Assembly: GCA_029260055.1 (NCBI GenBank)
Contig: JAJDDX010000298.1
Location: 1-58,859 of the forward strand
Origin: Phycisphaerae bacterium
Lineage (GTDB): Bacteria; Planctomycetota; Phycisphaerae; UBA1845
Direction: 5' to 3'
DNA length: 58,859 nt
Made by a program: the position numbers and the translations under genes. Shown here piece by piece: positions 1 through 58,859 of the stretch (the stretch's first letter is position 1; each line of letters starts with the position of its first letter). A model generated the notes under the pieces. The model was given only the letters and a program-made list of their open reading frames with translations, was not told where the DNA came from and did no database searches.

Positions 1-1
1 C

Positions 2-3000
2 GTCAACTGTGACGACGCCGTGGGTTGCACGGACGATTCATGTAACGAGGCGACCGACTCGTGTGACAACGTCACGAACGATGCCAACTGCGACACCGGT
101 GCGTTCTGTGACGGTGCGGAGACGTGCAACGCGGTCAGCGACTGCCAATCCGGAAGTGATCCGTGCCCCGGTCAGCTATGCGATGAGACCGGCGATGTCT
201 GCGTGGATTGCTTCGTCGACGGCGACTGCGACGACGCCGCGTTCTGCAACGGTGCCGAAACGTGCGCCGGTGGTGCGTGCCAAGCCGGCAGCGATCCGTG
301 TCCTGGGCAAACCTGCAACGAGACCACGGACACGTGCGAGACCGGCGAATGCGTAGTTGACGGTGACTGCGACGACGCCAGTGCTTGCACGGTCGACACC
401 TGCAACGCCGGTGTCTGCTCGAACGACTGTGCGGGCAGCGTGTCCGGCTTCCCGTACGCCGAGGACTTCGACGCCAGCCAGGGCGCCTGGGCGAACCTCG
501 GCGGTGATGACTTCGACTGGACGCGGAACAGCGGTAGCACACCGTCGTCCAACACCGGACCGTCGGGTGATCACACCACGGGCTCCGGGTCTTACATGTA
601 CATCGAGTGCTCGAGCCCGCGGGTGCAAGGCGAAACCGCCATGCTCGAGGGCCCGTGTGTCGACCTGACCATGTCCAGTACCGCCGACCTGACCTTCTGG
701 TACCACATGTACGGTGCCACGGTCGGTACGCTTGATGTGGAGGTGTCGGACGACTGTACGACGTGGGCGAACGTGTGGACGCTGTCCGGCGACCAGGGCA
801 ACACCTGGTTCGAGGCGACCGTCAATCTCGACGCCTACGCCGGCTCGGTCGTCAAGGTACGGTTCATCGGTACACGCGGCAGCAGTTGGGATTCCGACAT
901 CGCCATCGACGACATCGGCGTTGACGCTTCCGGCAACCCCTGCTCGATCGACGCCGATTGCGATGACTTCGACCTGTGCACGACTGATGCGTGTGTGACG
1001 AGCATTTGCCAGAACGTGCCGATCGACTGCGACGACGGCAACGGCTGCACGACCGACACGTGCAGCGGCGGCGTCTGCTCGAGCGATTGCCCCGGCGGCA
1101 TCACCGCGTTCCCGGATACCGAGGACTTCGAAGCGGGTCAGGGCGCGTGGGCCAACGTCGCCGGTGACGACTTCGACTGGACACGCAACAGCGGGTCCAC
1201 GCCGTCCAGCGGCACCGGCCCGACGGGAGACCATACCACGGGCTCCGGCTGGTACATGTACGTCGAGACATCGAGTCCGAACTATCCGACGTTGACCGCG
1301 ACGCTTGAAGGACCGTGCATCGACCTGACCGGTTCGTCGAGTGCGAGCATGTCGTTCTGGTACCACATATTCGGAACGGACGTGGGCACGCTCTACCTCG
1401 AATCGTCGACCGACTGCGCGACGTGGGCGACTGAGTGGAGCCTGTCCGGCAGCCAGGGCGATGCGTGGCAGGAGGCGGTCGTCGATCTATCGGCACACGC
1501 CGGCACGGTGGTCACCCTCCGGTTCCGTGGTGTCAGCGGTCCAAGTTGGTCGGGCGACCTTTGTGTCGACGACATTCTGTTCGACGCGACCGGCGGACCG
1601 GAATGCACGACCGATCCGGAATGCGATGACGGCGTCTATTGCAACGGTGCCGAGACGTGTGTGGCGCAGAGTTGCGTCGCGGGCACGGCCATCGACTGCA
1701 ACGACGGCGTCGGCTGTACGGACGACGCGTGCAACGAGGGCACCGATTCGTGTGACAACGTCGCCAACGACGCCAACTGCGACAACGGCGCCTGGTGTGA
1801 CGGCGACGAAACGTGTGATTCGGTCAGCGATTGCCTCGCGGGCGCGGCCGTCAACTGCGACGACGGCGTCGGTTGCACGGACGACTCGTGTAACGAAGGC
1901 ACGGACTCGTGCGACAATACCGCGAACGACGCCAACTGTGACAACGGCGTCTACTGCGATGGTGCTGAGACGTGCGACGGTGTCAGTGATTGCCTGACCG
2001 GCACCGCGATCGACTGCGACGACGCGGTGGGATGCACGGTCGATTCGTGCAACGAGGCCACCGATTCGTGCGACAACACGCCGGATGACGGCGCGTGCGA
2101 CGATGGCCTCTTCTGCAACGGTGCTGAAACGTGCAACGCGGTCTCCGACTGCCAGGCCGGAAGCGATCCGTGTCCCGGTCAGAACTGCGACGAAGTGGGC
2201 GACGTGTGTGTCGATTGCCAGGTGGACGGCGACTGCGATGACGGCGTCTTCTGCAACGGCGCCGAGACCTGTTCGGCCGGTACCTGCCAGGCGGGTACAG
2301 CCGTCGACTGTGACGACGGCGTCGGTTGTACGGACGACTCGTGCAACGAGGGAACCGACTCGTGTGACAACGTCGCCAATGATGGCAATTGCGATAACGG
2401 CGCCTACTGCGATGGTGCCGAGACCTGCAACGCAGTGAGCGATTGCCAGGCGGGCACGGCCGTCGACTGCGACGACGGTGTCGGCTGCACGGATGACTCG
2501 TGCAATGAGGCAACCGACTCGTGCGACAACGTCGCCAACGATGCCAACTGCGACGACGGCGCGTTCTGCAACGGCGCCGAAACGTGCCACGCGGTGTCCG
2601 ACTGCCAGGCCGGAAGCGATCCGTGTCCGGGCCAGACCTGTAACGAGGTCACGGACACGTGCGAAGGCGGATCGGCGGCGCGGTTGGAATCCGGTACGGT
2701 GTCGGTGGACGGTGTGGGCCTTACGGTCAACCTGGTCAACACCTACACCAGTCCGGTTGTGGTGTGCTCTGTGCACTACAACAACAACACGACGCCTGTG
2801 GTGACGCGCGTGACGAGTGTCACGGGCACGAGCTTCGATGTCTATCTCCAGAATCCTTCCGGCGGCGCGGTGTCGGCTGACAATGTCAGCTACCTCGTGG
2901 TCGAGGAGGGTACATGGACGATCGACGGTGTGAACATCGAGGCGCAGACCTACCTGTCGACCGTGACGGACGAAAACAACAGTTGGGTGGGTGAGGCTCA

Positions 3001-3520
3001 GAGCTACGGGCAGGCCTACACCAATCCGGTTGTGCTCGGGCAGGTCATGAGCGACAACGATCCGGCCTGGTCCGTCTTCTGGTGCTACGGCACGGCACGT
3101 GCGAACCCGCCGTCGACGTCGGCCCTGGTGACGGGTAAGGAGGTAGCCGAAGACTCGAACACGGTTCGTGCCGCCGAGACCGTCGGCTTCATCGTGATCG
3201 AAGCTGGCAGCGGCACGATCGGAGGCGTCGCGTACGAAGCGGCGCTTGGAGCGGACACGGTCCGCGGCGTGACGAACTCGCCGCCGTACGCCTATACCTT
3301 CGGCACCTCGTTTGCCTCCGCACCATCGGTGGCGGTGACGACGTTGGCGGCGATGGACGGTGGTAACGGCGGTTGGTCGTACACGTACGGCCCGACCATG
3401 GCGACGACCACGACGTTGAACCTCGCGATCGATGAGGATCAGATCAACGATGCGGAGCGTGCTCACACGCCCGAGCAGGTCGGTTACGCCGTGTTCGAGA
3501 CTGCCGCGGTTTATCCGTAA
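2..3520 (+). CDS. Large secreted Cys-rich protein with two MAM-like domains (5' end outside window)
   Basis: The frame is open from the first bases, so the true start and any signal peptide lie upstream. Visible order: Cys-rich units (to about base 430), a MAM-like domain (about 440-930, with DFDWTRNSG, FWYHMYG and DIAIDDI motifs), a short Cys linker, a second MAM-like domain (about 1110-1590), a further array of Cys-rich units (about 1675-2665), and a beta-rich C-terminal domain (about 2680-3520) containing two copies of an 'ETVGFIVIE/EQVGYAVFE' motif. MAM domains mediate adhesion in other proteins, so an extracellular adhesive or scaffold role is likely but inferred. No catalytic residues are recognised. 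The same Cys units occur in the protease downstream. It ends at TAA 34 bp before a strong terminator. Confidence 0.85.
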   Translation, partial: VNCDDAVGCTDDSCNEATDSCDNVTNDANCDTGAFCDGAETCNAVSDCQSGSDPCPGQLCDETGDVCVDCFVDGDCDDAAFCNGAETCAGGACQAGSDPCPGQTCNETTDTCETGECVVDGDCDDASACTVDTCNAGVCSNDCAGSVSGFPYAEDFDASQGAWANLGGDDFDWTRNSGSTPSSNTGPSGDHTTGSGSYMYIECSSPRVQGETAMLEGPCVDLTMSSTADLTFWYHMYGATVGTLDVEVSDDCTTWANVWTLSGDQGNTWFEATVNLDAYAGSVVKVRFIGTRGSSWDSDIAIDDIGVDASGNPCSIDADCDDFDLCTTDACVTSICQNVPIDCDDGNGCTTDTCSGGVCSSDCPGGITAFPDTEDFEAGQGAWANVAGDDFDWTRNSGSTPSSGTGPTGDHTTGSGWYMYVETSSPNYPTLTATLEGPCIDLTGSSSASMSFWYHIFGTDVGTLYLESSTDCATWATEWSLSGSQGDAWQEAVVDLSAHAGTVVTLRFRGVSGPSWSGDLCVDDILFDATGGPECTTDPECDDGVYCNGAETCVAQSCVAGTAIDCNDGVGCTDDACNEGTDSCDNVANDANCDNGAWCDGDETCDSVSDCLAGAAVNCDDGVGCTDDSCNEGTDSCDNTANDANCDNGVYCDGAETCDGVSDCLTGTAIDCDDAVGCTVDSCNEATDSCDNTPDDGACDDGLFCNGAETCNAVSDCQAGSDPCPGQNCDEVGDVCVDCQVDGDCDDGVFCNGAETCSAGTCQAGTAVDCDDGVGCTDDSCNEGTDSCDNVANDGNCDNGAYCDGAETCNAVSDCQAGTAVDCDDGVGCTDDSCNEATDSCDNVANDANCDDGAFCNGAETCHAVSDCQAGSDPCPGQTCNEVTDTCEGGSAARLESGTVSVDGVGLTVNLVNTYTSPVVVCSVHYNNNTTPVVTRVTSVTGTSFDVYLQNPSGGAVSADNVSYLVVEEGTWTIDGVNIEAQTYLSTVTDENNSWVGEAQSYGQAYTNPVVLGQVMSDNDPAWSVFWCYGTARANPPSTSALVTGKEVAEDSNTVRAAETVGFIVIEAGSGTIGGVAYEAALGADTVRGVTNSPPYAYTFGTSFASAPSVAVTTLAAMDGGNGGWSYTYGPTMATTTTLNLAIDEDQINDAERAHTPEQVGYAVFETAAVYP
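1675..2665 (+). repeat. Intragenic Cys-rich tandem units (53-residue type)
   Basis: Units of about 159 bp encode 8-Cys modules that open with a CDDGVGCTDDSC motif. Runs of these are interrupted by a second unit type containing DPCPGQ. Three, then two, long units are seen before successive DPCPGQ units. The copies differ mainly at third codon positions, which suggests selection on the protein rather than recent DNA duplication. Confidence 0.85.
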
Positions 3521-3553
3521 CGGACTTGTCGAAGGTTCGATGGGACCTGACGA

Positions 3554-3597
3554 GGGGCCGGCGAGGCGAGCGATCGTTTCGCCGGCCCCGCTTTTTT
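3554..3597 (+). terminator. Intrinsic terminator after the MAM/Cys-rich gene
   Basis: Perfect 11-bp stem GGGGCCGGCGA (3554-3564) pairs with TCGCCGGCCCC (3579-3589). A run of six T follows at 3592-3597. Confidence 0.93.
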
Positions 3598-4084
3598 CCC
3601 GGCGCTGCGTCGCCGTCACTCCGAGCAGTCATCTGCGACGGACGATCGCGTAGCAAGGGCTTCTCACTTACCCTATCAACCCGTCGGTTGGTAATCGCAA
3701 CAGGGTTAGACCCTATCGCTTTCAGAAACAGCGACCACGCACTCAGATCGCAACAGTGCAAAGACGAGAAACTCATCGTCTGCGGAATTTCCCGCCAACT
3801 TTTTCATTGTATCGCGAACTGACAGTCGCTAGGTTATAAGACGGTCGCAACGCACGGGGCGACCGGGCAAGAGCGTCACTCCTGTCCTGACCAAGAGTCA
3901 TTATCGATCACGTTCGTTTGCTCGCCGTGGGGCGGTCGCGCCGGCTCCTCACCGTTCGGGCCCGTGGTGCGCGTCTAGTCATCAATCTGACGGAGAATCT
4001 CGTTTGCCTTGGTGGCGGAAATGTCGCTTCGCAGTCGCAAGACATGCGCAGTGTGGAATGTCTGTTTCAGGGAGAGATCAGATC
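3598..4084. other. Intergenic region without recognised gene
   Basis: About 490 bp between the terminator and the protease start. It is less GC-rich than its surroundings in 3650-3840. No RNA family, tRNA or convincing short gene is seen. It presumably holds the protease promoter and a leader; a Shine-Dalgarno-like GGAGAG lies at 4071-4076. Confidence 0.5.
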
Positions 4085-7000
4085 ATGAGATGCAACTTGT
4101 CGAGAGCAGAAAGACGGATTGCCCGTTTCGGTGTATCCGTGCTCGTGTTGGGCTTTGTAGTCAGCCCGGCTCTAGCCGAGATCGCACCGGTCAAACGCAC
4201 TGAGCGCGTGGCGGACCGCGCCGCGCCAGTCCAGTCAGACGGTGTCAGAGCCATTGCCCAGCCGATGGGCGACACCAAGAAACTCATCAGCGTTCTTGTC
4301 TATACCGACACCAATCAAGCCACGGCGGCGTTGACCAAAGACAGCGTCAGGAACTTCGCCGCCATCAGCGGCGCGTTCGTCAAATATGAATACAAGGTCC
4401 TCCCGGGAGTCATGAACCTCCGCGATGTCCATCCCGATGACGTGGCCGAGATCGCGAGGATTCCCGGTGTCATCAAGATCGAATCGGACATGTACCACGA
4501 CAATGTGGTCAAGTTGCACGACAGCATCCCGCTGATTCGAGGCCTTCAGAGCCAGATCACCGGAGCGGGCTACTCGGCCAACGGTAGCGGCGTGCGCGTC
4601 TGCATCGTCGACACGGGTATCGACATGGACCACGTCATGTACTCCAGCCGGATCGATACCGGCGCGAGCTACGACTTCCACAACAACGACTCGAACCCCG
4701 ACGACGACCATGGGCACGGCACGCACTGCGCGGGTATCGCGCTGGGCGGCACCGGGCTCACGAACGATCCGTGTGGAACGGGTCCCATGCCGTTCCAGGG
4801 CCTCGCACCGAGCGCGACCTTGATCGGTGCCAAGGTGCTGAGTTCGGCCGGCGGCGGAACCGACAGCAACATCATCGCCGGTATCGACCACTGTGCCGAC
4901 CAGACGGCGAGCGGTGGTCGCGCCGATGTCATCAGCATGAGTATCGGGACCGGTAATTACTCCGGCATCTGCACCCACAGTTGGGCGGTGGCCGCCAACA
5001 ATGCGGCGGCTAACGGTGTCGTGGCGATCGCGGCCTCGGGTAACGAGAACAACGCCAACTCCATGGGCTCACCCGCGTGTGGTGCTGATGTCATCGCGGT
5101 CGGTATGACCTGGAAGAACGACTACCCCACGTGCGAGGACAACACCACGAACTGGGGCTGGGGCGTTTGCACGGACTCATCCCCGCAGACGGACGATGTC
5201 GGCTGCTTCAGTAACGAGAGCGACTTCCTCGACGTGACGGCACCGGGTGCGAACATCTGGTCCGCCAGTAATGCAGCCGGCGGTTCGTCGATCACGGGCA
5301 AGAGCGGCACGAGCATGTCATGCCCCACGGTGGCGGGTCTGGCGGCTCTGATCCTGCAGGTCGAGCCGACGGCGACTCCTGCGCAGCTGCGACAGTACAT
5401 CCGCGACGGTGCCATCGACATGGGGCCGGCCGGCTTTGACCGGGCGTACGGCTACGGCCGCATCGACGTACTCAACACGCTGTCGTTGCTGACGCCGTGT
5501 GCCGGCGATGGCGACTGCGACGACGGCAACTGGTGTAACGGCTCGGAGACCTGCAACGTCGGAAGCGGATCGTGCGTGGCGGGCAGCGACCCTTGCCCCG
5601 GCGAGTCGTGTGACGAGGCCAACGACGTATGCGTCGCGGCTCCGACCGTCCAATACAGTTGGAACATGAACGCCAATCCCGGTTGGACGATGAACGGTGA
5701 TTGGGCCTACGGTCAGCCCTCGGGTGGCGGCGGCCAGCACGGCAGCGCCGATCCGACGAGCGGTGCTACGGGCAACAACGTCATCGGCTTCAACCTTGCC
5801 GGTGACTATGCGAACAGCCTCGCCGAAACGCACATGACCACGACGGCGATCGACTGCACCGGCTTTATCGACACGTCGCTTCGCTTCCAGCGATGGCTCG
5901 GTGTCGAGACACCCACGTATGACCACGCCTACATCCGCGTGAGCACCAACGGCTCGACCTGGACGCAAGTCTGGACGAACGGATCCGAAGTGGCGGATTC
6001 CGCGTGGGGGCAAGTCGAGTACGACATCTCGGCGGTGGCGGACGGTCAGTCGACCGTCTACGTCCGCTGGACCATGGGCACGACGGACAGCTCGTGGCAG
6101 TACTGCGGCTGGAACATCGACGATGTCGAGATTCTCGCCACCAGCAGCGGCGGCGCGACGTGCAGCGACGGCATCCTGAATCAAGGCGAGGACCGGATCG
6201 ACTGTGGTGGCCCGTGCACGGCGTGCAATTGCCTCAGCGATGGTGCTTGTGACAACGCCGCCTTCTGTGACGGCACCGAGACGTGCGATACCTTCGGCAA
6301 CTGTCAGGGCGGCACGGCTGTCGACTGTAACGACGGCGTCGGCTGCACGGACGACTCGTGCAACGAAGGCACTGACTCGTGCGATAACGTCGCCAACGAC
6401 ACCAACTGCGACAACGGCGCGTGGTGCGACGGAGCGGAGACGTGTCACGCGACCAACGACTGCCAGAGCGGCACGGCCGTCAACTGCAATGACGGCGTTG
6501 GCTGCACGGACGACTCGTGTAACGAAGGCACTGATTCGTGTGACAACGTGGCCAACGACGCCAACTGCGACAACGGCGCGTGGTGCGACGGATCGGAGAC
6601 ATGTCACGCGACCAACGATTGCCAGGCCGGTACGTCCGTCAACTGTGACGACGGCGTGGCCTGCACGACCGACTCCTGCAACGAGGGCACCGACTCGTGC
6701 GATAACGCCCCGAACGACGCGGCCTGCGACGACGGGACGTTCTGCAACGGTGCCGAGACCTGTCATGCGACGCTCGACTGCCAGGCCGGCGGCGAACCGT
6801 GTCCCGGTCAGCAGTGCGACGAAGGTGGCGATACGTGCGTCGATTGCACGGTCGACGGCGACTGCGATGACGGCGCTTGGTGCAACGGCGCCGAAACCTG
6901 CGTCGCCGGAGCCTGCCAGGCGGGCACGGCCGTCAACTGTGGCGACGGTGTGGGTTGCACGGATGACTCGTGCAACGAGGCGACCGATTCGTGCGATAAC

Positions 7001-9691
7001 GTCGCCAACGACGCGAACTGTGACAACGGCCTCTGGTGCGACGGAGCCGAGACCTGTGATGCCGTGAGCGACTGCCAGGCCGGCACGACCGTCAACTGTG
7101 ACGACGGCGTGGGTTGCACGGACGACTCGTGCAACGACACGACGGATTCGTGCGACAACGCCACCAATGACGCGAACTGCGACAATGGCCTCTGGTGCGA
7201 CGGTGCCGAGACCTGCAACGCGGTGAGCGATTGCCTGGCCGGTACCGCGGTCAACTGTGATGATGGCGTGGGTTGCACGGACGATTCGTGTAACGAGACG
7301 ACCGACACGTGCGACAACGTCAGCAACGACGCGGCGTGCGACGATGGTGTGTTCTGCAACGGTGCAGAATCGTGCTCCGCCACACTCGACTGCCAGGCAG
7401 GCAGCGATCCGTGTCCGGGGCAGACCTGCGACGAAGCGGGCGACGCGTGCGTTGACTGCCAGGTGAACGGCGACTGCGACGACGGTCTGTACTGCAACGG
7501 CAGCGAGACCTGTAACGCCGGCACGTGCCAAGCGGGCGCGGCCGTCAACTGCGACGACGGCGTGACTTGCACGGACGACTCGTGCAACGAGGCGACAGAT
7601 TCTTGCGACAACGTCGCCAGCGACGCCAACTGCGACAACGGACTGTACTGTGACGGCGCCGAGACCTGCAACGCGGTCAGCGATTGCCAGGCGGGCACGG
7701 CCGTCAACTGTGACGACGCCGTCGGTTGTACGGCTGATTCGTGCAACGAGGCGACGGATTCGTGCGACAACGTCACGAACGACGCCGCGTGCGATAACGG
7801 CCTGTTCTGCGACGGTGCTGAAACCTGCGACGCGGTCAGCGACTGCCAGCCCGGCACAGCCGTCAACTGCGACGACGGTGTGGCTTGCACGGACGACTCG
7901 TGCAACGAGGCGACCGATTCGTGCGACAACGCGGCCAACGACGCTAACTGCGACAACGGCCTCTGGTGCGACGGCGCCGAGACCTGCAACGCGGTAAGCG
8001 ACTGCCAGGCCGGCGGTGATCCGTGTCCGGGTCAGTCATGCGACGAAGCCGGAGACGCCTGTGTCGATTGCCTGACCAACGGCGACTGCGACGACGGCGC
8101 CTACTGCAACGGCGCGGAGACGTGTGCCGCCGGCGTCTGTCAGGCAGGGACGGCCGTCGATTGCGATGACGGCGTGGGTTGCACGGCCGATTCGTGCAAC
8201 GAAGGTACGGACTCGTGCGACAACGCGCCGAATGACGCGGCGTGCGATGACGCCCTCTTCTGCAACGGCAGCGAAACGTGTCACGCGACCCTCGACTGCC
8301 AGGCCGGCACAGCCGTCAATTGCGACGACGGTGTGGCCTGCACGGACGACTCGTGCAACGAAGCGACCGACTCGTGTGACAACGTCGCGAACAACGCGAA
8401 TTGCCCGGACGATGCGGTCTTCTGCAACGGCACTGAGAGCTGTGACGCGATCAGCGACTGTGTCTCCAGCGGTGATCCGTGCGGCCCGAGCGAGTCATGC
8501 AACGAGGCGACCGACACGTGCGATCCCGCTCTTACGGGAGAAGGGTTCATCATATCGAGGAACGCGGATCTCTCCACGGACGATCGGACGTTCTACTTCA
8601 CCGATACGATGTACATGTTGATGTGGAGTGATGTCGTCGATTTCAACACGCTCAGCCGCCAGCGATGGGAGATGAAGGACTCGGCGGGCGACCGCATCCG
8701 ATTGGACTTTACCAATAACTTCGACAACACCTACACGGCTTCGTTCGCGCTGTCAGGACTTCCTTCCGCCCTGCCCGATTGGACGTGGAAGGGTGAGGTA
8801 CGGGATGATGCCGGTAACCGTTTCAGGCCACAGGTGCCGGTTACGGTGTTGGATGCTCCGGCATGTACCGTCAACGCGGATTGCGATGACGCCGACGGCT
8901 GCACGACCGACGTGTGCTCGGCCGGCGCCTGTTCGAACACGCCCGTCGTCTGCGATGACGGTGACGCCTGTACGACGGACAGCTGCAATGCCGGCACCGG
9001 TGCCTGTGACTACGTGGCGGTCAGTTGTGACGACGGTGACGCCTGCACGACGGATGCCTGCGATGCCGGTACAGGGTGCAGCAATACGCCCATCAGTTGT
9101 GACGACGGTGATCCGTGCACGAGCGACAGCTGTTCAGGCGGAGCCTGTGTCTTCACGCCGCTGGCGACCTGCTGCGGCGATGCGACGTGTGATCCCGGCG
9201 AGGACGAGTGCAACTGTCCCGCGGACTGCGGCGCGCCGCCGGCCACGGAGACGAACTGCACGGACGGCGTCGACGAGGACTGCGACGGCTCGACGGACTG
9301 CTTCGACACGGACTGCAACGGCGACCCGGCCTGTGCCGGACCGCCGCCGGGCGAAGGCTTCATCCTGTCGCGTAACGCCGACTTCTCGACGGATGATCGG
9401 GTCTTCACGAGCGGCGAGGTCATCTACATGTACGTGTGGACCGACCTGGTCGACTTCAACGACCTCAAGAAGAACCGATGGGAGTTGAAGGATGCCAACG
9501 GCGATCGCATCCGCGAGCCGCTTGTCAACGGGTTCGACGGGACCTACACGGCCACGTTCAACACGATCGGGCTGCCTTCGGCGCTAACAAGTTGGACCTG
9601 GAAGGGAAGCATCGATGACAACGGCGGTACGCAGTATCGACCGACGACCACAGTAACGGTCAATCCGGTCGGTGCGTCCACCGGTGGCTAA
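4085..9691 (+). CDS. Secreted subtilisin-like serine protease (S8) with long Cys-rich repeat stalk
   Basis: A secreted endoprotease of 1868 residues. The ATG at 4085 is chosen over an upstream in-frame ATG (4004) because GGAGAG sits 8 bp before it and a signal peptide follows (hydrophobic stretch, then PALAE). The catalytic triad is visible: D176 in VDTGID, H211 in HGHGTH, S410 in GTSMSCP. After the protease domain (to about residue 470) come a short Cys segment, a beta-sandwich domain (about 520-690), eleven 53-residue Cys-rich units interrupted by DPCPGQ units, and two copies of an unnamed C-terminal domain sharing GEGFI(I/L)SRNAD, DDR and WTWKG motifs, separated by further Cys motifs. No membrane anchor is seen. 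The repeats probably form a disulphide-rich stalk or binding array; substrate unknown. A good terminator follows the stop. Confidence 0.93.
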   Translation: MRCNLSRAERRIARFGVSVLVLGFVVSPALAEIAPVKRTERVADRAAPVQSDGVRAIAQPMGDTKKLISVLVYTDTNQATAALTKDSVRNFAAISGAFVKYEYKVLPGVMNLRDVHPDDVAEIARIPGVIKIESDMYHDNVVKLHDSIPLIRGLQSQITGAGYSANGSGVRVCIVDTGIDMDHVMYSSRIDTGASYDFHNNDSNPDDDHGHGTHCAGIALGGTGLTNDPCGTGPMPFQGLAPSATLIGAKVLSSAGGGTDSNIIAGIDHCADQTASGGRADVISMSIGTGNYSGICTHSWAVAANNAAANGVVAIAASGNENNANSMGSPACGADVIAVGMTWKNDYPTCEDNTTNWGWGVCTDSSPQTDDVGCFSNESDFLDVTAPGANIWSASNAAGGSSITGKSGTSMSCPTVAGLAALILQVEPTATPAQLRQYIRDGAIDMGPAGFDRAYGYGRIDVLNTLSLLTPCAGDGDCDDGNWCNGSETCNVGSGSCVAGSDPCPGESCDEANDVCVAAPTVQYSWNMNANPGWTMNGDWAYGQPSGGGGQHGSADPTSGATGNNVIGFNLAGDYANSLAETHMTTTAIDCTGFIDTSLRFQRWLGVETPTYDHAYIRVSTNGSTWTQVWTNGSEVADSAWGQVEYDISAVADGQSTVYVRWTMGTTDSSWQYCGWNIDDVEILATSSGGATCSDGILNQGEDRIDCGGPCTACNCLSDGACDNAAFCDGTETCDTFGNCQGGTAVDCNDGVGCTDDSCNEGTDSCDNVANDTNCDNGAWCDGAETCHATNDCQSGTAVNCNDGVGCTDDSCNEGTDSCDNVANDANCDNGAWCDGSETCHATNDCQAGTSVNCDDGVACTTDSCNEGTDSCDNAPNDAACDDGTFCNGAETCHATLDCQAGGEPCPGQQCDEGGDTCVDCTVDGDCDDGAWCNGAETCVAGACQAGTAVNCGDGVGCTDDSCNEATDSCDNVANDANCDNGLWCDGAETCDAVSDCQAGTTVNCDDGVGCTDDSCNDTTDSCDNATNDANCDNGLWCDGAETCNAVSDCLAGTAVNCDDGVGCTDDSCNETTDTCDNVSNDAACDDGVFCNGAESCSATLDCQAGSDPCPGQTCDEAGDACVDCQVNGDCDDGLYCNGSETCNAGTCQAGAAVNCDDGVTCTDDSCNEATDSCDNVASDANCDNGLYCDGAETCNAVSDCQAGTAVNCDDAVGCTADSCNEATDSCDNVTNDAACDNGLFCDGAETCDAVSDCQPGTAVNCDDGVACTDDSCNEATDSCDNAANDANCDNGLWCDGAETCNAVSDCQAGGDPCPGQSCDEAGDACVDCLTNGDCDDGAYCNGAETCAAGVCQAGTAVDCDDGVGCTADSCNEGTDSCDNAPNDAACDDALFCNGSETCHATLDCQAGTAVNCDDGVACTDDSCNEATDSCDNVANNANCPDDAVFCNGTESCDAISDCVSSGDPCGPSESCNEATDTCDPALTGEGFIISRNADLSTDDRTFYFTDTMYMLMWSDVVDFNTLSRQRWEMKDSAGDRIRLDFTNNFDNTYTASFALSGLPSALPDWTWKGEVRDDAGNRFRPQVPVTVLDAPACTVNADCDDADGCTTDVCSAGACSNTPVVCDDGDACTTDSCNAGTGACDYVAVSCDDGDACTTDACDAGTGCSNTPISCDDGDPCTSDSCSGGACVFTPLATCCGDATCDPGEDECNCPADCGAPPATETNCTDGVDEDCDGSTDCFDTDCNGDPACAGPPPGEGFILSRNADFSTDDRVFTSGEVIYMYVWTDLVDFNDLKKNRWELKDANGDRIREPLVNGFDGTYTATFNTIGLPSALTSWTWKGSIDDNGGTQYRPTTTVTVNPVGASTGG
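6320..8521 (+). repeat. Eleven 159-bp Cys-rich units in an AAA-B super-repeat
   Basis: Spacing checked directly: a unit starting GTCAACTGTG at 7091 is followed by the next at 7250, exactly 159 bp (53 residues). Three long A units are followed by a short B unit (DPCPGQxCDE...CVDC), and this AAAB block recurs three times, ending with two A units and a variant DPCGPSESC unit. Each A unit has eight Cys in fixed spacing. Confidence 0.88.
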
Positions 9692-9703
9692 CTGACACTA
9701 ACC

Positions 9704-9746
9704 GGACCGGCGGGTCGACTCTTCGGCCCGCCGGTCCTTTCTTCTT
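9704..9746 (+). terminator. Intrinsic terminator after the S8 protease
   Basis: An 11-bp perfect stem, GGACCGGCGGG (9704-9714) with CCCGCCGGTCC (9727-9737), is followed by a T-rich tract (9738-9746). Confidence 0.92.
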
Positions 9747-9874
9747 CCTCCGCCCCGCACCACGCCCAACCCTCATTTCGACCGCGCGTTGACGCCGCCT
9801 CCGCCGCACGGTAACAAAACCTGCGAAATACCGGGTTGCCTCCCGGGGTGTGTACTTATTTGCAGGAGCGAGCC

Positions 9875-11038
9875 GTGACACGACCGGCCAACCGTCTATC
9901 CCAGCTTCCGCCCTACCTCTTCGCCGACGTGACCAGAAAAAAGCGAGCGGCCATCGCGGCCGGGCGGGATGTCATCGACTTCGGCGTCGGGGCGCCGGAC
10001 CATCCGACCCCGCGGTTCATCGTGGACCGCATGGTCGAGGCTGTGCAGGACCCAGCCAACCATCCCTACGCCTTCGGCACCGGCACGGCGGAATTCCGCC
10101 AGGCTGTCGTGGATTACTTCAAAAGACGCTTCGAGGTGGATCTGGATGTCGCCACCGAGGTGTTGGCGCTACTTGGGTCGAAGGAGGGGATTGGGCACCT
10201 GCCGATCGCCGTGGTCAACCCGGGCGCGACGGTCCTCGTGCCAGAGCCGGCCTACCCGGTGTATGTTTCGAGCACGATCTTCGCCGGCGGTGTGTGTCAT
10301 GAGATGCCGTTGCGCGAGGAGAACGGGTGGCTACCCGTGCTGGAGGACATCCCAGGCGATGTGCGCGAAAAATCGGTCCTGATGCACCTCAACTATCCGA
10401 ACAACCCGACCGGCGCGGTGGCTCCGCTGTCGTTCTTCGAAGAGGCGGTCGCGTTTGCCCGGAAGCACGACATTCTGATCGCCCAGGACGCACCCTACGC
10501 CGACCTCTACTTCGGCGACCCGCCCCCGAGCATGTTGCAGGTCGACGGCGCGAAAGACGTCTGCATCGAGTTCCATTCGTTCTCGAAGACGTTCAACATG
10601 ACCGGTTGGCGACTCGCGTTTGCCGTCGGCAACGCGGAGGTGCTCCTCGCGCTGGGCAAGGTCAAGAGTAACCTGGACTCGGGCGTCTTCGCTGCCCTCC
10701 AGCAGGCCGGCGTCACCGCCCTGAACGGCATGGACCGCCCCGAGATCAAGAATCAGATGGAGATATACAAAGGACGGCGCGACCTGCTGGTGTCCGGCCT
10801 GCGCGACGCGGGCTGGCCGGTTACACCGCCGCCCGCTACGTTCTATGTGTGGGCCAAGATCCCGGAGGGGACGGACTGCTGGAACGTGGCAACGAGGCTG
10901 CTCGATGAGGCGGACGTGGTCGTCACGCCCGGCGCCGGGCTCGGCAAGAGCGGTGACGGATTTGTCCGTTTCTCGCTCTGCGTGGACGAGGAGCGCACAG
11001 CCGAGGCCGTCCGGCGCATCGCGAAGCTGTCGTGGTAG
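9875..11038 (+). CDS. dapL: LL-diaminopimelate aminotransferase (class I/II, PLP-dependent)
   Basis: A 387-residue fold-type I aminotransferase. It most resembles DapL, which makes LL-2,6-diaminopimelate from tetrahydrodipicolinate and glutamate in one step of lysine and peptidoglycan precursor synthesis. Visible features: N-terminal PPYLFADVTRKK, FGVGAPDHPTP, LNYPNNPTGA, and the PLP-lysine motif FHSFSKTFNMTGWR with K238. The GTG at 9875 is preferred because CAGGAG lies 6 bp upstream; an upstream in-frame ATG (9836) has no such signal. dapB, encoding the enzyme just before this step, is 8 kb away on the other strand, supporting the DapL reading. A related broad-specificity aminotransferase cannot be excluded. 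Confidence 0.85.
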   Translation: MTRPANRLSQLPPYLFADVTRKKRAAIAAGRDVIDFGVGAPDHPTPRFIVDRMVEAVQDPANHPYAFGTGTAEFRQAVVDYFKRRFEVDLDVATEVLALLGSKEGIGHLPIAVVNPGATVLVPEPAYPVYVSSTIFAGGVCHEMPLREENGWLPVLEDIPGDVREKSVLMHLNYPNNPTGAVAPLSFFEEAVAFARKHDILIAQDAPYADLYFGDPPPSMLQVDGAKDVCIEFHSFSKTFNMTGWRLAFAVGNAEVLLALGKVKSNLDSGVFAALQQAGVTALNGMDRPEIKNQMEIYKGRRDLLVSGLRDAGWPVTPPPATFYVWAKIPEGTDCWNVATRLLDEADVVVTPGAGLGKSGDGFVRFSLCVDEERTAEAVRRIAKLSW

Positions 11039-11087
11039 TGACTGAGGCATCAAGCCGCGGATGTGGCAGGACTCGACGTACTGATAT

Positions 11088-11202
11088 GGGTGCCACGGGT
11101 GGCTTGCCCACCCGTGTCTTGTCGAAGACCGCGCAGTCTTGCACTGGCTGACAAGCAGCCAGTGGCACCCGGCGGGATGAACACGGGCAAACGAGTTTGC
11201 CC
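11088..11202. repeat. Structured intergenic repeat (three-way-junction fold plus hairpin)
   Basis: Outer stem GGGTGCCAC (11088-11096) pairs with GTGGCACCC (11162-11170). It encloses two perfect hairpins: CACGGGTGG/CCACCCGTG (11094-11116, overlapping the outer arm) and CACTGGCTG/CAGCCAGTG (11142-11163). A further hairpin GGGCAAAC/GTTTGCCC follows at 11185-11202. The form resembles short non-coding repeats dispersed through planctomycete genomes; copy number cannot be judged here. Confidence 0.6.
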
Positions 11203-11247
11203 ATGCCACCCGTGCGACGCATCGTGACAGAGAGGAGATAGAGGCAT

Positions 11248-12894
11248 ATGACGAGACGATCGACCGTGGCCCTTGCCGTAATAGTGAGCGTTGCACTCAC
11301 CGCTGCAACGCACAACGCACGAGCCTGCACCAACCTCATCGTCACGAAGGGTGCCAGTTCCGACGGCTCCGTCATCATCACTTATACGTGTGACGGGGAG
11401 TTCCATCCACATCTGCGACGCTACCCAGCCGCCGACTACGAGCCGGGCTCGATGCTCGACATCACCGATTGGGGGGGCAAGAAGCGTGGTCAGATCAAAC
11501 AGGTCGAGCACACCTACGCCGTCGTTGGCCTGATGAACGAGCATCAGCTCGTCATCGGCGAAACCACCTTTAGCGGCCGAGAGGAGTTGCAGAATCCAGC
11601 CGGCATGCTGCACTACTGGGATTTGATGCAGCTCGCGCTGAAACGTGCCAAGACGGCGCGTGAGGCCATCAAGGTCATGACGGACCTCGTGGCGGAGTAC
11701 GGCTACCGCTCGACGGGCGAGTCCATCTCCATCGCCGACCCGAACGAGGCGTGGCTGCTCGAGATCATCGGCCCCGGCCCCGGCGGCAAGGGTGCTCACT
11801 GGGTCGCGCTGCGCGTCCCTGATGGTCACATCTGTGCCCACGCCAACAAGGCGCGGATCGGCGAGTTCCCGATGGACGACCCCGACAACTGCATGTTCTC
11901 CGATCGTGTGATCTCGTTCGCCGTCGAGAGGGGCTTCTACGATCCCGGCTCGGGTGAGCCGTTCCGCTACCGCGATGCCTACTGCCCCCCTACCCCGAGG
12001 AACCAGCGTTACGCCGATGCCCGCGTGTGGAGCATGTTCCGCCGGGCGGCGCCGTCGATGAATCTGTCGCCGGGCTACCATCGTGCTGTGGACGGAGCGA
12101 CGCCCTATCCGCTCTGGATCAAGCCCGATCGCAAGCTCTCGGTCGCCGACGTCTTCTCGCTGATGCGTGACCACTACGAGGGCACGGACTTCGATATGAC
12201 CCAAGGTGTCGACGCGGGGCCGTACGGCACGCCGAATCGCTATCGCCCGATGAACTGGAAGGTCGACGGGCACGAGCACGTGTGGGAGCGGCCGGTCTCG
12301 ACGCAGCAGACGGGCTTCTCGTACGTGTCGCAGTCGCGGTCCTGGCTGCCGGATCCCGTTGGCGGGCTGCTCTGGTACGGCGTGGACGATACCTACACGA
12401 CCTGCTACACGCCGCTTTACTGCGGCATCGACGCCCTGCCGGAATCCTACACCACCGGCAAGATGAGCGCGTTTTCCTGGGACTCCGCCTGGTGGACGTT
12501 CAACTTCGTCGCCAACTACGCCAACATCCGCTACCGCGACATGCTGCCCGACATCCAGGCGGTGCAGCGGAACATCGAGCACACCTATCTCGGCCTGCAG
12601 CCGGCGGTCGAGAAGACCGCAGCCGAACTCGCCAAGACGGACGAGACACTGATGACGCGCTACCTGACCGACTACTGCGTCTCGCATGGTGACATGGTCG
12701 TGGATCGCTGGCGCTACTTGGGTGAGTACTTGGTCCGCAAGTACAACGACGGCTATGTCCAGACCGAGCCCGGCCGAGCGAAGGAAGCAGGCTACTCGGA
12801 GGAGTGGCTGCGGCACGTGATCGAGACGCGGCCCGAGCAGTTCCGACTGAAGAAGAAGGACGACGCCGTGCCGGAATCGAAGCTGGTGGACTGA
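11248..12894 (+). CDS. Secreted C69-family dipeptidase (PepD-like Ntn hydrolase)
   Basis: A 548-residue C69 peptidase that cleaves dipeptides, probably in the periplasm or outside the cell. It has a clear signal peptide (residues 1 to about 26) ending ARA, followed directly by C-TNLIVTKGAS-DGS. In this family the nucleophilic Cys becomes the N-terminal residue after processing, so export and activation may coincide here. Other family features are the AWLLEIIGPG segment and a C-terminal helical part. AGAGGAG lies just upstream of the ATG. Monocistronic, between two structured repeats. The substrate cannot be deduced. Confidence 0.88.
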   Translation: MTRRSTVALAVIVSVALTAATHNARACTNLIVTKGASSDGSVIITYTCDGEFHPHLRRYPAADYEPGSMLDITDWGGKKRGQIKQVEHTYAVVGLMNEHQLVIGETTFSGREELQNPAGMLHYWDLMQLALKRAKTAREAIKVMTDLVAEYGYRSTGESISIADPNEAWLLEIIGPGPGGKGAHWVALRVPDGHICAHANKARIGEFPMDDPDNCMFSDRVISFAVERGFYDPGSGEPFRYRDAYCPPTPRNQRYADARVWSMFRRAAPSMNLSPGYHRAVDGATPYPLWIKPDRKLSVADVFSLMRDHYEGTDFDMTQGVDAGPYGTPNRYRPMNWKVDGHEHVWERPVSTQQTGFSYVSQSRSWLPDPVGGLLWYGVDDTYTTCYTPLYCGIDALPESYTTGKMSAFSWDSAWWTFNFVANYANIRYRDMLPDIQAVQRNIEHTYLGLQPAVEKTAAELAKTDETLMTRYLTDYCVSHGDMVVDRWRYLGEYLVRKYNDGYVQTEPGRAKEAGYSEEWLRHVIETRPEQFRLKKKDDAVPESKLVD

Positions 12895-12929
12895 TCCGCG
12901 CTGGCGAGCCGAATTGTAGGTTGGGCTTT

Positions 12930-13042
12930 GCCCGACGACCGGATGTGTGGATTGCCACGTCGGGCGTCTCGTAGGGTGTGGCCCGGCCGCACCAACCTCG
13001 CCTGGCCTCGCGTCTTCGTGGTGCGTCCGGGACGCACCCTAC
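12930..13042. repeat. Structured intergenic repeats after the C69 gene
   Basis: GCCCGACG (12930-12937) pairs with CGTCGGGC (12958-12965). Next, GTAGGGTG (12971-12978) pairs with CACCCTAC (13035-13042), enclosing the perfect hairpin GTGCGTCC/GGACGCAC (13021-13037). No T-run follows, so these are not ordinary terminators. Similar in style to, but different in sequence from, the repeat before the C69 gene. Confidence 0.55.
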
Positions 13043-13117
13043 TTCTTCGTCATCGATAGCCTGGCCCACGTCTTTGCGTGGTTGTTTCGCCGATCGACCC
13101 GGTCTCTTCGCTCTCGC

Positions 13118-13360
13118 ATGTCATACGCGGACCGGCTTCGCAGAATCCGCGCCATCCGCCGCAACCGCGCGATCAGGCGGTTCGTGAAGCGAGCCACCAA
13201 GACGGAAGCGATACCGGCGATCGGACTCACGTGCCCGGCTTGCGACTACTCACTCACCCGCCTCGTGGGCAGGACATGCCCGAGTGCGGCCGCGCCTTCG
13301 AGCTCGAATCGCTGATCGATACATCTGTTGAAGGATATCTGCAGGCCCCTGCGGGAAGCG
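13118..13360 (+). pseudogene. Frameshifted small zinc-ribbon gene
   Basis: From the ATG at 13118 a basic segment runs into LTCPACDYSLTRLVGRTCP. The expected second half of the zinc ribbon, ECGRAFELESLI, follows immediately in another frame. A single missing G at about 13282-13283 accounts for the break. Proteins with a CPxCxYSL...CPECGRxF ribbon are common in planctomycetes, usually with membrane segments. The shifted frame has no stop before the next gene, so the original 3' end cannot be placed. A sequencing or assembly error is the alternative. Confidence 0.55.
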
Positions 13361-13488
13361 GCCCGCAAGTTGAGCTTGCAATCGCGGACCCGATTCCGCT
13401 ACGATCGATCCAAGAGGATACGTCTCTGAGCTCGCACCGGCCGTGTGTCACGGCCGCGATGTCGCGCGACGCTTTGGGGGTCTCCAGC

Positions 13489-15321
13489 ATGTCACGATGG
13501 AGCAGAAGGTCAGGGTCCGCGTTATGGCTGTGCGCTGCGGCGGCTATCTGTCCGATGTGGGCCGCCAGCCACGCAGCCGGCCAGGACACGTGGAGCACGC
13601 CGATTGCCGACAGCCCGGCCTTCTACACCTACTCGATGAACACGTACGCCGAGCTGGGTTGGATTGATGTCGACGTACCCGAACACCGCGGCATCGCTAA
13701 CTGGTCCATCGATTACACCTGGAACACGCTCGACGATTTCATGGGCACGTTCTACGCCCAGTCGCCGGCGGGCACGGTCTTCACCATTGGGTTCGCCGAG
13801 GCGGCCGGCACCTACACGAAGCCGACGGATGACTTCAACGACGAATGGGCCGACGGAACCTGGACCTTCTGGGTCGAAGATGTTCAAGGCTTCGGTGAAC
13901 AGCAGGCGGTGAACATCACGTGGACGCTGACTTTCGTCGACGCGGATCAGCCGTTCGGCCTCATCGCTGAGACCTATGGCGATTCCGCCATCGTGACGTG
14001 GGAGGCTGCCGCTGAGCAACCGGGCCTGCTGGGCTACCGCGTCTACCGCGACGGCAGCCCGATCGCCGACGTCGATCCCGGGCTGACCACGTACACGGAT
14101 GAGGCGCTGCCGCTCGGGCCATACTGTTATCACGCGACAGCCATCTACGGTGCCGGCGAAGGCGGGCCGTCCAATCAGAACTGCACGACTATCTATCCGG
14201 CCGGCACGTACGGCCTCGCCGATAGCCCGGTCGAGCCGATCCGCTATCACAGCTACGCCGAGTTGGGCTGGACCGAGTTCGAGGTCATCGATCGCGGCGT
14301 CGTGCTGGACTGGTCCATCTCGCTGACGTGGACGAACACCAACGGCTTTACGGATGGCTCGCTGCACGCAGAATCGCCCTCGGGGACCTTGGTCACGCTC
14401 GGCTCTTTCATGACGGACGGCGCCCACACGATTCCGACCGCCGCGTTCAACGGCGAGCCGTCCCACGGGATCTGGCGTATCTGGATCGAAGACGACGACA
14501 CGTTCGGTGACGGACAGTACCGTGTCACCAACGCAACCGTAACACTCGGCGTCGACCGTAGCGTCCCGACCGATCTAATCGCCACCCCGTCTGGCCCGAG
14601 CATCGCCCTAAGCTGGGTGGCCCCACCAGAGTCAATCGGCCTGACCGGCTACGATCTCTACCGCGACGATCTCGGCGGCACTCCGCTGTTGTCGCTCGAT
14701 GCCATGACCACGGCGCACATTGACGCGACTGTGGCATCAAACCGCGTCTACTGCTACCAGGTCGCGGCTGTGTACGGAGCCACCGAAGCTCTGTGGCCTT
14801 TCGATGCCTGCTCCGGAGCGGCGGGCGTATACACCATTCCCGACAGCCCCCCGCCGAACCAACCCAACACCTACTACTACAATAGCTTTACCGAGGCCGG
14901 GTGGATCGAGTTCGAGGTCAGCGGCATGGAGGCGATCACCGGATGGCACCTGAGCTACAACTGGGAGGCGAACTGGGCGTGGCCGGAGGGGCGCTTTTAC
15001 GTGCTGTCTCCGGCCGGCACGCAAGTGACCATACTCAGTGGACAGCCGGCCGGCCCGTACGACTTCGCCACCGACGCGTTCAATGACGAGCCCGCCAACG
15101 GTACGTGGCGACTATGGATTGTCGACGAAGACTTCTTCTACGACGGGATGTTCAGGGCCACGGATATCGTCATGACGATCGACACGGGGGTGTCGGAGCC
15201 GATCCCGGCCACCACGTCATGGGGTATGCTGGTTCTGGCCTTGCTTCTGTTGACCGCGGGGACTTCCGTGTTTTCGCGTCGTCGCGGCGGGCACTCGTGC
15301 CTGAGGACCGGTTCGCCCTAG
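13489..15321 (+). CDS. Cell-surface protein with P-like and FN3-like domains and IPTL-CTERM-like tail
   Basis: A 610-residue exported protein. The ATG at 13489 follows a GGGGG tract and begins a signal peptide ending near AAGQD. It contains three copies of a roughly 105-residue module (ADSP, W-I-W core, SPAGT, FNDE, GTWRLWI) that resembles the P/Homo B domain of proprotein convertases. These alternate with two FN3-like modules (GYRVYRDG; GYDLYRDD). The C-terminus is IPATTSWGMLVLALLLL followed by SRRR: a conserved-type IP..xxWG motif, one hydrophobic helix and Arg residues, as in IPTL-CTERM/PEP-CTERM proteins sorted by exosortase-like enzymes. No protease active site is present. Likely an envelope or matrix protein. 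Its stop shares CTAG with the convergent next gene. Confidence 0.8.
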   Translation: MSRWSRRSGSALWLCAAAAICPMWAASHAAGQDTWSTPIADSPAFYTYSMNTYAELGWIDVDVPEHRGIANWSIDYTWNTLDDFMGTFYAQSPAGTVFTIGFAEAAGTYTKPTDDFNDEWADGTWTFWVEDVQGFGEQQAVNITWTLTFVDADQPFGLIAETYGDSAIVTWEAAAEQPGLLGYRVYRDGSPIADVDPGLTTYTDEALPLGPYCYHATAIYGAGEGGPSNQNCTTIYPAGTYGLADSPVEPIRYHSYAELGWTEFEVIDRGVVLDWSISLTWTNTNGFTDGSLHAESPSGTLVTLGSFMTDGAHTIPTAAFNGEPSHGIWRIWIEDDDTFGDGQYRVTNATVTLGVDRSVPTDLIATPSGPSIALSWVAPPESIGLTGYDLYRDDLGGTPLLSLDAMTTAHIDATVASNRVYCYQVAAVYGATEALWPFDACSGAAGVYTIPDSPPPNQPNTYYYNSFTEAGWIEFEVSGMEAITGWHLSYNWEANWAWPEGRFYVLSPAGTQVTILSGQPAGPYDFATDAFNDEPANGTWRLWIVDEDFFYDGMFRATDIVMTIDTGVSEPIPATTSWGMLVLALLLLTAGTSVFSRRRGGHSCLRTGSP

Positions 15322-15608
15322 CCGACTAGCGGCTGGGGGTAGTTCACGAAGTCCTTTACCTTGCCGCGACGTCCGGTCGGCGCTCCGGCGGAAATGACGT
15401 TGACGATCTCGTCCGCGCTGAAGCCGTGTACGAGCATCCGTTCTTTCAAGCGGGCGTTGGCGCGGGCTTCCTGCGCTCGCTGCCAGACCGGCGCCACGAT
15501 CGCGGCCAGGCTGATGAGCGTGATCAGGACAGCGCCGAAGTAGGCAATGAACCCCGGCCCCTCGGTCAGGACCTTGCTCCAGTCGATCTCGGCCAAAAAC
15601 GTTGACAT
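15318..15608 (-). CDS. Small single-pass membrane protein, unknown function
   Basis: 96 residues. The ATG at 15608 has GGAG 7 bp upstream, better than the longer frame from 15662. One hydrophobic helix (about residues 17-41, rich in Ala/Ile/Leu) is followed by a basic helical segment and a short soluble tail. No family recognised. It converges with the surface-protein gene, the two stop codons sharing the palindrome CTAG. Confidence 0.65.
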   Translation of the reverse strand: MSTFLAEIDWSKVLTEGPGFIAYFGAVLITLISLAAIVAPVWQRAQEARANARLKERMLVHGFSADEIVNVISAGAPTGRRGKVKDFVNYPQPLVG

Positions 15609-15730
15609 ATCATCGCTCCAAACGTGCTCGTGCGGCTGAGCCGCCCCGGTTCTTACATTCAACCCGGTATTCGCGAGCTCGGAGCAATTATTGGCGGGCG
15701 CCGCCGGCCGATATTCCAGCCTGGGCGCAT

Positions 15731-15755
15731 AAAAAAAGCCCCGCGTGAGCGAGGC
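15731..15755 (-). terminator. Terminator of the tRNA-Glu gene
   Basis: On the minus strand GCCTCGC pairs with GCGGGGC (one G-T pair) around a 4-nt loop, followed by seven T. It lies just beyond the tRNA 3' end. Confidence 0.88.
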
Positions 15756-15765
15756 CTCGTGCGAA

Positions 15766-15838
15766 CACCCCCAAGGGGACTCGAACCCCTGTCTTCAGGA
15801 TGAGAACCTGATATCCTGGGCCACTAGACGATGGGGGC
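15766..15838 (-). tRNA. tRNA-Glu (anticodon CTC)
   Basis: Cloverleaf on the minus strand: acceptor GCCCCCA with TGGGGGT, D-arm with TCTAGTGGCCCAGGA as in tRNA-Glu, anticodon stem TCAGG/CCTGA with loop TTCTCAT (anticodon CTC), and T-arm AGGGGTTCGAGTCCCCT. Discriminator G; CCA is not encoded. A T-tailed hairpin follows. Confidence 0.95.
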
Positions 15839-15921
15839 CACGTGCGGAGGAAGATTAGCCACGGGCGGCCGAAACGTCAAGGGCTCGTCCGCCTTGCGTG
15901 CCAACGGATGGACATAAGGAA

Positions 15922-15958
15922 CGAGGCCGGGACGGGTCGATAACCCGCACCGGCCTCG
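15922..15958 (-). terminator. Hairpin downstream of the sugar dehydrogenase gene
   Basis: CGAGGCCGG (15922-15930) pairs with CCGGCCTCG near 15950-15958, with an inner ACGGGT/ACCCGC-type extension. Only a weak T-rich tail follows on the minus strand. It is placed right after the stop at 15985, so termination or 3'-end protection is likely. Confidence 0.6.
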
Positions 15959-15984
15959 CCAGGCGTTTTCAGTTCGTTTGATCG

Positions 15985-18420
15985 TTAGGGACAAGCCTGC
16001 CCCGGGCAATCGCACGGCGCGTCCCACGGATACGACGCACCCTGGAAACCCGCGACCGCCCGGTTGATGTCTGTAAAGCTGATCCCGTCCATCTCCGGGA
16101 TGTCCGGCGTAGCCACCGACCCCTGCAACTCGTGCCACGGTCTCGGTTCGGTCTGGATGTTCTGGAAGCCGCGGACCAGCGCCGAGATATCCCTGAAGTT
16201 CCGTTCGCTGTCAGGCGGTGTGCCGAGGTCTGCGCCCACGACATCCGCCCAGAGCGCGACCGTGCTCAGGGCCAGGGCCTCGGTGTAGTTGACCTCGTTG
16301 TTCACGTCGGCGCCCGACAGAATAGCTTGGATGAGGTACGTGTGCGCCGGCGATATCTCGCAATCGCCAAGATGCACGGTCGCATCAACCCACGGTTGTG
16401 ACAGGTCGTCGACGCTCCAATCCCGGTAGTGTCGCGACGCCTCGTCCACGACCCTCGCCTCGAGTTGCGGCGACGGCCCCGACCCGATGACCGCTACCTC
16501 CGCCGGAGCACCGACCCAGCCGAGGACGGCCGTCTGTCCGGCACCGAGGTCCAGGCTCACGCGCAGCGCGATCAACGCGCCGTCGTTCGCCGGGTTCGGA
16601 TCGATCGAGACGTACTTCGACTTCTGAACGTAGCAGACGCCCGAACCGGCCTCGCCGCTCGGCGGCAGCACGCAGTAGGTCTGCGAGGCGGCGTTGATGC
16701 CCACGAGGCAATCCGCGTCACTCGAGCAGGGGACCACCGTGCCATCGATATGGAACCGATCCTCCGCCATCGGGCGGCGGATGCACTCGTCCGGAACACC
16801 GTTGCCGTCGCTGTCGGTCGAGCCGCCGCCGGCGATGTCGCAACCGTCCGGCACCAGGTTGAGATTGCAGTCGGCGCAGGCCGGGCTACCGTCGCACCCC
16901 GTGATATCGCAACTGTCCGGAATCGCATTGGCGTTGCAATCGAACGCGGTTCCGGCGGTGATGTCGCAGCCGTCCGGCACGAGATTCGCGTTGCAGTCGG
17001 CGCAGTCCGGGCTGCCGTCGCACCCCGCGATATCGCAACTGTCGGGAATCGCGTTGGCGTCGCAGTCGAGCGCGGTTCCGCCGGTGAGGTCGCAAGGATC
17101 CGGGACCTGGTTGCCGTTGCAGTCGGCACATTCCGGGCTGCCGTCGCAGGTCGCCACATCGCACGCGTCGGGGATCGTGTTGCCGTCACAGTCAGCGAAG
17201 CCGAACGGCGGCACGTCCGCGACGATCTGGAAGACCTCACCGCCGAACAAATCGCAGATGTACATCTCACCGAGCCCGTCTCGCCCGAAGGACGAGATGT
17301 TGGAGATGGCAAGGCCGCCCCCGGGCGCGAGCTCCGACGTACGATCGGCAAAGTCGACAACACTGATCCCGTTGTAGCGGAAGCTCCAGATCTTGTGCGT
17401 CACGTAGTCGGCGTAGAAATAGGTACCCGTAAGGTCCGGGATCATGCATCCGCGGTAGATCTCACCGCCGGTCAGTGAAAAGCCCAACGAGTGGTTGTAC
17501 TCGTAAATGGGATCCACAACGGCACCCGAGTTGCAGGTGCAGCCCGAGCTGCTCGTGTAGCAGTGGTTGCCCTCCATGCAACGCCAGCCGTAGTTTTCGC
17601 CGCCGCTGCTCTCCCCACGCTGGAAGTCGATCTCCTCCCAGGCATTCTGACCGACATCAGCCATGTAGAGGTCGCCGGTTTCGGGATCGAAGGAGTTCCG
17701 CCAGGCGTTCCGAAGACCGTACGCCCAGATCTCGTCATCACCCGTGATGCCGACGAACGGGTTGTCCGGCGGAATGCCATAGGGCGTGCCGCTATCCACG
17801 TCGATTCGCAGCATCTTGCCGAGCTTCTGGTTCGTGATGTCCTGGGCGCGGTCGCCCGGGTCACCGCCCGAACCACCGTCGCCCAGGGAGATATAGAGAT
17901 AGCCGTCGTTAGGTCCGAAGTCGATCCAACCGCCGTTGTGATTGCCGAATGGCTGGCTGATCGTCATCAAGATCGTCTCGCTGCCCACGTCGGCAACGTC
18001 AGACGTGAGCGGATCGCCCGAGACCTGGTACCGCGCGATCACGGTGTTTCCGGAGTTGTTCGTGTAGTCGACGAAGAAGTAGCCGTTGTTGAAGTAGTCC
18101 GGGTGGAACGCCAGACCCAGCAGGCCTCGCTCGTCCCCACCACTCGTACCTCCGCCAACGCGCGAATCGATGTTCAGATAGGGTGTCGGCAAGACCGCGC
18201 CACCCGTGAGTATCTTGATGCGACCCGACTGTTCGAGAATGAAGATCCGGTCGTAGTCGCCGCTGGGCGCCGTGACATACACCGGCCGAAAGATCCCGTC
18301 ACTGCTCGACGCCACGCGAACAGTCGTCAGAGGCGTAGTACCGGCCAGCACCGGAGCGACCGAGGCCCCACTGATCACCGAGATCACGACAGCGGTTGTG
18401 ACCAACCCGTTCTTGCGCAT
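15985..18420 (-). CDS. Secreted PQQ-type glucose/sorbosone dehydrogenase-like protein with Asp/Cys repeats
   Basis: 811 residues. The ATG at 18420 has GAGGAG 8 bp upstream and starts a signal peptide (about 1-26, ending VLAG). Residues about 30-390 form a six-bladed propeller of the GSDH family, with motifs GLLGLAFHPDY, FGNHNGGWIDFGPNDGYLY, SLGDGGSGGDPGDRAQD, GLRNAWR-SFDP and GENYGW. Relatives oxidise sugars with PQQ in the periplasm; substrate and cofactor are inferred. Residues about 400-545 are repeats of the form DCNxNxxPDxCD, Ca-binding-like and typical of planctomycete exoproteins. The final 265 residues are an unnamed domain ending with a dockerin-like FTDINRAVAGFQG. No anchor is seen. 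Confidence 0.87.
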   Translation of the reverse strand: MRKNGLVTTAVVISVISGASVAPVLAGTTPLTTVRVASSSDGIFRPVYVTAPSGDYDRIFILEQSGRIKILTGGAVLPTPYLNIDSRVGGGTSGGDERGLLGLAFHPDYFNNGYFFVDYTNNSGNTVIARYQVSGDPLTSDVADVGSETILMTISQPFGNHNGGWIDFGPNDGYLYISLGDGGSGGDPGDRAQDITNQKLGKMLRIDVDSGTPYGIPPDNPFVGITGDDEIWAYGLRNAWRNSFDPETGDLYMADVGQNAWEEIDFQRGESSGGENYGWRCMEGNHCYTSSSGCTCNSGAVVDPIYEYNHSLGFSLTGGEIYRGCMIPDLTGTYFYADYVTHKIWSFRYNGISVVDFADRTSELAPGGGLAISNISSFGRDGLGEMYICDLFGGEVFQIVADVPPFGFADCDGNTIPDACDVATCDGSPECADCNGNQVPDPCDLTGGTALDCDANAIPDSCDIAGCDGSPDCADCNANLVPDGCDITAGTAFDCNANAIPDSCDITGCDGSPACADCNLNLVPDGCDIAGGGSTDSDGNGVPDECIRRPMAEDRFHIDGTVVPCSSDADCLVGINAASQTYCVLPPSGEAGSGVCYVQKSKYVSIDPNPANDGALIALRVSLDLGAGQTAVLGWVGAPAEVAVIGSGPSPQLEARVVDEASRHYRDWSVDDLSQPWVDATVHLGDCEISPAHTYLIQAILSGADVNNEVNYTEALALSTVALWADVVGADLGTPPDSERNFRDISALVRGFQNIQTEPRPWHELQGSVATPDIPEMDGISFTDINRAVAGFQGASYPWDAPCDCPGQACP

Positions 18421-18742
18421 CCCATCAACTCCTCGTCTGCACGGCCGGGTCGGCTCACACACGGGAAGACGGCGACGATGCGCGTCTCCCCCGCGTGGCT
18501 GACTCGATCCGCACGGCCCATACGCGCGACGGATCACTCCGCTGCGACGTTCAGAAGTACTATTGCCCCAAGAGCCCCGCGCCACAGCCCGAACACGGCG
18601 CACCACCGGATTCAATCCCGATCGAATCCGGCCAGACCATCGGCGATGTATTAAATAAGGCGGGTCCACGAACTCCGGCCCGGAGCACGTGTGCTCATAC
18701 ACACAACACTATATTATCAAGCCGGCCCTGTTTTTGCCACCC

Positions 18743-18773
18743 AAAAAGTTCTCGGACCCGGGCGCGGGCCCGG
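18743..18773 (-). terminator. Possible weak terminator after dapB
   Basis: Perfect 6-bp GC stem CCGGGC/GCCCGG (18758-18773). On the minus strand a TTTTT run comes only 10 nt after the hairpin, so efficiency is doubtful. Confidence 0.4.
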
Positions 18774-18789
18774 TGTCGTGGCTTTGCGC

Positions 18790-19584
18790 TCACTTCGCGT
18801 CGGCCGACCCTGCAAGTACATTGTCGATGGAATAAAGACCGGGCGGCTGGCCAAGGACCCACTCGGCCGCCCGTAAAGCACTGGATATGAACGGATTGCG
18901 GGATTGCACGGCGTGTCGCACCGTCAGCGTTTCCCCGGCCGCGCTGAAATGGACCTCGTGTTGTCCGACCAGTTCGCCCATGCGAATGGCATGAACGCCG
19001 ATCTGTCCGCGCGGGCGCTCACCGGAGTCCCCGTGGCGGCCGTGGATCACGTCGGGGTCGCCCCGTCGCCCGCGAGCCTCTCTGATTCGTCGAACGAGGG
19101 ACAGCGCGGTCCCGCTCGGCGCGTCAGCTTTGTGGCGATGGTGGGCTTCGACGACCTCCACGTCGTATTCAACGCCGAGACGTTCGGCGATTCGCCCGAC
19201 AACATCGAGCATGGCACGCATGCCGACGCTGAAGTTGGGCGCCAGGACGATTGGGATGATGCGGGCGCCGTCCCGAAGTCGCTGTAGATGCTCGTCGGTG
19301 TGCCCGGTCACGCCGGTGACCATTGGGATTTCGAGGCGTTCACAGACCTCGAGCCACTCGATGGTCCCGCTCGCTGTGGAGAAGTCGATCAGCACGTCGC
19401 ACGGCACCCCGAGCCGGTCCGCCACCGTGACTTCGAGGTCCTCGACGCGGAGCGTGGTCCCCGTCGCTCCGTCGCCGACAAACGTGAGGCCGGCCGCCAC
19501 GTCGAAGCGATCGTCGCGCGCGGCGGCTTCCATGAGGCCGCGGCCCATCCGTCCCGTCGCGCCGGCTATCGCAAGTTGAATCAT
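18790..19584 (-). CDS. dapB: 4-hydroxy-tetrahydrodipicolinate reductase
   Basis: 264 residues, the normal DapB length. It reduces 4-hydroxy-tetrahydrodipicolinate with NAD(P)H in diaminopimelate and lysine synthesis, in the cytosol. The N-terminal nucleotide-binding motif is AGATGRMGR (residues 7-15). DFSTASGT, TGVTGHTDE and APNFSVGM follow, then the family signature EVVEAHHRHKADAPSGTA with the catalytic His and Lys. The start at 19584 is the only good Met before the Rossmann strand. Its product is the substrate of the DapL-like enzyme encoded near 10 kb, so the cell probably uses the aminotransferase variant of the pathway. Confidence 0.96.
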   Translation of the reverse strand: MIQLAIAGATGRMGRGLMEAAARDDRFDVAAGLTFVGDGATGTTLRVEDLEVTVADRLGVPCDVLIDFSTASGTIEWLEVCERLEIPMVTGVTGHTDEHLQRLRDGARIIPIVLAPNFSVGMRAMLDVVGRIAERLGVEYDVEVVEAHHRHKADAPSGTALSLVRRIREARGRRGDPDVIHGRHGDSGERPRGQIGVHAIRMGELVGQHEVHFSAAGETLTVRHAVQSRNPFISSALRAAEWVLGQPPGLYSIDNVLAGSADAK

Positions 19585-19684
19585 GCTCCGTCTTCCCTCT
19601 CGATGTGAATGGGGCTACGCGCTGAGCCCATCATGCACTTGCGGACCGGCTCAGTCAAAGGGTAGCGGCCGCGGCTTAGCGTGC

Positions 19685-20758
19685 CTAGCCGTTGTCGTCG
19701 GCGCAGCCCTGGTCGACGGCTCGCCTGCGCTCGGTTTCTTGTTCGAGCAAACGGCGTTGTTGCGGCGTGAGCGACTCTAAGCCGGAAATCGAGACCTGTT
19801 TGAGAGCTTCCTCGACGGCCTTGTCGTGCGCTTCGCGCTGAGCACGCTCCCACTCGGCCCTCAACGCCGCCTTCTTCGCTCGGCGACGCTCGAAGTAGCC
19901 CGGCTTCCGCGCGGGCTTGTCGTCATCCTTGCCGAATGTGTAGCCATCGCCGTAGTCAACACCAAAGCCGGTCTCGAACTCGCCTTGCTCGCGGAGGACG
20001 CGCCGGTTCTGCCAGCAAGTCAGGTAGCCGAAGACCGCGATCATCATGACAAGCCATTCGCCAGTAAGCAGCCCGAACAAACCGACAATGATCGCGCCGA
20101 CCATGCCGGTGCCCGTCGCGATCTCCATCGAGGAGCGGTAGCCCTTCCTGGGCCACAGCCATGCCTGGACGATTCGGCCTCCGTCAAACGGGAAGATCGG
20201 CAGTAGGTTGATCAACAAGAGGAAGTAGCTGATCCCGAAGAAGCGCATCACCCACATCTGTGCCGTAGTCGGGAAGATCGTGCTGTCGACCGGCGAAGCG
20301 AGATAGAGCGGATTCCACGGAACCGCCCCGAAGCTCCCGAGCCAGATGATGAGCACCACCGCGCTGATCGCGCAGAATATGACATTGACCATCGGCCCGG
20401 CGATGGTCGTGATCATATGAGCGCGGGCCTCGTGTGGCGGCTGAACGTAGGCAAGCCCGCCAAGGGGCCAGAGCAGAATCTCGTTGGCCTCCCCGCCCTC
20501 TCGCCGCGCGCCGTAGCAGTGGCCGAACTCGTGGACGAGCACCACGAAGAACAGGATCGCGTACGTCCCGAGCGATCGGGTCAGTACGGTCGTAAACGGG
20601 ACCGTGCCCGCGGCGTCGCCCTGGGGCATCTCCATCGCGATGAGCACGATCGCGCCGATGATGAACGTGATGTGGACGCGAATATCGATGGCGAAAAGGC
20701 GACCGATCTTGAAAGACCAGTTGATGGGATTGTCCAAAGCCCGTTCGCTGTAGCCCAT
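19685..20758 (-). CDS. M50-family (site-2 type) membrane metalloprotease
   Basis: 357 residues, polytopic. It has the zinc motif HEFGH in the second hydrophobic segment and NLLPIFPFDGG, which supplies the third zinc ligand, in a later one. These are hallmarks of intramembrane metalloproteases of the SpoIVFB-like branch without a PDZ domain. After the last membrane segment comes a charged cytosolic tail with a coiled-coil-like Arg/Glu region, ending SISGLESLTPQQRRLLEQET. That tail resembles the tail of the rhomboid encoded next to it. The gene follows the rhomboid gene by 52 bp and may be co-transcribed. Substrate unknown. Confidence 0.88.
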   Translation of the reverse strand: MGYSERALDNPINWSFKIGRLFAIDIRVHITFIIGAIVLIAMEMPQGDAAGTVPFTTVLTRSLGTYAILFFVVLVHEFGHCYGARREGGEANEILLWPLGGLAYVQPPHEARAHMITTIAGPMVNVIFCAISAVVLIIWLGSFGAVPWNPLYLASPVDSTIFPTTAQMWVMRFFGISYFLLLINLLPIFPFDGGRIVQAWLWPRKGYRSSMEIATGTGMVGAIIVGLFGLLTGEWLVMMIAVFGYLTCWQNRRVLREQGEFETGFGVDYGDGYTFGKDDDKPARKPGYFERRRAKKAALRAEWERAQREAHDKAVEEALKQVSISGLESLTPQQRRLLEQETERRRAVDQGCADDNG

Positions 20759-20810
20759 TCGTTACACCCCGTTCGCAGAGCGCCGCACGAGCCTAAGCCC
20801 GCCGTCTGCT

Positions 20811-21725
20811 CTACATTCGATCGAGTCGCTCGGCCCCCTGCTCTTCGGTCCGCTGGCGCTCGGTCGCCTCTTTCAACGACCGCTTTTCTGTCTCGCTCAG
20901 CGTGTGAACACCCCCGTCGTACACCTTCCGGAGAATACGATCTATCGTTTCGGCATCGGCGCGTCGCTGGGCGACCCGATCCGTGAACCCGCCCTTCGAG
21001 GCGGGGCGCGGCTTAGCCGCACGAGCCTTGCGCCGCGGCAGCCGCCACTCACTCCCCGCCCACCACGACTCGCCCTTCCACGCCCACCATGCACCGAACG
21101 CCAGGCCTGCCAGGTGGCAGGCTTCTCCGCCGTAGTTCCGCCCGCGGTCGATTACGGTAAGGATCGCGAAGCCCGCCAGGATCATGGCCAGCGTTCGAAT
21201 CTTCATCGGGAATGGAATCGGAAAGACATAGACAGTGGCCGTCGGAAACCGGACGGCCAGGATGCCCAGCAGCCCGAGCACGCAGCCCGACGCGCCGACA
21301 GCGGGCACCTGCGGGTCAATCACGCCCCGCCAGCCGAGGAATGTGAAAAACAGGTTCCCCGCCAGGCCGCACAACGTGTAGATGACGAAGAACCGCTTCG
21401 TCGACCACATCTGCGCGATCGGGCGGCCCAGGAAGTAGAGGGCGACCATGTTCATGAGGAGGTGGAGCGTGCCTCCGTGGAGGTACTGGGAGGTGAACAG
21501 CCGCCAGATGTCGCCGTCGAAAACCGCCTGGGTCTGCATCGCGCCCCACTCGAAGATCAGTCGCCCGAGCGGTCGCGACAGGGCTCCCAAGACGAAGATC
21601 GTCACGTTGACGATCATGAGTAACTTGACGATGTCCTTCGTCCAGGCTCGCGCAGCGCCCCCCATCGCGGACGCACTTCGCCCGTGGTTGGCTCCCTTGG
21701 CGTAATCTCGATCTTGCCAGCCCAT
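20811..21725 (-). CDS. Rhomboid-family intramembrane serine protease
   Basis: 304 residues with six predicted membrane helices. Catalytic features: SQYLHGGTLHLLMNM near the first helices, the nucleophile motif VGASGCVLG, and the partner His in GGEACHLAGLAFG. A soluble C-terminal tail contains VYDGGVHTLSETEKRSLKEA, a motif common at the end of such rhomboids. The neighbouring genes encode an M50 protease (downstream) and a Nudix hydrolase (15 bp upstream), all on the minus strand, consistent with one operon. The substrate cannot be told from sequence. Confidence 0.92.
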   Translation of the reverse strand: MGWQDRDYAKGANHGRSASAMGGAARAWTKDIVKLLMIVNVTIFVLGALSRPLGRLIFEWGAMQTQAVFDGDIWRLFTSQYLHGGTLHLLMNMVALYFLGRPIAQMWSTKRFFVIYTLCGLAGNLFFTFLGWRGVIDPQVPAVGASGCVLGLLGILAVRFPTATVYVFPIPFPMKIRTLAMILAGFAILTVIDRGRNYGGEACHLAGLAFGAWWAWKGESWWAGSEWRLPRRKARAAKPRPASKGGFTDRVAQRRADAETIDRILRKVYDGGVHTLSETEKRSLKEATERQRTEEQGAERLDRM

Positions 21726-21740
21726 GCTCAGTCGATTCCC

Positions 21741-22256
21741 TCAGGCACGTTGTCGCGCGAAGTAGGTCCCCAGCACGGCGATCGTCTTGCCGTCTTGAAC
21801 GCGGCACTCCCGGAGCATGTCCAAGACGGCCTCTTCTGCCATCTCTTCGACAACGATGCGCTCTCCGTCCTCGAGGCTTTGCCCGACTTCCTCCAGGTCG
21901 GTCGCCACAAAGGCGTGCATCTCCTCGGTCAGGATTCCCGGTGAGGTGAAGAACGTCCCCAGCGGCTCCATCCGCCCGGCACGGTACCCCGTCTCCTCAA
22001 TCACCTCACGACGCGCCGTCTCTATTGGCGTTTCGTCGGGTTCGCGCGTGCCGGCGGGCAGTTCCAACAGCTCCCGCTCGACCGTATACCGGTGGTTGCG
22101 AATCATCACGATTCGCCCGTCGTCCAGGATCGGCAGGATCACGACCGCCCCGGGATGGACGACCACGTCTCGCTCCACCGGAGCAGCGCCAGCCCGCGGA
22201 TACACTCTCTGTTCAACGGAAAACAAGCGTGTGGACAGTAGGCGCTTCTGCTGCAT
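21741..22256 (-). CDS. Nudix hydrolase, ADP-ribose pyrophosphatase-like
   Basis: 171 residues. The Nudix box is complete: GTREPDETPIETARREVIEE followed by TG (G-x5-E-x7-R-E-U-x-E-E-x-G-U). The surrounding ELLELPAGT, FFTSPGILTEEMHAF and late Glu residues fit the ADP-sugar pyrophosphatase subgroup that hydrolyses ADP-ribose and similar nucleotides. It is the first gene of a minus-strand set with the rhomboid and M50 genes. It is divergent from dxr across 215 bp. Confidence 0.9.
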   Translation of the reverse strand: MQQKRLLSTRLFSVEQRVYPRAGAAPVERDVVVHPGAVVILPILDDGRIVMIRNHRYTVERELLELPAGTREPDETPIETARREVIEETGYRAGRMEPLGTFFTSPGILTEEMHAFVATDLEEVGQSLEDGERIVVEEMAEEAVLDMLRECRVQDGKTIAVLGTYFARQRA

Positions 22257-22471
22257 GGCTTGCTCCGGAAGTTGACCACGATCGACGACGGCCTAGCCGC
22301 GCGATTATAGGTCGCGCGCTGAGGACGGGCAATTTGTCACAAATCGTCGTCGAACGTCTCGACTGGTCGCAGCAAACGGCACTTTCGCTTGTCGTACCGC
22401 CGATGCAAACCTATGATTCGGTCCGATAGTGTCTCAGGGAAAAGTGACCTTTCGGGCTCGGCGTCTGTTCC

Positions 22472-23623
22472 GTGAAGAAGCGCGTCATCATCCTCGGCTC
22501 CACCGGCTCTATCGGCCGGAACACCCTCGCCGTGCTCGACGGCATGCGAGGCGAGTGGGACATCGTGGGCCTGGCGGCGGGATCGCAGTGGGAGCCGCTC
22601 GCCGAGCAGATCGAGCGATATCGACCGGAAGCCGTCGCCATCAGCGACGAGGTCCACGCCGGCCTCCTGGCTGATCGCATCGGTTCGGACTTCGAGGTTT
22701 TCTCCGGCGGCGACGCCCTTTCCCGTCTCGTGGAGGCGGTCTCGTGCGATTGCGTCGTCGTGGCCGTCGTCGGCTCACAGGGCTTGGCCGCCACGCTGAG
22801 CGCGGCGAAGCTCGGGCGTCGAATCGCCCTGGCCAACAAAGAAACGCTCGTCGTAGCCGGCTCCTTGGTGCTCGAAGCGGCGGCGTCCACGGGCGCTGAG
22901 CTCATCCCGATCGACAGCGAACACTCAGCCGTGTTCCAGGCCTTGCACGCGGGCACGCGCAAGGAGCTACGCACGGTCTATCTGACCGCGTCCGGCGGGC
23001 CGTTTCGGACTCTCGACGCGTCCGAGATGGACGCCATCACGATCGACGAAGCCCTTGAACACCCGACGTGGGACATGGGTCCTAAAATCACGATCGATTC
23101 AGCCACGATGATGAACAAGGCGCTCGAAGTGGTCGAGGCAAGATGGTTGTTCGATTTGGAGCCGGATCAGATTAAGGTGGTCATCCACCCGGAATCGGTC
23201 ATACACTCCATTGTAGAATTCTGCGACGGTTCGATGATCGCCCAGCTCGGGGCGCCGGACATGCGTACTCCGATTCAGTACGCCCTGACCTATCCGGCTC
23301 GTTTGCCCTGTCCGTCAACACGGCTCGATTTGTCGCAGGCTTGTCAACTGAACCTCCATCCACCGGACGAAGCGCGCTTTCCGGCACTACGCCTGGGATA
23401 TGAAGCGGCGTCGCGGGGCGGCACGGCGGGCGCGGTGTTGAACGCCGCGAACGAGGTGGCTGTCGAACTCTTCAGGAAGAAACTGATCGGTTTTCGTGAT
23501 ATCGCCCGATACGCGGAAGCCGCTCTGTCGCAACACGAATTCAAGAAGGAACCGACCCTTGACGATCTGCTCGCCGCGGATCGTTGGGCAAGACAAGAGG
23601 TGAATAGATGCTCAGCCTGTTAG
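22472..23623 (+). CDS. dxr: 1-deoxy-D-xylulose 5-phosphate reductoisomerase
   Basis: 383 residues. Converts DXP to 2-C-methyl-D-erythritol 4-phosphate with NADPH, the committed step of the MEP isoprenoid pathway. Seen: nucleotide-binding GSTGSIGRNTL at the N-terminus, ALANKETLV, the metal-binding PIDSEHSA, TASGGPF, HPTWDMGPKITIDSATMMNKALE and NAANEVAV. The GTG at 22472 fits the family N-terminus (KKRVIILGSTGSIG), though no strong Shine-Dalgarno precedes it. Its end overlaps rseP by 16 bp, so translation is probably coupled; dxr-rseP adjacency is common in bacteria. Confidence 0.97.
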   Translation: MKKRVIILGSTGSIGRNTLAVLDGMRGEWDIVGLAAGSQWEPLAEQIERYRPEAVAISDEVHAGLLADRIGSDFEVFSGGDALSRLVEAVSCDCVVVAVVGSQGLAATLSAAKLGRRIALANKETLVVAGSLVLEAAASTGAELIPIDSEHSAVFQALHAGTRKELRTVYLTASGGPFRTLDASEMDAITIDEALEHPTWDMGPKITIDSATMMNKALEVVEARWLFDLEPDQIKVVIHPESVIHSIVEFCDGSMIAQLGAPDMRTPIQYALTYPARLPCPSTRLDLSQACQLNLHPPDEARFPALRLGYEAASRGGTAGAVLNAANEVAVELFRKKLIGFRDIARYAEAALSQHEFKKEPTLDDLLAADRWARQEVNRCSAC

Positions 23624-26103
23624 CTCAATCGTCGGCTGCTGCGGAACAGACGCCGGCCCTGATCGCATCCCTCATGGCCATCTGGGGAAGCGTATGGCCT
23701 TACCTGGTCATGCTCGGCGGATTCTCCGTCATCATCTTCGTACACGAACTGGGTCACTTCATGGTCGCGAAGTGGGCGGGCGTGCGGGTGGATCGCTTTG
23801 CCGTCGGGTTCGGGCGCGAGTTGCTCGGCTTCACCCGCGGAGAGACACGCTACTCATTCAACATTCTTCCGCTCGGCGGGTACGTCAAGATGCTCGGCCA
23901 GGAGGACTTCGACGACAAGAGCGAAGAACTCAAGTTCAACGACGACCCACGTTCGTTCGTGAACAAGCCCGTGGGACATCGCATGGCTATCGTGTCGGCC
24001 GGCGTCGTGATGAACATCCTTCTCGCATGCTTCCTGTTCATGATCGTTTTCCTGATCGGGAAGAAAGAACTCGCACCACGGATTGCGACCGTCGAGCCTG
24101 ACAGCCCAGCTCAGATTGCAGGCCTGCTGCCCGGCGATCAGATCGAGAGCATCAACGGCACGCGCGTCCTCACGTTCGATCAGGTCACCATGGCCATTCT
24201 GCTCGCGCCTCCGCACGAGCCGCTGGAGTTCATCGTCAAGCGCGGCGACGAATTCGCGCCGCCGATCCTAGTGAGCCCCGAGAGTCGCATGCCCGAGTCC
24301 ACCAGGGACACGAATCGCTTGATGGCGGGGATCGGCCCCGGCTTCACGCGAGAGATCACGGGACTTGCTCCCGATATCGACAAAGACGAGCCCGGCATGC
24401 CTCGCGTGGGCGATTTGCTCGCTGAAGTCGATGGGATCGCGGTCACCAACAAGAACATCAACCAACTGCGACGCATGATCGCGTACTCCAAGAATCCGAT
24501 CATCGTCGAACGGAAGGACCCGGAGAATCCGGACGCCGCGCCGACTCGCGCTCAGGTCACCATACCGCCGCTGCTGGCCATCGAACGGAGCGAACTCACC
24601 AAACGAGATTCCGTCAGCGTGCTGGGCCTTACGCCCCTCGTTCGCTTCAATGCCATCGACAGGGAGGGCCGCGCCGCGCTCGCGGGGCTCGACGTGGGCG
24701 ACACCGTGCTCGCCTGGGGGGACCAGAGCTTCCCCAACAGCGATGACATCGGCCGCGCTATCCGGGACAACCCCGAACGAGACATCTTTTTTCAGGTCCG
24801 AAAGTCCGACGGCACGACTCAGAAGGGCTTTGTCCGCCCGAAGCGTAACCGCAAGGGTGCGGGAACGGTCATGGCCCTGCTCAAGCCGACCAAAGACCAG
24901 AGCGATGACGAGCCCCGTGTCTCCTTCACTCAAGTACGTCCCCATGGCGTGGCCGAAAGAGCGGGTATCGCCGACGGCGACCTCATCATCAGCGTCGGTC
25001 CGACCCAGAACCCCAGTGCCGCCAAGATGAGCAAGCTCATCCGTGAGGGCGTAGGCCAACCGTTACGACTGGCACTACGCCGCCCCGATGGCACGATGTA
25101 CCGAGCCGTCGTGGAACCGCAGCCGCCCGGTGCCATTAACGCCAGACACACCATGATCGCCGAGGACCTCCTCATCGTCGGCGACGTCGTTTCGACCATC
25201 AACGGCAAGCCGAGCCCGGCCTCTACGGCGGGCATCCCCACCGGGGCTCAGATCGTGGCAATCGGCGAGACGACGGTCGCCACCTGGACCAACCTGGTAG
25301 ACGCCTTCCGCGAAGCAGCCGGCACCTCGGTCGACCTCACGTATCAGGAAGCGCGGGGCGAGCGGCGTACGGTACCGTTCACGGTCCCCCATAGCCTGCG
25401 GACGCTCCTCGGCGTCGGGCCCGAGGCCACCATCGTGAGCATCGACGGGAACAAGACGGTCGAATTGCACGTGAAGCAGAAAACCCAGGAAGTAGCCGTC
25501 GGCTACCATTTCGGCACCAGGCAGATGCTGACCGGACTCGTCGGGCAAGAACAGGTTCCCGTGGAGTTCCGCCGGCATCCGCTCGCCGAACTCGAAACGA
25601 AGTACCTCGACATCACGCGGAACATGGTCGATCCGTGGCTCGCGCGAATCGTCTTTCAGCCGAACGTCGCCCTGATGCCGGAAATGACGCTGGTCAAGGG
25701 AAAGAACGCGCTGGACGCCGTCTGGATCGGCATCCACCAGACGCATTACTTCATCCTCCAGGTCTACGAGACGCTCAACCGGATGATCTTCAGCCGAAGT
25801 GTCGGTGTGGAAAACATCTCCGGGCCGCTCGGTATCGTGTCGATCGGCGGCAAGGTCGCGCGGATGGGCCTCGTCGACACGTTCTTCTTCATGGCGATCA
25901 TCTCAGCCAACCTGGCGGTCATCAACTTCCTGCCGCTGCCGATCGTCGACGGCGGGCTGATGGTCTTCTTGATCATCGAGAAGATCAAAGGAAGCCCGGT
26001 CAGCATCCGAGTCCAGGTCGCCACTCAGATGATCGGGATAGCCCTGCTGATCGGGGCGTTCCTGTTCGTCACTTATCAGGACGTCCTCCGCATCTACGGC
26101 TGA
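23608..26103 (+). CDS. rseP: RseP-like M50 membrane protease with multiple PDZ domains
   Basis: 831 residues, nearly twice the usual RseP length (about 450). The N-terminal membrane part has HELGH, and NFLPLPIVDGG lies in the C-terminal membrane part, so the intramembrane zinc protease core is intact. The extra length sits between them. At least four and perhaps five PDZ-like segments can be picked out by their 'AGL-GD-I-I-G' cores: DSPAQIAGLLPGDQIESING, PRVGDLLAEVDG, AALAGLDVGDTVLAW, VAERAGIADGDLIISVG and STAGIPTGAQIVAIG. PDZ domains gate substrate access in RseP. Related enzymes release anti-sigma factors; the target here is unknown. AGAGG precedes the ATG, inside the end of dxr. Confidence 0.92.
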   Translation: MLSLLAQSSAAAEQTPALIASLMAIWGSVWPYLVMLGGFSVIIFVHELGHFMVAKWAGVRVDRFAVGFGRELLGFTRGETRYSFNILPLGGYVKMLGQEDFDDKSEELKFNDDPRSFVNKPVGHRMAIVSAGVVMNILLACFLFMIVFLIGKKELAPRIATVEPDSPAQIAGLLPGDQIESINGTRVLTFDQVTMAILLAPPHEPLEFIVKRGDEFAPPILVSPESRMPESTRDTNRLMAGIGPGFTREITGLAPDIDKDEPGMPRVGDLLAEVDGIAVTNKNINQLRRMIAYSKNPIIVERKDPENPDAAPTRAQVTIPPLLAIERSELTKRDSVSVLGLTPLVRFNAIDREGRAALAGLDVGDTVLAWGDQSFPNSDDIGRAIRDNPERDIFFQVRKSDGTTQKGFVRPKRNRKGAGTVMALLKPTKDQSDDEPRVSFTQVRPHGVAERAGIADGDLIISVGPTQNPSAAKMSKLIREGVGQPLRLALRRPDGTMYRAVVEPQPPGAINARHTMIAEDLLIVGDVVSTINGKPSPASTAGIPTGAQIVAIGETTVATWTNLVDAFREAAGTSVDLTYQEARGERRTVPFTVPHSLRTLLGVGPEATIVSIDGNKTVELHVKQKTQEVAVGYHFGTRQMLTGLVGQEQVPVEFRRHPLAELETKYLDITRNMVDPWLARIVFQPNVALMPEMTLVKGKNALDAVWIGIHQTHYFILQVYETLNRMIFSRSVGVENISGPLGIVSIGGKVARMGLVDTFFFMAIISANLAVINFLPLPIVDGGLMVFLIIEKIKGSPVSIRVQVATQMIGIALLIGAFLFVTYQDVLRIYG

Positions 26104-26294
26104 CGCCGTCACCGCGCCACCGAGGGCGATCCGCACACGGCCGATCGCAAGGACGTGCCCCGCAACGATTATTGGACGCGGGACACCTCCTCCCGGCCCC
26201 GTGGTCGCGCATCACAGCGAAGACAAAGTCGCCGCAGCGCCAAGCCGATACGAAACCGGAGAAGCCCCGACCGTAGCTTCTGTGGAGGAATCGT

Positions 26295-26666
26295 ATGGAC
26301 GCCCTCGAGTTTTGCGCACTTTCGGAAGAGGCAGTCGCCAGACTGCTCAAGGGTCGACAACCCAAGGAACAGGCCGGCCACATCAGCGGACGCCGCAAGG
26401 CCCCGCGGTGGCCCTTCCCCGGCACGGTGGAACTATGGGTGCCGGACGCCGAGGGCATCGAGCAGCACACACTGGCCACATCTCTCAACCTCAGCCTCCA
26501 CGGCGTCGGTATCAGGATAGACGACGAGCTTCCGGTGGGAGCGACTTTGTCTATTGCGATTCACGAACCTGAAGTGAGCTTCCACGGGCGGGCGATCGTG
26601 CGGCACTGCACGCGCATCGACGAGGGCTACTACATCGGTATGCAATTCGATTTCGACGGGGCGTGA
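26295..26666 (+). CDS. PilZ-domain protein (probable c-di-GMP receptor)
   Basis: 123 residues. A short N-terminal helix is followed by a PilZ barrel (about residues 30-120). Both c-di-GMP signature parts are recognisable: RRKAPRW (R-x3-R type) and NLSLHGVGI (D/N-x-S-x2-G), with IGMQF near the end as in the family. A single-domain adaptor that probably changes partner binding on c-di-GMP; the partner is not evident. It stands alone between rseP and the convergent rpsI. Confidence 0.85.
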   Translation: MDALEFCALSEEAVARLLKGRQPKEQAGHISGRRKAPRWPFPGTVELWVPDAEGIEQHTLATSLNLSLHGVGIRIDDELPVGATLSIAIHEPEVSFHGRAIVRHCTRIDEGYYIGMQFDFDGA

Positions 26667-26766
26667 TCGCGGCCGCCAGCCGCGCCGGATGCCGCGCACA
26701 CTGTGCGTACACCAACCCGGTACCGGCTCGATCCTTCCGGACGCAACTCCGCGTGGCCGCGGTCGA

Positions 26767-27258
26767 CTATCGTTTCGAGAACTGGAAGCTTCGACGAGCG
26801 CCGCGCCTGCCGTACTTCTTCCGCTCGACGCGTCGCGCGTCCCGCGTGAGAAGGTTGTGCTCACGCAGCTTGGCGTCGAAGTCGGGGTTGTCTTTGGTCA
26901 GAGCCCGCGCAAGGCCCAGCACGACCGCTCCGGCCTGGCCCGTAACTCCGCCACCGCCCACGTTGACGAACACGTCATAGGACTTGAGCGAATCGGTCAC
27001 CGCAAGCGGCTCCCTGACGGCGAAACGATCCTTATCGATGCAGAAGAACGTGTCGACGTCCTTCTTGTTGACGGTGAAATTGCCGGTGCCCGGCTTGATC
27101 CGCACACGCGCCACGGCGGCCTTTCGCCGGCCGGTCCCCCACACATACGGGTTGACGACGGTCGATTTCTTCTTCGTCGGCACGATAGGAGCAGGGGCGG
27201 GAATCTGCGACTCCGGATCCTGCATCGGGGCTGGTGTGGGCTCGTCACTCACGTTCAA
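26767..27258 (-). CDS. rpsI: Ribosomal protein S9 (uS9)
   Basis: 163 residues. The conserved S9 body starts at about residue 38 (VWGTGRRKAAVARVRI) and ends with the basic RRGARRSFQFSKR tail that reaches the decoding centre. Unlike the usual ~130-residue protein it has a 35-residue Pro/Ala-rich N-terminal extension. Directly follows rplM, the standard bacterial pair. Confidence 0.97.
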   Translation of the reverse strand: MNVSDEPTPAPMQDPESQIPAPAPIVPTKKKSTVVNPYVWGTGRRKAAVARVRIKPGTGNFTVNKKDVDTFFCIDKDRFAVREPLAVTDSLKSYDVFVNVGGGGVTGQAGAVVLGLARALTKDNPDFDAKLREHNLLTRDARRVERKKYGRRGARRSFQFSKR

Positions 27259-27291
27259 ACGTCTCCGAGTTTGGCTGCCTGGTTACAGGTC

Positions 27292-27738
27292 CTAGTCAAA
27301 GTTCCAGGGGGTCGGTTGCTGTGCCGCGTGCGGGTGCTGCGGGGCCGCATACACCTTCAGCTTGCTGAGCATGTGCCGGCCCAACGCATTCTTGGGAAGC
27401 ATCCGTCGAACGGCTTCACGAAGGATTCGCTCGGGATGACGTTCCATCACCCGCGTCAGCGGCGTTTCCGTGTAGCCCCCGGGATAGTACGAGTACCGTG
27501 GGTACGTCATCGCGTTGGCCTTGTTACCCGTCAAACGGATCTTGTCGGCATTCGTGACGACGACGAAGTCACCCGTGTCCACGCTCGGCGTGTACGTGGG
27601 GCGATGCTTGCCCATCAACACGGTAGCGACCTTCGTGGCGAGTCGACCGAGCACGCGATCCGTCGCGTCGACATGGTGCCACTCGCGATCGACCTCACCG
27701 GGCTTCGCAAGATAACTGGATATTCTACAGCGTGGCAT
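27292..27738 (-). CDS. rplM: Ribosomal protein L13 (uL13)
   Basis: 148 residues from the ATG at 27738. A longer frame to 27786 adds residues not seen in L13 and has no ribosome site. Family blocks: WHHVDATDRVLGRLAT, LMGKHRP, DFVVVTNADKI and LPKNALGRHML. First gene of the rplM-rpsI operon; rpsI follows after 33 bp. Confidence 0.97.
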   Translation of the reverse strand: MPRCRISSYLAKPGEVDREWHHVDATDRVLGRLATKVATVLMGKHRPTYTPSVDTGDFVVVTNADKIRLTGNKANAMTYPRYSYYPGGYTETPLTRVMERHPERILREAVRRMLPKNALGRHMLSKLKVYAAPQHPHAAQQPTPWNFD

Positions 27739-27784
27739 AGACTCTTCGCTCGTAAATAGACACTTCCCACAAACCGAGCCGCGC

Positions 27785-27812
27785 AATGTACCCGGATTTC
27801 TGCCCCCGTCAA
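27785..27812 (-). promoter_or_regulatory. Putative sigma-70-type promoter of rplM-rpsI
   Basis: On the minus strand TTGACG is separated by 16 bp from TACATT, about 45 bp before the L13 start. Good matches in a plausible position; not otherwise tested. Confidence 0.5.
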
Positions 27813-28128
27813 GTACCCGCGCTAGCGTACTTTACGCCGCCGGTGACCAGGCCTCGAACGACCCCGTTCGCTCCGCCGCCGCGCCGCGTACCCGGCCCGC
27901 TGCCGCCTGCCCACTCGCCACAACCGCCCCTCCCTACGTCGCGTTATCGGACCTAAAAGCATCTGAGGCCCGTCCCGCGGCCTCACGCCGCGCCGGAGGC
28001 CCCACCGCGTTCCGCTCTGCTTCGGCGACGCAGTCCGCCGGTCATTCCCTGGCTGCATCGAGGTTCGGGTGCCCCTGCTCCAGTAGGCCGGGCGTACTCC
28101 CCGGGCGCCCCGGGACTGTCGCGGCCAG
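27813..28128. other. Gene-free stretch between rplM promoter and purD
   Basis: About 315 bp, GC-rich, with only arginine-rich open frames that look like composition artefacts. No RNA gene or clear terminator recognised. Confidence 0.5.
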
Positions 28129-29412
28129 TCAGGCGGAGTCGGCTGCGCGGATCGCCTTGTCGGCGATGTCCGTCCTGGTGAAGGCGCCTTCGAACTCGAT
28201 CACGTCGACAGCGGCGTACGCTCGTGCCTTGGCGTCGGCGATGTCGTCGCCTAGCGCCGTGACTCCTAGCACTCGGCCGCCGCTGGTTACCGTGACATCC
28301 TCGATCTGCGCTGTGCCGGCGTGAAAGACCTTTACGCCCGGCATGGCCGCGGCTTCGGTGAGCCCGTAAATCCTTTTGCCTTTCTCGTAGGTACCGGGAT
28401 AGCCGCCTGAGGCCATCGCCACGCAGACAGCCGGTTTCGGATTCCAGCGGATGTCGGCATCCGCCAGCGTACCGTCGACCACCGCGCTGAGCATGTCGTA
28501 GAGATCGGAATCGAGCCGCATCAACACGGCCTGAATCTCGGGATCACCGAATCGGCAGTTGAATTCGAGCACTTTCGGGCCCGCCGCAGTCAGCATCAGC
28601 CCGGCGTAGAGGACTCCGCGGTACGGCGCATGGTCGTTGCGCAGCGCGTCGACGATCGGGACGAGCACCTCGCGTTCGACCATCGCCATCACATCCGGCG
28701 TGGCGATAGGCGCCGGGCTGTAGGCCCCCATGCCACCGGTGTTTGGTCCCGTATCTCCATCCCCAACGGCCTTGTGATCCTGCGCGGTGTCGAGAACGTA
28801 GATCGTCTGCCCATCCACTAACGCCAGAACGGAGAGTTCCTCGCCCTTGAGCAATTCCTCCACGACGACCGTCGCCCCCGCGTCGCCGAAAACCCGATCC
28901 GCCATCATTCGTTCGACCTCGAGTAGCGCGTCAGCCGGGTCCGCGCAGACCGAGACGCCCTTCCCCGCAGCCAACCCAGCCGCCTTGACGACGACGCCCG
29001 TGTCCCGTGTCGCGATGTACTCCCGAGCGTCTTCGTATCGCTCGAAGATACGCGCCTCGCCGGTCGGCACGTTGGCGATCTTCATGAGGCGCTTAGCGTA
29101 CGCCTTGTCGCCCTCGATTTCGGCGGCGGCGGCCGTCGGGCCGAACACCCGCAAGCCGGCCTCGGTAAAGCGGTCGACAATGCCGTCGCACAGCGGCGCC
29201 TCGGGGCCGATGACCGTCAGCGCGACCTCACGCGTCCGTGCCAGCTCGACGAGGGCGGCGTGGTCGTCGACGGATATGTCCACGTTCTCGAATTCGGCCG
29301 CCATGCCCGCGTTACCCGGGGCGCACAGGACCTCCGTCACCTTGTCCGACTTCGCCAGCGCCCACGCCAATGCGTGCTCGCGCCCACCGCTTCCTACCAC
29401 CAAGACGCGCAT
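28129..29412 (-). CDS. purD: Phosphoribosylamine-glycine ligase (GAR synthetase)
   Basis: 427 residues, the family length. An ATP-grasp enzyme of purine synthesis joining glycine to 5-phosphoribosylamine. Seen: N-terminal VLVVGSGGREHALAW, VIGPEAPLCDGIVD, the ATP-grasp segment VVKAAGLAAGKGV, DHKAVGDGDTGPNTGGMGAYSP, and EFNCRFGDPE, which supplies metal ligands. GAGGAGAA lies before the ATG at 29412. Monocistronic here. Confidence 0.98.
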   Translation of the reverse strand: MRVLVVGSGGREHALAWALAKSDKVTEVLCAPGNAGMAAEFENVDISVDDHAALVELARTREVALTVIGPEAPLCDGIVDRFTEAGLRVFGPTAAAAEIEGDKAYAKRLMKIANVPTGEARIFERYEDAREYIATRDTGVVVKAAGLAAGKGVSVCADPADALLEVERMMADRVFGDAGATVVVEELLKGEELSVLALVDGQTIYVLDTAQDHKAVGDGDTGPNTGGMGAYSPAPIATPDVMAMVEREVLVPIVDALRNDHAPYRGVLYAGLMLTAAGPKVLEFNCRFGDPEIQAVLMRLDSDLYDMLSAVVDGTLADADIRWNPKPAVCVAMASGGYPGTYEKGKRIYGLTEAAAMPGVKVFHAGTAQIEDVTVTSGGRVLGVTALGDDIADAKARAYAAVDVIEFEGAFTRTDIADKAIRAADSA

Positions 29413-29788
29413 CCGAAGGTTCTCCTCATCGTGCTCGTACGTGCTGAGCGTACTCCGTCACCACGTTCACTCGGCGCGATTCTAAGGCGAGGGCCACGCG
29501 CCGTCACGGGCGACGTGCGCGGCCGCCCAACGCTGCCCTGAGCAGGCTCTTGCGCCGGAAGTCCGAGGCATTGTACGGTTGTGGGGCCGGACGGCTGTGT
29601 TGCGGAACGCGGCTGACGCCCGTTCGTCGCTCGAAGCGCTGGTGTCGGCCGCGGTGCTGCCCGCTTCGGTGAGGTGCGCCATGGTGCTCGCGGTCGGCTG
29701 GGCGCTTCGAGCCGGGAACTTTCGCGGCAGCCAATCTCGTCGGGTCGCTTGACGGTCGCGTAGGGCGCGTGTACGGTTGTTGTAACGA
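29413..29788. other. Intergenic region between purD and the initiator tRNA
   Basis: About 375 bp with no recognisable gene. It must hold the divergent purD and tRNA promoters. TTGACGG at 29750-29756 lies 39 bp before the tRNA and could be a -35 element. Confidence 0.4.
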
Positions 29789-29861
29789 TGCGGGGTAGAG
29801 CAGTTGGCAGCTCGTCGGGCTCATAACCCGGAGGTCGCAGGTTCGAGTCCTGCCCCCGCTA
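29789..29861 (+). tRNA. Initiator tRNA-Met (anticodon CAT)
   Basis: Cloverleaf with anticodon loop CTCATAA on a stem ending in three G-C pairs (GGG...CCC), the initiator hallmark. The first base pair is mismatched (T1/T72), also an initiator trait. T-arm GCAGGTTCGAGTCCTGC, discriminator A, no encoded CCA. The D-loop is short. A hairpin terminator follows 15 bp later. Confidence 0.9.
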
Positions 29862-29887
29862 TAAGGACCAGGAGATAACCTCGATGT
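29852..29887 (+). repeat. Direct repeat copy 1 (tRNA 3' end and flank)
   Basis: 36 bp starting GCCCCCGCTATAAGG, spanning the last 10 bases of the initiator tRNA, its 3' flank and the left arm of its terminator. An identical copy lies at 30065-30100. Such repeats are expected at attachment sites. Confidence 0.85.
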
Positions 29888-29901
29888 AAGTCGAGGTTTT
29901 T
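29877..29901 (+). terminator. Terminator of the initiator tRNA gene
   Basis: AACCTCGA (29877-29884) pairs with TCGAGGTT (29891-29898) around a 6-nt loop, followed by a T run to 29901. Confidence 0.9.
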
Positions 29902-29924
29902 CATGCGCTTAGATCGTGCCTGCT

Positions 29925-30046
29925 CCGGCTCATAACGGGTGTCTTTCAGCGCGCTTCGAACCCACGACCACCGCGCTATGAACCCAAAAAGCAGCCCGTT
30001 ATGAACCCGCGACTGACAGGATCGTCACCGGGCTCATAACGTGGGG
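29925..30046. repeat. Cluster of GGGYTCATAAC motifs (anticodon-arm mimic)
   Basis: Variants of the tRNA anticodon-arm sequence GGGCTCATAACCC recur at 29927-29938 (+), 29975-29985 (- strand, GGGTTCATAGC), 29995-30008 (- strand, GGGTTCATAACGGG) and 30030-30041 (+). Another copy, GGGTTCATAACGACCC, lies before the recombinase gene at 32298. They may be binding or crossover sites of the recombinase. Confidence 0.6.
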
Positions 30047-30100
30047 GTCGTAGGCTCGAAGACAGCCCCCGCTATAAGGACCAGGAGATAACCTCGATGT
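30027..30100 (+). repeat. Degenerate copy of the initiator tRNA 3' half plus perfect 36-bp flank
   Basis: CCGGGCTCATAAC and the following anticodon, variable and T-arm region match the tRNA gene with scattered changes. From 30065 the match is perfect for 36 bp and stops at CTCGATGT, inside the terminator loop, so the right arm of the terminator is absent. No 5' half is present, so this is not a tRNA gene. Offset from the parent is 213 bp. Confidence 0.8.
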
Positions 30101-30292
30101 TCTGCGTCGTTCTCCTCTGTATCCGTGTGCGGGCATCCAGTCCCGCTTCATCATCGTCCATATTACCCGGACGTGTAGCGGCTGCCAAACCGAACGACGC
30201 CGGGATGATAACGACCCCAGCGGTGCCGCACATCTGACAGCGTTTGACCGCCTGACCCGACCGCGTTCGATCCAGCCTGACCCGCCGAGAAG

Positions 30293-30308
30293 CCCCGTGT
30301 TCACGGGG
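30293..30308 (-). terminator. Perfect hairpin at the recombinase stop codon
   Basis: CCCCGTG/CACGGGG with a 2-nt loop overlaps the stop codon of the recombinase gene. No T-run follows on the minus strand, so terminator function is tentative. Confidence 0.4.
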
Positions 30309-32277
30309 GTCTTTCCCTTGAAGTTGTTACGGTAGGTAATGTCAACTGTGTGCGCTGGGTGCCCCGATTGCGGGAGGCTCCGGCGGTGTCGGCTGATTCC
30401 AGGGATAGGTCGATCTGCCGGATCGCCCCGAGATTGCTGCAGGGAACCACGCGAACCGCAGCTTGGGCTTGCCGCGCGGTTCCGTCGATGTGGACCCGCT
30501 GGATGCACTGGCGGAGGGCAACGAGCTTCTCCTGAGGCATGCCCTCGTGGAACGTGTGTTCCAGACCGGCGAGGAACTTCATTGCGTTGCCCGTGACCGC
30601 CTTGATCTCCTCCTGCGACACGGCCAAATGATCAAGCTCCTCAAGCCGTGATTCCAGCTGACGCCGCTGCTCGGTCAGTTCCTTCAAACGGTCGTCAACG
30701 TGTTCGCGGTTGGCCGGCGTGATGTTATCGAGCAGGTTGTTGATGATACCGGTGATGCGGTTCCGTTCCGCCTCCGCTCGGGCGTGAGCGGCTTCGTGGT
30801 GCTCACCCTCCGTTCCGATCTGCTCCTTCACGGCCTCGGAAAGCTCCCGTCGGCCTCCCTTGGCGAGGTACGGTGCGTAGAATTCGAGCACCGCGTTGAC
30901 GACCGCACCTTCGAGTTCATCCTGCGGGATCGGATTCATCTTGCAGACCGCGTTGCCCTTCGTGATGTGTCCGCCGCAGCCGTAGGACCGGCTGATTACC
31001 TTGCTGCCGTCCGCGCGCCGCTTGCCTTTGTGTCGTGTGACACCCTGATACCGCGACCCGCATTTCGCACACGTCAGCAAGCCCGAGAGGATGAATCGGC
31101 TGCGCTGCCCCTGCCAAGTCCGGCCGTGCGTCTTGAGGCGTGGGTCGCTGCCTCGTTGCTCAATCGAACTGATCCGGCTCTCACGACGCTCCCGAGCCTG
31201 TTCAAACACCCGCCGGCTGATCAGCGCGGGATGTGCGTCCCGGACGACGATCCAATCCGATTCATCGTTGGGCACCAGCCGGGCACCGTGTGCGCTCTCA
31301 CGTTCCACCGCACGGCCGTCCTGGATCCGATGGAACCGCGCGTCGGTCCGACGGTTCCAAACGAGGTCGCCCGCATACGCCGGGTTGACCAGGATCGCGC
31401 GGATGGTCGTGTCCGTCCATTGGCCGCTGTAGATGTGCGACCAAGCCGGTCCGCGCGGCGTCGGGATCTCATCCACATTCAGCGACTCAGCCACCGATTT
31501 GAAGCCCTTTCCCTGTTCGGTGTACATGCGAAAGATCAACTTGATGGCCTGCACGCGATCCGGTGAACTCGGCACCAGCTTGGCACGATCGCGTTTCGAG
31601 ATGTTCAGGGATTCGCCACGGGCCAGCGTCCGGGTGAGGTTGCTCTTCTCGTCGAGGATCCGCTTGGTGCCGTCGGGCATGTAGCGAACGATGAGGAGGA
31701 ACTCGCCGTCGATCGTCTCGTAGCGCAGGTCGTAGCCGTGCGGCGGGACGCCCCCCATCCACCAGCCCCGCGCTGCCCCATCTCCGTTGCCTCCGTTCCG
31801 ATCTTCAAGTTTGGACAGCAATCCTCGGATCGTGACCTTCGACAGATCTTTCGACTCCTGCCGCGCCTGCCACTGCTTGACGGGCCGAAGGAGATCGTCG
31901 GTGCTGTCACCGTTGAAGTTCTCGCTGACGTAGCAAACCTCCACGCCGTGCGTACGCAGAACGTGGCGGTAGTAGCCGGCTTCATCGTTGTCGACCCGGC
32001 CGAACCGCTTGACATCGTAGACGACAATTAGATCGAACCTGCGCGACGGGCTCTGGGCGTCCTGGATCATTTGCTGGAACGCCCGCCGGCCCACCGCGCT
32101 CGTGCCGCTGATCGCGTCGTCGACGTAGTGGCGCGTGAGCCGCAGACCGTGCTCGGTGACGTACCCCTCGATCGCTTTCTTTTGGTCCGGGATTGACTGC
32201 TCCTGCCGGTCTGTCGAGCGCCGGACGTACCCCACCGCCCGGTGCTTGCGAGGCGTTTTTTGGGGTCGTTGTGTCAT
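30301..32277 (-). CDS. Large serine recombinase (site-specific integrase/resolvase family)
   Basis: 658 residues. The N-terminal resolvase domain carries the nucleophile S21 in GYVRRSTDRQ, then IVVYDVKRFGR and DDAISGTS. Next come a recombinase domain (GGVPPHGYDL, IRAILVNPAYAGDLVWNR) and a zinc ribbon (SGLLTCAKCGSRYQG ... YGCGGH ... CKMNP). A long coiled coil follows (about residues 490-570), as in integrases where it controls direction. Family members insert or excise circular DNA between short att sites. AGGAGG lies 7 bp before the ATG and can be buried in a leader hairpin. It is the last gene of the island, next to tRNA-derived repeats. Confidence 0.93.
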   Translation of the reverse strand: MTQRPQKTPRKHRAVGYVRRSTDRQEQSIPDQKKAIEGYVTEHGLRLTRHYVDDAISGTSAVGRRAFQQMIQDAQSPSRRFDLIVVYDVKRFGRVDNDEAGYYRHVLRTHGVEVCYVSENFNGDSTDDLLRPVKQWQARQESKDLSKVTIRGLLSKLEDRNGGNGDGAARGWWMGGVPPHGYDLRYETIDGEFLLIVRYMPDGTKRILDEKSNLTRTLARGESLNISKRDRAKLVPSSPDRVQAIKLIFRMYTEQGKGFKSVAESLNVDEIPTPRGPAWSHIYSGQWTDTTIRAILVNPAYAGDLVWNRRTDARFHRIQDGRAVERESAHGARLVPNDESDWIVVRDAHPALISRRVFEQARERRESRISSIEQRGSDPRLKTHGRTWQGQRSRFILSGLLTCAKCGSRYQGVTRHKGKRRADGSKVISRSYGCGGHITKGNAVCKMNPIPQDELEGAVVNAVLEFYAPYLAKGGRRELSEAVKEQIGTEGEHHEAAHARAEAERNRITGIINNLLDNITPANREHVDDRLKELTEQRRQLESRLEELDHLAVSQEEIKAVTGNAMKFLAGLEHTFHEGMPQEKLVALRQCIQRVHIDGTARQAQAAVRVVPCSNLGAIRQIDLSLESADTAGASRNRGTQRTQLTLPTVTTSRERPP

Positions 32278-32282
32278 GTCGT

Positions 32283-32324
32283 GGCCTCCTATTGCTTGGG
32301 TTCATAACGACCCCATAGGAGGCC
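32283..32324 (-). promoter_or_regulatory. Leader hairpin hiding the recombinase ribosome site, with att-like loop
   Basis: Perfect 10-bp inverted repeat: GGCCTCCTAT (32283-32292) and ATAGGAGGCC (32315-32324). In the minus-strand mRNA the 3' arm contains the Shine-Dalgarno AGGAGG, 7 nt before the recombinase ATG. The 22-nt centre holds the TTCATAAC motif shared with the tRNA-side cluster, and inner GGGT/ACCC pairs. It could be a translational switch, an operator, a crossover site, or several of these. Confidence 0.65.
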
Positions 32325-32479
32325 CATAGCGCGCGCTACAGCAAGGCGAATTCGGCCAGATTATCGACTATTCCGCGCAATCGCGCTGGTCTGTCAGGCG
32401 TCGCCGGACGGCGATTGCGCCCGCTTCATGGCACCCCGGCACGGTCGGAGCGCGACGGCTGGCGCCGCCGCACCCCCGG

Positions 32480-34078
32480 TCAATTGAATCTGCGGATGAA
32501 GACGGGGTGCCCAACCTGGACCTCGATGAATTGGTGCGATGCCACGACGGCCATTTCCAGCGCGTCCGGCCCGTCATCGTGAGCGGCGAGCGGGAACTGG
32601 CGAAGCTGATCGAGCAGCAGCCGATGCCGCCTGTTCAGCTTGATCTGGCCCTGCGTTACGGCGGGCTCGAGGTTGGCGATGCGAGTCCGCTTGTTCGCGC
32701 GGTTGGTGATTGGATGCACACGGAACTGCAGGTTGGCCTCTTGGGCGCGCTGGCGCAGGCCGGTCACCATCATTTCCTGGAACTGATTCGCTTCCACTGC
32801 GAAGACCGTGATCGGATACATCCTGGCGAGCTCGAGGATGCGCACGATGGCCTGGTCGGGCGTTCGCCGCGCGATGTCGGCTGCGATCACGTGCTTCGTC
32901 TGAGAACCGTTGACTTGATACAGAAGCACGATGGCCGTGAAGTCGCCGCGCCCCATTCCACGCCCGAGGCTCGGGTCGCACGCGCCGAAGAAGCAGCCAT
33001 CACGGCCGACCGCGTCCCGCAGAGCCTCCACATCGTCGTACTCGTCGTCCCAGAAGTGGAAGTTCTCTTGGCTGAAGACACAGACCTCAGGATGGACGGG
33101 CTCGTTTTGTTTTTCGGCCTGGAAGCTGGCCCTGCCCTCTCGTTCGCGCATCACCATCAGCGTGTAGTAGTCCTCACGCTCGGGCCAGAGCACGCGCGTG
33201 CCGGTGAGCATGTCATCGTGGTTGGCTTCGAAGAACTGCTCTGCCGCCTCCGGGCCAGTCCGCCCCTCGAAGTCCTCGCGGGTGCGGAAGATCGCCGCCC
33301 AGGCCTCCCAGAGATCGGGGTGATCGCTGAACCGCTCGACAGCCTTGAAAGCCAAACCGGTCCAGCCGCGGCGGTCGTGCGGATTGACGCGATTCGCAAG
33401 AAGCGAGTCGTGATGAAGGATGGTGCCGACAACGATCACATTGGTTCCCGGATGGCCCCCGTGAAGCAGCGTGCCGGTGAACCAGTCGTGCAGCTTCTGC
33501 CGCTGCTCCTCGGAGATCACGCGTTCGGGATCCTCGATGTCATCGGCGACGATCAGGCCGGGCCGCTCGCTGACGTTCTTGGCGCCACGCACGCCCTGCC
33601 CCTCACCGTAGGCGGCAATCATCGCTCGGTTGGGCAGTGAGATCCGATCCTTGCGCCAGGGCTTGGGCCTGCGCGGTGCATGTTCGGGGCTGCAGATCTC
33701 GGGGAAGTCTTCAAGCAGCAGCGGGTTCTTCTGCAGCTCGTCCTTGATTGTATGTAGCAACAGTCCCGCCTGATCCTGCGTCGCGGAGACGAGCAGGACG
33801 AACTTTTCCTTCTCGTACAGCACGCACCAAAGGACGAATGCAAGGCTCACGATGGTGCTCTTAGCGTGATCGCGAGGAGCGGCGATGGCCAGCCGCCCGG
33901 CACGCTTTTCGATCAGTTCCGTCAGGGCGACGAAGAGCTCGTCGTGCATTCGCGAGAACGGCAGCGCGCAGTGGCCCGACAGGTAGATCTTCGCGAACAT
34001 CGCCGGTGATTTCGCGCCGGACGCCCGTCGCATCCGCCGGAGTTCCGCGTTCACTGGAGCAAGGTAGCTATTCATCAT
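32480..34078 (-). CDS. Phage terminase large subunit
   Basis: 532 residues. ATP-driven DNA packaging motor with a C-terminal nuclease. Walker A variant APRDHAKST (residues 67-75), Walker B-like GLIVADDIED, coupling motif VVGTILHHDS. In the RNase H-like nuclease: FGACDPSLG, FAVEANQFQ and HDDGPDALE with the metal-binding acidic residues. The ATG at 34078 (or the next one at 34075) overlaps the upstream gene's end by 11 bp; the long N-terminal extension of the open frame is the upstream gene read in another frame. A portal gene would normally follow; here there is a 200-bp gap and then the recombinase. Confidence 0.92.
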   Translation of the reverse strand: MMNSYLAPVNAELRRMRRASGAKSPAMFAKIYLSGHCALPFSRMHDELFVALTELIEKRAGRLAIAAPRDHAKSTIVSLAFVLWCVLYEKEKFVLLVSATQDQAGLLLHTIKDELQKNPLLLEDFPEICSPEHAPRRPKPWRKDRISLPNRAMIAAYGEGQGVRGAKNVSERPGLIVADDIEDPERVISEEQRQKLHDWFTGTLLHGGHPGTNVIVVGTILHHDSLLANRVNPHDRRGWTGLAFKAVERFSDHPDLWEAWAAIFRTREDFEGRTGPEAAEQFFEANHDDMLTGTRVLWPEREDYYTLMVMREREGRASFQAEKQNEPVHPEVCVFSQENFHFWDDEYDDVEALRDAVGRDGCFFGACDPSLGRGMGRGDFTAIVLLYQVNGSQTKHVIAADIARRTPDQAIVRILELARMYPITVFAVEANQFQEMMVTGLRQRAQEANLQFRVHPITNRANKRTRIANLEPAVTQGQIKLNRRHRLLLDQLRQFPLAAHDDGPDALEMAVVASHQFIEVQVGHPVFIRRFN

Positions 34079-34754
34079 CGTCACCCTTTTCATCTTCGCG
34101 TTCGACTCGTGCCGAAAGCTCGTCCACTCGGCTGGCCAAGCCAGCTTGTACGATCTGACTCTCCAGGACGGCCACATCTGGTGGCACCTCGCCGTCCGAG
34201 TCCTGGCAGATCTGTTTGATGCGCTGGACCTCAGCGTGCATGACCTGGAAGTCCGGCACTTCGCCGACATGGTGGGTCAGATCCGCCTCGACCTTCTGCG
34301 CAGCCGTCGGTAGGTAGCCGAGGCGTTGCAGCGACCGGATCAGATCGGTGTAGATCTGGAAGCATCGCTGCTCACCATCGATCCTCACCGCGGGTGAGGC
34401 CTTCTTGTCCCGACTGACCTTGCGAATGCGCTGGATTGACAGCTCCGCCTCGCCGATCAGCCGCCCCACCATCTCGCCGACAAGCTTCGGATCACGGACG
34501 ATGGCGTTGGATTCACGAATGGCCTTCTTGTCGCGTTCGATCGTGCGATCGGCGACCTTGAGCACTTGCGCCAACTCGGCAGTCGAGTAGCCATCGCCGA
34601 TCAGGAACGCCACGAGTTGGCGGCGATCCGATACCGAGATCGCCTTAGCCTCGACGGTGCCCAATTCGATCTTGCGCAGGAGAGCGAGTGTGCCAGTGTC
34701 GCCGTTGCCCGACTGAGCCAATTCTGACGAATCTGAGGAGGATTGCCGCGTCAT
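34068..34754 (-). CDS. HTH protein, probable terminase small subunit
   Basis: 228 residues from the ATG at 34754, which has GGAGGAGG upstream. A helix-turn-helix is visible (GYSTAELAQVLKVADRTIER), then a helical middle and an acidic C-terminus (EREDEKGDDDE). Position directly before, and overlapping, the large terminase gene argues for the DNA-recognition small subunit, but sequence alone only shows an HTH protein. Its start codon overlaps the methyltransferase stop as ATGA. Confidence 0.7.
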   Translation of the reverse strand: MTRQSSSDSSELAQSGNGDTGTLALLRKIELGTVEAKAISVSDRRQLVAFLIGDGYSTAELAQVLKVADRTIERDKKAIRESNAIVRDPKLVGEMVGRLIGEAELSIQRIRKVSRDKKASPAVRIDGEQRCFQIYTDLIRSLQRLGYLPTAAQKVEADLTHHVGEVPDFQVMHAEVQRIKQICQDSDGEVPPDVAVLESQIVQAGLASRVDELSARVEREDEKGDDDE

Positions 34755-36046
34755 ACTGTCACCTCCTCCGCCATCGTCCGTCGGTAGCGGTCCGCCAGCG
34801 CGCCCGGCGTATTCGCTTCGCCGACGAAGTGAATCCAGCGGCGCACGATGACATCGCAGTAGTGCGGGCTGATCTCCAGGGCAAAACAGCGTCGCCCGAG
34901 TTGCTCGGCCGCGATCAGCTGCGATCCCGAACCACAGAACGGCTCGTAGCACAGGTCGCCGCGCCGCGTGTGCTGCCGCATCGGGATTGCGAACAGCTCG
35001 ACCGGTTTAGAGGTCGGATGATCGGTACGCAGGCCCGGCGCCGCTGTCGGAACCTGCCAGACGGTCGAGAGATGGTTGTCGGCCACACGGTCGGGTTGGT
35101 TCGGCCGCACCCAGCCGAAGAAGCACGGCTCGTGCTGCCACAAATACCATGAGCGATTCAGGACCGGCCGATCCTTCATCCACAGGATCTGCTGGTGCAC
35201 GAAAGCGCCGAACTTGTGCCACACCTCCTCGACCATCGCTTGGCGCTTGCTGGCGTGCCAGCAATACCACGGTGCGTTGATCGCGATGGCCTCCGCGACG
35301 GCCACGCGGTAGAAGTCCTCGTACAACGTCGGATTCGCGTCAGCATCATCCCACGAGATCCCGTACGTCCCGCCCCAGTTCTTGTTCTTACCGGGTTGTG
35401 AGCCGGGGTGGTTGGTGCCATCGTAGTTGACCAGGTACGGCGGATCCGTGGCGAACAGCACGGCACGATTCCCATTCATGAGTCGGCGCACATCGTCGAC
35501 CGTCGTGGAATCGCCACAGAGAAGACGGTGCTCGCCCAGCTCGATCAGGTCTCCGGGCTGTGTGACGGCCGGCCGCTGCTCATCGAGCACCGCGTCGGCG
35601 TCGAATCCGTCATCGTTGCCCCCGGCTGACTCGCGATCGAGCATGCGCGTGATCAGGTCGCCGATCTCACCGTGGTCGAAGCCGGTCAGCTGGACATCGA
35701 CATCGGGGAAGCCCTCGAACTCCTGAAGGAGCGTCGCGAGCTTCGGCTCGTCCCAGGCACCGGTGATCTTGTTGAGCGCGACGTTGAGGGCTTTTTCGTG
35801 ATCCCGCGAGAGGTCAACGAAGACCACGTCGACCTCTTTGTGACCGAGATCCGCAAGGACCGTCAGCCGCTGGTGCCCGCCGACCACGACGTTGCCCCGC
35901 CGATTGACGATGATCGGTTGCACGCAACCGAAAGTATCGACGCTGCGCTTCAGGCTCTCGTAGGCGGGATCGCCGGGCTTGAGGTCGATCCTTGGGTTAT
36001 ACGATGCCGCGTTCAGTTCCTCGACTCGGATCCGTTCCAGTTCCAT
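34751..36046 (-). CDS. ParB-like domain fused to DNA adenine/cytosine-N4 methyltransferase
   Basis: 431 residues. The N-terminus is ParB/sulfiredoxin-like (NPRIDLKPGD...VQPIIVNRRGNVVVGGHQRL). A beta-class-like methyltransferase follows: catalytic DPPY in ATDPPYLVNYDG, and the AdoMet motif EPFCGSGSQLIAAEQLGRR late in the chain. Such fusions are common in phages next to terminase genes and act as orphan methylases, often to evade host restriction. The ATG at 36046 is favoured by GGAG 7 bp upstream; the frame extends to 36067. No cognate nuclease gene is adjacent. Overlaps both neighbours. Confidence 0.92.
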   Translation of the reverse strand: MELERIRVEELNAASYNPRIDLKPGDPAYESLKRSVDTFGCVQPIIVNRRGNVVVGGHQRLTVLADLGHKEVDVVFVDLSRDHEKALNVALNKITGAWDEPKLATLLQEFEGFPDVDVQLTGFDHGEIGDLITRMLDRESAGGNDDGFDADAVLDEQRPAVTQPGDLIELGEHRLLCGDSTTVDDVRRLMNGNRAVLFATDPPYLVNYDGTNHPGSQPGKNKNWGGTYGISWDDADANPTLYEDFYRVAVAEAIAINAPWYCWHASKRQAMVEEVWHKFGAFVHQQILWMKDRPVLNRSWYLWQHEPCFFGWVRPNQPDRVADNHLSTVWQVPTAAPGLRTDHPTSKPVELFAIPMRQHTRRGDLCYEPFCGSGSQLIAAEQLGRRCFALEISPHYCDVIVRRWIHFVGEANTPGALADRYRRTMAEEVTV

Positions 36047-36288
36047 AGCTCGACTCCGTCTCGCCACCTTGGACAGCGCCCGTAGATCACGGATGCTTGC
36101 TTCCCTGCGACCTTGAATGCTGGGAGCGGGTCGTCGGGATCGCGCACTCGGCTCCGGATCGTCCGAGCGCTCAGCGGTAACGCTTGTCGCAAGGTTGCCA
36201 GGTCAACGAACATGTTCACTAACGCCGCGTCTTCGGTTCCAAGTGAGAGGTCGGGAGAAGCCGACCAACGAACACCCGTCGCGTTCAT
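36013..36288 (-). CDS. Small HTH (excisionase/MerR-like) protein
   Basis: 91 residues if the ATG at 36288 (GGAG upstream) is used; GTG at 36366 and ATG at 36213 are alternatives. The core VDLATLRQALPLSARTIRSRVR followed by DPLPAFKVAGK and a beta-hairpin fits the winged HTH of excisionase-like regulators. Overlaps the methyltransferase start by 34 bp, so it may head the operon and regulate it. A related but broken copy lies near 46.7 kb. Confidence 0.65.
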   Translation of the reverse strand: MNATGVRWSASPDLSLGTEDAALVNMFVDLATLRQALPLSARTIRSRVRDPDDPLPAFKVAGKQASVIYGRCPRWRDGVELWNWNGSESRN

Positions 36289-36402
36289 GCACGCGAGTCT
36301 CCGGTGAAACGGCGCCCCGTCCAGGCGTAAATCGGGCGTGATTGGCGACTTCGCATCAGTTCGCACGAGTTCGCGCGAAGACGATGTACGAGTCCGTTGG
36401 AG

Positions 36403-37095
36403 TCAAGGAGAGGATTGTTCAGTTTCGAGGCGACGGCGCGAGGCGGCATCGATGCCATCGAGTCTGATCTGCCAGAGCTGACGACTGCCGACGGTACGAA
36501 TGGCGTGACGTTGGGCGAACGTGTTTAGTACGCGCGTGCTCATGCCGAGTCGCCGGGCCATCTCAGCTTTCGACATCGGCGTCGACCACTCGCCTTCCGG
36601 GATCTCAGCCGGACTCTGGGCCGCGGGCTCGATTGAATCCAAGAACGTGAACGCGTCAAGCGACGCCTGGATCAGGTCGTGATACACCCGCAACTCCGAC
36701 TCTTCTGACCACCGACCCGCGCCAGCAGGTGCTAGGAACTGATAGTGGAAATCAAGCCACGCAGTGCCCGCCGTTCGGCGGAGTGCGGGCGAATCCGGCA
36801 GCACGATGCCGCCGCCCGGCTTGTTGTGACTGAGCCAGACAACCGCGCACCACCAGTACGTGCTCCAGTGATCGGCCTCGCATGGTCCATCGGGATGGCC
36901 ATGCACGTAGCCAGTTGGCCTTGATTTCATCCACTCAGGGCCATCATCAAGGACGAGCCGTTCCGAAGTGACCAGCTCGTGCAAGAGCTTACCCGCCTCG
37001 TCGAAACAGCGTTCAGTCCTCGCGAGGTCATGAATCGTGAGCGAACCCGCTATACGCGCGAGCGCTGTTTGGATGTTCGCAAACTTGCCCGCCAT
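36403..37095 (-). CDS. Hypothetical protein with C-terminal HTH
   Basis: 230 residues from the ATG at 37095 (AGGAG 11 bp upstream); a GTG at 37152 would add 19 residues but has no ribosome site. The N-terminal two thirds are not recognised (YVHGHPDGPCEADHWSTYWW). The C-terminus has MSKAEMARRLGMSTRVLNTFAQR, a clear helix-turn-helix, then IRTVGSRQLWQIRLDGID, like a DNA-binding wing. Probably a regulator of the phage-like island; function not known. Confidence 0.55.
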   Translation of the reverse strand: MAGKFANIQTALARIAGSLTIHDLARTERCFDEAGKLLHELVTSERLVLDDGPEWMKSRPTGYVHGHPDGPCEADHWSTYWWCAVVWLSHNKPGGGIVLPDSPALRRTAGTAWLDFHYQFLAPAGAGRWSEESELRVYHDLIQASLDAFTFLDSIEPAAQSPAEIPEGEWSTPMSKAEMARRLGMSTRVLNTFAQRHAIRTVGSRQLWQIRLDGIDAASRRRLETEQSSP

Positions 37096-37230
37096 GTGTT
37101 CGCAAGCGCTCCTGAGTCTGTCGGGACACCCGGAGAGACTCCGTACGGCCACCGTCGTGGCAGGATAGCCGCCTGATTTGACGATTCCAAGCGCTGCCGA
37201 GCGCGGGCGATACCCAATGACGGAACCACC

Positions 37231-37277
37231 GATGACAAAACCCCGTTTTTCGGCAGGGTCTTTCGGGGTTTCGTCAC
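37231..37277 (-). terminator. Terminator downstream of the TIR gene
   Basis: On the minus strand GTGACGAAACCCCG pairs with CGGGGTTTTGTCAT (12 of 14 positions), with TTTT in the 3' arm. The 227 bp between this and the TIR stop hold no recognised gene. Confidence 0.65.
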
Positions 37278-37504
37278 GATCGGTTTTGTCACCGGGGTCC
37301 GTTTCGCCCTCCGGGCCGACCGCTATCGTGGCAATCGACTTTCTTACAATCCCGACAGCTAACCGAATCGTCCACCATCAATCGCCTGAAACAACACGTA
37401 GCTGCAGGCGTACCAGGTTCCCGAGGATCCAACTCCGCGCGCAGATCGATTCAGTTGGGCGGGTTGGGCTCCGGATGAGGTTTTCGTGAGGGACAGGCAT
37501 CCGC

Positions 37505-38788
37505 CTAGGATAGCGAACGACGCAGCTTCTCGTACCAACCTTCTTCCCCCATTCGAAGCCAGTGGATGTTGCTGAATTGAGCCGGCGGAGCACAGTCGTC
37601 GATCAGGATGGGGATGACGTACCGTCGGGATAGCGGGCGCAGGCCTTGTTGGTCAAGGGCGTATCGGATCTCCTTCTGCACGTAACCTGTCTTTGAGCAA
37701 CTCGCACCGGACAGAAAAACGAGTACGTAGTCGCTGCTTTCGATAGCTTGTTCGATCTTGTGCTGCCAGTCGTCACCGGGGAGTAAGTCCTTTGTGTCGA
37801 GCCACGTCAGGACCCCGTCCTCGGTGAGCCTCTTTGCGACCCGTTCGACCGTCCTTTTGTCCTCAGTCGCGTGGCAAAGGAATGCGAGCTTCACCGGTAG
37901 TTCGACGACCCCGTCCCGAATCGGAAGGTCCTTGAAGGTCAATGACGCGGTCTGATCCGGCATCCGCAGCTCAGCGTTGATATGCCCCGGCCGTTGCGAC
38001 GGAGTCAACTTCAACACTGTCCCTGGCGGCGTTTCCTTTCCGCCCGACGTGATCGTGTGAAGCTCGGTGGTCCCGCGGCCGCCCATACGCTTCTTGGCCG
38101 TCTCGGCACGGTTGGGTTGCTGCCCTGCAACCGCCTGCCGTTCCTCACTGAGCGCGGCGGTGGTTTTCCGGGTGACGTGTTCGGGTACATCGAAGGCATC
38201 AGCGAGAGCCGCGTCAGCCTGCAACTCGTCGCGTCGTCGTTTGATCGCGGCATTCATCCTGCCCGAGAGTCGCCCGTTGAACGTCTCTATCTGGCCTTTT
38301 TGACGTTGGATGTAGTCCACGACCTGCTGCAGCTGCCAGTCACGGCTCCGTGTGACTTGGTCCGCATCCCTCTCGGCGTCTCGGAGAGTGAGCCGGTATT
38401 CTTGTCCCGCGATTTCTCCATGCGGGAAGACCGAGGTATAGGAATTCGGCATGCATTCGAACAGCCACGGGTCACCTTCAAACGGAACGATGAACGTTAC
38501 CTCGAATCCCCTGACGGTTGCATGATCACTTCCATAGGCAAACGCACGCTCGCCATCGAACTCAATCTCGACTGCTCGTGGGCCTTCCCGGGTCATCCTA
38601 TCCCGGTGTAGCACGAGCGGGTTCACTACGTACTCTTCCTCCAAGCCCGCTAGGAGCTGGCCCGCGTTCTGCGGCGCAAGTTCTTCAGCTTCGAGTTTGG
38701 CGATGGCCTTCATCGCCTCCACCTCCAAACTGTCGAGCGTACGGTCGAGGCTGCCATGTTTGAACAGTAGTTTGTTCGCTGCCATCAT
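37505..38788 (-). CDS. TIR-domain protein with unknown N-terminal domain (candidate defence effector)
   Basis: 427 residues from the ATG at 38788 (GGGAGAG upstream). Residues about 299-427 form a bacterial TIR domain: KLAFLCHATEDK, GVLTWLDTKDLLPGDDW, VLVFLSGASCSKTGYVQKE with the expected catalytic glutamate E373, then VIPILIDDC. Such TIR domains cleave NAD+ or make signalling nucleotides. Residues 1 to about 290 contain a helical start, a beta-rich middle (VEIEFDGERAFAYGS, FEVTFIVPFEGDPWLFECMP) and a charged helical stretch; no family recognised. It could sense infection. Divergent from the large STAND gene across 419 bp, so possibly one locus. Confidence 0.85.
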   Translation of the reverse strand: MMAANKLLFKHGSLDRTLDSLEVEAMKAIAKLEAEELAPQNAGQLLAGLEEEYVVNPLVLHRDRMTREGPRAVEIEFDGERAFAYGSDHATVRGFEVTFIVPFEGDPWLFECMPNSYTSVFPHGEIAGQEYRLTLRDAERDADQVTRSRDWQLQQVVDYIQRQKGQIETFNGRLSGRMNAAIKRRRDELQADAALADAFDVPEHVTRKTTAALSEERQAVAGQQPNRAETAKKRMGGRGTTELHTITSGGKETPPGTVLKLTPSQRPGHINAELRMPDQTASLTFKDLPIRDGVVELPVKLAFLCHATEDKRTVERVAKRLTEDGVLTWLDTKDLLPGDDWQHKIEQAIESSDYVLVFLSGASCSKTGYVQKEIRYALDQQGLRPLSRRYVIPILIDDCAPPAQFSNIHWLRMGEEGWYEKLRRSLS

Positions 38789-39063
38789 TGGGCTCTCCCG
38801 AAGCCACGTTGTCGCCGAGACTGAAGGGGCCCCTGAATGCACCTCGCCTCGTTCTGGTCCCACGCATGCTTATCTCGGAGAGTGTACCGGACGCGGTTGC
38901 GGGCTGGAAGCCTCCCGCGTGTGGAAACGCGTCCTTGTTGAGTGCGGATGGCCAAGGCGTAAACGGACAACGTCGGCTCGCAGTTCGACGGTCGCTGTCG
39001 ACAAGAGTGAACTAGGAACTGCGTGGACCCGTGCGGTCGGTAAGATGCGTTGTGGATACCAGA

Positions 39064-39072
39064 TGGTATACT
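39064..39072 (+). promoter_or_regulatory. Possible extended -10 promoter of the STAND gene
   Basis: TGGTATACT is an extended -10 match, 135 bp before the STAND start; no good -35 is seen. The rest of the 419-bp divergent region (38789-39207) shows no gene. A promoter for the TIR gene must also lie there but is not evident. Confidence 0.35.
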
Positions 39073-39207
39073 GGACGCCCCGAGCCCGGCACAAGGACGC
39101 AACGGGGCGCGGGGCTGTCTCGCCCCACGTCAGGTCCGGCGTTAAGCTGCTTGGGGGACGCGTCAGGGACAGGTTGCGTTGCACCGCAAGAACACGGAGC
39201 CCGCGCC

Positions 39208-42200
39208 ATGGGAATGGAAATCGGCGGCCGCGCCTCGAAGCTCGGCGACACGTATGAGCGCCTCTGGGCTGTGCGTCATGCCCTCATGGTCATCGATGGC
39301 CGGTTCTCGTCGCTTCTTTGGGAGCCGATTGGCGAGGACGAGAATGGCGTTGACCTCTGGGTTACACGTTCCGACGGACGCAGGATCGCCCACCAGCTCA
39401 AGCGGCAGAATCGCAGCAAGGAATACTGGTCCATAGCGGATTTGGCTGAAGAGGGCGTACTGCAGTACGCACGCGGACAGCTTGAGCGAGACACTAGCGC
39501 GCGATACACATTCGTCTCGTCGTGCGGGGTTCGCCACCTGCGAGACTTTGCGGAACAGAGCGAACGCGCGAACGATGATCCGGCTGTCTTCTACCGCGAT
39601 ATTGTCTGCCAAAGTGAGGATGGGAAGGCAGAATTCGAGAGACTCATGCTTGCGTGGGAGTTCGATCCCGCACTCCCGACCGACGTTGCACGCGCATTCC
39701 AACTCCTTCAACGCACGGAGTTTCTTGTACAAGAGCGGTCAAAGTCGGAACGCGACCAGGTGGAGTTTAACGCCGGCCTCTTAATGGACGGTGCCCCAGC
39801 CGCCGCAGTCGCCGTGATCGGCGGCTTTCTTGACGCAAGTCTCGGCAAGGCCCTTCACGCCGATGAGCTTCGCAAGAAACTCAAACAAGAGGGCTTCCAG
39901 TTTCGCAATCTGGCTGGCGACCCAACATTGCCAGGTGCGATTGAACAGCTGCAATACCGCTTCGACACTGCAATCGCCGGTGAGCTGATCGCCGGGGCAC
40001 CGATATCACGACCGGAAACCGCCGAACTGGCCACGAAGCTCACAGGCGATAAGCCCGCACGGCTGATCTTCGTCCACGGGCAGCCCGGCTCCGGAAAGTC
40101 CGTCGTACTTCATCAGGCGTTCAAGGCACTTAGCGCTGATGGTGTCCCTTGCCTACCTATCCAGCTTCACGTTCGAAGACCCGACGGCGTCCCGGCTGTC
40201 TTCGGACGGTCGAAACTGGGCCTGCCAGCATCACCGGGGCTAAGCCTGCGAGGACTGGCCGGTGATCGTCACGCCGTAGTACTCCTTGACCAGTTGGACG
40301 CCCTTCGTTTGACCAGCAGCCATTCGCATGAAGCCTGGGAAGCGTGCGCCGCGCTGATTGATGAGGTATTGGCTGATCCCCGGACGACAGTCGTCGTAGC
40401 CTGTCGGACGTTCGACCTGCAGAATGACCCAAATATCGCGGCATGGAGGCGGCGCCTCCAAGACAAGCCGTCTAATCATGCTATTGAGTTAAAGGTCGGT
40501 GATCTCCCGGACGAGACGGTCGCAGACCTGCTCGACCAACACGCGACAAACTACGCATCCCTTCCGGACCGGCAGAGGAAGCTCTTGCGCCAGCCGGCAG
40601 CGCTGGCAATGTGGTGGAGGCTCGCGTCTGCTGGCCAACCTCCAGCCCAGTTCACGAACGCAACCCAACTAATGCGCGAGCTACTGACGCTCCGGCGGTT
40701 AGAAGCATCGCGCGACCACGGCGTGCCAGCGGAAGACCTGAATCATGTGGTGTCCGAGCTTGTCACGTTCATGGATTCGCATGGCCGCCTTGATGCCCCT
40801 GAGTCGTTGGTAGCCGATCGCGGTTCTGCCGTGAACGCCCTGTGCGCCACGGGTCTGGTCAAACGGGACGGATCAAGGCTGGTTTTCGCCCACCAGGGCT
40901 ACTTCGACCATCTCGTCGCCGAGTATGTGCTCCGCGAAGCGTTGCGAGGCAAACGTGACACAGCGCAGTGGCTGAAAGCGAATCAGTCGCTGTTTCGCCG
41001 AGATCAGCTCCGTCAACTTCTGACGCTATTGCGCGACACTGACCCAGCCCAGCACAGCACACTGATTCGCAGCGTGTTGCTTGATTCAGATGTCAGGTTT
41101 CATCTCAAGCACCTCGTTCTCGGGCTTCTCAGAGAAGCAGAACCGCCCTTGGACCACGAGGTCCAGCTCGTTGCAGAATTAGCCGAGAACGCGGACTGGT
41201 GGACGCACGTCCAGGGCGTAGTCCTGTGGTCTAAGGTCGCTTGGTTCGACGCCTTGCACATCTCCGGTCACCTAGCGGAGTGGCTCTCGAGTTGGACCGA
41301 TGACCAGACCGTACAAGCGCTGTTGAGTTCGTTCCGTCCGATCTCATCGCATCGGGGATCAGAGATCGACGAGCTGCTTGCCCCTTACTGGTCCGCAGAA
41401 GGGCCGTGGCCCGGTAGGCTCCAGGCGGTCTTCTGGGTCGATCCAGCCGATGATTCACCGAGGATGAGCGCATATCGACTTGAACGAATTCGCGCTGGTG
41501 AGTGGCAATTCGACGGCCTCTACCTCGACAGAATAGCGGAGCGATGCCCGACGCGTGTAGTCCCGCTACTGGCGGCTGTATCCGAAGCGTGGATCAGCCG
41601 AATCAGGCGGCACATGCGAGGGCAGAAAGAGCCGGAGACGCCTGGACTGAAACTACGAGACGATAGGCTCAACGCCAAAGTCGTCGCTGCCATTCGCAAT
41701 GATGCGGAATATGCCTGGCCCATTTTCGCTGGCATGCTGCGCTTGCTGAGCACGCTGCGAAAGCTCGCCAATCGCGGCAACCGCACGGCTGAAGATTTTG
41801 CCAACCGGGACTGGCAGCTCTCCCGTATACTTGACAGCGCTTGCGAGATCCTTGAGAGCCTCGTGACAGCGGCGGTTGAGGGACTAGCAGCAAGCAGACC
41901 CGAACGTATCGTTGGGCTGTTGGGCAGTCTAACCGCTCCGAAGACCCGCGGGCTCGAGCGAGCGATTATGAAGGGCCTTGCGTTCGGCGGTGACTCGTTG
42001 GCTGACGACTCCCTATCCTGGTTGTGTGCGCGACCATCCCGTTTTCGCCTTGGCGACGGGCACAACGAGACCAATTGGGAACCCGCCAGGGCGCTCATCG
42101 CTCGATTCTCTCCCCACTGTTCAACAACCGTGTTCCATCGCCTCGAAGAGGAAATCCTCGGGTATCATGACGCCTGGGAGCGCAAGAGCGTTGAGTGGCA

Positions 42201-43860
42201 ACTGGACAATCTGCGAGACAACCGGATTATCCCAAACGACTACGGGCGCGCTCAAAACGTCCTTTTGACGGCGCTACTCGCCAGCCGCACGTCCGAGCGA
42301 GCGAAGCTAGTCGCTTCAGCGTGGCGGGCGAAGTTCGGCGACCCCGCGAATGAAGACCCTGCCCTCCGCACGGCAGTCGGTGGCAGGGTGGTTTCTCCAA
42401 TCCCCCCCGACAAGCTGACGTTTGTAAGTGATCGTGAGTGGCTTCGAATCATCAAGAGCAAGTGGCCGGAGCGCGAGGCCCGTCGCTGGCGAGAACACGG
42501 TTCCGGCCTGGTCGGCGAAGCCTCCGTTCGCCACTTTTCCGAGGCTCTCGGAGACGCAACCAAACGTAGCCCCCAGAGGTTTACTGCGCTAGCACTCAAG
42601 ATTCCTCACGACTCAGATCCGAGATATGCCGCCTCGATTGTGCAGGCGCTGACCGATTCAGGCAGGGATGCATCTCTTGCGCCGGTTACGACGGAGACGC
42701 TTGAGGCCATCATCGGACATTTCGGCGAGTGCAACGAAGAAGGCTACGTGATGGCAGTCTGTCGCCTAATCGAATCGCGCCGTGAGACTCGCTGGTCCGA
42801 TGATGTGGTCGAGCGACTCCTGAGCTATGTGGACCACCCTGAGCCAGCACCGGGTGAATTCACTGTACATGCGGGAGCGGGGACCGATGAAGAAGCGAAG
42901 CCCGACGTCGGCGGGACCGCGCTGAATTGTGTTCGGGGCGCCGTTGCCAGCGCACTCACGCAGCTACTGTGGGTGAGGCCCGACGCACTGGACAGAATCG
43001 TTTCGGGAGTTGACCGTCTTCTAGCTGACTCACATCCCTCTGTTCGGTATGAAGCACTCGGTGCGTGTCTGCCTCTGCTGAATCACGACAAAGACCTGGC
43101 AGTTCGGATGGCGCTAGCCGCCTGCGATCACGAGGACGACCGGGTGCTAGAGAGCCGGTGGCTGAACAGGCTGATCCAATACGCACGATCGACGCACCTT
43201 GATAACCTCGCTCCGCTTATCCAGCGTATGGCAGGATCAACAATAGACGATGTCGCCGAATCCGGGTCGGCATGGGCCTGCGTATGTTGGCTCGACGACC
43301 AGCGGTTTGCCGATCTTGTTGCGGAGTGTCGCGCGGGTTCCAAAGCGCAGCGTCTCGGAGTCACACTTGCCGCGAGCGATTACCTTGCCAACGGCCGCGC
43401 GGTTGATCTTGCCTCCCAAGTCCTGCTTGATTCGTTTGACGACCAGGACCGAGATGTTCGGGTGCGAGCAGCGAGCGTGTTCAGAACTACGGACGTGTTC
43501 GCGGCCGACTCGACCGCCCGGGTTGCGGCCGGGTTCGTTGCATCCGGGGCGTTTCTCCATGACCCAGGCGATCTTCTGCACCCGCTGACGGAGTACGCTG
43601 GCGAACTCGCCCGTTATTCCGACGTCGTACTCAAGGCAGCAGACGTCATGGCTGGCCCGCTTGCTGAGCAGACCCGTGATCTGCGCGAACGGAACGCATT
43701 CGCAGGGAATGAACTGTCAACGCTGTTGATCCGGGTCTACGAACTCGCATACGGCTCCCAAGCCCAAACGCTGCAAGAGCAGTGTCTCGATCGATGGGAC
43801 AAGATGCTCCAGGCTCGCGTCGGGATGACCGAAGAACACCTTCGGCAGCTCGACGACTGA
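39208..43860 (+). CDS. Nuclease-STAND ATPase (Avs-like antiviral protein, candidate)
   Basis: 1550 residues from the ATG at 39208 (ACGGAG 8 bp upstream). The N-terminus (1 to about 180) has D49 in NGVDLWV and Q63-L-K65 in AHQLKRQ, the spacing of a PD-(D/E)xK nuclease core like Cap4/DUF4297. The ATPase follows: Walker A GQPGSGKS (291-298), Walker B VVLLDQLDAL (D361), VVVACRTFDLQ as sensor region. A winged-helix-like part comes next and then about 900 residues of helical, HEAT-like repeats (SVRYEALGACLPLLN; DVRVRAASVFR). Size, order and the effector fit Avs STAND proteins, which bind phage proteins and then oligomerise and cut DNA. Assignment is by architecture only. The neighbour is a divergent TIR gene. 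Confidence 0.85.
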   Translation: MGMEIGGRASKLGDTYERLWAVRHALMVIDGRFSSLLWEPIGEDENGVDLWVTRSDGRRIAHQLKRQNRSKEYWSIADLAEEGVLQYARGQLERDTSARYTFVSSCGVRHLRDFAEQSERANDDPAVFYRDIVCQSEDGKAEFERLMLAWEFDPALPTDVARAFQLLQRTEFLVQERSKSERDQVEFNAGLLMDGAPAAAVAVIGGFLDASLGKALHADELRKKLKQEGFQFRNLAGDPTLPGAIEQLQYRFDTAIAGELIAGAPISRPETAELATKLTGDKPARLIFVHGQPGSGKSVVLHQAFKALSADGVPCLPIQLHVRRPDGVPAVFGRSKLGLPASPGLSLRGLAGDRHAVVLLDQLDALRLTSSHSHEAWEACAALIDEVLADPRTTVVVACRTFDLQNDPNIAAWRRRLQDKPSNHAIELKVGDLPDETVADLLDQHATNYASLPDRQRKLLRQPAALAMWWRLASAGQPPAQFTNATQLMRELLTLRRLEASRDHGVPAEDLNHVVSELVTFMDSHGRLDAPESLVADRGSAVNALCATGLVKRDGSRLVFAHQGYFDHLVAEYVLREALRGKRDTAQWLKANQSLFRRDQLRQLLTLLRDTDPAQHSTLIRSVLLDSDVRFHLKHLVLGLLREAEPPLDHEVQLVAELAENADWWTHVQGVVLWSKVAWFDALHISGHLAEWLSSWTDDQTVQALLSSFRPISSHRGSEIDELLAPYWSAEGPWPGRLQAVFWVDPADDSPRMSAYRLERIRAGEWQFDGLYLDRIAERCPTRVVPLLAAVSEAWISRIRRHMRGQKEPETPGLKLRDDRLNAKVVAAIRNDAEYAWPIFAGMLRLLSTLRKLANRGNRTAEDFANRDWQLSRILDSACEILESLVTAAVEGLAASRPERIVGLLGSLTAPKTRGLERAIMKGLAFGGDSLADDSLSWLCARPSRFRLGDGHNETNWEPARALIARFSPHCSTTVFHRLEEEILGYHDAWERKSVEWQLDNLRDNRIIPNDYGRAQNVLLTALLASRTSERAKLVASAWRAKFGDPANEDPALRTAVGGRVVSPIPPDKLTFVSDREWLRIIKSKWPEREARRWREHGSGLVGEASVRHFSEALGDATKRSPQRFTALALKIPHDSDPRYAASIVQALTDSGRDASLAPVTTETLEAIIGHFGECNEEGYVMAVCRLIESRRETRWSDDVVERLLSYVDHPEPAPGEFTVHAGAGTDEEAKPDVGGTALNCVRGAVASALTQLLWVRPDALDRIVSGVDRLLADSHPSVRYEALGACLPLLNHDKDLAVRMALAACDHEDDRVLESRWLNRLIQYARSTHLDNLAPLIQRMAGSTIDDVAESGSAWACVCWLDDQRFADLVAECRAGSKAQRLGVTLAASDYLANGRAVDLASQVLLDSFDDQDRDVRVRAASVFRTTDVFAADSTARVAAGFVASGAFLHDPGDLLHPLTEYAGELARYSDVVLKAADVMAGPLAEQTRDLRERNAFAGNELSTLLIRVYELAYGSQAQTLQEQCLDRWDKMLQARVGMTEEHLRQLDD

Positions 43861-43934
43861 ACATGTAGCGTGGCAGAGTTGCCACGGCGGTGTGAAGCTG
43901 CGTCCGAATAGCCCACGGACGGCTCGTCCAATCT

Positions 43935-44205
43935 CATCTCGCGCGCGAGGCCACTGTGGACAAGTACAAGGTCCGCCATCATAAGCCGCCGTCGCAAACG
44001 TAGCGGACGTTCCTCGATAACCACGTTCGCGACATCGTGGCGGTCGACTTCTTCACGGTACCGACAGCCACGTTTCGTATTCTCTTCTGCTTCATCGTAC
44101 TCAGACACGACCGCCGCATGGTGGTCCACTTCAACGCGACGGCACATCCCACGTACCCGTCCGGCGAAGCACATCTTGTTTTCGTGACCTGCGTTGAGCG
44201 ATGAT
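43935..44205 (+). pseudogene. Decayed integrase-type (rve) transposase fragment
   Basis: Translation gives VDKYKVRHHKPPSQT, a stop (TAG, where relatives have Trp), then RTFLDNHVRDIVAVDFFTVP and LRHDRRMVVHFNATAHPT. This is the catalytic-domain start of a DDE integrase-like transposase, carrying the first catalytic Asp. Both ends are missing. It lies immediately left of the IS66 genes. Confidence 0.75.
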
Positions 44206-44222
44206 CTCGGCGGAGGTGCGTG

Positions 44223-44639
44223 ATGTCTGAACGAGCACGGTACTGGCGGCGTGTGGTGGCGGAATGGAAGCGGAGCGGGCTGAGTCAGGCGGCGTTCTGC
44301 AGGGAACATGACATCAAGCCCGTCACGTTCGGCTGGTGGAAGCGCAAGCTGGTCGGGGTCGCGGAGAGGAAGCGTCTGGACCGCAGCCACGCGAAACGCG
44401 CCTCCGAGATGAAGAACGTCTTGCTCAAGCCGGTCACCGCGACGGCCGGTTTCGTCGAGGTTCCGCTCGGACAATCAAGGAGTACTGGTCACGCCCTTGT
44501 GCCACCGGCTGGGCACGGCGTCGCCCCACCTTCCGGTTACGAGGTGGTGCTACCCGGCGGTCCGACGATCCGGCTGCCACACAACTTCGATCCGGATCGA
44601 GTCACTCGCCTGGTTCTTGCTCTGCGGTCGCCATGCTGA
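44223..44639 (+). CDS. tnpA: IS66 family protein TnpA (OrfA)
   Basis: 138 residues. An N-terminal helix-turn-helix (YWRRVVAEWKRSGLSQAAFC) and WWKRKL are typical of IS66 TnpA, a DNA-binding accessory protein. GGAGG is 6 bp before the ATG at 44223. The C-terminal part ends in VRLVLALR-type sequence, also standard. Overlaps tnpB by 7 bp. Confidence 0.88.
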   Translation: MSERARYWRRVVAEWKRSGLSQAAFCREHDIKPVTFGWWKRKLVGVAERKRLDRSHAKRASEMKNVLLKPVTATAGFVEVPLGQSRSTGHALVPPAGHGVAPPSGYEVVLPGGPTIRLPHNFDPDRVTRLVLALRSPC

Positions 44640-44980
44640 CCCTCCCGCCATCGGTTCGGCTTTTCGTCTGCACGCAACCGACGGACATGCGCCGCGGCTT
44701 CGACGGCCTGTCCATCATGGTCGAGAAGATCCTCAAGCAGGATCCGTTCAGCGGGCACCTGTTCGTGTTCCGTAATCGCCGCCGGGATCGCATCAAAGTG
44801 CTCTACTGGGACCGCGACGGCTTCTGCATCTGGTACAAGCGTTTGGAGAAAGGAACGATTCAGTTCTCGGCCAACCTATCGGACGGCGCCGAACTTCGCG
44901 CTGCCGACCTGGCCATGCTTCTGGACGGGATCGACCCGGCCAAGGTCAAGCGTCGGCGGCGATATTCACGCACATCATAG
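44633..44980 (+). CDS. tnpB: IS66 family protein TnpB (Orf2)
   Basis: 115 residues, the full family length. Motifs: VRLFVCTQPTDMRRGFDGL, LFVFRNRRRDRIKVLYWDRDGF and YKRLEKG. Essential accessory protein of IS66 transposition with unknown biochemical role. The start overlaps the tnpA stop, suggesting coupled translation. Confidence 0.95.
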   Translation: MLTLPPSVRLFVCTQPTDMRRGFDGLSIMVEKILKQDPFSGHLFVFRNRRRDRIKVLYWDRDGFCIWYKRLEKGTIQFSANLSDGAELRAADLAMLLDGIDPAKVKRRRRYSRTS

Positions 44981-45054
44981 CATCAAGTGGCATGACGTTT
45001 GCTGCGTGATTCTCGCGCATCGATCGAACCCGATCATTGACGCGTGAGTTCGTG

Positions 45055-46482
45055 ATGGCCAAGGACGGCAAGACAGCTTCCCAGAACTGCACGCTTCCCG
45101 GCGACGTGGCCGGTTGCCATACTGTGATTCGGCAGCTGCTTCAGACCGTCCATCAATCGCAGGGGCGGATCGGGAAGCTCGAGCATCAACTCGCTCAACT
45201 CCTTCGGCATCGCTACGGCCAGCATGCGGAGAAGCTCGACGAGTCGCAACTGCTCCTGTTCGCCAAGGATGTGCTGGCGCCTGCAGAGAAGACCGTCGAA
45301 TCACTGCAATCCCCCGAGGCGTCTGCCAGGTCCAAGACACGTCGTGGCCGCAAGCCACTACCGAAGGGCCTGCCACGAGAGCGCATCGTGCATGAACTGT
45401 CGCCCGAAGAGCTGCTCTGCCCGTGTTGCCAGAAGCCGCGCGAGAAGATCAGCGAGGAAGTCAGCGAGCAACTCGAGTACGAACCGGCCTCGCTGTTCGT
45501 CATCGAGCACGTGCGCTGGACCTATGCCTGCAAGGGCTGCGAAGGACAGGTCGCGACGGCCACCAAGCCGATGCAGCCGATCGAAAAGGGCCTGGCCGGT
45601 CCGGGTCTCTTGGCCCACGTGATCACGAGCAAGTACTGTGACCACCTGCCGTTGCACCGGATGGAGCGAATCCTGAGGCGCCACGGCGTGGACCTCGCCC
45701 GCAGCACGATGTGCGACTGGATGGCCGATTGCGCGGCGCTGCTCGATCCGCTCTATGAGTTGATGAAGCGGCGGGTGCTCGAATCTCACGTAGTGCACAC
45801 CGATGATACGCCCGTGCCGGTTCAGGACAAATCCAGAACGCGCACGCGGCTGGGGCGGATCTGGACGTACCTCGGTGACTACGCCCATCCGTATACGGTC
45901 TTCGACTACACGCCCACGCATTGTCGCGAAGGGCCGGCCGCGTTCCTGCGCGGTTATCATGGGTATCTGCAAGCCGATGCCTACAGCGGCTACGATCATC
46001 TGTTCAAGGCAAAGGGCGACGGTGTGTCGGTACCGACGGAGGTCGGCTGTTGGGCGCATGCTCGGCGGAAGTTCTTCGAATCGCAGGAGACCGATCCTGC
46101 GCGCGCGACCGTGGCGATGGCCATGATCCGGTTGCTCTATGATGTCGAGCGTGATGCGAAGGAGTGCGCCGAGGAACAGCGTGAACAGCGACTTGGCGAA
46201 CGGCCGGCTTCCGATGAGCCACTCGACCCGGCGCAGCGTGATGCATTGCACTGGCAACTGCTGGTCGATGCTCGCCATGCGCTTCGGCAGGAGAAGTCGG
46301 TGTCGAAACTTGATGCGATCAAGAACTGGCTTGGCGAAGAGCAGTTGCGCGTGCTGCCCAAGAGTCCGATCGGCCAGGCGATCGGTTACGCCTTGTCGAA
46401 CTGGACGGCCTTGAGGCGTTACACCGAAGACGGCCGGCTGTGCTGGTCCAGCGATTCTTGCGCGACGCCCGATTGCTCGTAA
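45055..46482 (+). pseudogene. tnpC: IS66 transposase TnpC, truncated
   Basis: The protein matches TnpC from its N-terminal coiled coil (IGKLEHQLAQLLRHRYGQ) through the zinc-finger part (CPCCQKPR, CKGCEG) and the catalytic domain with HTDDTPV (D250/D251) and LQADAYSGY (D308). It ends LRRYTEDGRL and then switches to CWSSDSCATPDCS and a stop. Intact relatives continue with a DNNxAER motif carrying the last catalytic Glu and some 60-80 more residues. The enzyme is therefore predicted inactive. The ATG at 45055 is preferred; the frame opens at 45037. Confidence 0.85.
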
Positions 46483-46611
46483 CGCCTTTCCTTTCAAGCC
46501 GTTATGATGACCTCCGGCAATCTGTGAAGGCAATATGGCCAAGCAAGCAGAACCGTTCAAGACACCGCTTCCGAGTGGCTGGCCCGGTCGTGTCGCGTCG
46601 GCCACCCTCCC

Positions 46612-46770
46612 TTCCGACATGTCGAACAGTACTTTCCCGGAGATCTTGAATGCAGGGAGCGGATCGACGGGGGCATGCACGAACGTGCGTAGCGTCCTCG
46701 CCGATAGCTGCAGTCGATCAGCCAGGACTCGGAGCGTGATGTATTGCGTAACGCCCCGACCGTTCGTCAG
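46612..46770 (-). pseudogene. Fragment of an excisionase-like HTH gene
   Basis: Minus-strand frame reads YITLRVLADRLQLSARTLRT, then DPLPAFKISGKVLFDMSE, closely parallel to the HTH protein at 36.0-36.3 kb. No start codon fits, and the homology ends at DMSE where the frame runs on into unrelated sequence toward the truncated IS66. Probably a broken regulator of another mobile element. Confidence 0.55.
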
Positions 46771-46858
46771 GTGAAACCCGCGCCGGGGGCACTCGGGCCG
46801 ATACCCCGCGACCCTCTACAAAGGAAGCACTTACGTCGCACCGCCGTTCCGCCACTTC

Positions 46859-46886
46859 GCATGTCATAAGGTGCGTTATGTCATGC
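46859..46886. promoter_or_regulatory. Operator-like inverted repeat
   Basis: GCATGTCATAA and TTATGTCATGC form a near-perfect inverted repeat (one mismatched position per arm) with a 6-bp centre. It lies upstream of the broken HTH gene. No T-run, so a protein-binding site is more likely than a terminator. The following 320 bp up to the sigma gene show no gene. Confidence 0.4.
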
Positions 46887-47207
46887 GCTGTGACTTCGCA
46901 CAACGTGCGTGAGGAGGTGCTGGGCACGTACGCGATACCGGTGTTGTTGACGTATCTGTCTTTGGCACACGGGCGACCTGCCGGACAGGCGGGACGGTTC
47001 GGTCAAAACCAACGGGGCTGAGGGCCGGGACACGGCGCACGCACGCGCGCCGGGGGCCCTCAGGCCGTATTGGCGTCGGAAGTCGCGAGGTAAGTGCGAA
47101 TCTAGGAGCGGCGGCGTTTTTTTGAAAATCCGCCAGTCTTTTGTCCCCGGAGCCGTTCCCGCGCAAAGTACAATGGGGCACGCACGTCAGTCCCCCGGAG
47201 GCCATGT

Positions 47208-47756
47208 ATGGCCCGGACAGCAAGGGACATCTTCACAATCCTGATGCAGGAGCACGAACTTGGGCTCCTAGCGTTCGTACGATCGTGCGTCGTCGACCAC
47301 GCGGCCGCGGACGACATCGTCCAGGAGACGTTCCTGGCTGCGTGGCGCGAGCTCGAGCAGTACGATCGCGAGCGTCCGTTCGGCGCGTGGGTGCGTGGAA
47401 TCGCCAAGAAGAAGATCCTCGGACACTACCGCACGGCAGCCACAGCACACCGACATGTCAGACTCCTCACACCGGAGGCAATCGACCAGATTGCTGAGGA
47501 ACACGAAAGCCTGACGTCTGGTCCGGGGGATTCCTTCGTCGACCGCTTGACGCCGCTGCGCGAGTGTCTGGAAGCTCTCCCCACCACCGATCGCGACCTC
47601 CTTCAGCGTCATTACCGGCAGCAGCAGTCATGTCGCGCGATCGCTGGTCAACTTGGCTCGCGGCTCGAAACGGTCAAGAAGCGCCTGCAGCGGACGCGAG
47701 CGGCGCTGCGGGATTGCATCCTTGGCAAGCTTGAACCGGAGGCGAGCCATGGGTGA
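47208..47756 (+). CDS. ECF-type RNA polymerase sigma factor
   Basis: 182 residues. Region 2: LGLLAFVRSCVVDHAAADDIVQETFLAAWRE with RPFGAWVRGIAKKKILGHYR. Region 4: LEALPTTDRDLLQRHYRQQQSCRAIAGQLGSRLETVKKRLQRTRAAL. Region 3 is absent, as in ECF factors. GGAGG sits just before the ATG. Its stop overlaps the next gene by 8 bp, so the two are translationally coupled; the partner is probably its regulator. The upstream T7GAAAAT tract near 47120 may be part of the promoter region. Confidence 0.93.
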   Translation: MARTARDIFTILMQEHELGLLAFVRSCVVDHAAADDIVQETFLAAWRELEQYDRERPFGAWVRGIAKKKILGHYRTAATAHRHVRLLTPEAIDQIAEEHESLTSGPGDSFVDRLTPLRECLEALPTTDRDLLQRHYRQQQSCRAIAGQLGSRLETVKKRLQRTRAALRDCILGKLEPEASHG

Positions 47757-49689
47757 TCCAGAAGGACTCGGAGCATCTCCTGACAGCCTCAATACGGATC
47801 AACCGTTCGACCCGAGTCAGTGGGCGATGCACGGCCTGCTCAGCGTATGGTTTGAAGCTGAGGCAGGCGTGCGGACCGATCGAATCGACGCCACTCTGAA
47901 GCAGATTCCGAATGAGCGAAGTCATCCGAGGTTCGCTATGCGTCCACGCCTCGCCTGGTGGTTGACGGGGCTGGCCGCAGCCGCGGCTGTGGCGCTTGTG
48001 TTCTTTCCGACGTGGCCGTTTGGCAGGACGGGGCAGGCCCTTGCCGTACAGCTTCAGCAAGTCGGTCTCGCCGGGCCTCTCCCTTCCCTCGGCATGCAAT
48101 TCGACGTTGGTGATTCGGAAGCTGTCGCACGCGTTGAAGAGGCAATCGCGGCGGCAAGGACGACACGCGACCAGGAACGCGACGCGGGAAACACGGGTGA
48201 CACAATGTTCGCGTGGGCGAAGGTGTACCGCAACCTTCGTGCGCTCGGCCGGTGGGAGGAAGCCCTTGATGAGATGGCACGCGCACTCGAGTACGCCGAG
48301 GCTGAGCACGTACGGGCGGTGGCTCTTGGAGACGGTGGTTTCAGCTACTACTACGTCTGCTTGACTGACCTGGGCGACACCTACGCTTCGCTTGGGGATT
48401 ACAGCCGGGCACTCGATTACCACGAGTGTTCATTGGTCCTCGCACGAGCGTATGAAGAGTGGCTCCACACCTGTGGAGGGGCGGATACGAGCCTGCGAGC
48501 TGTTGCGCACGGGCTAGCCACCAGCTTAGCACCGAGGTATTGGCGGCTCAGTATGCTGGCAGCGGCGCAGGGCGACCTTGAGGCGGCCCAGGAATATCAC
48601 GGCCATGCCGGCCAACTACTGACGGACATCCTCCGCCAGGAATGCACGGCGCGCCAGCTGACGGTTGGAGATGGCGCCCCGTTCTACGATCGCTGTATGG
48701 CTCTCGTGTCCATCGACGAGCCGTCCATCCACACGCTAACAGTCAAAGCACGAGAGCATCTCGTCCGCAAGGCTAGGCTCCAACGACTCGACAAGGATCT
48801 CGACGCGGCTGCGGCGACCTTGCACCTGGCACGGACGATTCCCTACCTTGAGTGGCGGGACGAGTCTCGGCTCGACTTCACCGAGCCTATGGAGGAACTC
48901 CGTATCGCCATCGCCCAGGGAGACTTCGAAGCCGCCGTGGCAGCCGCCGCCGACGCCGCAGAGAACACCGGCGCTCGCGAGTTTCCAGCCGATATTGGCT
49001 TGACCCGCCCGCCAATCGGCGCCATCGCCCGAGCCGAACTGCAATACCTGCGCGGCGTCGCCCTGGCTGGACGCAGCGCTGACGACGCGGACACGTTACG
49101 TGAGGCGCTGCGCATGATCGAATCAGCCATCGATGTTGTTCAGGAATGCGCCAAATCGATAGAGGAGCCCGCGCGATCGCAGTTCCTGACTCGCTTCGCG
49201 GCGTGGCAGAGCGTCGTTGATCTGATTCGCCGAGACGACACTCCATCTCAGGATACGACGAGTGACGCGAGAGACCATGAGACTCCGCACTCACTCGGGA
49301 ATGCTCTCGTTCGATTACCGTTCCGCGCCCTCACGCTGCCCATGCTCCCGGTGGCTGGGCTCAAACCGGAACGCTCCGAGCCCTCCGACCGATCGAATTG
49401 CCTGTTGGCGCTGGCCACCAATCCGCCGCCTTTGAGAACAAGGGGAGGTGAATGCGTCGGACGGGTTGTGGCTTCTTGGGCGGCCAGAATTCAGTGCCGG
49501 ATTAGCCAGTCTGGCGTCGCGGTACGAGACGCTCTCGAAGTGTTTCTCAGCGTGGAGCCAACGCCGCTCCGCACTTTCTCGGCTAATGGAGGGACCGATT
49601 ATGCTGCGTCTTTGTACGTCGAGGCTGGCTGCCATGTGCACTATGCTGCCTCTTTCCCTGACGGCAGCGTGCGACCCGTGCCTGGATAA
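47749..49689 (+). CDS. Membrane protein with TPR-like repeats, probable anti-sigma partner
   Basis: 646 residues from the ATG at 47749 (GGAGG upstream, inside the sigma gene). An N-terminal cytosolic part of about 65 residues precedes one membrane helix (about 68-88, LTGLAAAAAVALVFF). The remainder contains TPR-like helices (RALGRWEEALDEMARALEYA; LGDTYASLGDYSRALDYHECS). Gene order and coupling suggest control of the sigma factor, but no known anti-sigma motif is seen in the N-terminus. The last 130 residues are low in structure and overlap the next gene by 89 bp; they may result from a lost stop or a frameshift near 49290. Confidence 0.7.
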   Translation: MGDPEGLGASPDSLNTDQPFDPSQWAMHGLLSVWFEAEAGVRTDRIDATLKQIPNERSHPRFAMRPRLAWWLTGLAAAAAVALVFFPTWPFGRTGQALAVQLQQVGLAGPLPSLGMQFDVGDSEAVARVEEAIAAARTTRDQERDAGNTGDTMFAWAKVYRNLRALGRWEEALDEMARALEYAEAEHVRAVALGDGGFSYYYVCLTDLGDTYASLGDYSRALDYHECSLVLARAYEEWLHTCGGADTSLRAVAHGLATSLAPRYWRLSMLAAAQGDLEAAQEYHGHAGQLLTDILRQECTARQLTVGDGAPFYDRCMALVSIDEPSIHTLTVKAREHLVRKARLQRLDKDLDAAAATLHLARTIPYLEWRDESRLDFTEPMEELRIAIAQGDFEAAVAAAADAAENTGAREFPADIGLTRPPIGAIARAELQYLRGVALAGRSADDADTLREALRMIESAIDVVQECAKSIEEPARSQFLTRFAAWQSVVDLIRRDDTPSQDTTSDARDHETPHSLGNALVRLPFRALTLPMLPVAGLKPERSEPSDRSNCLLALATNPPPLRTRGGECVGRVVASWAARIQCRISQSGVAVRDALEVFLSVEPTPLRTFSANGGTDYAASLYVEAGCHVHYAASFPDGSVRPVPG

Positions 49690-50848
49690 CCCCTGTAATG
49701 ATGGGCTATTCTGCAACGGAACGGAAGTCTGTGCACCGGACACTGAGGGCGGCTTTATCTGCGCCGACGGTACTCCTGTCGGATGCGCTGCAAACGAGGT
49801 ATGCGACGAAAGCGCGGGCTCTTGCCTCGATCCGTGTCAGGGTGTCACATGCGTGGCTGGCGAGGAGTGCCTCGAGGGCGTATGCCACGTAACCGGCCCC
49901 TGCGCCGATGTCACGTGTCGAGATGGCGAACAGTGTGCCAATGGTGCGTGCGTTGCGGTCGACCCTTGTTCCGTTGTCACGTGTTCGGATTCTGAGGAGT
50001 GCGTCAACGGAAGGTGCGTTCGAGTAGCGCCCTGTGACGACGTAATCTGCGATGACGGCAACTCCTGCAACGGTGTCGAGACTTGTGATGCCCGGACCGG
50101 CGAATGCGTTGACGGCCAGCCTGTCATTTGCGGTGAAGGTTTCGAGTGCGTAGATGGAAAGTGCGCCCGGTCGGATCTGTGCAAGGACGTAGACTGTCAC
50201 GCGGGGTTTGTCTGCGACAGGGACACGGGTGCGTGCGTCGAGTATCGACCATGCCTTGACATCATCTGCCGCCAAGGCTTCACGTGCGATCCCCACACTG
50301 GCGAGTGTGTCGAGGATGACGAGGACCCGGATGATGACGGCGTACTAAGCTCCGTAGATAACTGCCCTGCCAAATCCAATTCTGACCAAGCCGATTCCGA
50401 CGCCGACGCCGTGGGCGACGTGTGCGACAACTGTCCCGACGATTGGAATCCAGACCAGCTAGATTCCGATGGCGACGGCACAGGCGACGTGTGTCAAATC
50501 CACGAGGCGGCAGCACGGACGCTACCAGCATGTTATCAGCCCAGTGCACCGCTCACCGTGAACATCAGAGTTACACCTCCAAGTGGGACGCTGATCGTTG
50601 GGATTGAAGACACGCCACCAAGTGGGTGGACCGTTTCCAACATAAGTGACGACGGGTCATGGAACCCCGACAACGGAAAGGTCAAGTGGTATTTCATAGA
50701 CGGTGATGCACGCACCGTAACCTACGAACTGGTGCCCGCGTCCGAGGGTTCGGAAAGCGCATGCTTCACCGGCAACGTAAACTTCGACGGTGGAGCCAAC
50801 GGCGAAGTCGCTGGGAGCGCCTGTGTCGCAAAGTGCTCGGGCGCCTGA
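49601..50848 (+). CDS. Cys-rich lipoprotein with Ca-binding-like repeats
   Basis: 415 residues from the ATG at 49601 (GGAGGG 7 bp upstream). It begins with a lipoprotein signal: hydrophobic stretch then LSLTAAC. Then come Cys-rich units (CNGTEVCAPD; CDGxECxNGxC-type, EGF-like spacing), thrombospondin type 3-like Asp repeats (DDDGVLSSVDNCP, DSDADAVGDVCDNCP, DSDGDGTGDVC) and a beta-rich C-terminal domain (about 300-415). Membrane-anchored, outward-facing, binding function unknown. It follows the sigma/membrane pair and may be controlled by it. Confidence 0.82.
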   Translation: MLRLCTSRLAAMCTMLPLSLTAACDPCLDNPCNDGLFCNGTEVCAPDTEGGFICADGTPVGCAANEVCDESAGSCLDPCQGVTCVAGEECLEGVCHVTGPCADVTCRDGEQCANGACVAVDPCSVVTCSDSEECVNGRCVRVAPCDDVICDDGNSCNGVETCDARTGECVDGQPVICGEGFECVDGKCARSDLCKDVDCHAGFVCDRDTGACVEYRPCLDIICRQGFTCDPHTGECVEDDEDPDDDGVLSSVDNCPAKSNSDQADSDADAVGDVCDNCPDDWNPDQLDSDGDGTGDVCQIHEAAARTLPACYQPSAPLTVNIRVTPPSGTLIVGIEDTPPSGWTVSNISDDGSWNPDNGKVKWYFIDGDARTVTYELVPASEGSESACFTGNVNFDGGANGEVAGSACVAKCSGA

Positions 50849-50998
50849 CCGTTCAAGGGAAACCAAGAACCTCAAGGAAAGCCCTTCCCTTAGTTGCGCA
50901 CGGGACGTAGAGCGGCGGAAAACGAGTCGTGAGAAACCCACGATGCGGCACCCGCTCCTGGTTGATGATGAGCGTATGGGCCGGCCAGTGGAGGTTAC

Positions 50999-53077
50999 AT
51001 GATGCACGGTCGTTTATCAGGACATCCGGAACGCCGGGCTAGCAAGGGCATGTTCACGATCATCTCTGTGCTCCTTATTGTTGCTCTAGAGCAGGCTCAA
51101 GCAGCGGCCATCACGTTTGTTCCTCCGTACTACGGGGGTTGGTGCGACCACTCGGGGCTGGCTATAGGCGCAGGTTGGTCCGAACACGATTGCTCAGTCG
51201 ACGAAGACATTGGCTACGGCGAGGTTCGGTTCGACATCGGCGGAGGGGCGCTTGGCGCTGCGGAGGGCGGTGGATGGTCAAAAATCGGAGACCTTTGGAC
51301 GATGGCGCCGGAATGCACAAGGGCGAACATCGACATGACTGTCCACTACATCGGTAGCGTGCAGATGTATCTCGTATCGATCTTAGGTTGTGCTCGCGGG
51401 CTTCTAAGTGTCAATATCTCGCTCAAGGTCCAGGATATAACCGCCGGAGTTACCGAAGTCTACAGCGAGTCACTTGAGGTCTGGTCGGAAAACCACCCCT
51501 TGCTGTGTGGAGTTCCCGAGTCGCCGAGTATAGTCGATGTCTCAGAAACCTTGGATGAGTATGTTTCTTTCTCTGCTACAGTTACGTTGGAGGCTCAGCA
51601 CTCCTATTTATGGAGTCTCTACGGTGAGATTTCGGGCGAGGTGGAGACAGCGTTGGGCGCAACTGCTTACTCCAATGTCCTTCTCACCACGTTTGTTGAG
51701 AACGTGATTGTACAGTTTCCCGATAGCCCACTCAACGACACCTGCGCCGACGCCACGTCCGTCGTGGCCGATGGGGCGTATGCGGGAACAAACGTGTGTA
51801 CCGCGACCGACGGATTGGCCCCCTGCGGTTCAGGTGGCGACTTTGATGTATGGTGGAAGTACGTAGCACCATTGACCCAAAACGTCACGATAGACACCTG
51901 CGGAAGCGACTTTGACACTATCCTGAGCGTCCACGACACCTGCGGCGCGTCAGATAGCATTGCCTGCAACGACGACGATTGCGGAGCCCAGTCGAGCGTA
52001 GATTTGGACGTCACTGCGGGTTCCGCGTACTACATTCGCGTGGCCGGTTTCGGCGGAGACGTCGGCAACATCGTCTTGAACATCTCTACCTGTGCGGCGC
52101 TCGGCGCGCCGACGGGCGTTGCAGCAACAGATGGGACATACTGTGACAAGGTACGGGTCACGTGGAGCGGTGTCGCTGGAGTTGGTTATTACAAGGTGTA
52201 CCGTGACGGGATCCGCATCGGAGGCGACATCCTCGGGATGAGCTACAACGATGAATCTGCTACGCCAGGAACGACGTATTCCTACAGTGTGAAGACCCAC
52301 GGCGATTGTGGCGACAGCGAATCAAGCGCATCGAACAATGGCTCCCGTGGAACGGCTCCAACCGCACCGACGGGCGTTGCAGCAACAGATGGGACATACT
52401 GTGACAAGGTACGCGTCACCTGGAACGGTGTTTCTGGGGCCAGTTTTTACAAGGTGTACCGCGACGGGAGTCGCGTCGGAGGCGACATCGACGGGACAAG
52501 GTACGACGATGAATCGGCCGCCGAAGGTGTTTCCTACTCTTACACAGTCAAGGGGCACAATAACTGCGGTGACAGCGCATCCGGCAACTCTGGCGTGGGA
52601 CTACGCTTCTGCGATGCGTGTGACGATAGAGGCGGTGACGACGATGACGACGGCGTCTGCAACGATGTCGACAACTGCCCAGACGTTCTGAATGCGGACC
52701 AATCCGACTGCGATGCGGACGGTCTTGGTGATGAGTGCGACCAGTCGCCCGCCCCCCCCGAGGACTGTGGCGATCTCGTTGACAATGACTGTGATGAGTT
52801 GATCGATGCGCTGGATCCGGACTGCGACGATGTTGGCGACGGCGATCACTATCACGCTGCCGATCAAGGACATGCGTGGGAGGGCGACTGCACTTGTGCG
52901 ACGTGCGAAGACTGGCAGATCGAGATGTGCGAAGCGATCGGATACGCGGCCGCGTGGAAACGAGGCGACCACGACAACATGGCTGCTGCCATGCGCGGGC
53001 TCTATATTTGGATCCAGGCCGAATCTTACCACTGGGATGAATCCGAGAGCAACTGGATGCCCGGCGCCGCTGAATAG
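50999..53077 (+). CDS. Secreted protein with PPC-like, FN3-like and Asp-rich repeats
   Basis: 692 residues. GGAGG is 4-5 bp before the ATG at 50999. A signal peptide ends near QAQAAA. Residues about 35-235 are an unknown beta-rich region, about 245-360 a pre-peptidase C-terminal-like domain (NDTCADAT, FDVWWKYVAP, DFDTILSVHDTC), then two nearly identical FN3-like modules (APTGVAATDGTYCDKVRVTW), Asp repeats (DNCPDVLNADQSDCDADGLG), and a C-terminal Trp-rich segment with CTCATCEDWQIEMCEA. No enzyme motif. Likely surface or secreted adhesin, possibly of the same regulon as the lipoprotein upstream. Confidence 0.8.
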   Translation: MMHGRLSGHPERRASKGMFTIISVLLIVALEQAQAAAITFVPPYYGGWCDHSGLAIGAGWSEHDCSVDEDIGYGEVRFDIGGGALGAAEGGGWSKIGDLWTMAPECTRANIDMTVHYIGSVQMYLVSILGCARGLLSVNISLKVQDITAGVTEVYSESLEVWSENHPLLCGVPESPSIVDVSETLDEYVSFSATVTLEAQHSYLWSLYGEISGEVETALGATAYSNVLLTTFVENVIVQFPDSPLNDTCADATSVVADGAYAGTNVCTATDGLAPCGSGGDFDVWWKYVAPLTQNVTIDTCGSDFDTILSVHDTCGASDSIACNDDDCGAQSSVDLDVTAGSAYYIRVAGFGGDVGNIVLNISTCAALGAPTGVAATDGTYCDKVRVTWSGVAGVGYYKVYRDGIRIGGDILGMSYNDESATPGTTYSYSVKTHGDCGDSESSASNNGSRGTAPTAPTGVAATDGTYCDKVRVTWNGVSGASFYKVYRDGSRVGGDIDGTRYDDESAAEGVSYSYTVKGHNNCGDSASGNSGVGLRFCDACDDRGGDDDDDGVCNDVDNCPDVLNADQSDCDADGLGDECDQSPAPPEDCGDLVDNDCDELIDALDPDCDDVGDGDHYHAADQGHAWEGDCTCATCEDWQIEMCEAIGYAAAWKRGDHDNMAAAMRGLYIWIQAESYHWDESESNWMPGAAE
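52111..52580 (+). repeat. Recent duplication of an FN3-like module, 258-bp period
   Basis: 45 bp starting GACGGGCGTTGCAGC are identical at 52111 and 52369, and similarity continues through most of each module. The exact 258-bp (86-residue) period keeps the reading frame. Confidence 0.85.
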
Positions 53078-53777
53078 GGCGTGCCGGAAAGCCGTGGGAG
53101 TCATGGCGTGGGTGAAGGCCGGCCAGTCGTGATCCTCCATTTATAGGTCATTCTGACGGTTTCTCGCAACCTCCATTACCCGCGGCGGAGGGTTCGGCGC
53201 CCCTGCCGTCGGCCTTCCTGGCCTTAGTGCGCGGCATGCGCGTCGTTCGTTCACCTCGTAACTGCCTTGACGGGATCGGCTGCGCGATGACCGGAGAAGA
53301 CGTGCAAGCCATCGTTCTCGTGGATCCGCAGGCTCCTGCGATGTCAGCCGATACAACCTCTGCGAGCCCGCACGAGTGCAGTCGCTCGCGTGCCAAAAGC
53401 CTTCCCGCCGCGCAATCGGTTCCGGCTGGCTGGGCCGCACCATGGAACGAGAAAGGGCCCTACACGCACGGCTCAGGTCCCCGCCCGGCCCTGTTCACGC
53501 GCAGAAAAACCCGACGGCGTAGCTCGGAACCGACACGGGCGGGCTCGCGCAAGGCGCACCTTCTACAGCGGACCTCGGCGTCCGCTCTGCCATTAATGTC
53601 CTGAGCATAAGGCCTTCTCCGAGCCACTTGCGTACTATCCTGGGGCCCAGGAAACCTTGTATCGACCGTGAATCGCCCGCGCAAAGCTCGCTGGACCAAC
53701 ACAGCGACTCTCCGCAGGTTACCGGCGCGAATCCCCGAGCGTTATCGCCCGCCCGGTCCCGGACGACGCGCTCAGTG
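53078..53777. other. Gene-poor region of 700 bp
   Basis: Open frames here on both strands are Arg/Pro/Ala-rich and without recognisable domains. No RNA gene, IS end or terminator with T-run was recognised. May be decayed mobile DNA. Confidence 0.4.
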
Positions 53778-55244
53778 TTATCCTTGAGCATCCGGGAGTA
53801 GAACCCTGGCAGAATCCTGTGCGTAGGTCCCGCTTAGTTCTTGCTGCGCCTCCTGAAGATCTCTGCCCAGTTTCGCCTTGACGGCAGCTTCGCACTCCTC
53901 GCCAAATGCAACCCCCAGTTCATCGTTGTTCCACGGCTGATCGAAGTGCGCCTCACTGAACACATCATATACGGCCCGTTGGCCCGTCTGGCTAAATATG
54001 GCCGTCCAGCTATGGTATGCCTCTTTCTGGTATGGGTAGGGATTCACAAGCATCAGTCCCTGCCCTCGGCAGATAACCGTGAAGCACGTTGGCGCAGCGC
54101 GGTAGAATCTCACACAATCTGTCAGCCCGTGGCTCTTCAGCACTTCGACAGCTTCGCTAAGCTCCTTCGAGATAACATAGCGCGTGATGTTCTTCTCCGT
54201 CTTCTCTTGATCCTGCCGGTGAGAGATGTAGTCCCAATGTGTCAACAGAAGTCGCAGCTTGAAGTTCTCGCGTTTTGACTTCTCGCGGAGCAACTCCAGA
54301 ACCCTCTCGTGGGTCACGTGGTGATGGCCCTTCAGGCCAAAAAGAGTGCTCCCGACTACGTCGAGGCCCTTCACCTCACGCTGCATGACCTCAAAAAACG
54401 CGGCTTCGAAGGCATCGACCCTGGTAGCGTAGATGTTGACGAGGCCAAGATCGCTCGTCTGTTGAAGCAGCTTCGACGCGGCGACCATGGCTTCAGCCTT
54501 GTGCTCGATGCCGTCGAGTCGCGACTGTATCTGCTCGAGGATCCCAAGTTGATGAGATGCGTCCTTGATGACGGACTCCTGTCGTCGAGCAGGACGCTGA
54601 TCACTGATCAGGTGGTACACATTCGAGAACCCGCGATCAACAAGGCTCTCGATATCCTGCAGGAGGTCTAGAGTCGCTGCGTCTCTTTGTGCCGCCAGGA
54701 TTTTTGGACGCCTGACGTCCTTTAGGATCTTCTTCGCGACCTCCGTGATCCTATCTCGTGCCTCGTCAGCGGCGGCAAGGGGGGATGTGCAGTACTGAAT
54801 GGTACTATAGCTCGCAAGATTGAAGGGGATCGAGCTGACATCGTCAGATACTGTGATGGAGGGTTTTCCGAGCGCATGGCGGTATCCTAGCTCATAAAAC
54901 ACATTTGGATTCCGATCCGAAAGGTCCGCGAGCACCAAATCGGCATCGCGCAGTCGTTGTTTGATGATATCTGGTATCGGTCCGGATTCCGGAATCTTAT
55001 CCGCACGTACAACTGTGAATCCAGCATCCTCAACAGCGCGTTTGTGAACATGGTTGTAAACCACATCGTAATGCTGTTCGTTCTCCGTACCCTTCTTTCC
55101 GAAAGGCATGATGACAAAACAGGATGAAGTGGATGCTCGTATCTTCCGGGCACCTTGGGCTGTACTGCGCCGTTTCGGCGTGGGCTTTGCCGCCCCTTGA
55201 TTTTTCTTGGGCGACGCTGAAGACGTTGGACTAGTTTTCGCCAT
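53778..55244 (-). CDS. Deoxyribosyltransferase-like / PLD-like two-domain protein (candidate defence gene)
   Basis: 488 residues from the ATG at 55244 (GGGGAGAG upstream). After a Lys/Ser-rich leader, residues 42-150 match a Rossmann-like fold related to nucleoside 2-deoxyribosyltransferases and TIR: CFVIMPFG (42-49), RADKIPESGPIPDIIKQRLRD and ADLVLADLSDRNPNVFYELG with E118 where the catalytic Glu is expected. A helical linker follows, then a C-terminal domain (about 300-440) with VVGSTLFGLKGHHH, KLRLLLTHWDY and YRAAPTCFTVICRGQGLML, resembling the PLD-like sensor or effector domains in immune-type proteins. The first domain is frequent in bacterial conflict systems, but a function is not shown. 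Stands alone among IS remnants. Confidence 0.75.
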   Translation of the reverse strand: MAKTSPTSSASPKKNQGAAKPTPKRRSTAQGARKIRASTSSCFVIMPFGKKGTENEQHYDVVYNHVHKRAVEDAGFTVVRADKIPESGPIPDIIKQRLRDADLVLADLSDRNPNVFYELGYRHALGKPSITVSDDVSSIPFNLASYSTIQYCTSPLAAADEARDRITEVAKKILKDVRRPKILAAQRDAATLDLLQDIESLVDRGFSNVYHLISDQRPARRQESVIKDASHQLGILEQIQSRLDGIEHKAEAMVAASKLLQQTSDLGLVNIYATRVDAFEAAFFEVMQREVKGLDVVGSTLFGLKGHHHVTHERVLELLREKSKRENFKLRLLLTHWDYISHRQDQEKTEKNITRYVISKELSEAVEVLKSHGLTDCVRFYRAAPTCFTVICRGQGLMLVNPYPYQKEAYHSWTAIFSQTGQRAVYDVFSEAHFDQPWNNDELGVAFGEECEAAVKAKLGRDLQEAQQELSGTYAQDSARVLLPDAQG

Positions 55245-56040
55245 GTCACTCTCCCCGAGAGAAGAACTCGGCTCTGGCCGACACAATCACTGAAGAAACT
55301 CCCAACTGACGCGCGTGGGCTCGCATCCGCCACCCTCTCCCTTCGCCCCAATCATCGCGCTGGAGGTTTCGCTCCAGGGGGCCGATTCGCCGCAAGTCCG
55401 TGGTCATCGTACCATGCAATACGCGGTCTTGCGACCGTCCGGGCCGGTGCAATTCGGCGAGGTAATCACTCACATGACGATGAGATACCCAGTGGCGCGT
55501 CCCGAGATCATCCGTTTCATGTCTCCGATGAGAATGTGGACCACGGGAAGGTCTGAACAGCCTCGCGACTCTGCCCGCGATGATCGCCTCGTGCTCGTAT
55601 CCGGCCTTCGCCACCACGCGGTACGCCCTCCAGCCGCCGGTTCGTAGCGTCGCCCGACACTCGATTGCCTTGACCGCGAACCGTCTCAGACGACATTTCC
55701 CATTTGCCGAATCTCAAACTGCCATCGTACCGGACGACGGCAGCGCCACAAGCGACAATGGCCTGTCTTGCCCTTGTCTGCGTCGACCGGGGCGGAATCC
55801 CGGCACGCTGAGCCACCGATTCGTCCGCTCAAGCCTTCGGAACCACCGTCTTGCGGGGTCCCGGCGCACGACCCCAGCCCGCCACAGATCGCCAACGTAT
55901 CGTCCGGTCGCCGCGTCAGCCACGCTGTACCAACGGCGTAGGCACACCGGGCCGCTCGATGCGATAGAGGATCGGCTCCAGTTTCTTCCTGGTGACCTTC
56001 CCCCCTCAACCTGATCCAGGGTTTGGATTAGGATTCCGGC
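55245..56040. other. Non-coding or decayed region
   Basis: About 800 bp. Several overlapping frames on both strands but none with a recognisable domain, start signal or coherent codon use. Probably decayed accessory DNA. Confidence 0.4.
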
Positions 56041-56125
56041 TTGGATCCTGGAGGAAACGTGATGAACAGGAAGCGTTAAAGGCTGAAGAGGTCGTGACCA
56101 AGCTCCGCGAGGCGGAGGTTAACTT
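56041..56125 (+). pseudogene. Remnant of an IS3-family OrfA
   Basis: GGAGGAAA precedes ATG at 56062, which encodes MNRKR then a stop. Skipping one base gives LKAEEVVTKLREAEV, the usual N-terminal HTH start of IS3-family OrfA. Similarity ends within 20 codons. Only the first bases of the element remain. Confidence 0.55.
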
Positions 56126-56730
56126 CCTTCATAGAAGCATGTTAGATCACGACTCTTGATCGCGCGCTCGTTCATGTGTAGGGGTTTCCACCTACGCCCC
56201 AGGCCAGAGTGGTAGTCACGATGTGGGCCGCAAGCGGCGCGCGCAGCGACGCCCTGCGCAGCGCAGCCCGCGTGTGAATGCCGGATTCGGCTAGGATCGC
56301 GTTTCTCGATGGGAGGCCTCGGCAGGGCTTTGGGCCGCACTTGCGTTGGCCGTCCCGAGGTAGCCCCGGATCTGGGAGTGGCCTTTCCCCCGAGTTTGTA
56401 CCAGTCTCTAGGTTGCACCGACTACGCTCTGGAGCCCAGACTACGCCTTCAGCGCGTGATTTCGGCAGATTCGAGCCCGGGAGAGAGGCATGTCGTGGCT
56501 GCGAATCATAGTAGTTGTGATTCGCACACTACTTCGCGACCGTAGCGAACTCGCCGCGGAGACCCGCCTAGGCCGTCATGACGGACGCCGCCGACCGGGT
56601 ATCTTGTTCAGAATACTCGCCCGGTTTGCAGATAGCGCCAAGATTCGGTAGAATCGTGGCTTAGATTGGGCAGATAGGAAGTCCTGGTTGGCGTCCGTCG
56701 GCACACTACGTCCAGCGGAGCAGCGGTGCA
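56126..56730. other. Region without recognised gene
   Basis: About 600 bp between the IS3 remnant and the small hypothetical gene. No domain, RNA gene or terminator identified. Confidence 0.4.
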
Positions 56731-57042
56731 ATGAAGGATAGAAGAATTCGGGAGCAGCTACGCAGCCCCAAAGCTCCGAGGACCTACGATGTGGAGGCCA
56801 TCACCACCAAGGCCTGTGCGATAAGTGCGAAATACGGCTTGGACGCTGAGGTGGACTTACACAGAGTGTCCGATGGTTCTATGAGCACCGTCGTCGGATA
56901 CCGGGTGCTAATCGTAGACCCCAACCGTTCTGACAGAACAGTAGTGGATCATCCAACAACGACCGTTGACCAACTAGCCGAAGAGCTCTCCCGCGAGTTG
57001 CCTGGCGCGGCAATCCTCCGGCTGACTCATCCCATCCTATGA
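56731..57042 (+). CDS. Small hypothetical protein
   Basis: 103 residues, ATG at 56731 with GGAG 10 bp upstream. A basic N-terminus (MKDRRIREQLRSP) is followed by an alternating helix/strand pattern (VVGYRVLIVDP, TTTVDQLAEELSRELP). No family recognised. Followed at once by a three-copy tandem repeat. Confidence 0.5.
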   Translation: MKDRRIREQLRSPKAPRTYDVEAITTKACAISAKYGLDAEVDLHRVSDGSMSTVVGYRVLIVDPNRSDRTVVDHPTTTVDQLAEELSRELPGAAILRLTHPIL

Positions 57043-57059
57043 GCCCTTTCCGCGCGGGG

Positions 57060-57426
57060 CGCGCGGGTCCATGGGAACGGATCCAAAACGTTGGACACCT
57101 CCCGGGCTGCCCCCGGGGAAGGATGGTTGACAGACTTATAACCATGATCTGGCTACGCTCGCCGACCGCGCGGGTCCGTGAGAGCGGGTCCAAACCGTCG
57201 GACACCTCCCTGGCTGTTTTCGGGGAAGGTAGATTGACGGGCATGTAACCGTGATGTGGCTATATTCGCCGACGCGATGAAATCGGTCGGCACCAACGCG
57301 CGGGTCCATGGGAGCGGGTCCAAAACGTCGGACACCTCCCGGGCTGCTCTCGGGGAAGGATGATTGACGGACTTGTAACCGTTACGTGGCTATGCTCGCC
57401 GACGCGATGAAATCAATCGGCACCAA
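57060..57426. repeat. Three tandem copies of a 107-130 bp non-coding repeat
   Basis: Copies start CGCGCGGGTCC at 57060, 57167 and 57297 (lengths 107, 130, 130; the first lacks the last 23 bp). Each has GGACACCTCCC, a GC-rich inverted repeat, GGGGAAGG, TTGAC and GTGGCTA-like segments, so a -35-like element recurs in each. They end about 60 bp from the stop of the transposase gene at 57490. Identity between copies is roughly 85 per cent by eye. Confidence 0.85.
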
Positions 57427-57489
57427 GCTGCCGTGGCAGCATGCCCGGCCGCGTCTTAGATTACGGTTGAGCGTCACTCGCGGCAAGTC

Positions 57490-58581
57490 TCAGGCTGCGA
57501 CGCGGTAGTAATGGCGCAGCAACCCGCCCAGAGAACGCTGGCAACGAATACGGCTGATCTCCGGCGGGGATTCGAAGACTAGTTCATCCGGTGGTCCTGC
57601 ACCCGCAGCCGGCAGCGTGCGATTCCCGAGCCCCTGATGCGGGCGATGCTGATTGTAGAAGCGGACATACGACTGCGTGATGTGATCGAGATGGCCCGGG
57701 CTGAAGCACAAGAAGTGGTTCAATGCCTCGCGTCTTAATCCGCCGATCCAGGCCTCAGCGAACGCGTTCGCATCGGGAGCAAGGAGCGGTGTTCTTAAAC
57801 AGCGGATGCCATCACTCTTGAAGAGGCGACGAAACGCCGCCGAGAACTTCGTGTCGCGGTCGTGGATGAGGAACCGCGCCCCGAGCTGCTGATCTTCGAG
57901 CCACATCATCATATTCCGCCCTTGCTGCTGGACCCACCGATCGTCAGGGTGATACGTGGGCGGGCTGAGGAACACCTTGCGCGTGCCGACGTGGATGAAC
58001 GCGAGGCAGTACGCCACCCGTACTCCAATGGGCGTTATCACGTTCTTGCTGAAGAAGTCGCACGCGACGAGCGTATTGACATGGAGGCGGATGAACTTCT
58101 GCCAGGTGGTCTCGCTGGCCTTCCCTCGGCGCAGAGGCGAGGGGGTCAGCCCTTCATCCTTCAAGATCCGCCGGACCGAGGATCGCCCGAGCTTGAGCCG
58201 GAGCTTCCGCAGCTCGCCGACGATACGGCGGTAACCCCAACCGGCATTCTCCCTGGCCAAGCGGATGACGAGTTCTCGCATGTTGCGGACGATCTTCGGT
58301 CGGCCGACCCGTTTCGGTTGCCGCCCTTCCCGTAGCTCTGTAACCCAGCGAGAATACGTTCGACGCGTGACGATGCCGATCACGTCGGATACGTCATGGT
58401 TGAGCTCCTGACCAATGGCCAACAGACGGGCGCGGTCATCCGGGCTCGGTACGACTCGGTTGCCGCCGAGCTTACGCCGGAGAATCTCAACTTGGGCTTT
58501 CAGGAAGCGGACGCGGGCATCGCGACGTGCTGAGCCAGCTTCCACGAGGAGGTGCAGACCGACGTAAAGCCATTGCAGCAT
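57490..58581 (-). CDS. Integrase-core (DDE) transposase
   Basis: 363 residues from the ATG at 58581; the frame extends further but without family similarity. N-terminal coiled coil and HTH (RRTYSRWVTELREGRQPKRVGRPK, GWGYRRIVGELRKL), then the retroviral integrase-type catalytic core: first Asp in VACDFFSKNV, second in IHDRDTKFS, Glu in NAFAEAWIGGLRREAL, then YNQHRPHQGLGNRTL. All three catalytic residues are present, so it may be active. Terminal repeats were not identified. The 278 bp upstream to the window end hold no recognised gene. Confidence 0.9.
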   Translation of the reverse strand: MLQWLYVGLHLLVEAGSARRDARVRFLKAQVEILRRKLGGNRVVPSPDDRARLLAIGQELNHDVSDVIGIVTRRTYSRWVTELREGRQPKRVGRPKIVRNMRELVIRLARENAGWGYRRIVGELRKLRLKLGRSSVRRILKDEGLTPSPLRRGKASETTWQKFIRLHVNTLVACDFFSKNVITPIGVRVAYCLAFIHVGTRKVFLSPPTYHPDDRWVQQQGRNMMMWLEDQQLGARFLIHDRDTKFSAAFRRLFKSDGIRCLRTPLLAPDANAFAEAWIGGLRREALNHFLCFSPGHLDHITQSYVRFYNQHRPHQGLGNRTLPAAGAGPPDELVFESPPEISRIRCQRSLGGLLRHYYRVAA

Positions 58582-58859
58582 AGCTTGTGATTCCTGTGGC
58601 TGACCCGCTGAAAGGACGGCAATGTGGACGTGCCGACATTTTGGACCCTCGCTCCTGGCAGGGCAAACGGCGAGCCCTTCGCCGCGGCGAGGCGGTCGCA
58701 CGAGCGCCGCCTCAGGCCTACCCAGGCACGACCGACAAGATGCTGTCGGGGTGACACGGCCCGACAACACCTAATGCTTTGTGCCACAAAGAGTTACGTT
58801 CACCGCCCGACACGAAAGACCGACAAAACCGACACACAATAACATCTCCTGATCCCCAT

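Follow-up and report, generated by a model that had tools for sequence, protein, structure and literature searches.

The window, by which we mean the whole stretch of 58,859 nucleotides that was analysed, comprises the entire contig C221 of a 7.63-Mb genome in 500 contigs. The genes of concern are a recombinase gene (int), the terminase gene on its 5' side and a tRNA gene on its 3' side:

29789-29861, + strand: tRNA-Met (CAT), detected with ARAGORN, convergent with int and its putative integration target
30301-32277, - strand: int, encoding a large serine recombinase (LSR) of 658 residues, assigned from its domains and a PHROG match
32480-34270, - strand: terL, terminase large subunit, 5' of int on the same strand (PHROG 38, 2.7e-94)

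The Int protein, in which the Pfam domains Resolvase (3.4e-21), Recombinase (2.1e-23) and Zn ribbon (2.1e-14) follow in that order and which matches the PHROG 95 integrase at 1.1e-87, is by its domain content a large serine recombinase with predicted catalytic activity. Of 44 named contigs that encode relatives of this LSR, 26 have planctomycete names, two anammox records included. A ParB-methyltransferase gene and terL are both upstream of int on the int strand, and the terL region is a possible source of read-through RNA into int. Close to the phage genes, 37505-38863 encodes a 452-residue protein with a C-terminal TIR domain; the 1609-residue open frame at 39031-43860 had zero PHROG matches. 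No tyrosine integrase was found on the window contig; 26 matches lie elsewhere in the same genome.

A tRNA gene within 800 bp 3' of the int match was found at 17 of 54 LSR loci, which are related to one another and so not independent, and was convergent with int at all 17 (Met 8, including the window; Glu 5; Pro 3; Asn 1). Upstream of int, a tRNA gene was found at 1 of 55 loci. The LSRs counted were 25-100% identical to that of the window; loci were left out when the match stopped short of query residue 520, the sequence was a duplicate or the flank was shorter than 300 bases. Passages from two sources (2014 and 2022) hold that serine integrases are not known to use, or do not use, tRNA genes, and no report to the contrary was found in the portions covered of the literature searched, which included PMC10654092, PMC12884075, PMC5704250, PMC4701971 and PMC8637289. 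Use of the same sites by other elements could account for part of the association between LSR and tRNA genes; such co-use of tRNA-Met is possible because a tyrosine-integrase island occupies the same tRNA-Met in another genome, G034.

Immediately 5' of the int coding sequence lies a perfect inverted repeat; its parts and the elements around it are:

32339-32344, - strand: -35-like TTGCTG, recognized in an alignment of related LSR loci, where relatives often have CTTGMTAT
32324-32315, - strand: 5' arm, GGCCTCCTAT, with TCCTAT (32315-32320) at the -10 position
32314-32293, - strand: 22-nt loop, GGGGTCGTTATGAACCCAAGCA
32298-32309, - strand: loop motif CGTTATGAACCC (plus strand GGGTTCATAACG), the proposed operator, 12/12 to CGYTAYGAACCC
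32292-32283, - strand: 3' arm, ATAGGAGGCC, which contains the Shine-Dalgarno sequence (SD)
32290-32285, - strand: SD AGGAGG, 7 nt (CCACGAC) 5' of the int ATG at 32277-32275
32261-32272, + strand: TGGGGTCGTTGT, within the first int codons, an inverted copy of TGGGGTCGTTAT at 32304-32315(-)

The original prediction had described perfect 10-bp arms, AGGAGG 7 nt before the recombinase ATG and a 22-nt loop holding GGGTTCATAACG on the plus strand, all of which the sequence bears out; the arms (32283-32292 and 32315-32324) pair at 10 of 10 positions, and the next pair outward is a T-C mismatch. It had also stated that the loop motif is repeated at the tRNA end, as is the case: GGGTTCATAACG occurs exactly at 32298-32309(+) and 29997-30008(-), and with one mismatch at 29974-29985(-) and 30030-30041(+). 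These four matches at up to one mismatch fall within a span of less than 2.4 kb, against 0.14 expected. Perfect 10-bp inverted repeats with a loop of up to 30 were found as six pairs at four places in the window. A 10-bp repeat by itself is unremarkable because that count lies within the range of 0-10 (mean 3.5) given by 20 simulations of the window with an order-1 Markov model. What is remarkable about this hairpin is its placement on the SD and the repeated word in its loop.

The upstream arm coincides with part of the predicted int promoter. In the window, this consists of TTGCTG (32344-32339) and TCCTAT (32320-32315), with one spacer base more than in relatives, and TCCTAT forms the inner portion of the upstream arm. 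The layout is conserved among related LSR loci, with a TTG word that in 24 of 27 loci precedes the start codon by 55-72 bases and in the other 3 by 79-88 bases. Depending on the test, sets of 27, 21 or 23 loci were used, in which the -35 word and start codon had been chosen manually; 31 curated loci, a subset of the LSR loci, were used for the promoter layout and for counts of the motif in promoters. Positions carrying at least 1 bit in the 21-locus alignment (window included) were the C before TTG, T at 4 and 6, GCC at 21-23 and AT at 27-28; the alignment was anchored on the hand-picked TTG, so that conservation of the TTG itself is by choice. The pattern TTG[AC]TAT-N16-19-TAT[AG][GA], derived from the very loci on which it was scored, had 12 matches in 656,279 bases of these loci, of which 10 precede an LSR gene, versus 2 matches for the backward control in the same bases. 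This strict pattern had no match in the organism's own genome because the window reads TTGCTGT. A sigma-70 consensus scan of the window int promoter likewise gave no match, both hexamers being poor sigma-70 fits. Since the 5' arm sits on the conserved -10 position, mRNA from this promoter, if it fires as its layout suggests, should start inside the loop and would lack the 5' arm.

The loop recurs in a sister element. In genome G037 (locus L037), whose LSR is 71% identical to that of the window, the first 18 loop bases, GGGGTCGTTATGAACCCA, are the same; the arms keep GGCCTC and GGAGGCC, and their remaining bases differ, with an indel. At up to one mismatch, the loop 17-mer was found in 2 of 397 class genomes, both times at this LSR gene. 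Three viral-contig matches to the 17-mer were rejected as relatives because tblastn with seven window proteins matched none of them. GGGGTCGTT has a single occurrence in the L037 contig, in the promoter. Of the 31 curated int promoters, only those of the window and G037 contain CGYTAYGAACCC; the next best, L039, matches it at 10/12 in a different position, and that of G004 at only 8/12, despite the same array and a 67% identical LSR. Conservation of the proposed operator motif among related recombinases was thus not found, 29 of the 31 promoters being without it. Within the window, the motif is common to the int promoter and the presumed recombination region; G037 has its promoter copy on contig C768 and an array copy on contig C1499.

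Downstream of int, two 12-nt words that overlap in the loop region occur again, namely TGGGGTCGTTAT at 30208-30219 and CGTTATGAACCC at 29997-30008. The 12-nt word that the window shares between upstream and downstream regions was equalled by 1 of 24 swapped upstream/downstream pairs, and word sharing across int was at chance level for most of 25 loci. The idea that operator words common to the gene's own downstream region are a family trait was rejected on this ground, and one 12-nt word shared across int gives little support when taken alone. The loop site also differs at 2 of 12 bases from a word of the tRNA-Met anticodon arm, GGGCTCATAACC.

The features between tRNA-Met and int are:

29926-29937, - strand: inverted array copy CGTTATGAGCCG, 10/12
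29952 (11/12), 29974 (12/12) and 29997 (12/12), to 30008, + strand: three direct copies of the array motif, 22-23 bp apart
30029-30100, + strand: 72-nt repeat (88%) of the tRNA-Met 3' half and its flank, at a distance of 213 bp from the first copy
30030-30041, - strand: inverted array copy CGTTATGAGCCC, 11/12
30202-30219, - strand: site A, TGGGGTCGTTATCATCCC, 3' of int; its first 12 bases equal 32315-32304, within a 29-nt repeat at 76%

The tRNA-Met query was matched in 42 of 51 family genomes, and the stretch 3' of the gene (29862-30012) in 9 of 51. Beyond the tRNA-Met flank of relatives, CGYTAYGAACCC is present, often as direct copies 22-23 bp apart. At 11/12 or better, it lies behind tRNA-Met or a remnant of it in 7 of 10 stretches (L133, L134, L136, L137, L138, L140 and L141) and is absent from the array stretches of L135, L139 and L142; in L047 and L055, a 12/12 match is present in the interval from int to tRNA-Met or the tRNA-Met remnant. 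The motif matched 18 times in 4,862 array positions versus 5 times in 230,572 other positions, the array stretches (10 fetched loci plus the window) having been selected after the motif had been seen. Only two of the five non-array matches reach 12/12, one in the int promoter of the window and one in that of G037. Of the four exact copies in the organism's own 7.63-Mb genome, three are at the window locus; around the fourth, neither the window proteins nor the tRNA tested gave a significant match. Across the 51 family genomes, CGYTAYGAACCC is not enriched genome-wide, because its 113 copies compare with 102 for the backward control. What is striking about the motif is its placement, not its abundance.

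Several related arrangements were seen nearby or in relatives. The array stretch 29905-30045, like those of L133-L141, resembles in part the tRNA-Met 3' half in inverted orientation. In L055, GTCGCGGGTTCATAGCGGGTTGC (3955-3977) comes right after int and ahead of a tRNA-Met-like remnant, and agrees at 21 of 23 positions with the window site at 29997. A word resembling site A, GGGGTCGTCATC, lies between int and tRNA-Met in L047. In G004, too, the tRNA-Met 3' half and its flank are duplicated in similar form. G034 has an island of about 8 kb (L136:471-8494) that includes a tyrosine integrase (PF00589) and lies between tRNA-Met and a tRNA 3' half, and this 3' half beyond the island carries the flank and the array. 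The G034 island occupies the same tRNA-Met; displaced tRNA 3' halves can therefore have an origin other than the LSR, and the notion that they are necessarily LSR-made was rejected.

The explanation that we prefer, and to which we give slightly less than an even chance, is that the hairpin is the core promoter of int with an overlapping att-type operator in the loop, followed by the SD. The -10 element would lie within the upstream arm and the SD in the downstream arm, with the operator, acting as DNA, in the loop between them, where transcription is expected to start. The operator would be one more copy of the 12-bp CGYTAYGAACCC, whose arrays lie next to tRNA-Met in what is presumed to be the attachment region. 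Whatever protein recognizes the array would also bind the loop motif and repress int; this protein is probably the LSR, which is the simplest candidate (or a partner of it), and the motif shared with the tRNA-Met side suggests integrase control of the gene that encodes it. For the hairpin to form in RNA, transcription would have to begin further upstream. The original prediction had proposed that the element may serve as a recombination or operator site and may couple recombinase production to the state of that DNA site. A role as operator or as a site for the recombinase is plausible because the loop motif recurs beside tRNA-Met here and in several other genomes.

The alternative that survives best, though we think it rather unlikely, is that the hairpin guards int against read-through, forming only in mRNA that arrives from upstream (the terminase operon) and hiding its SD, while mRNA from int's own promoter is translated. 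The position of terL upstream of int on the same strand fits this, as does the predicted pairing of the SD. RNA 32324-32254, with both arms, gave -23.6 kcal/mol (z -3.5, equalled by 1 of 200 shuffles); RNA from 32312 onward, in which the 5' arm is absent, gave -8.8 kcal/mol (z -0.8, equalled by 49 of 200); and a longer RNA from 32360 gave z -0.9, with 31 of 200 shuffles as good. When the leaders of 23 loci were folded with real, shuffled and swapped upstream segments, the window SD was predicted to be hidden with the upstream arm and open without it (0.00 versus 0.67 unpaired; p = 0.010 by shuffle, 0.043 by swap). Values were also low for L038 (p = 0.015 and 0.087) and L071 (p = 0.095 and 0.087), and L037, with its GGCCTC/GGAGGCC core, still folds (0.17 unpaired with the arm versus 0.51 without; p = 0.16 and 0.35). 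Selection for SD hiding among relatives was nevertheless not found: the ten nearest loci, window included, were ambiguous (combined p = 0.03 by shuffle, 0.19 by swap), and all 23 loci gave combined p = 0.13 and 0.47. Duplex energies of the -10 and SD regions point the same way, own pairs barely beating swapped ones (mean quantile 0.45 over 27 loci, among which L043 was aligned with an error of two bases, corrected in the 21- and 23-locus sets). Because the folding of 23 loci and the duplexes of 27 loci are near chance, an RNA switch is not a family trait, and a family-wide SD-hiding hairpin was rejected.

Two further candidate structures were rejected. A short dyad at the transcription start is not family-wide (21 loci, mean p 0.59, only L038 below 0.05). 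In 32252-32324, TGGGGTCGTT stands in inverted orientation on either side of the SD and start codon (32261+ / 32304-), an arrangement that could bring the 5' end of the RNA (GGTCGTT) into pairing with the first int codons; the resulting fold was no better than in shuffles (49 of 200).

Accidental overlap, in which the SD and promoter arms happen to be complementary and the loop motif resembles the tRNA side without any function, seems to us distinctly unlikely. The 3.5 perfect 10-bp repeats expected per window and the 29 int promoters that lack the motif are what it would predict, but the identity of the loop with that of G037 and the rarity of the motif in the organism's own genome argue against it. 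Use of the hairpin as attP, or as a secondary recombination site where the LSR crosses over, is improbable, and with it the recombination part of the original proposal: the hairpin site does have words in common with site A and with the 29974 and 29997 copies, and the likeness to GGGCTCATAACC also speaks for such a site, but crossover there is unlikely because the phage gene terL follows on the far side, so that the hairpin is no element boundary or used element end, and 17 of 54 loci have a tRNA gene 3' of int as against 1 of 55 with one on the other side. A translational switch in ordinary int mRNA, as first proposed, is very improbable, since the fold, strong when both arms are transcribed, has its 5' arm on the conserved -10 position, which would place the start within the loop, the kind of start that the original prediction had itself named as refuting it, and neither it nor SD hiding is conserved among relatives.

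The operator reading can be set beside known systems. Like phiC31/Bxb1-type large serine integrases, the window protein has the Resolvase, Recombinase and zinc-ribbon order and a phage gene neighbourhood; in the portion of a Bxb1 paper covered, 'Int promoter' looks like a misprint for protomer. Unlike in the phiC31/Bxb1 type, a tRNA gene is found just 3' of int in 17 of 54 relatives here. Resolvases of the Tn3/gamma-delta type autoregulate at res, and here too a recombinase-type site overlaps the recombinase promoter; in contrast to res, the site is a candidate operator, and its motif is arrayed 2.3 kb off, beside a tRNA gene. The transposase genes of IS10 and IS50 are protected from impinging transcription by an SD-hiding hairpin. 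For IS200, protection of this kind by an SD-hiding structure is described in the part of PMC3196728 covered. The window shares with these elements an inverted repeat over the SD, here with the 5' arm upstream of the expected start; unlike theirs, its SD hairpin is not conserved among its relatives.

More broadly, and as a doubtful generalization, some phage-type serine integrases, many of which occur in Planctomycetota, may form a family that targets tRNA genes and reads a half-site mimicking a tRNA arm, with arrays of it at the attachment region, the half-site having been recruited in at least one lineage as the integrase's own operator, so that output would follow site occupancy. If the operator reading is true, the half-site at which this serine integrase recombines DNA would also be where it regulates itself, a compact feedback of natural origin.
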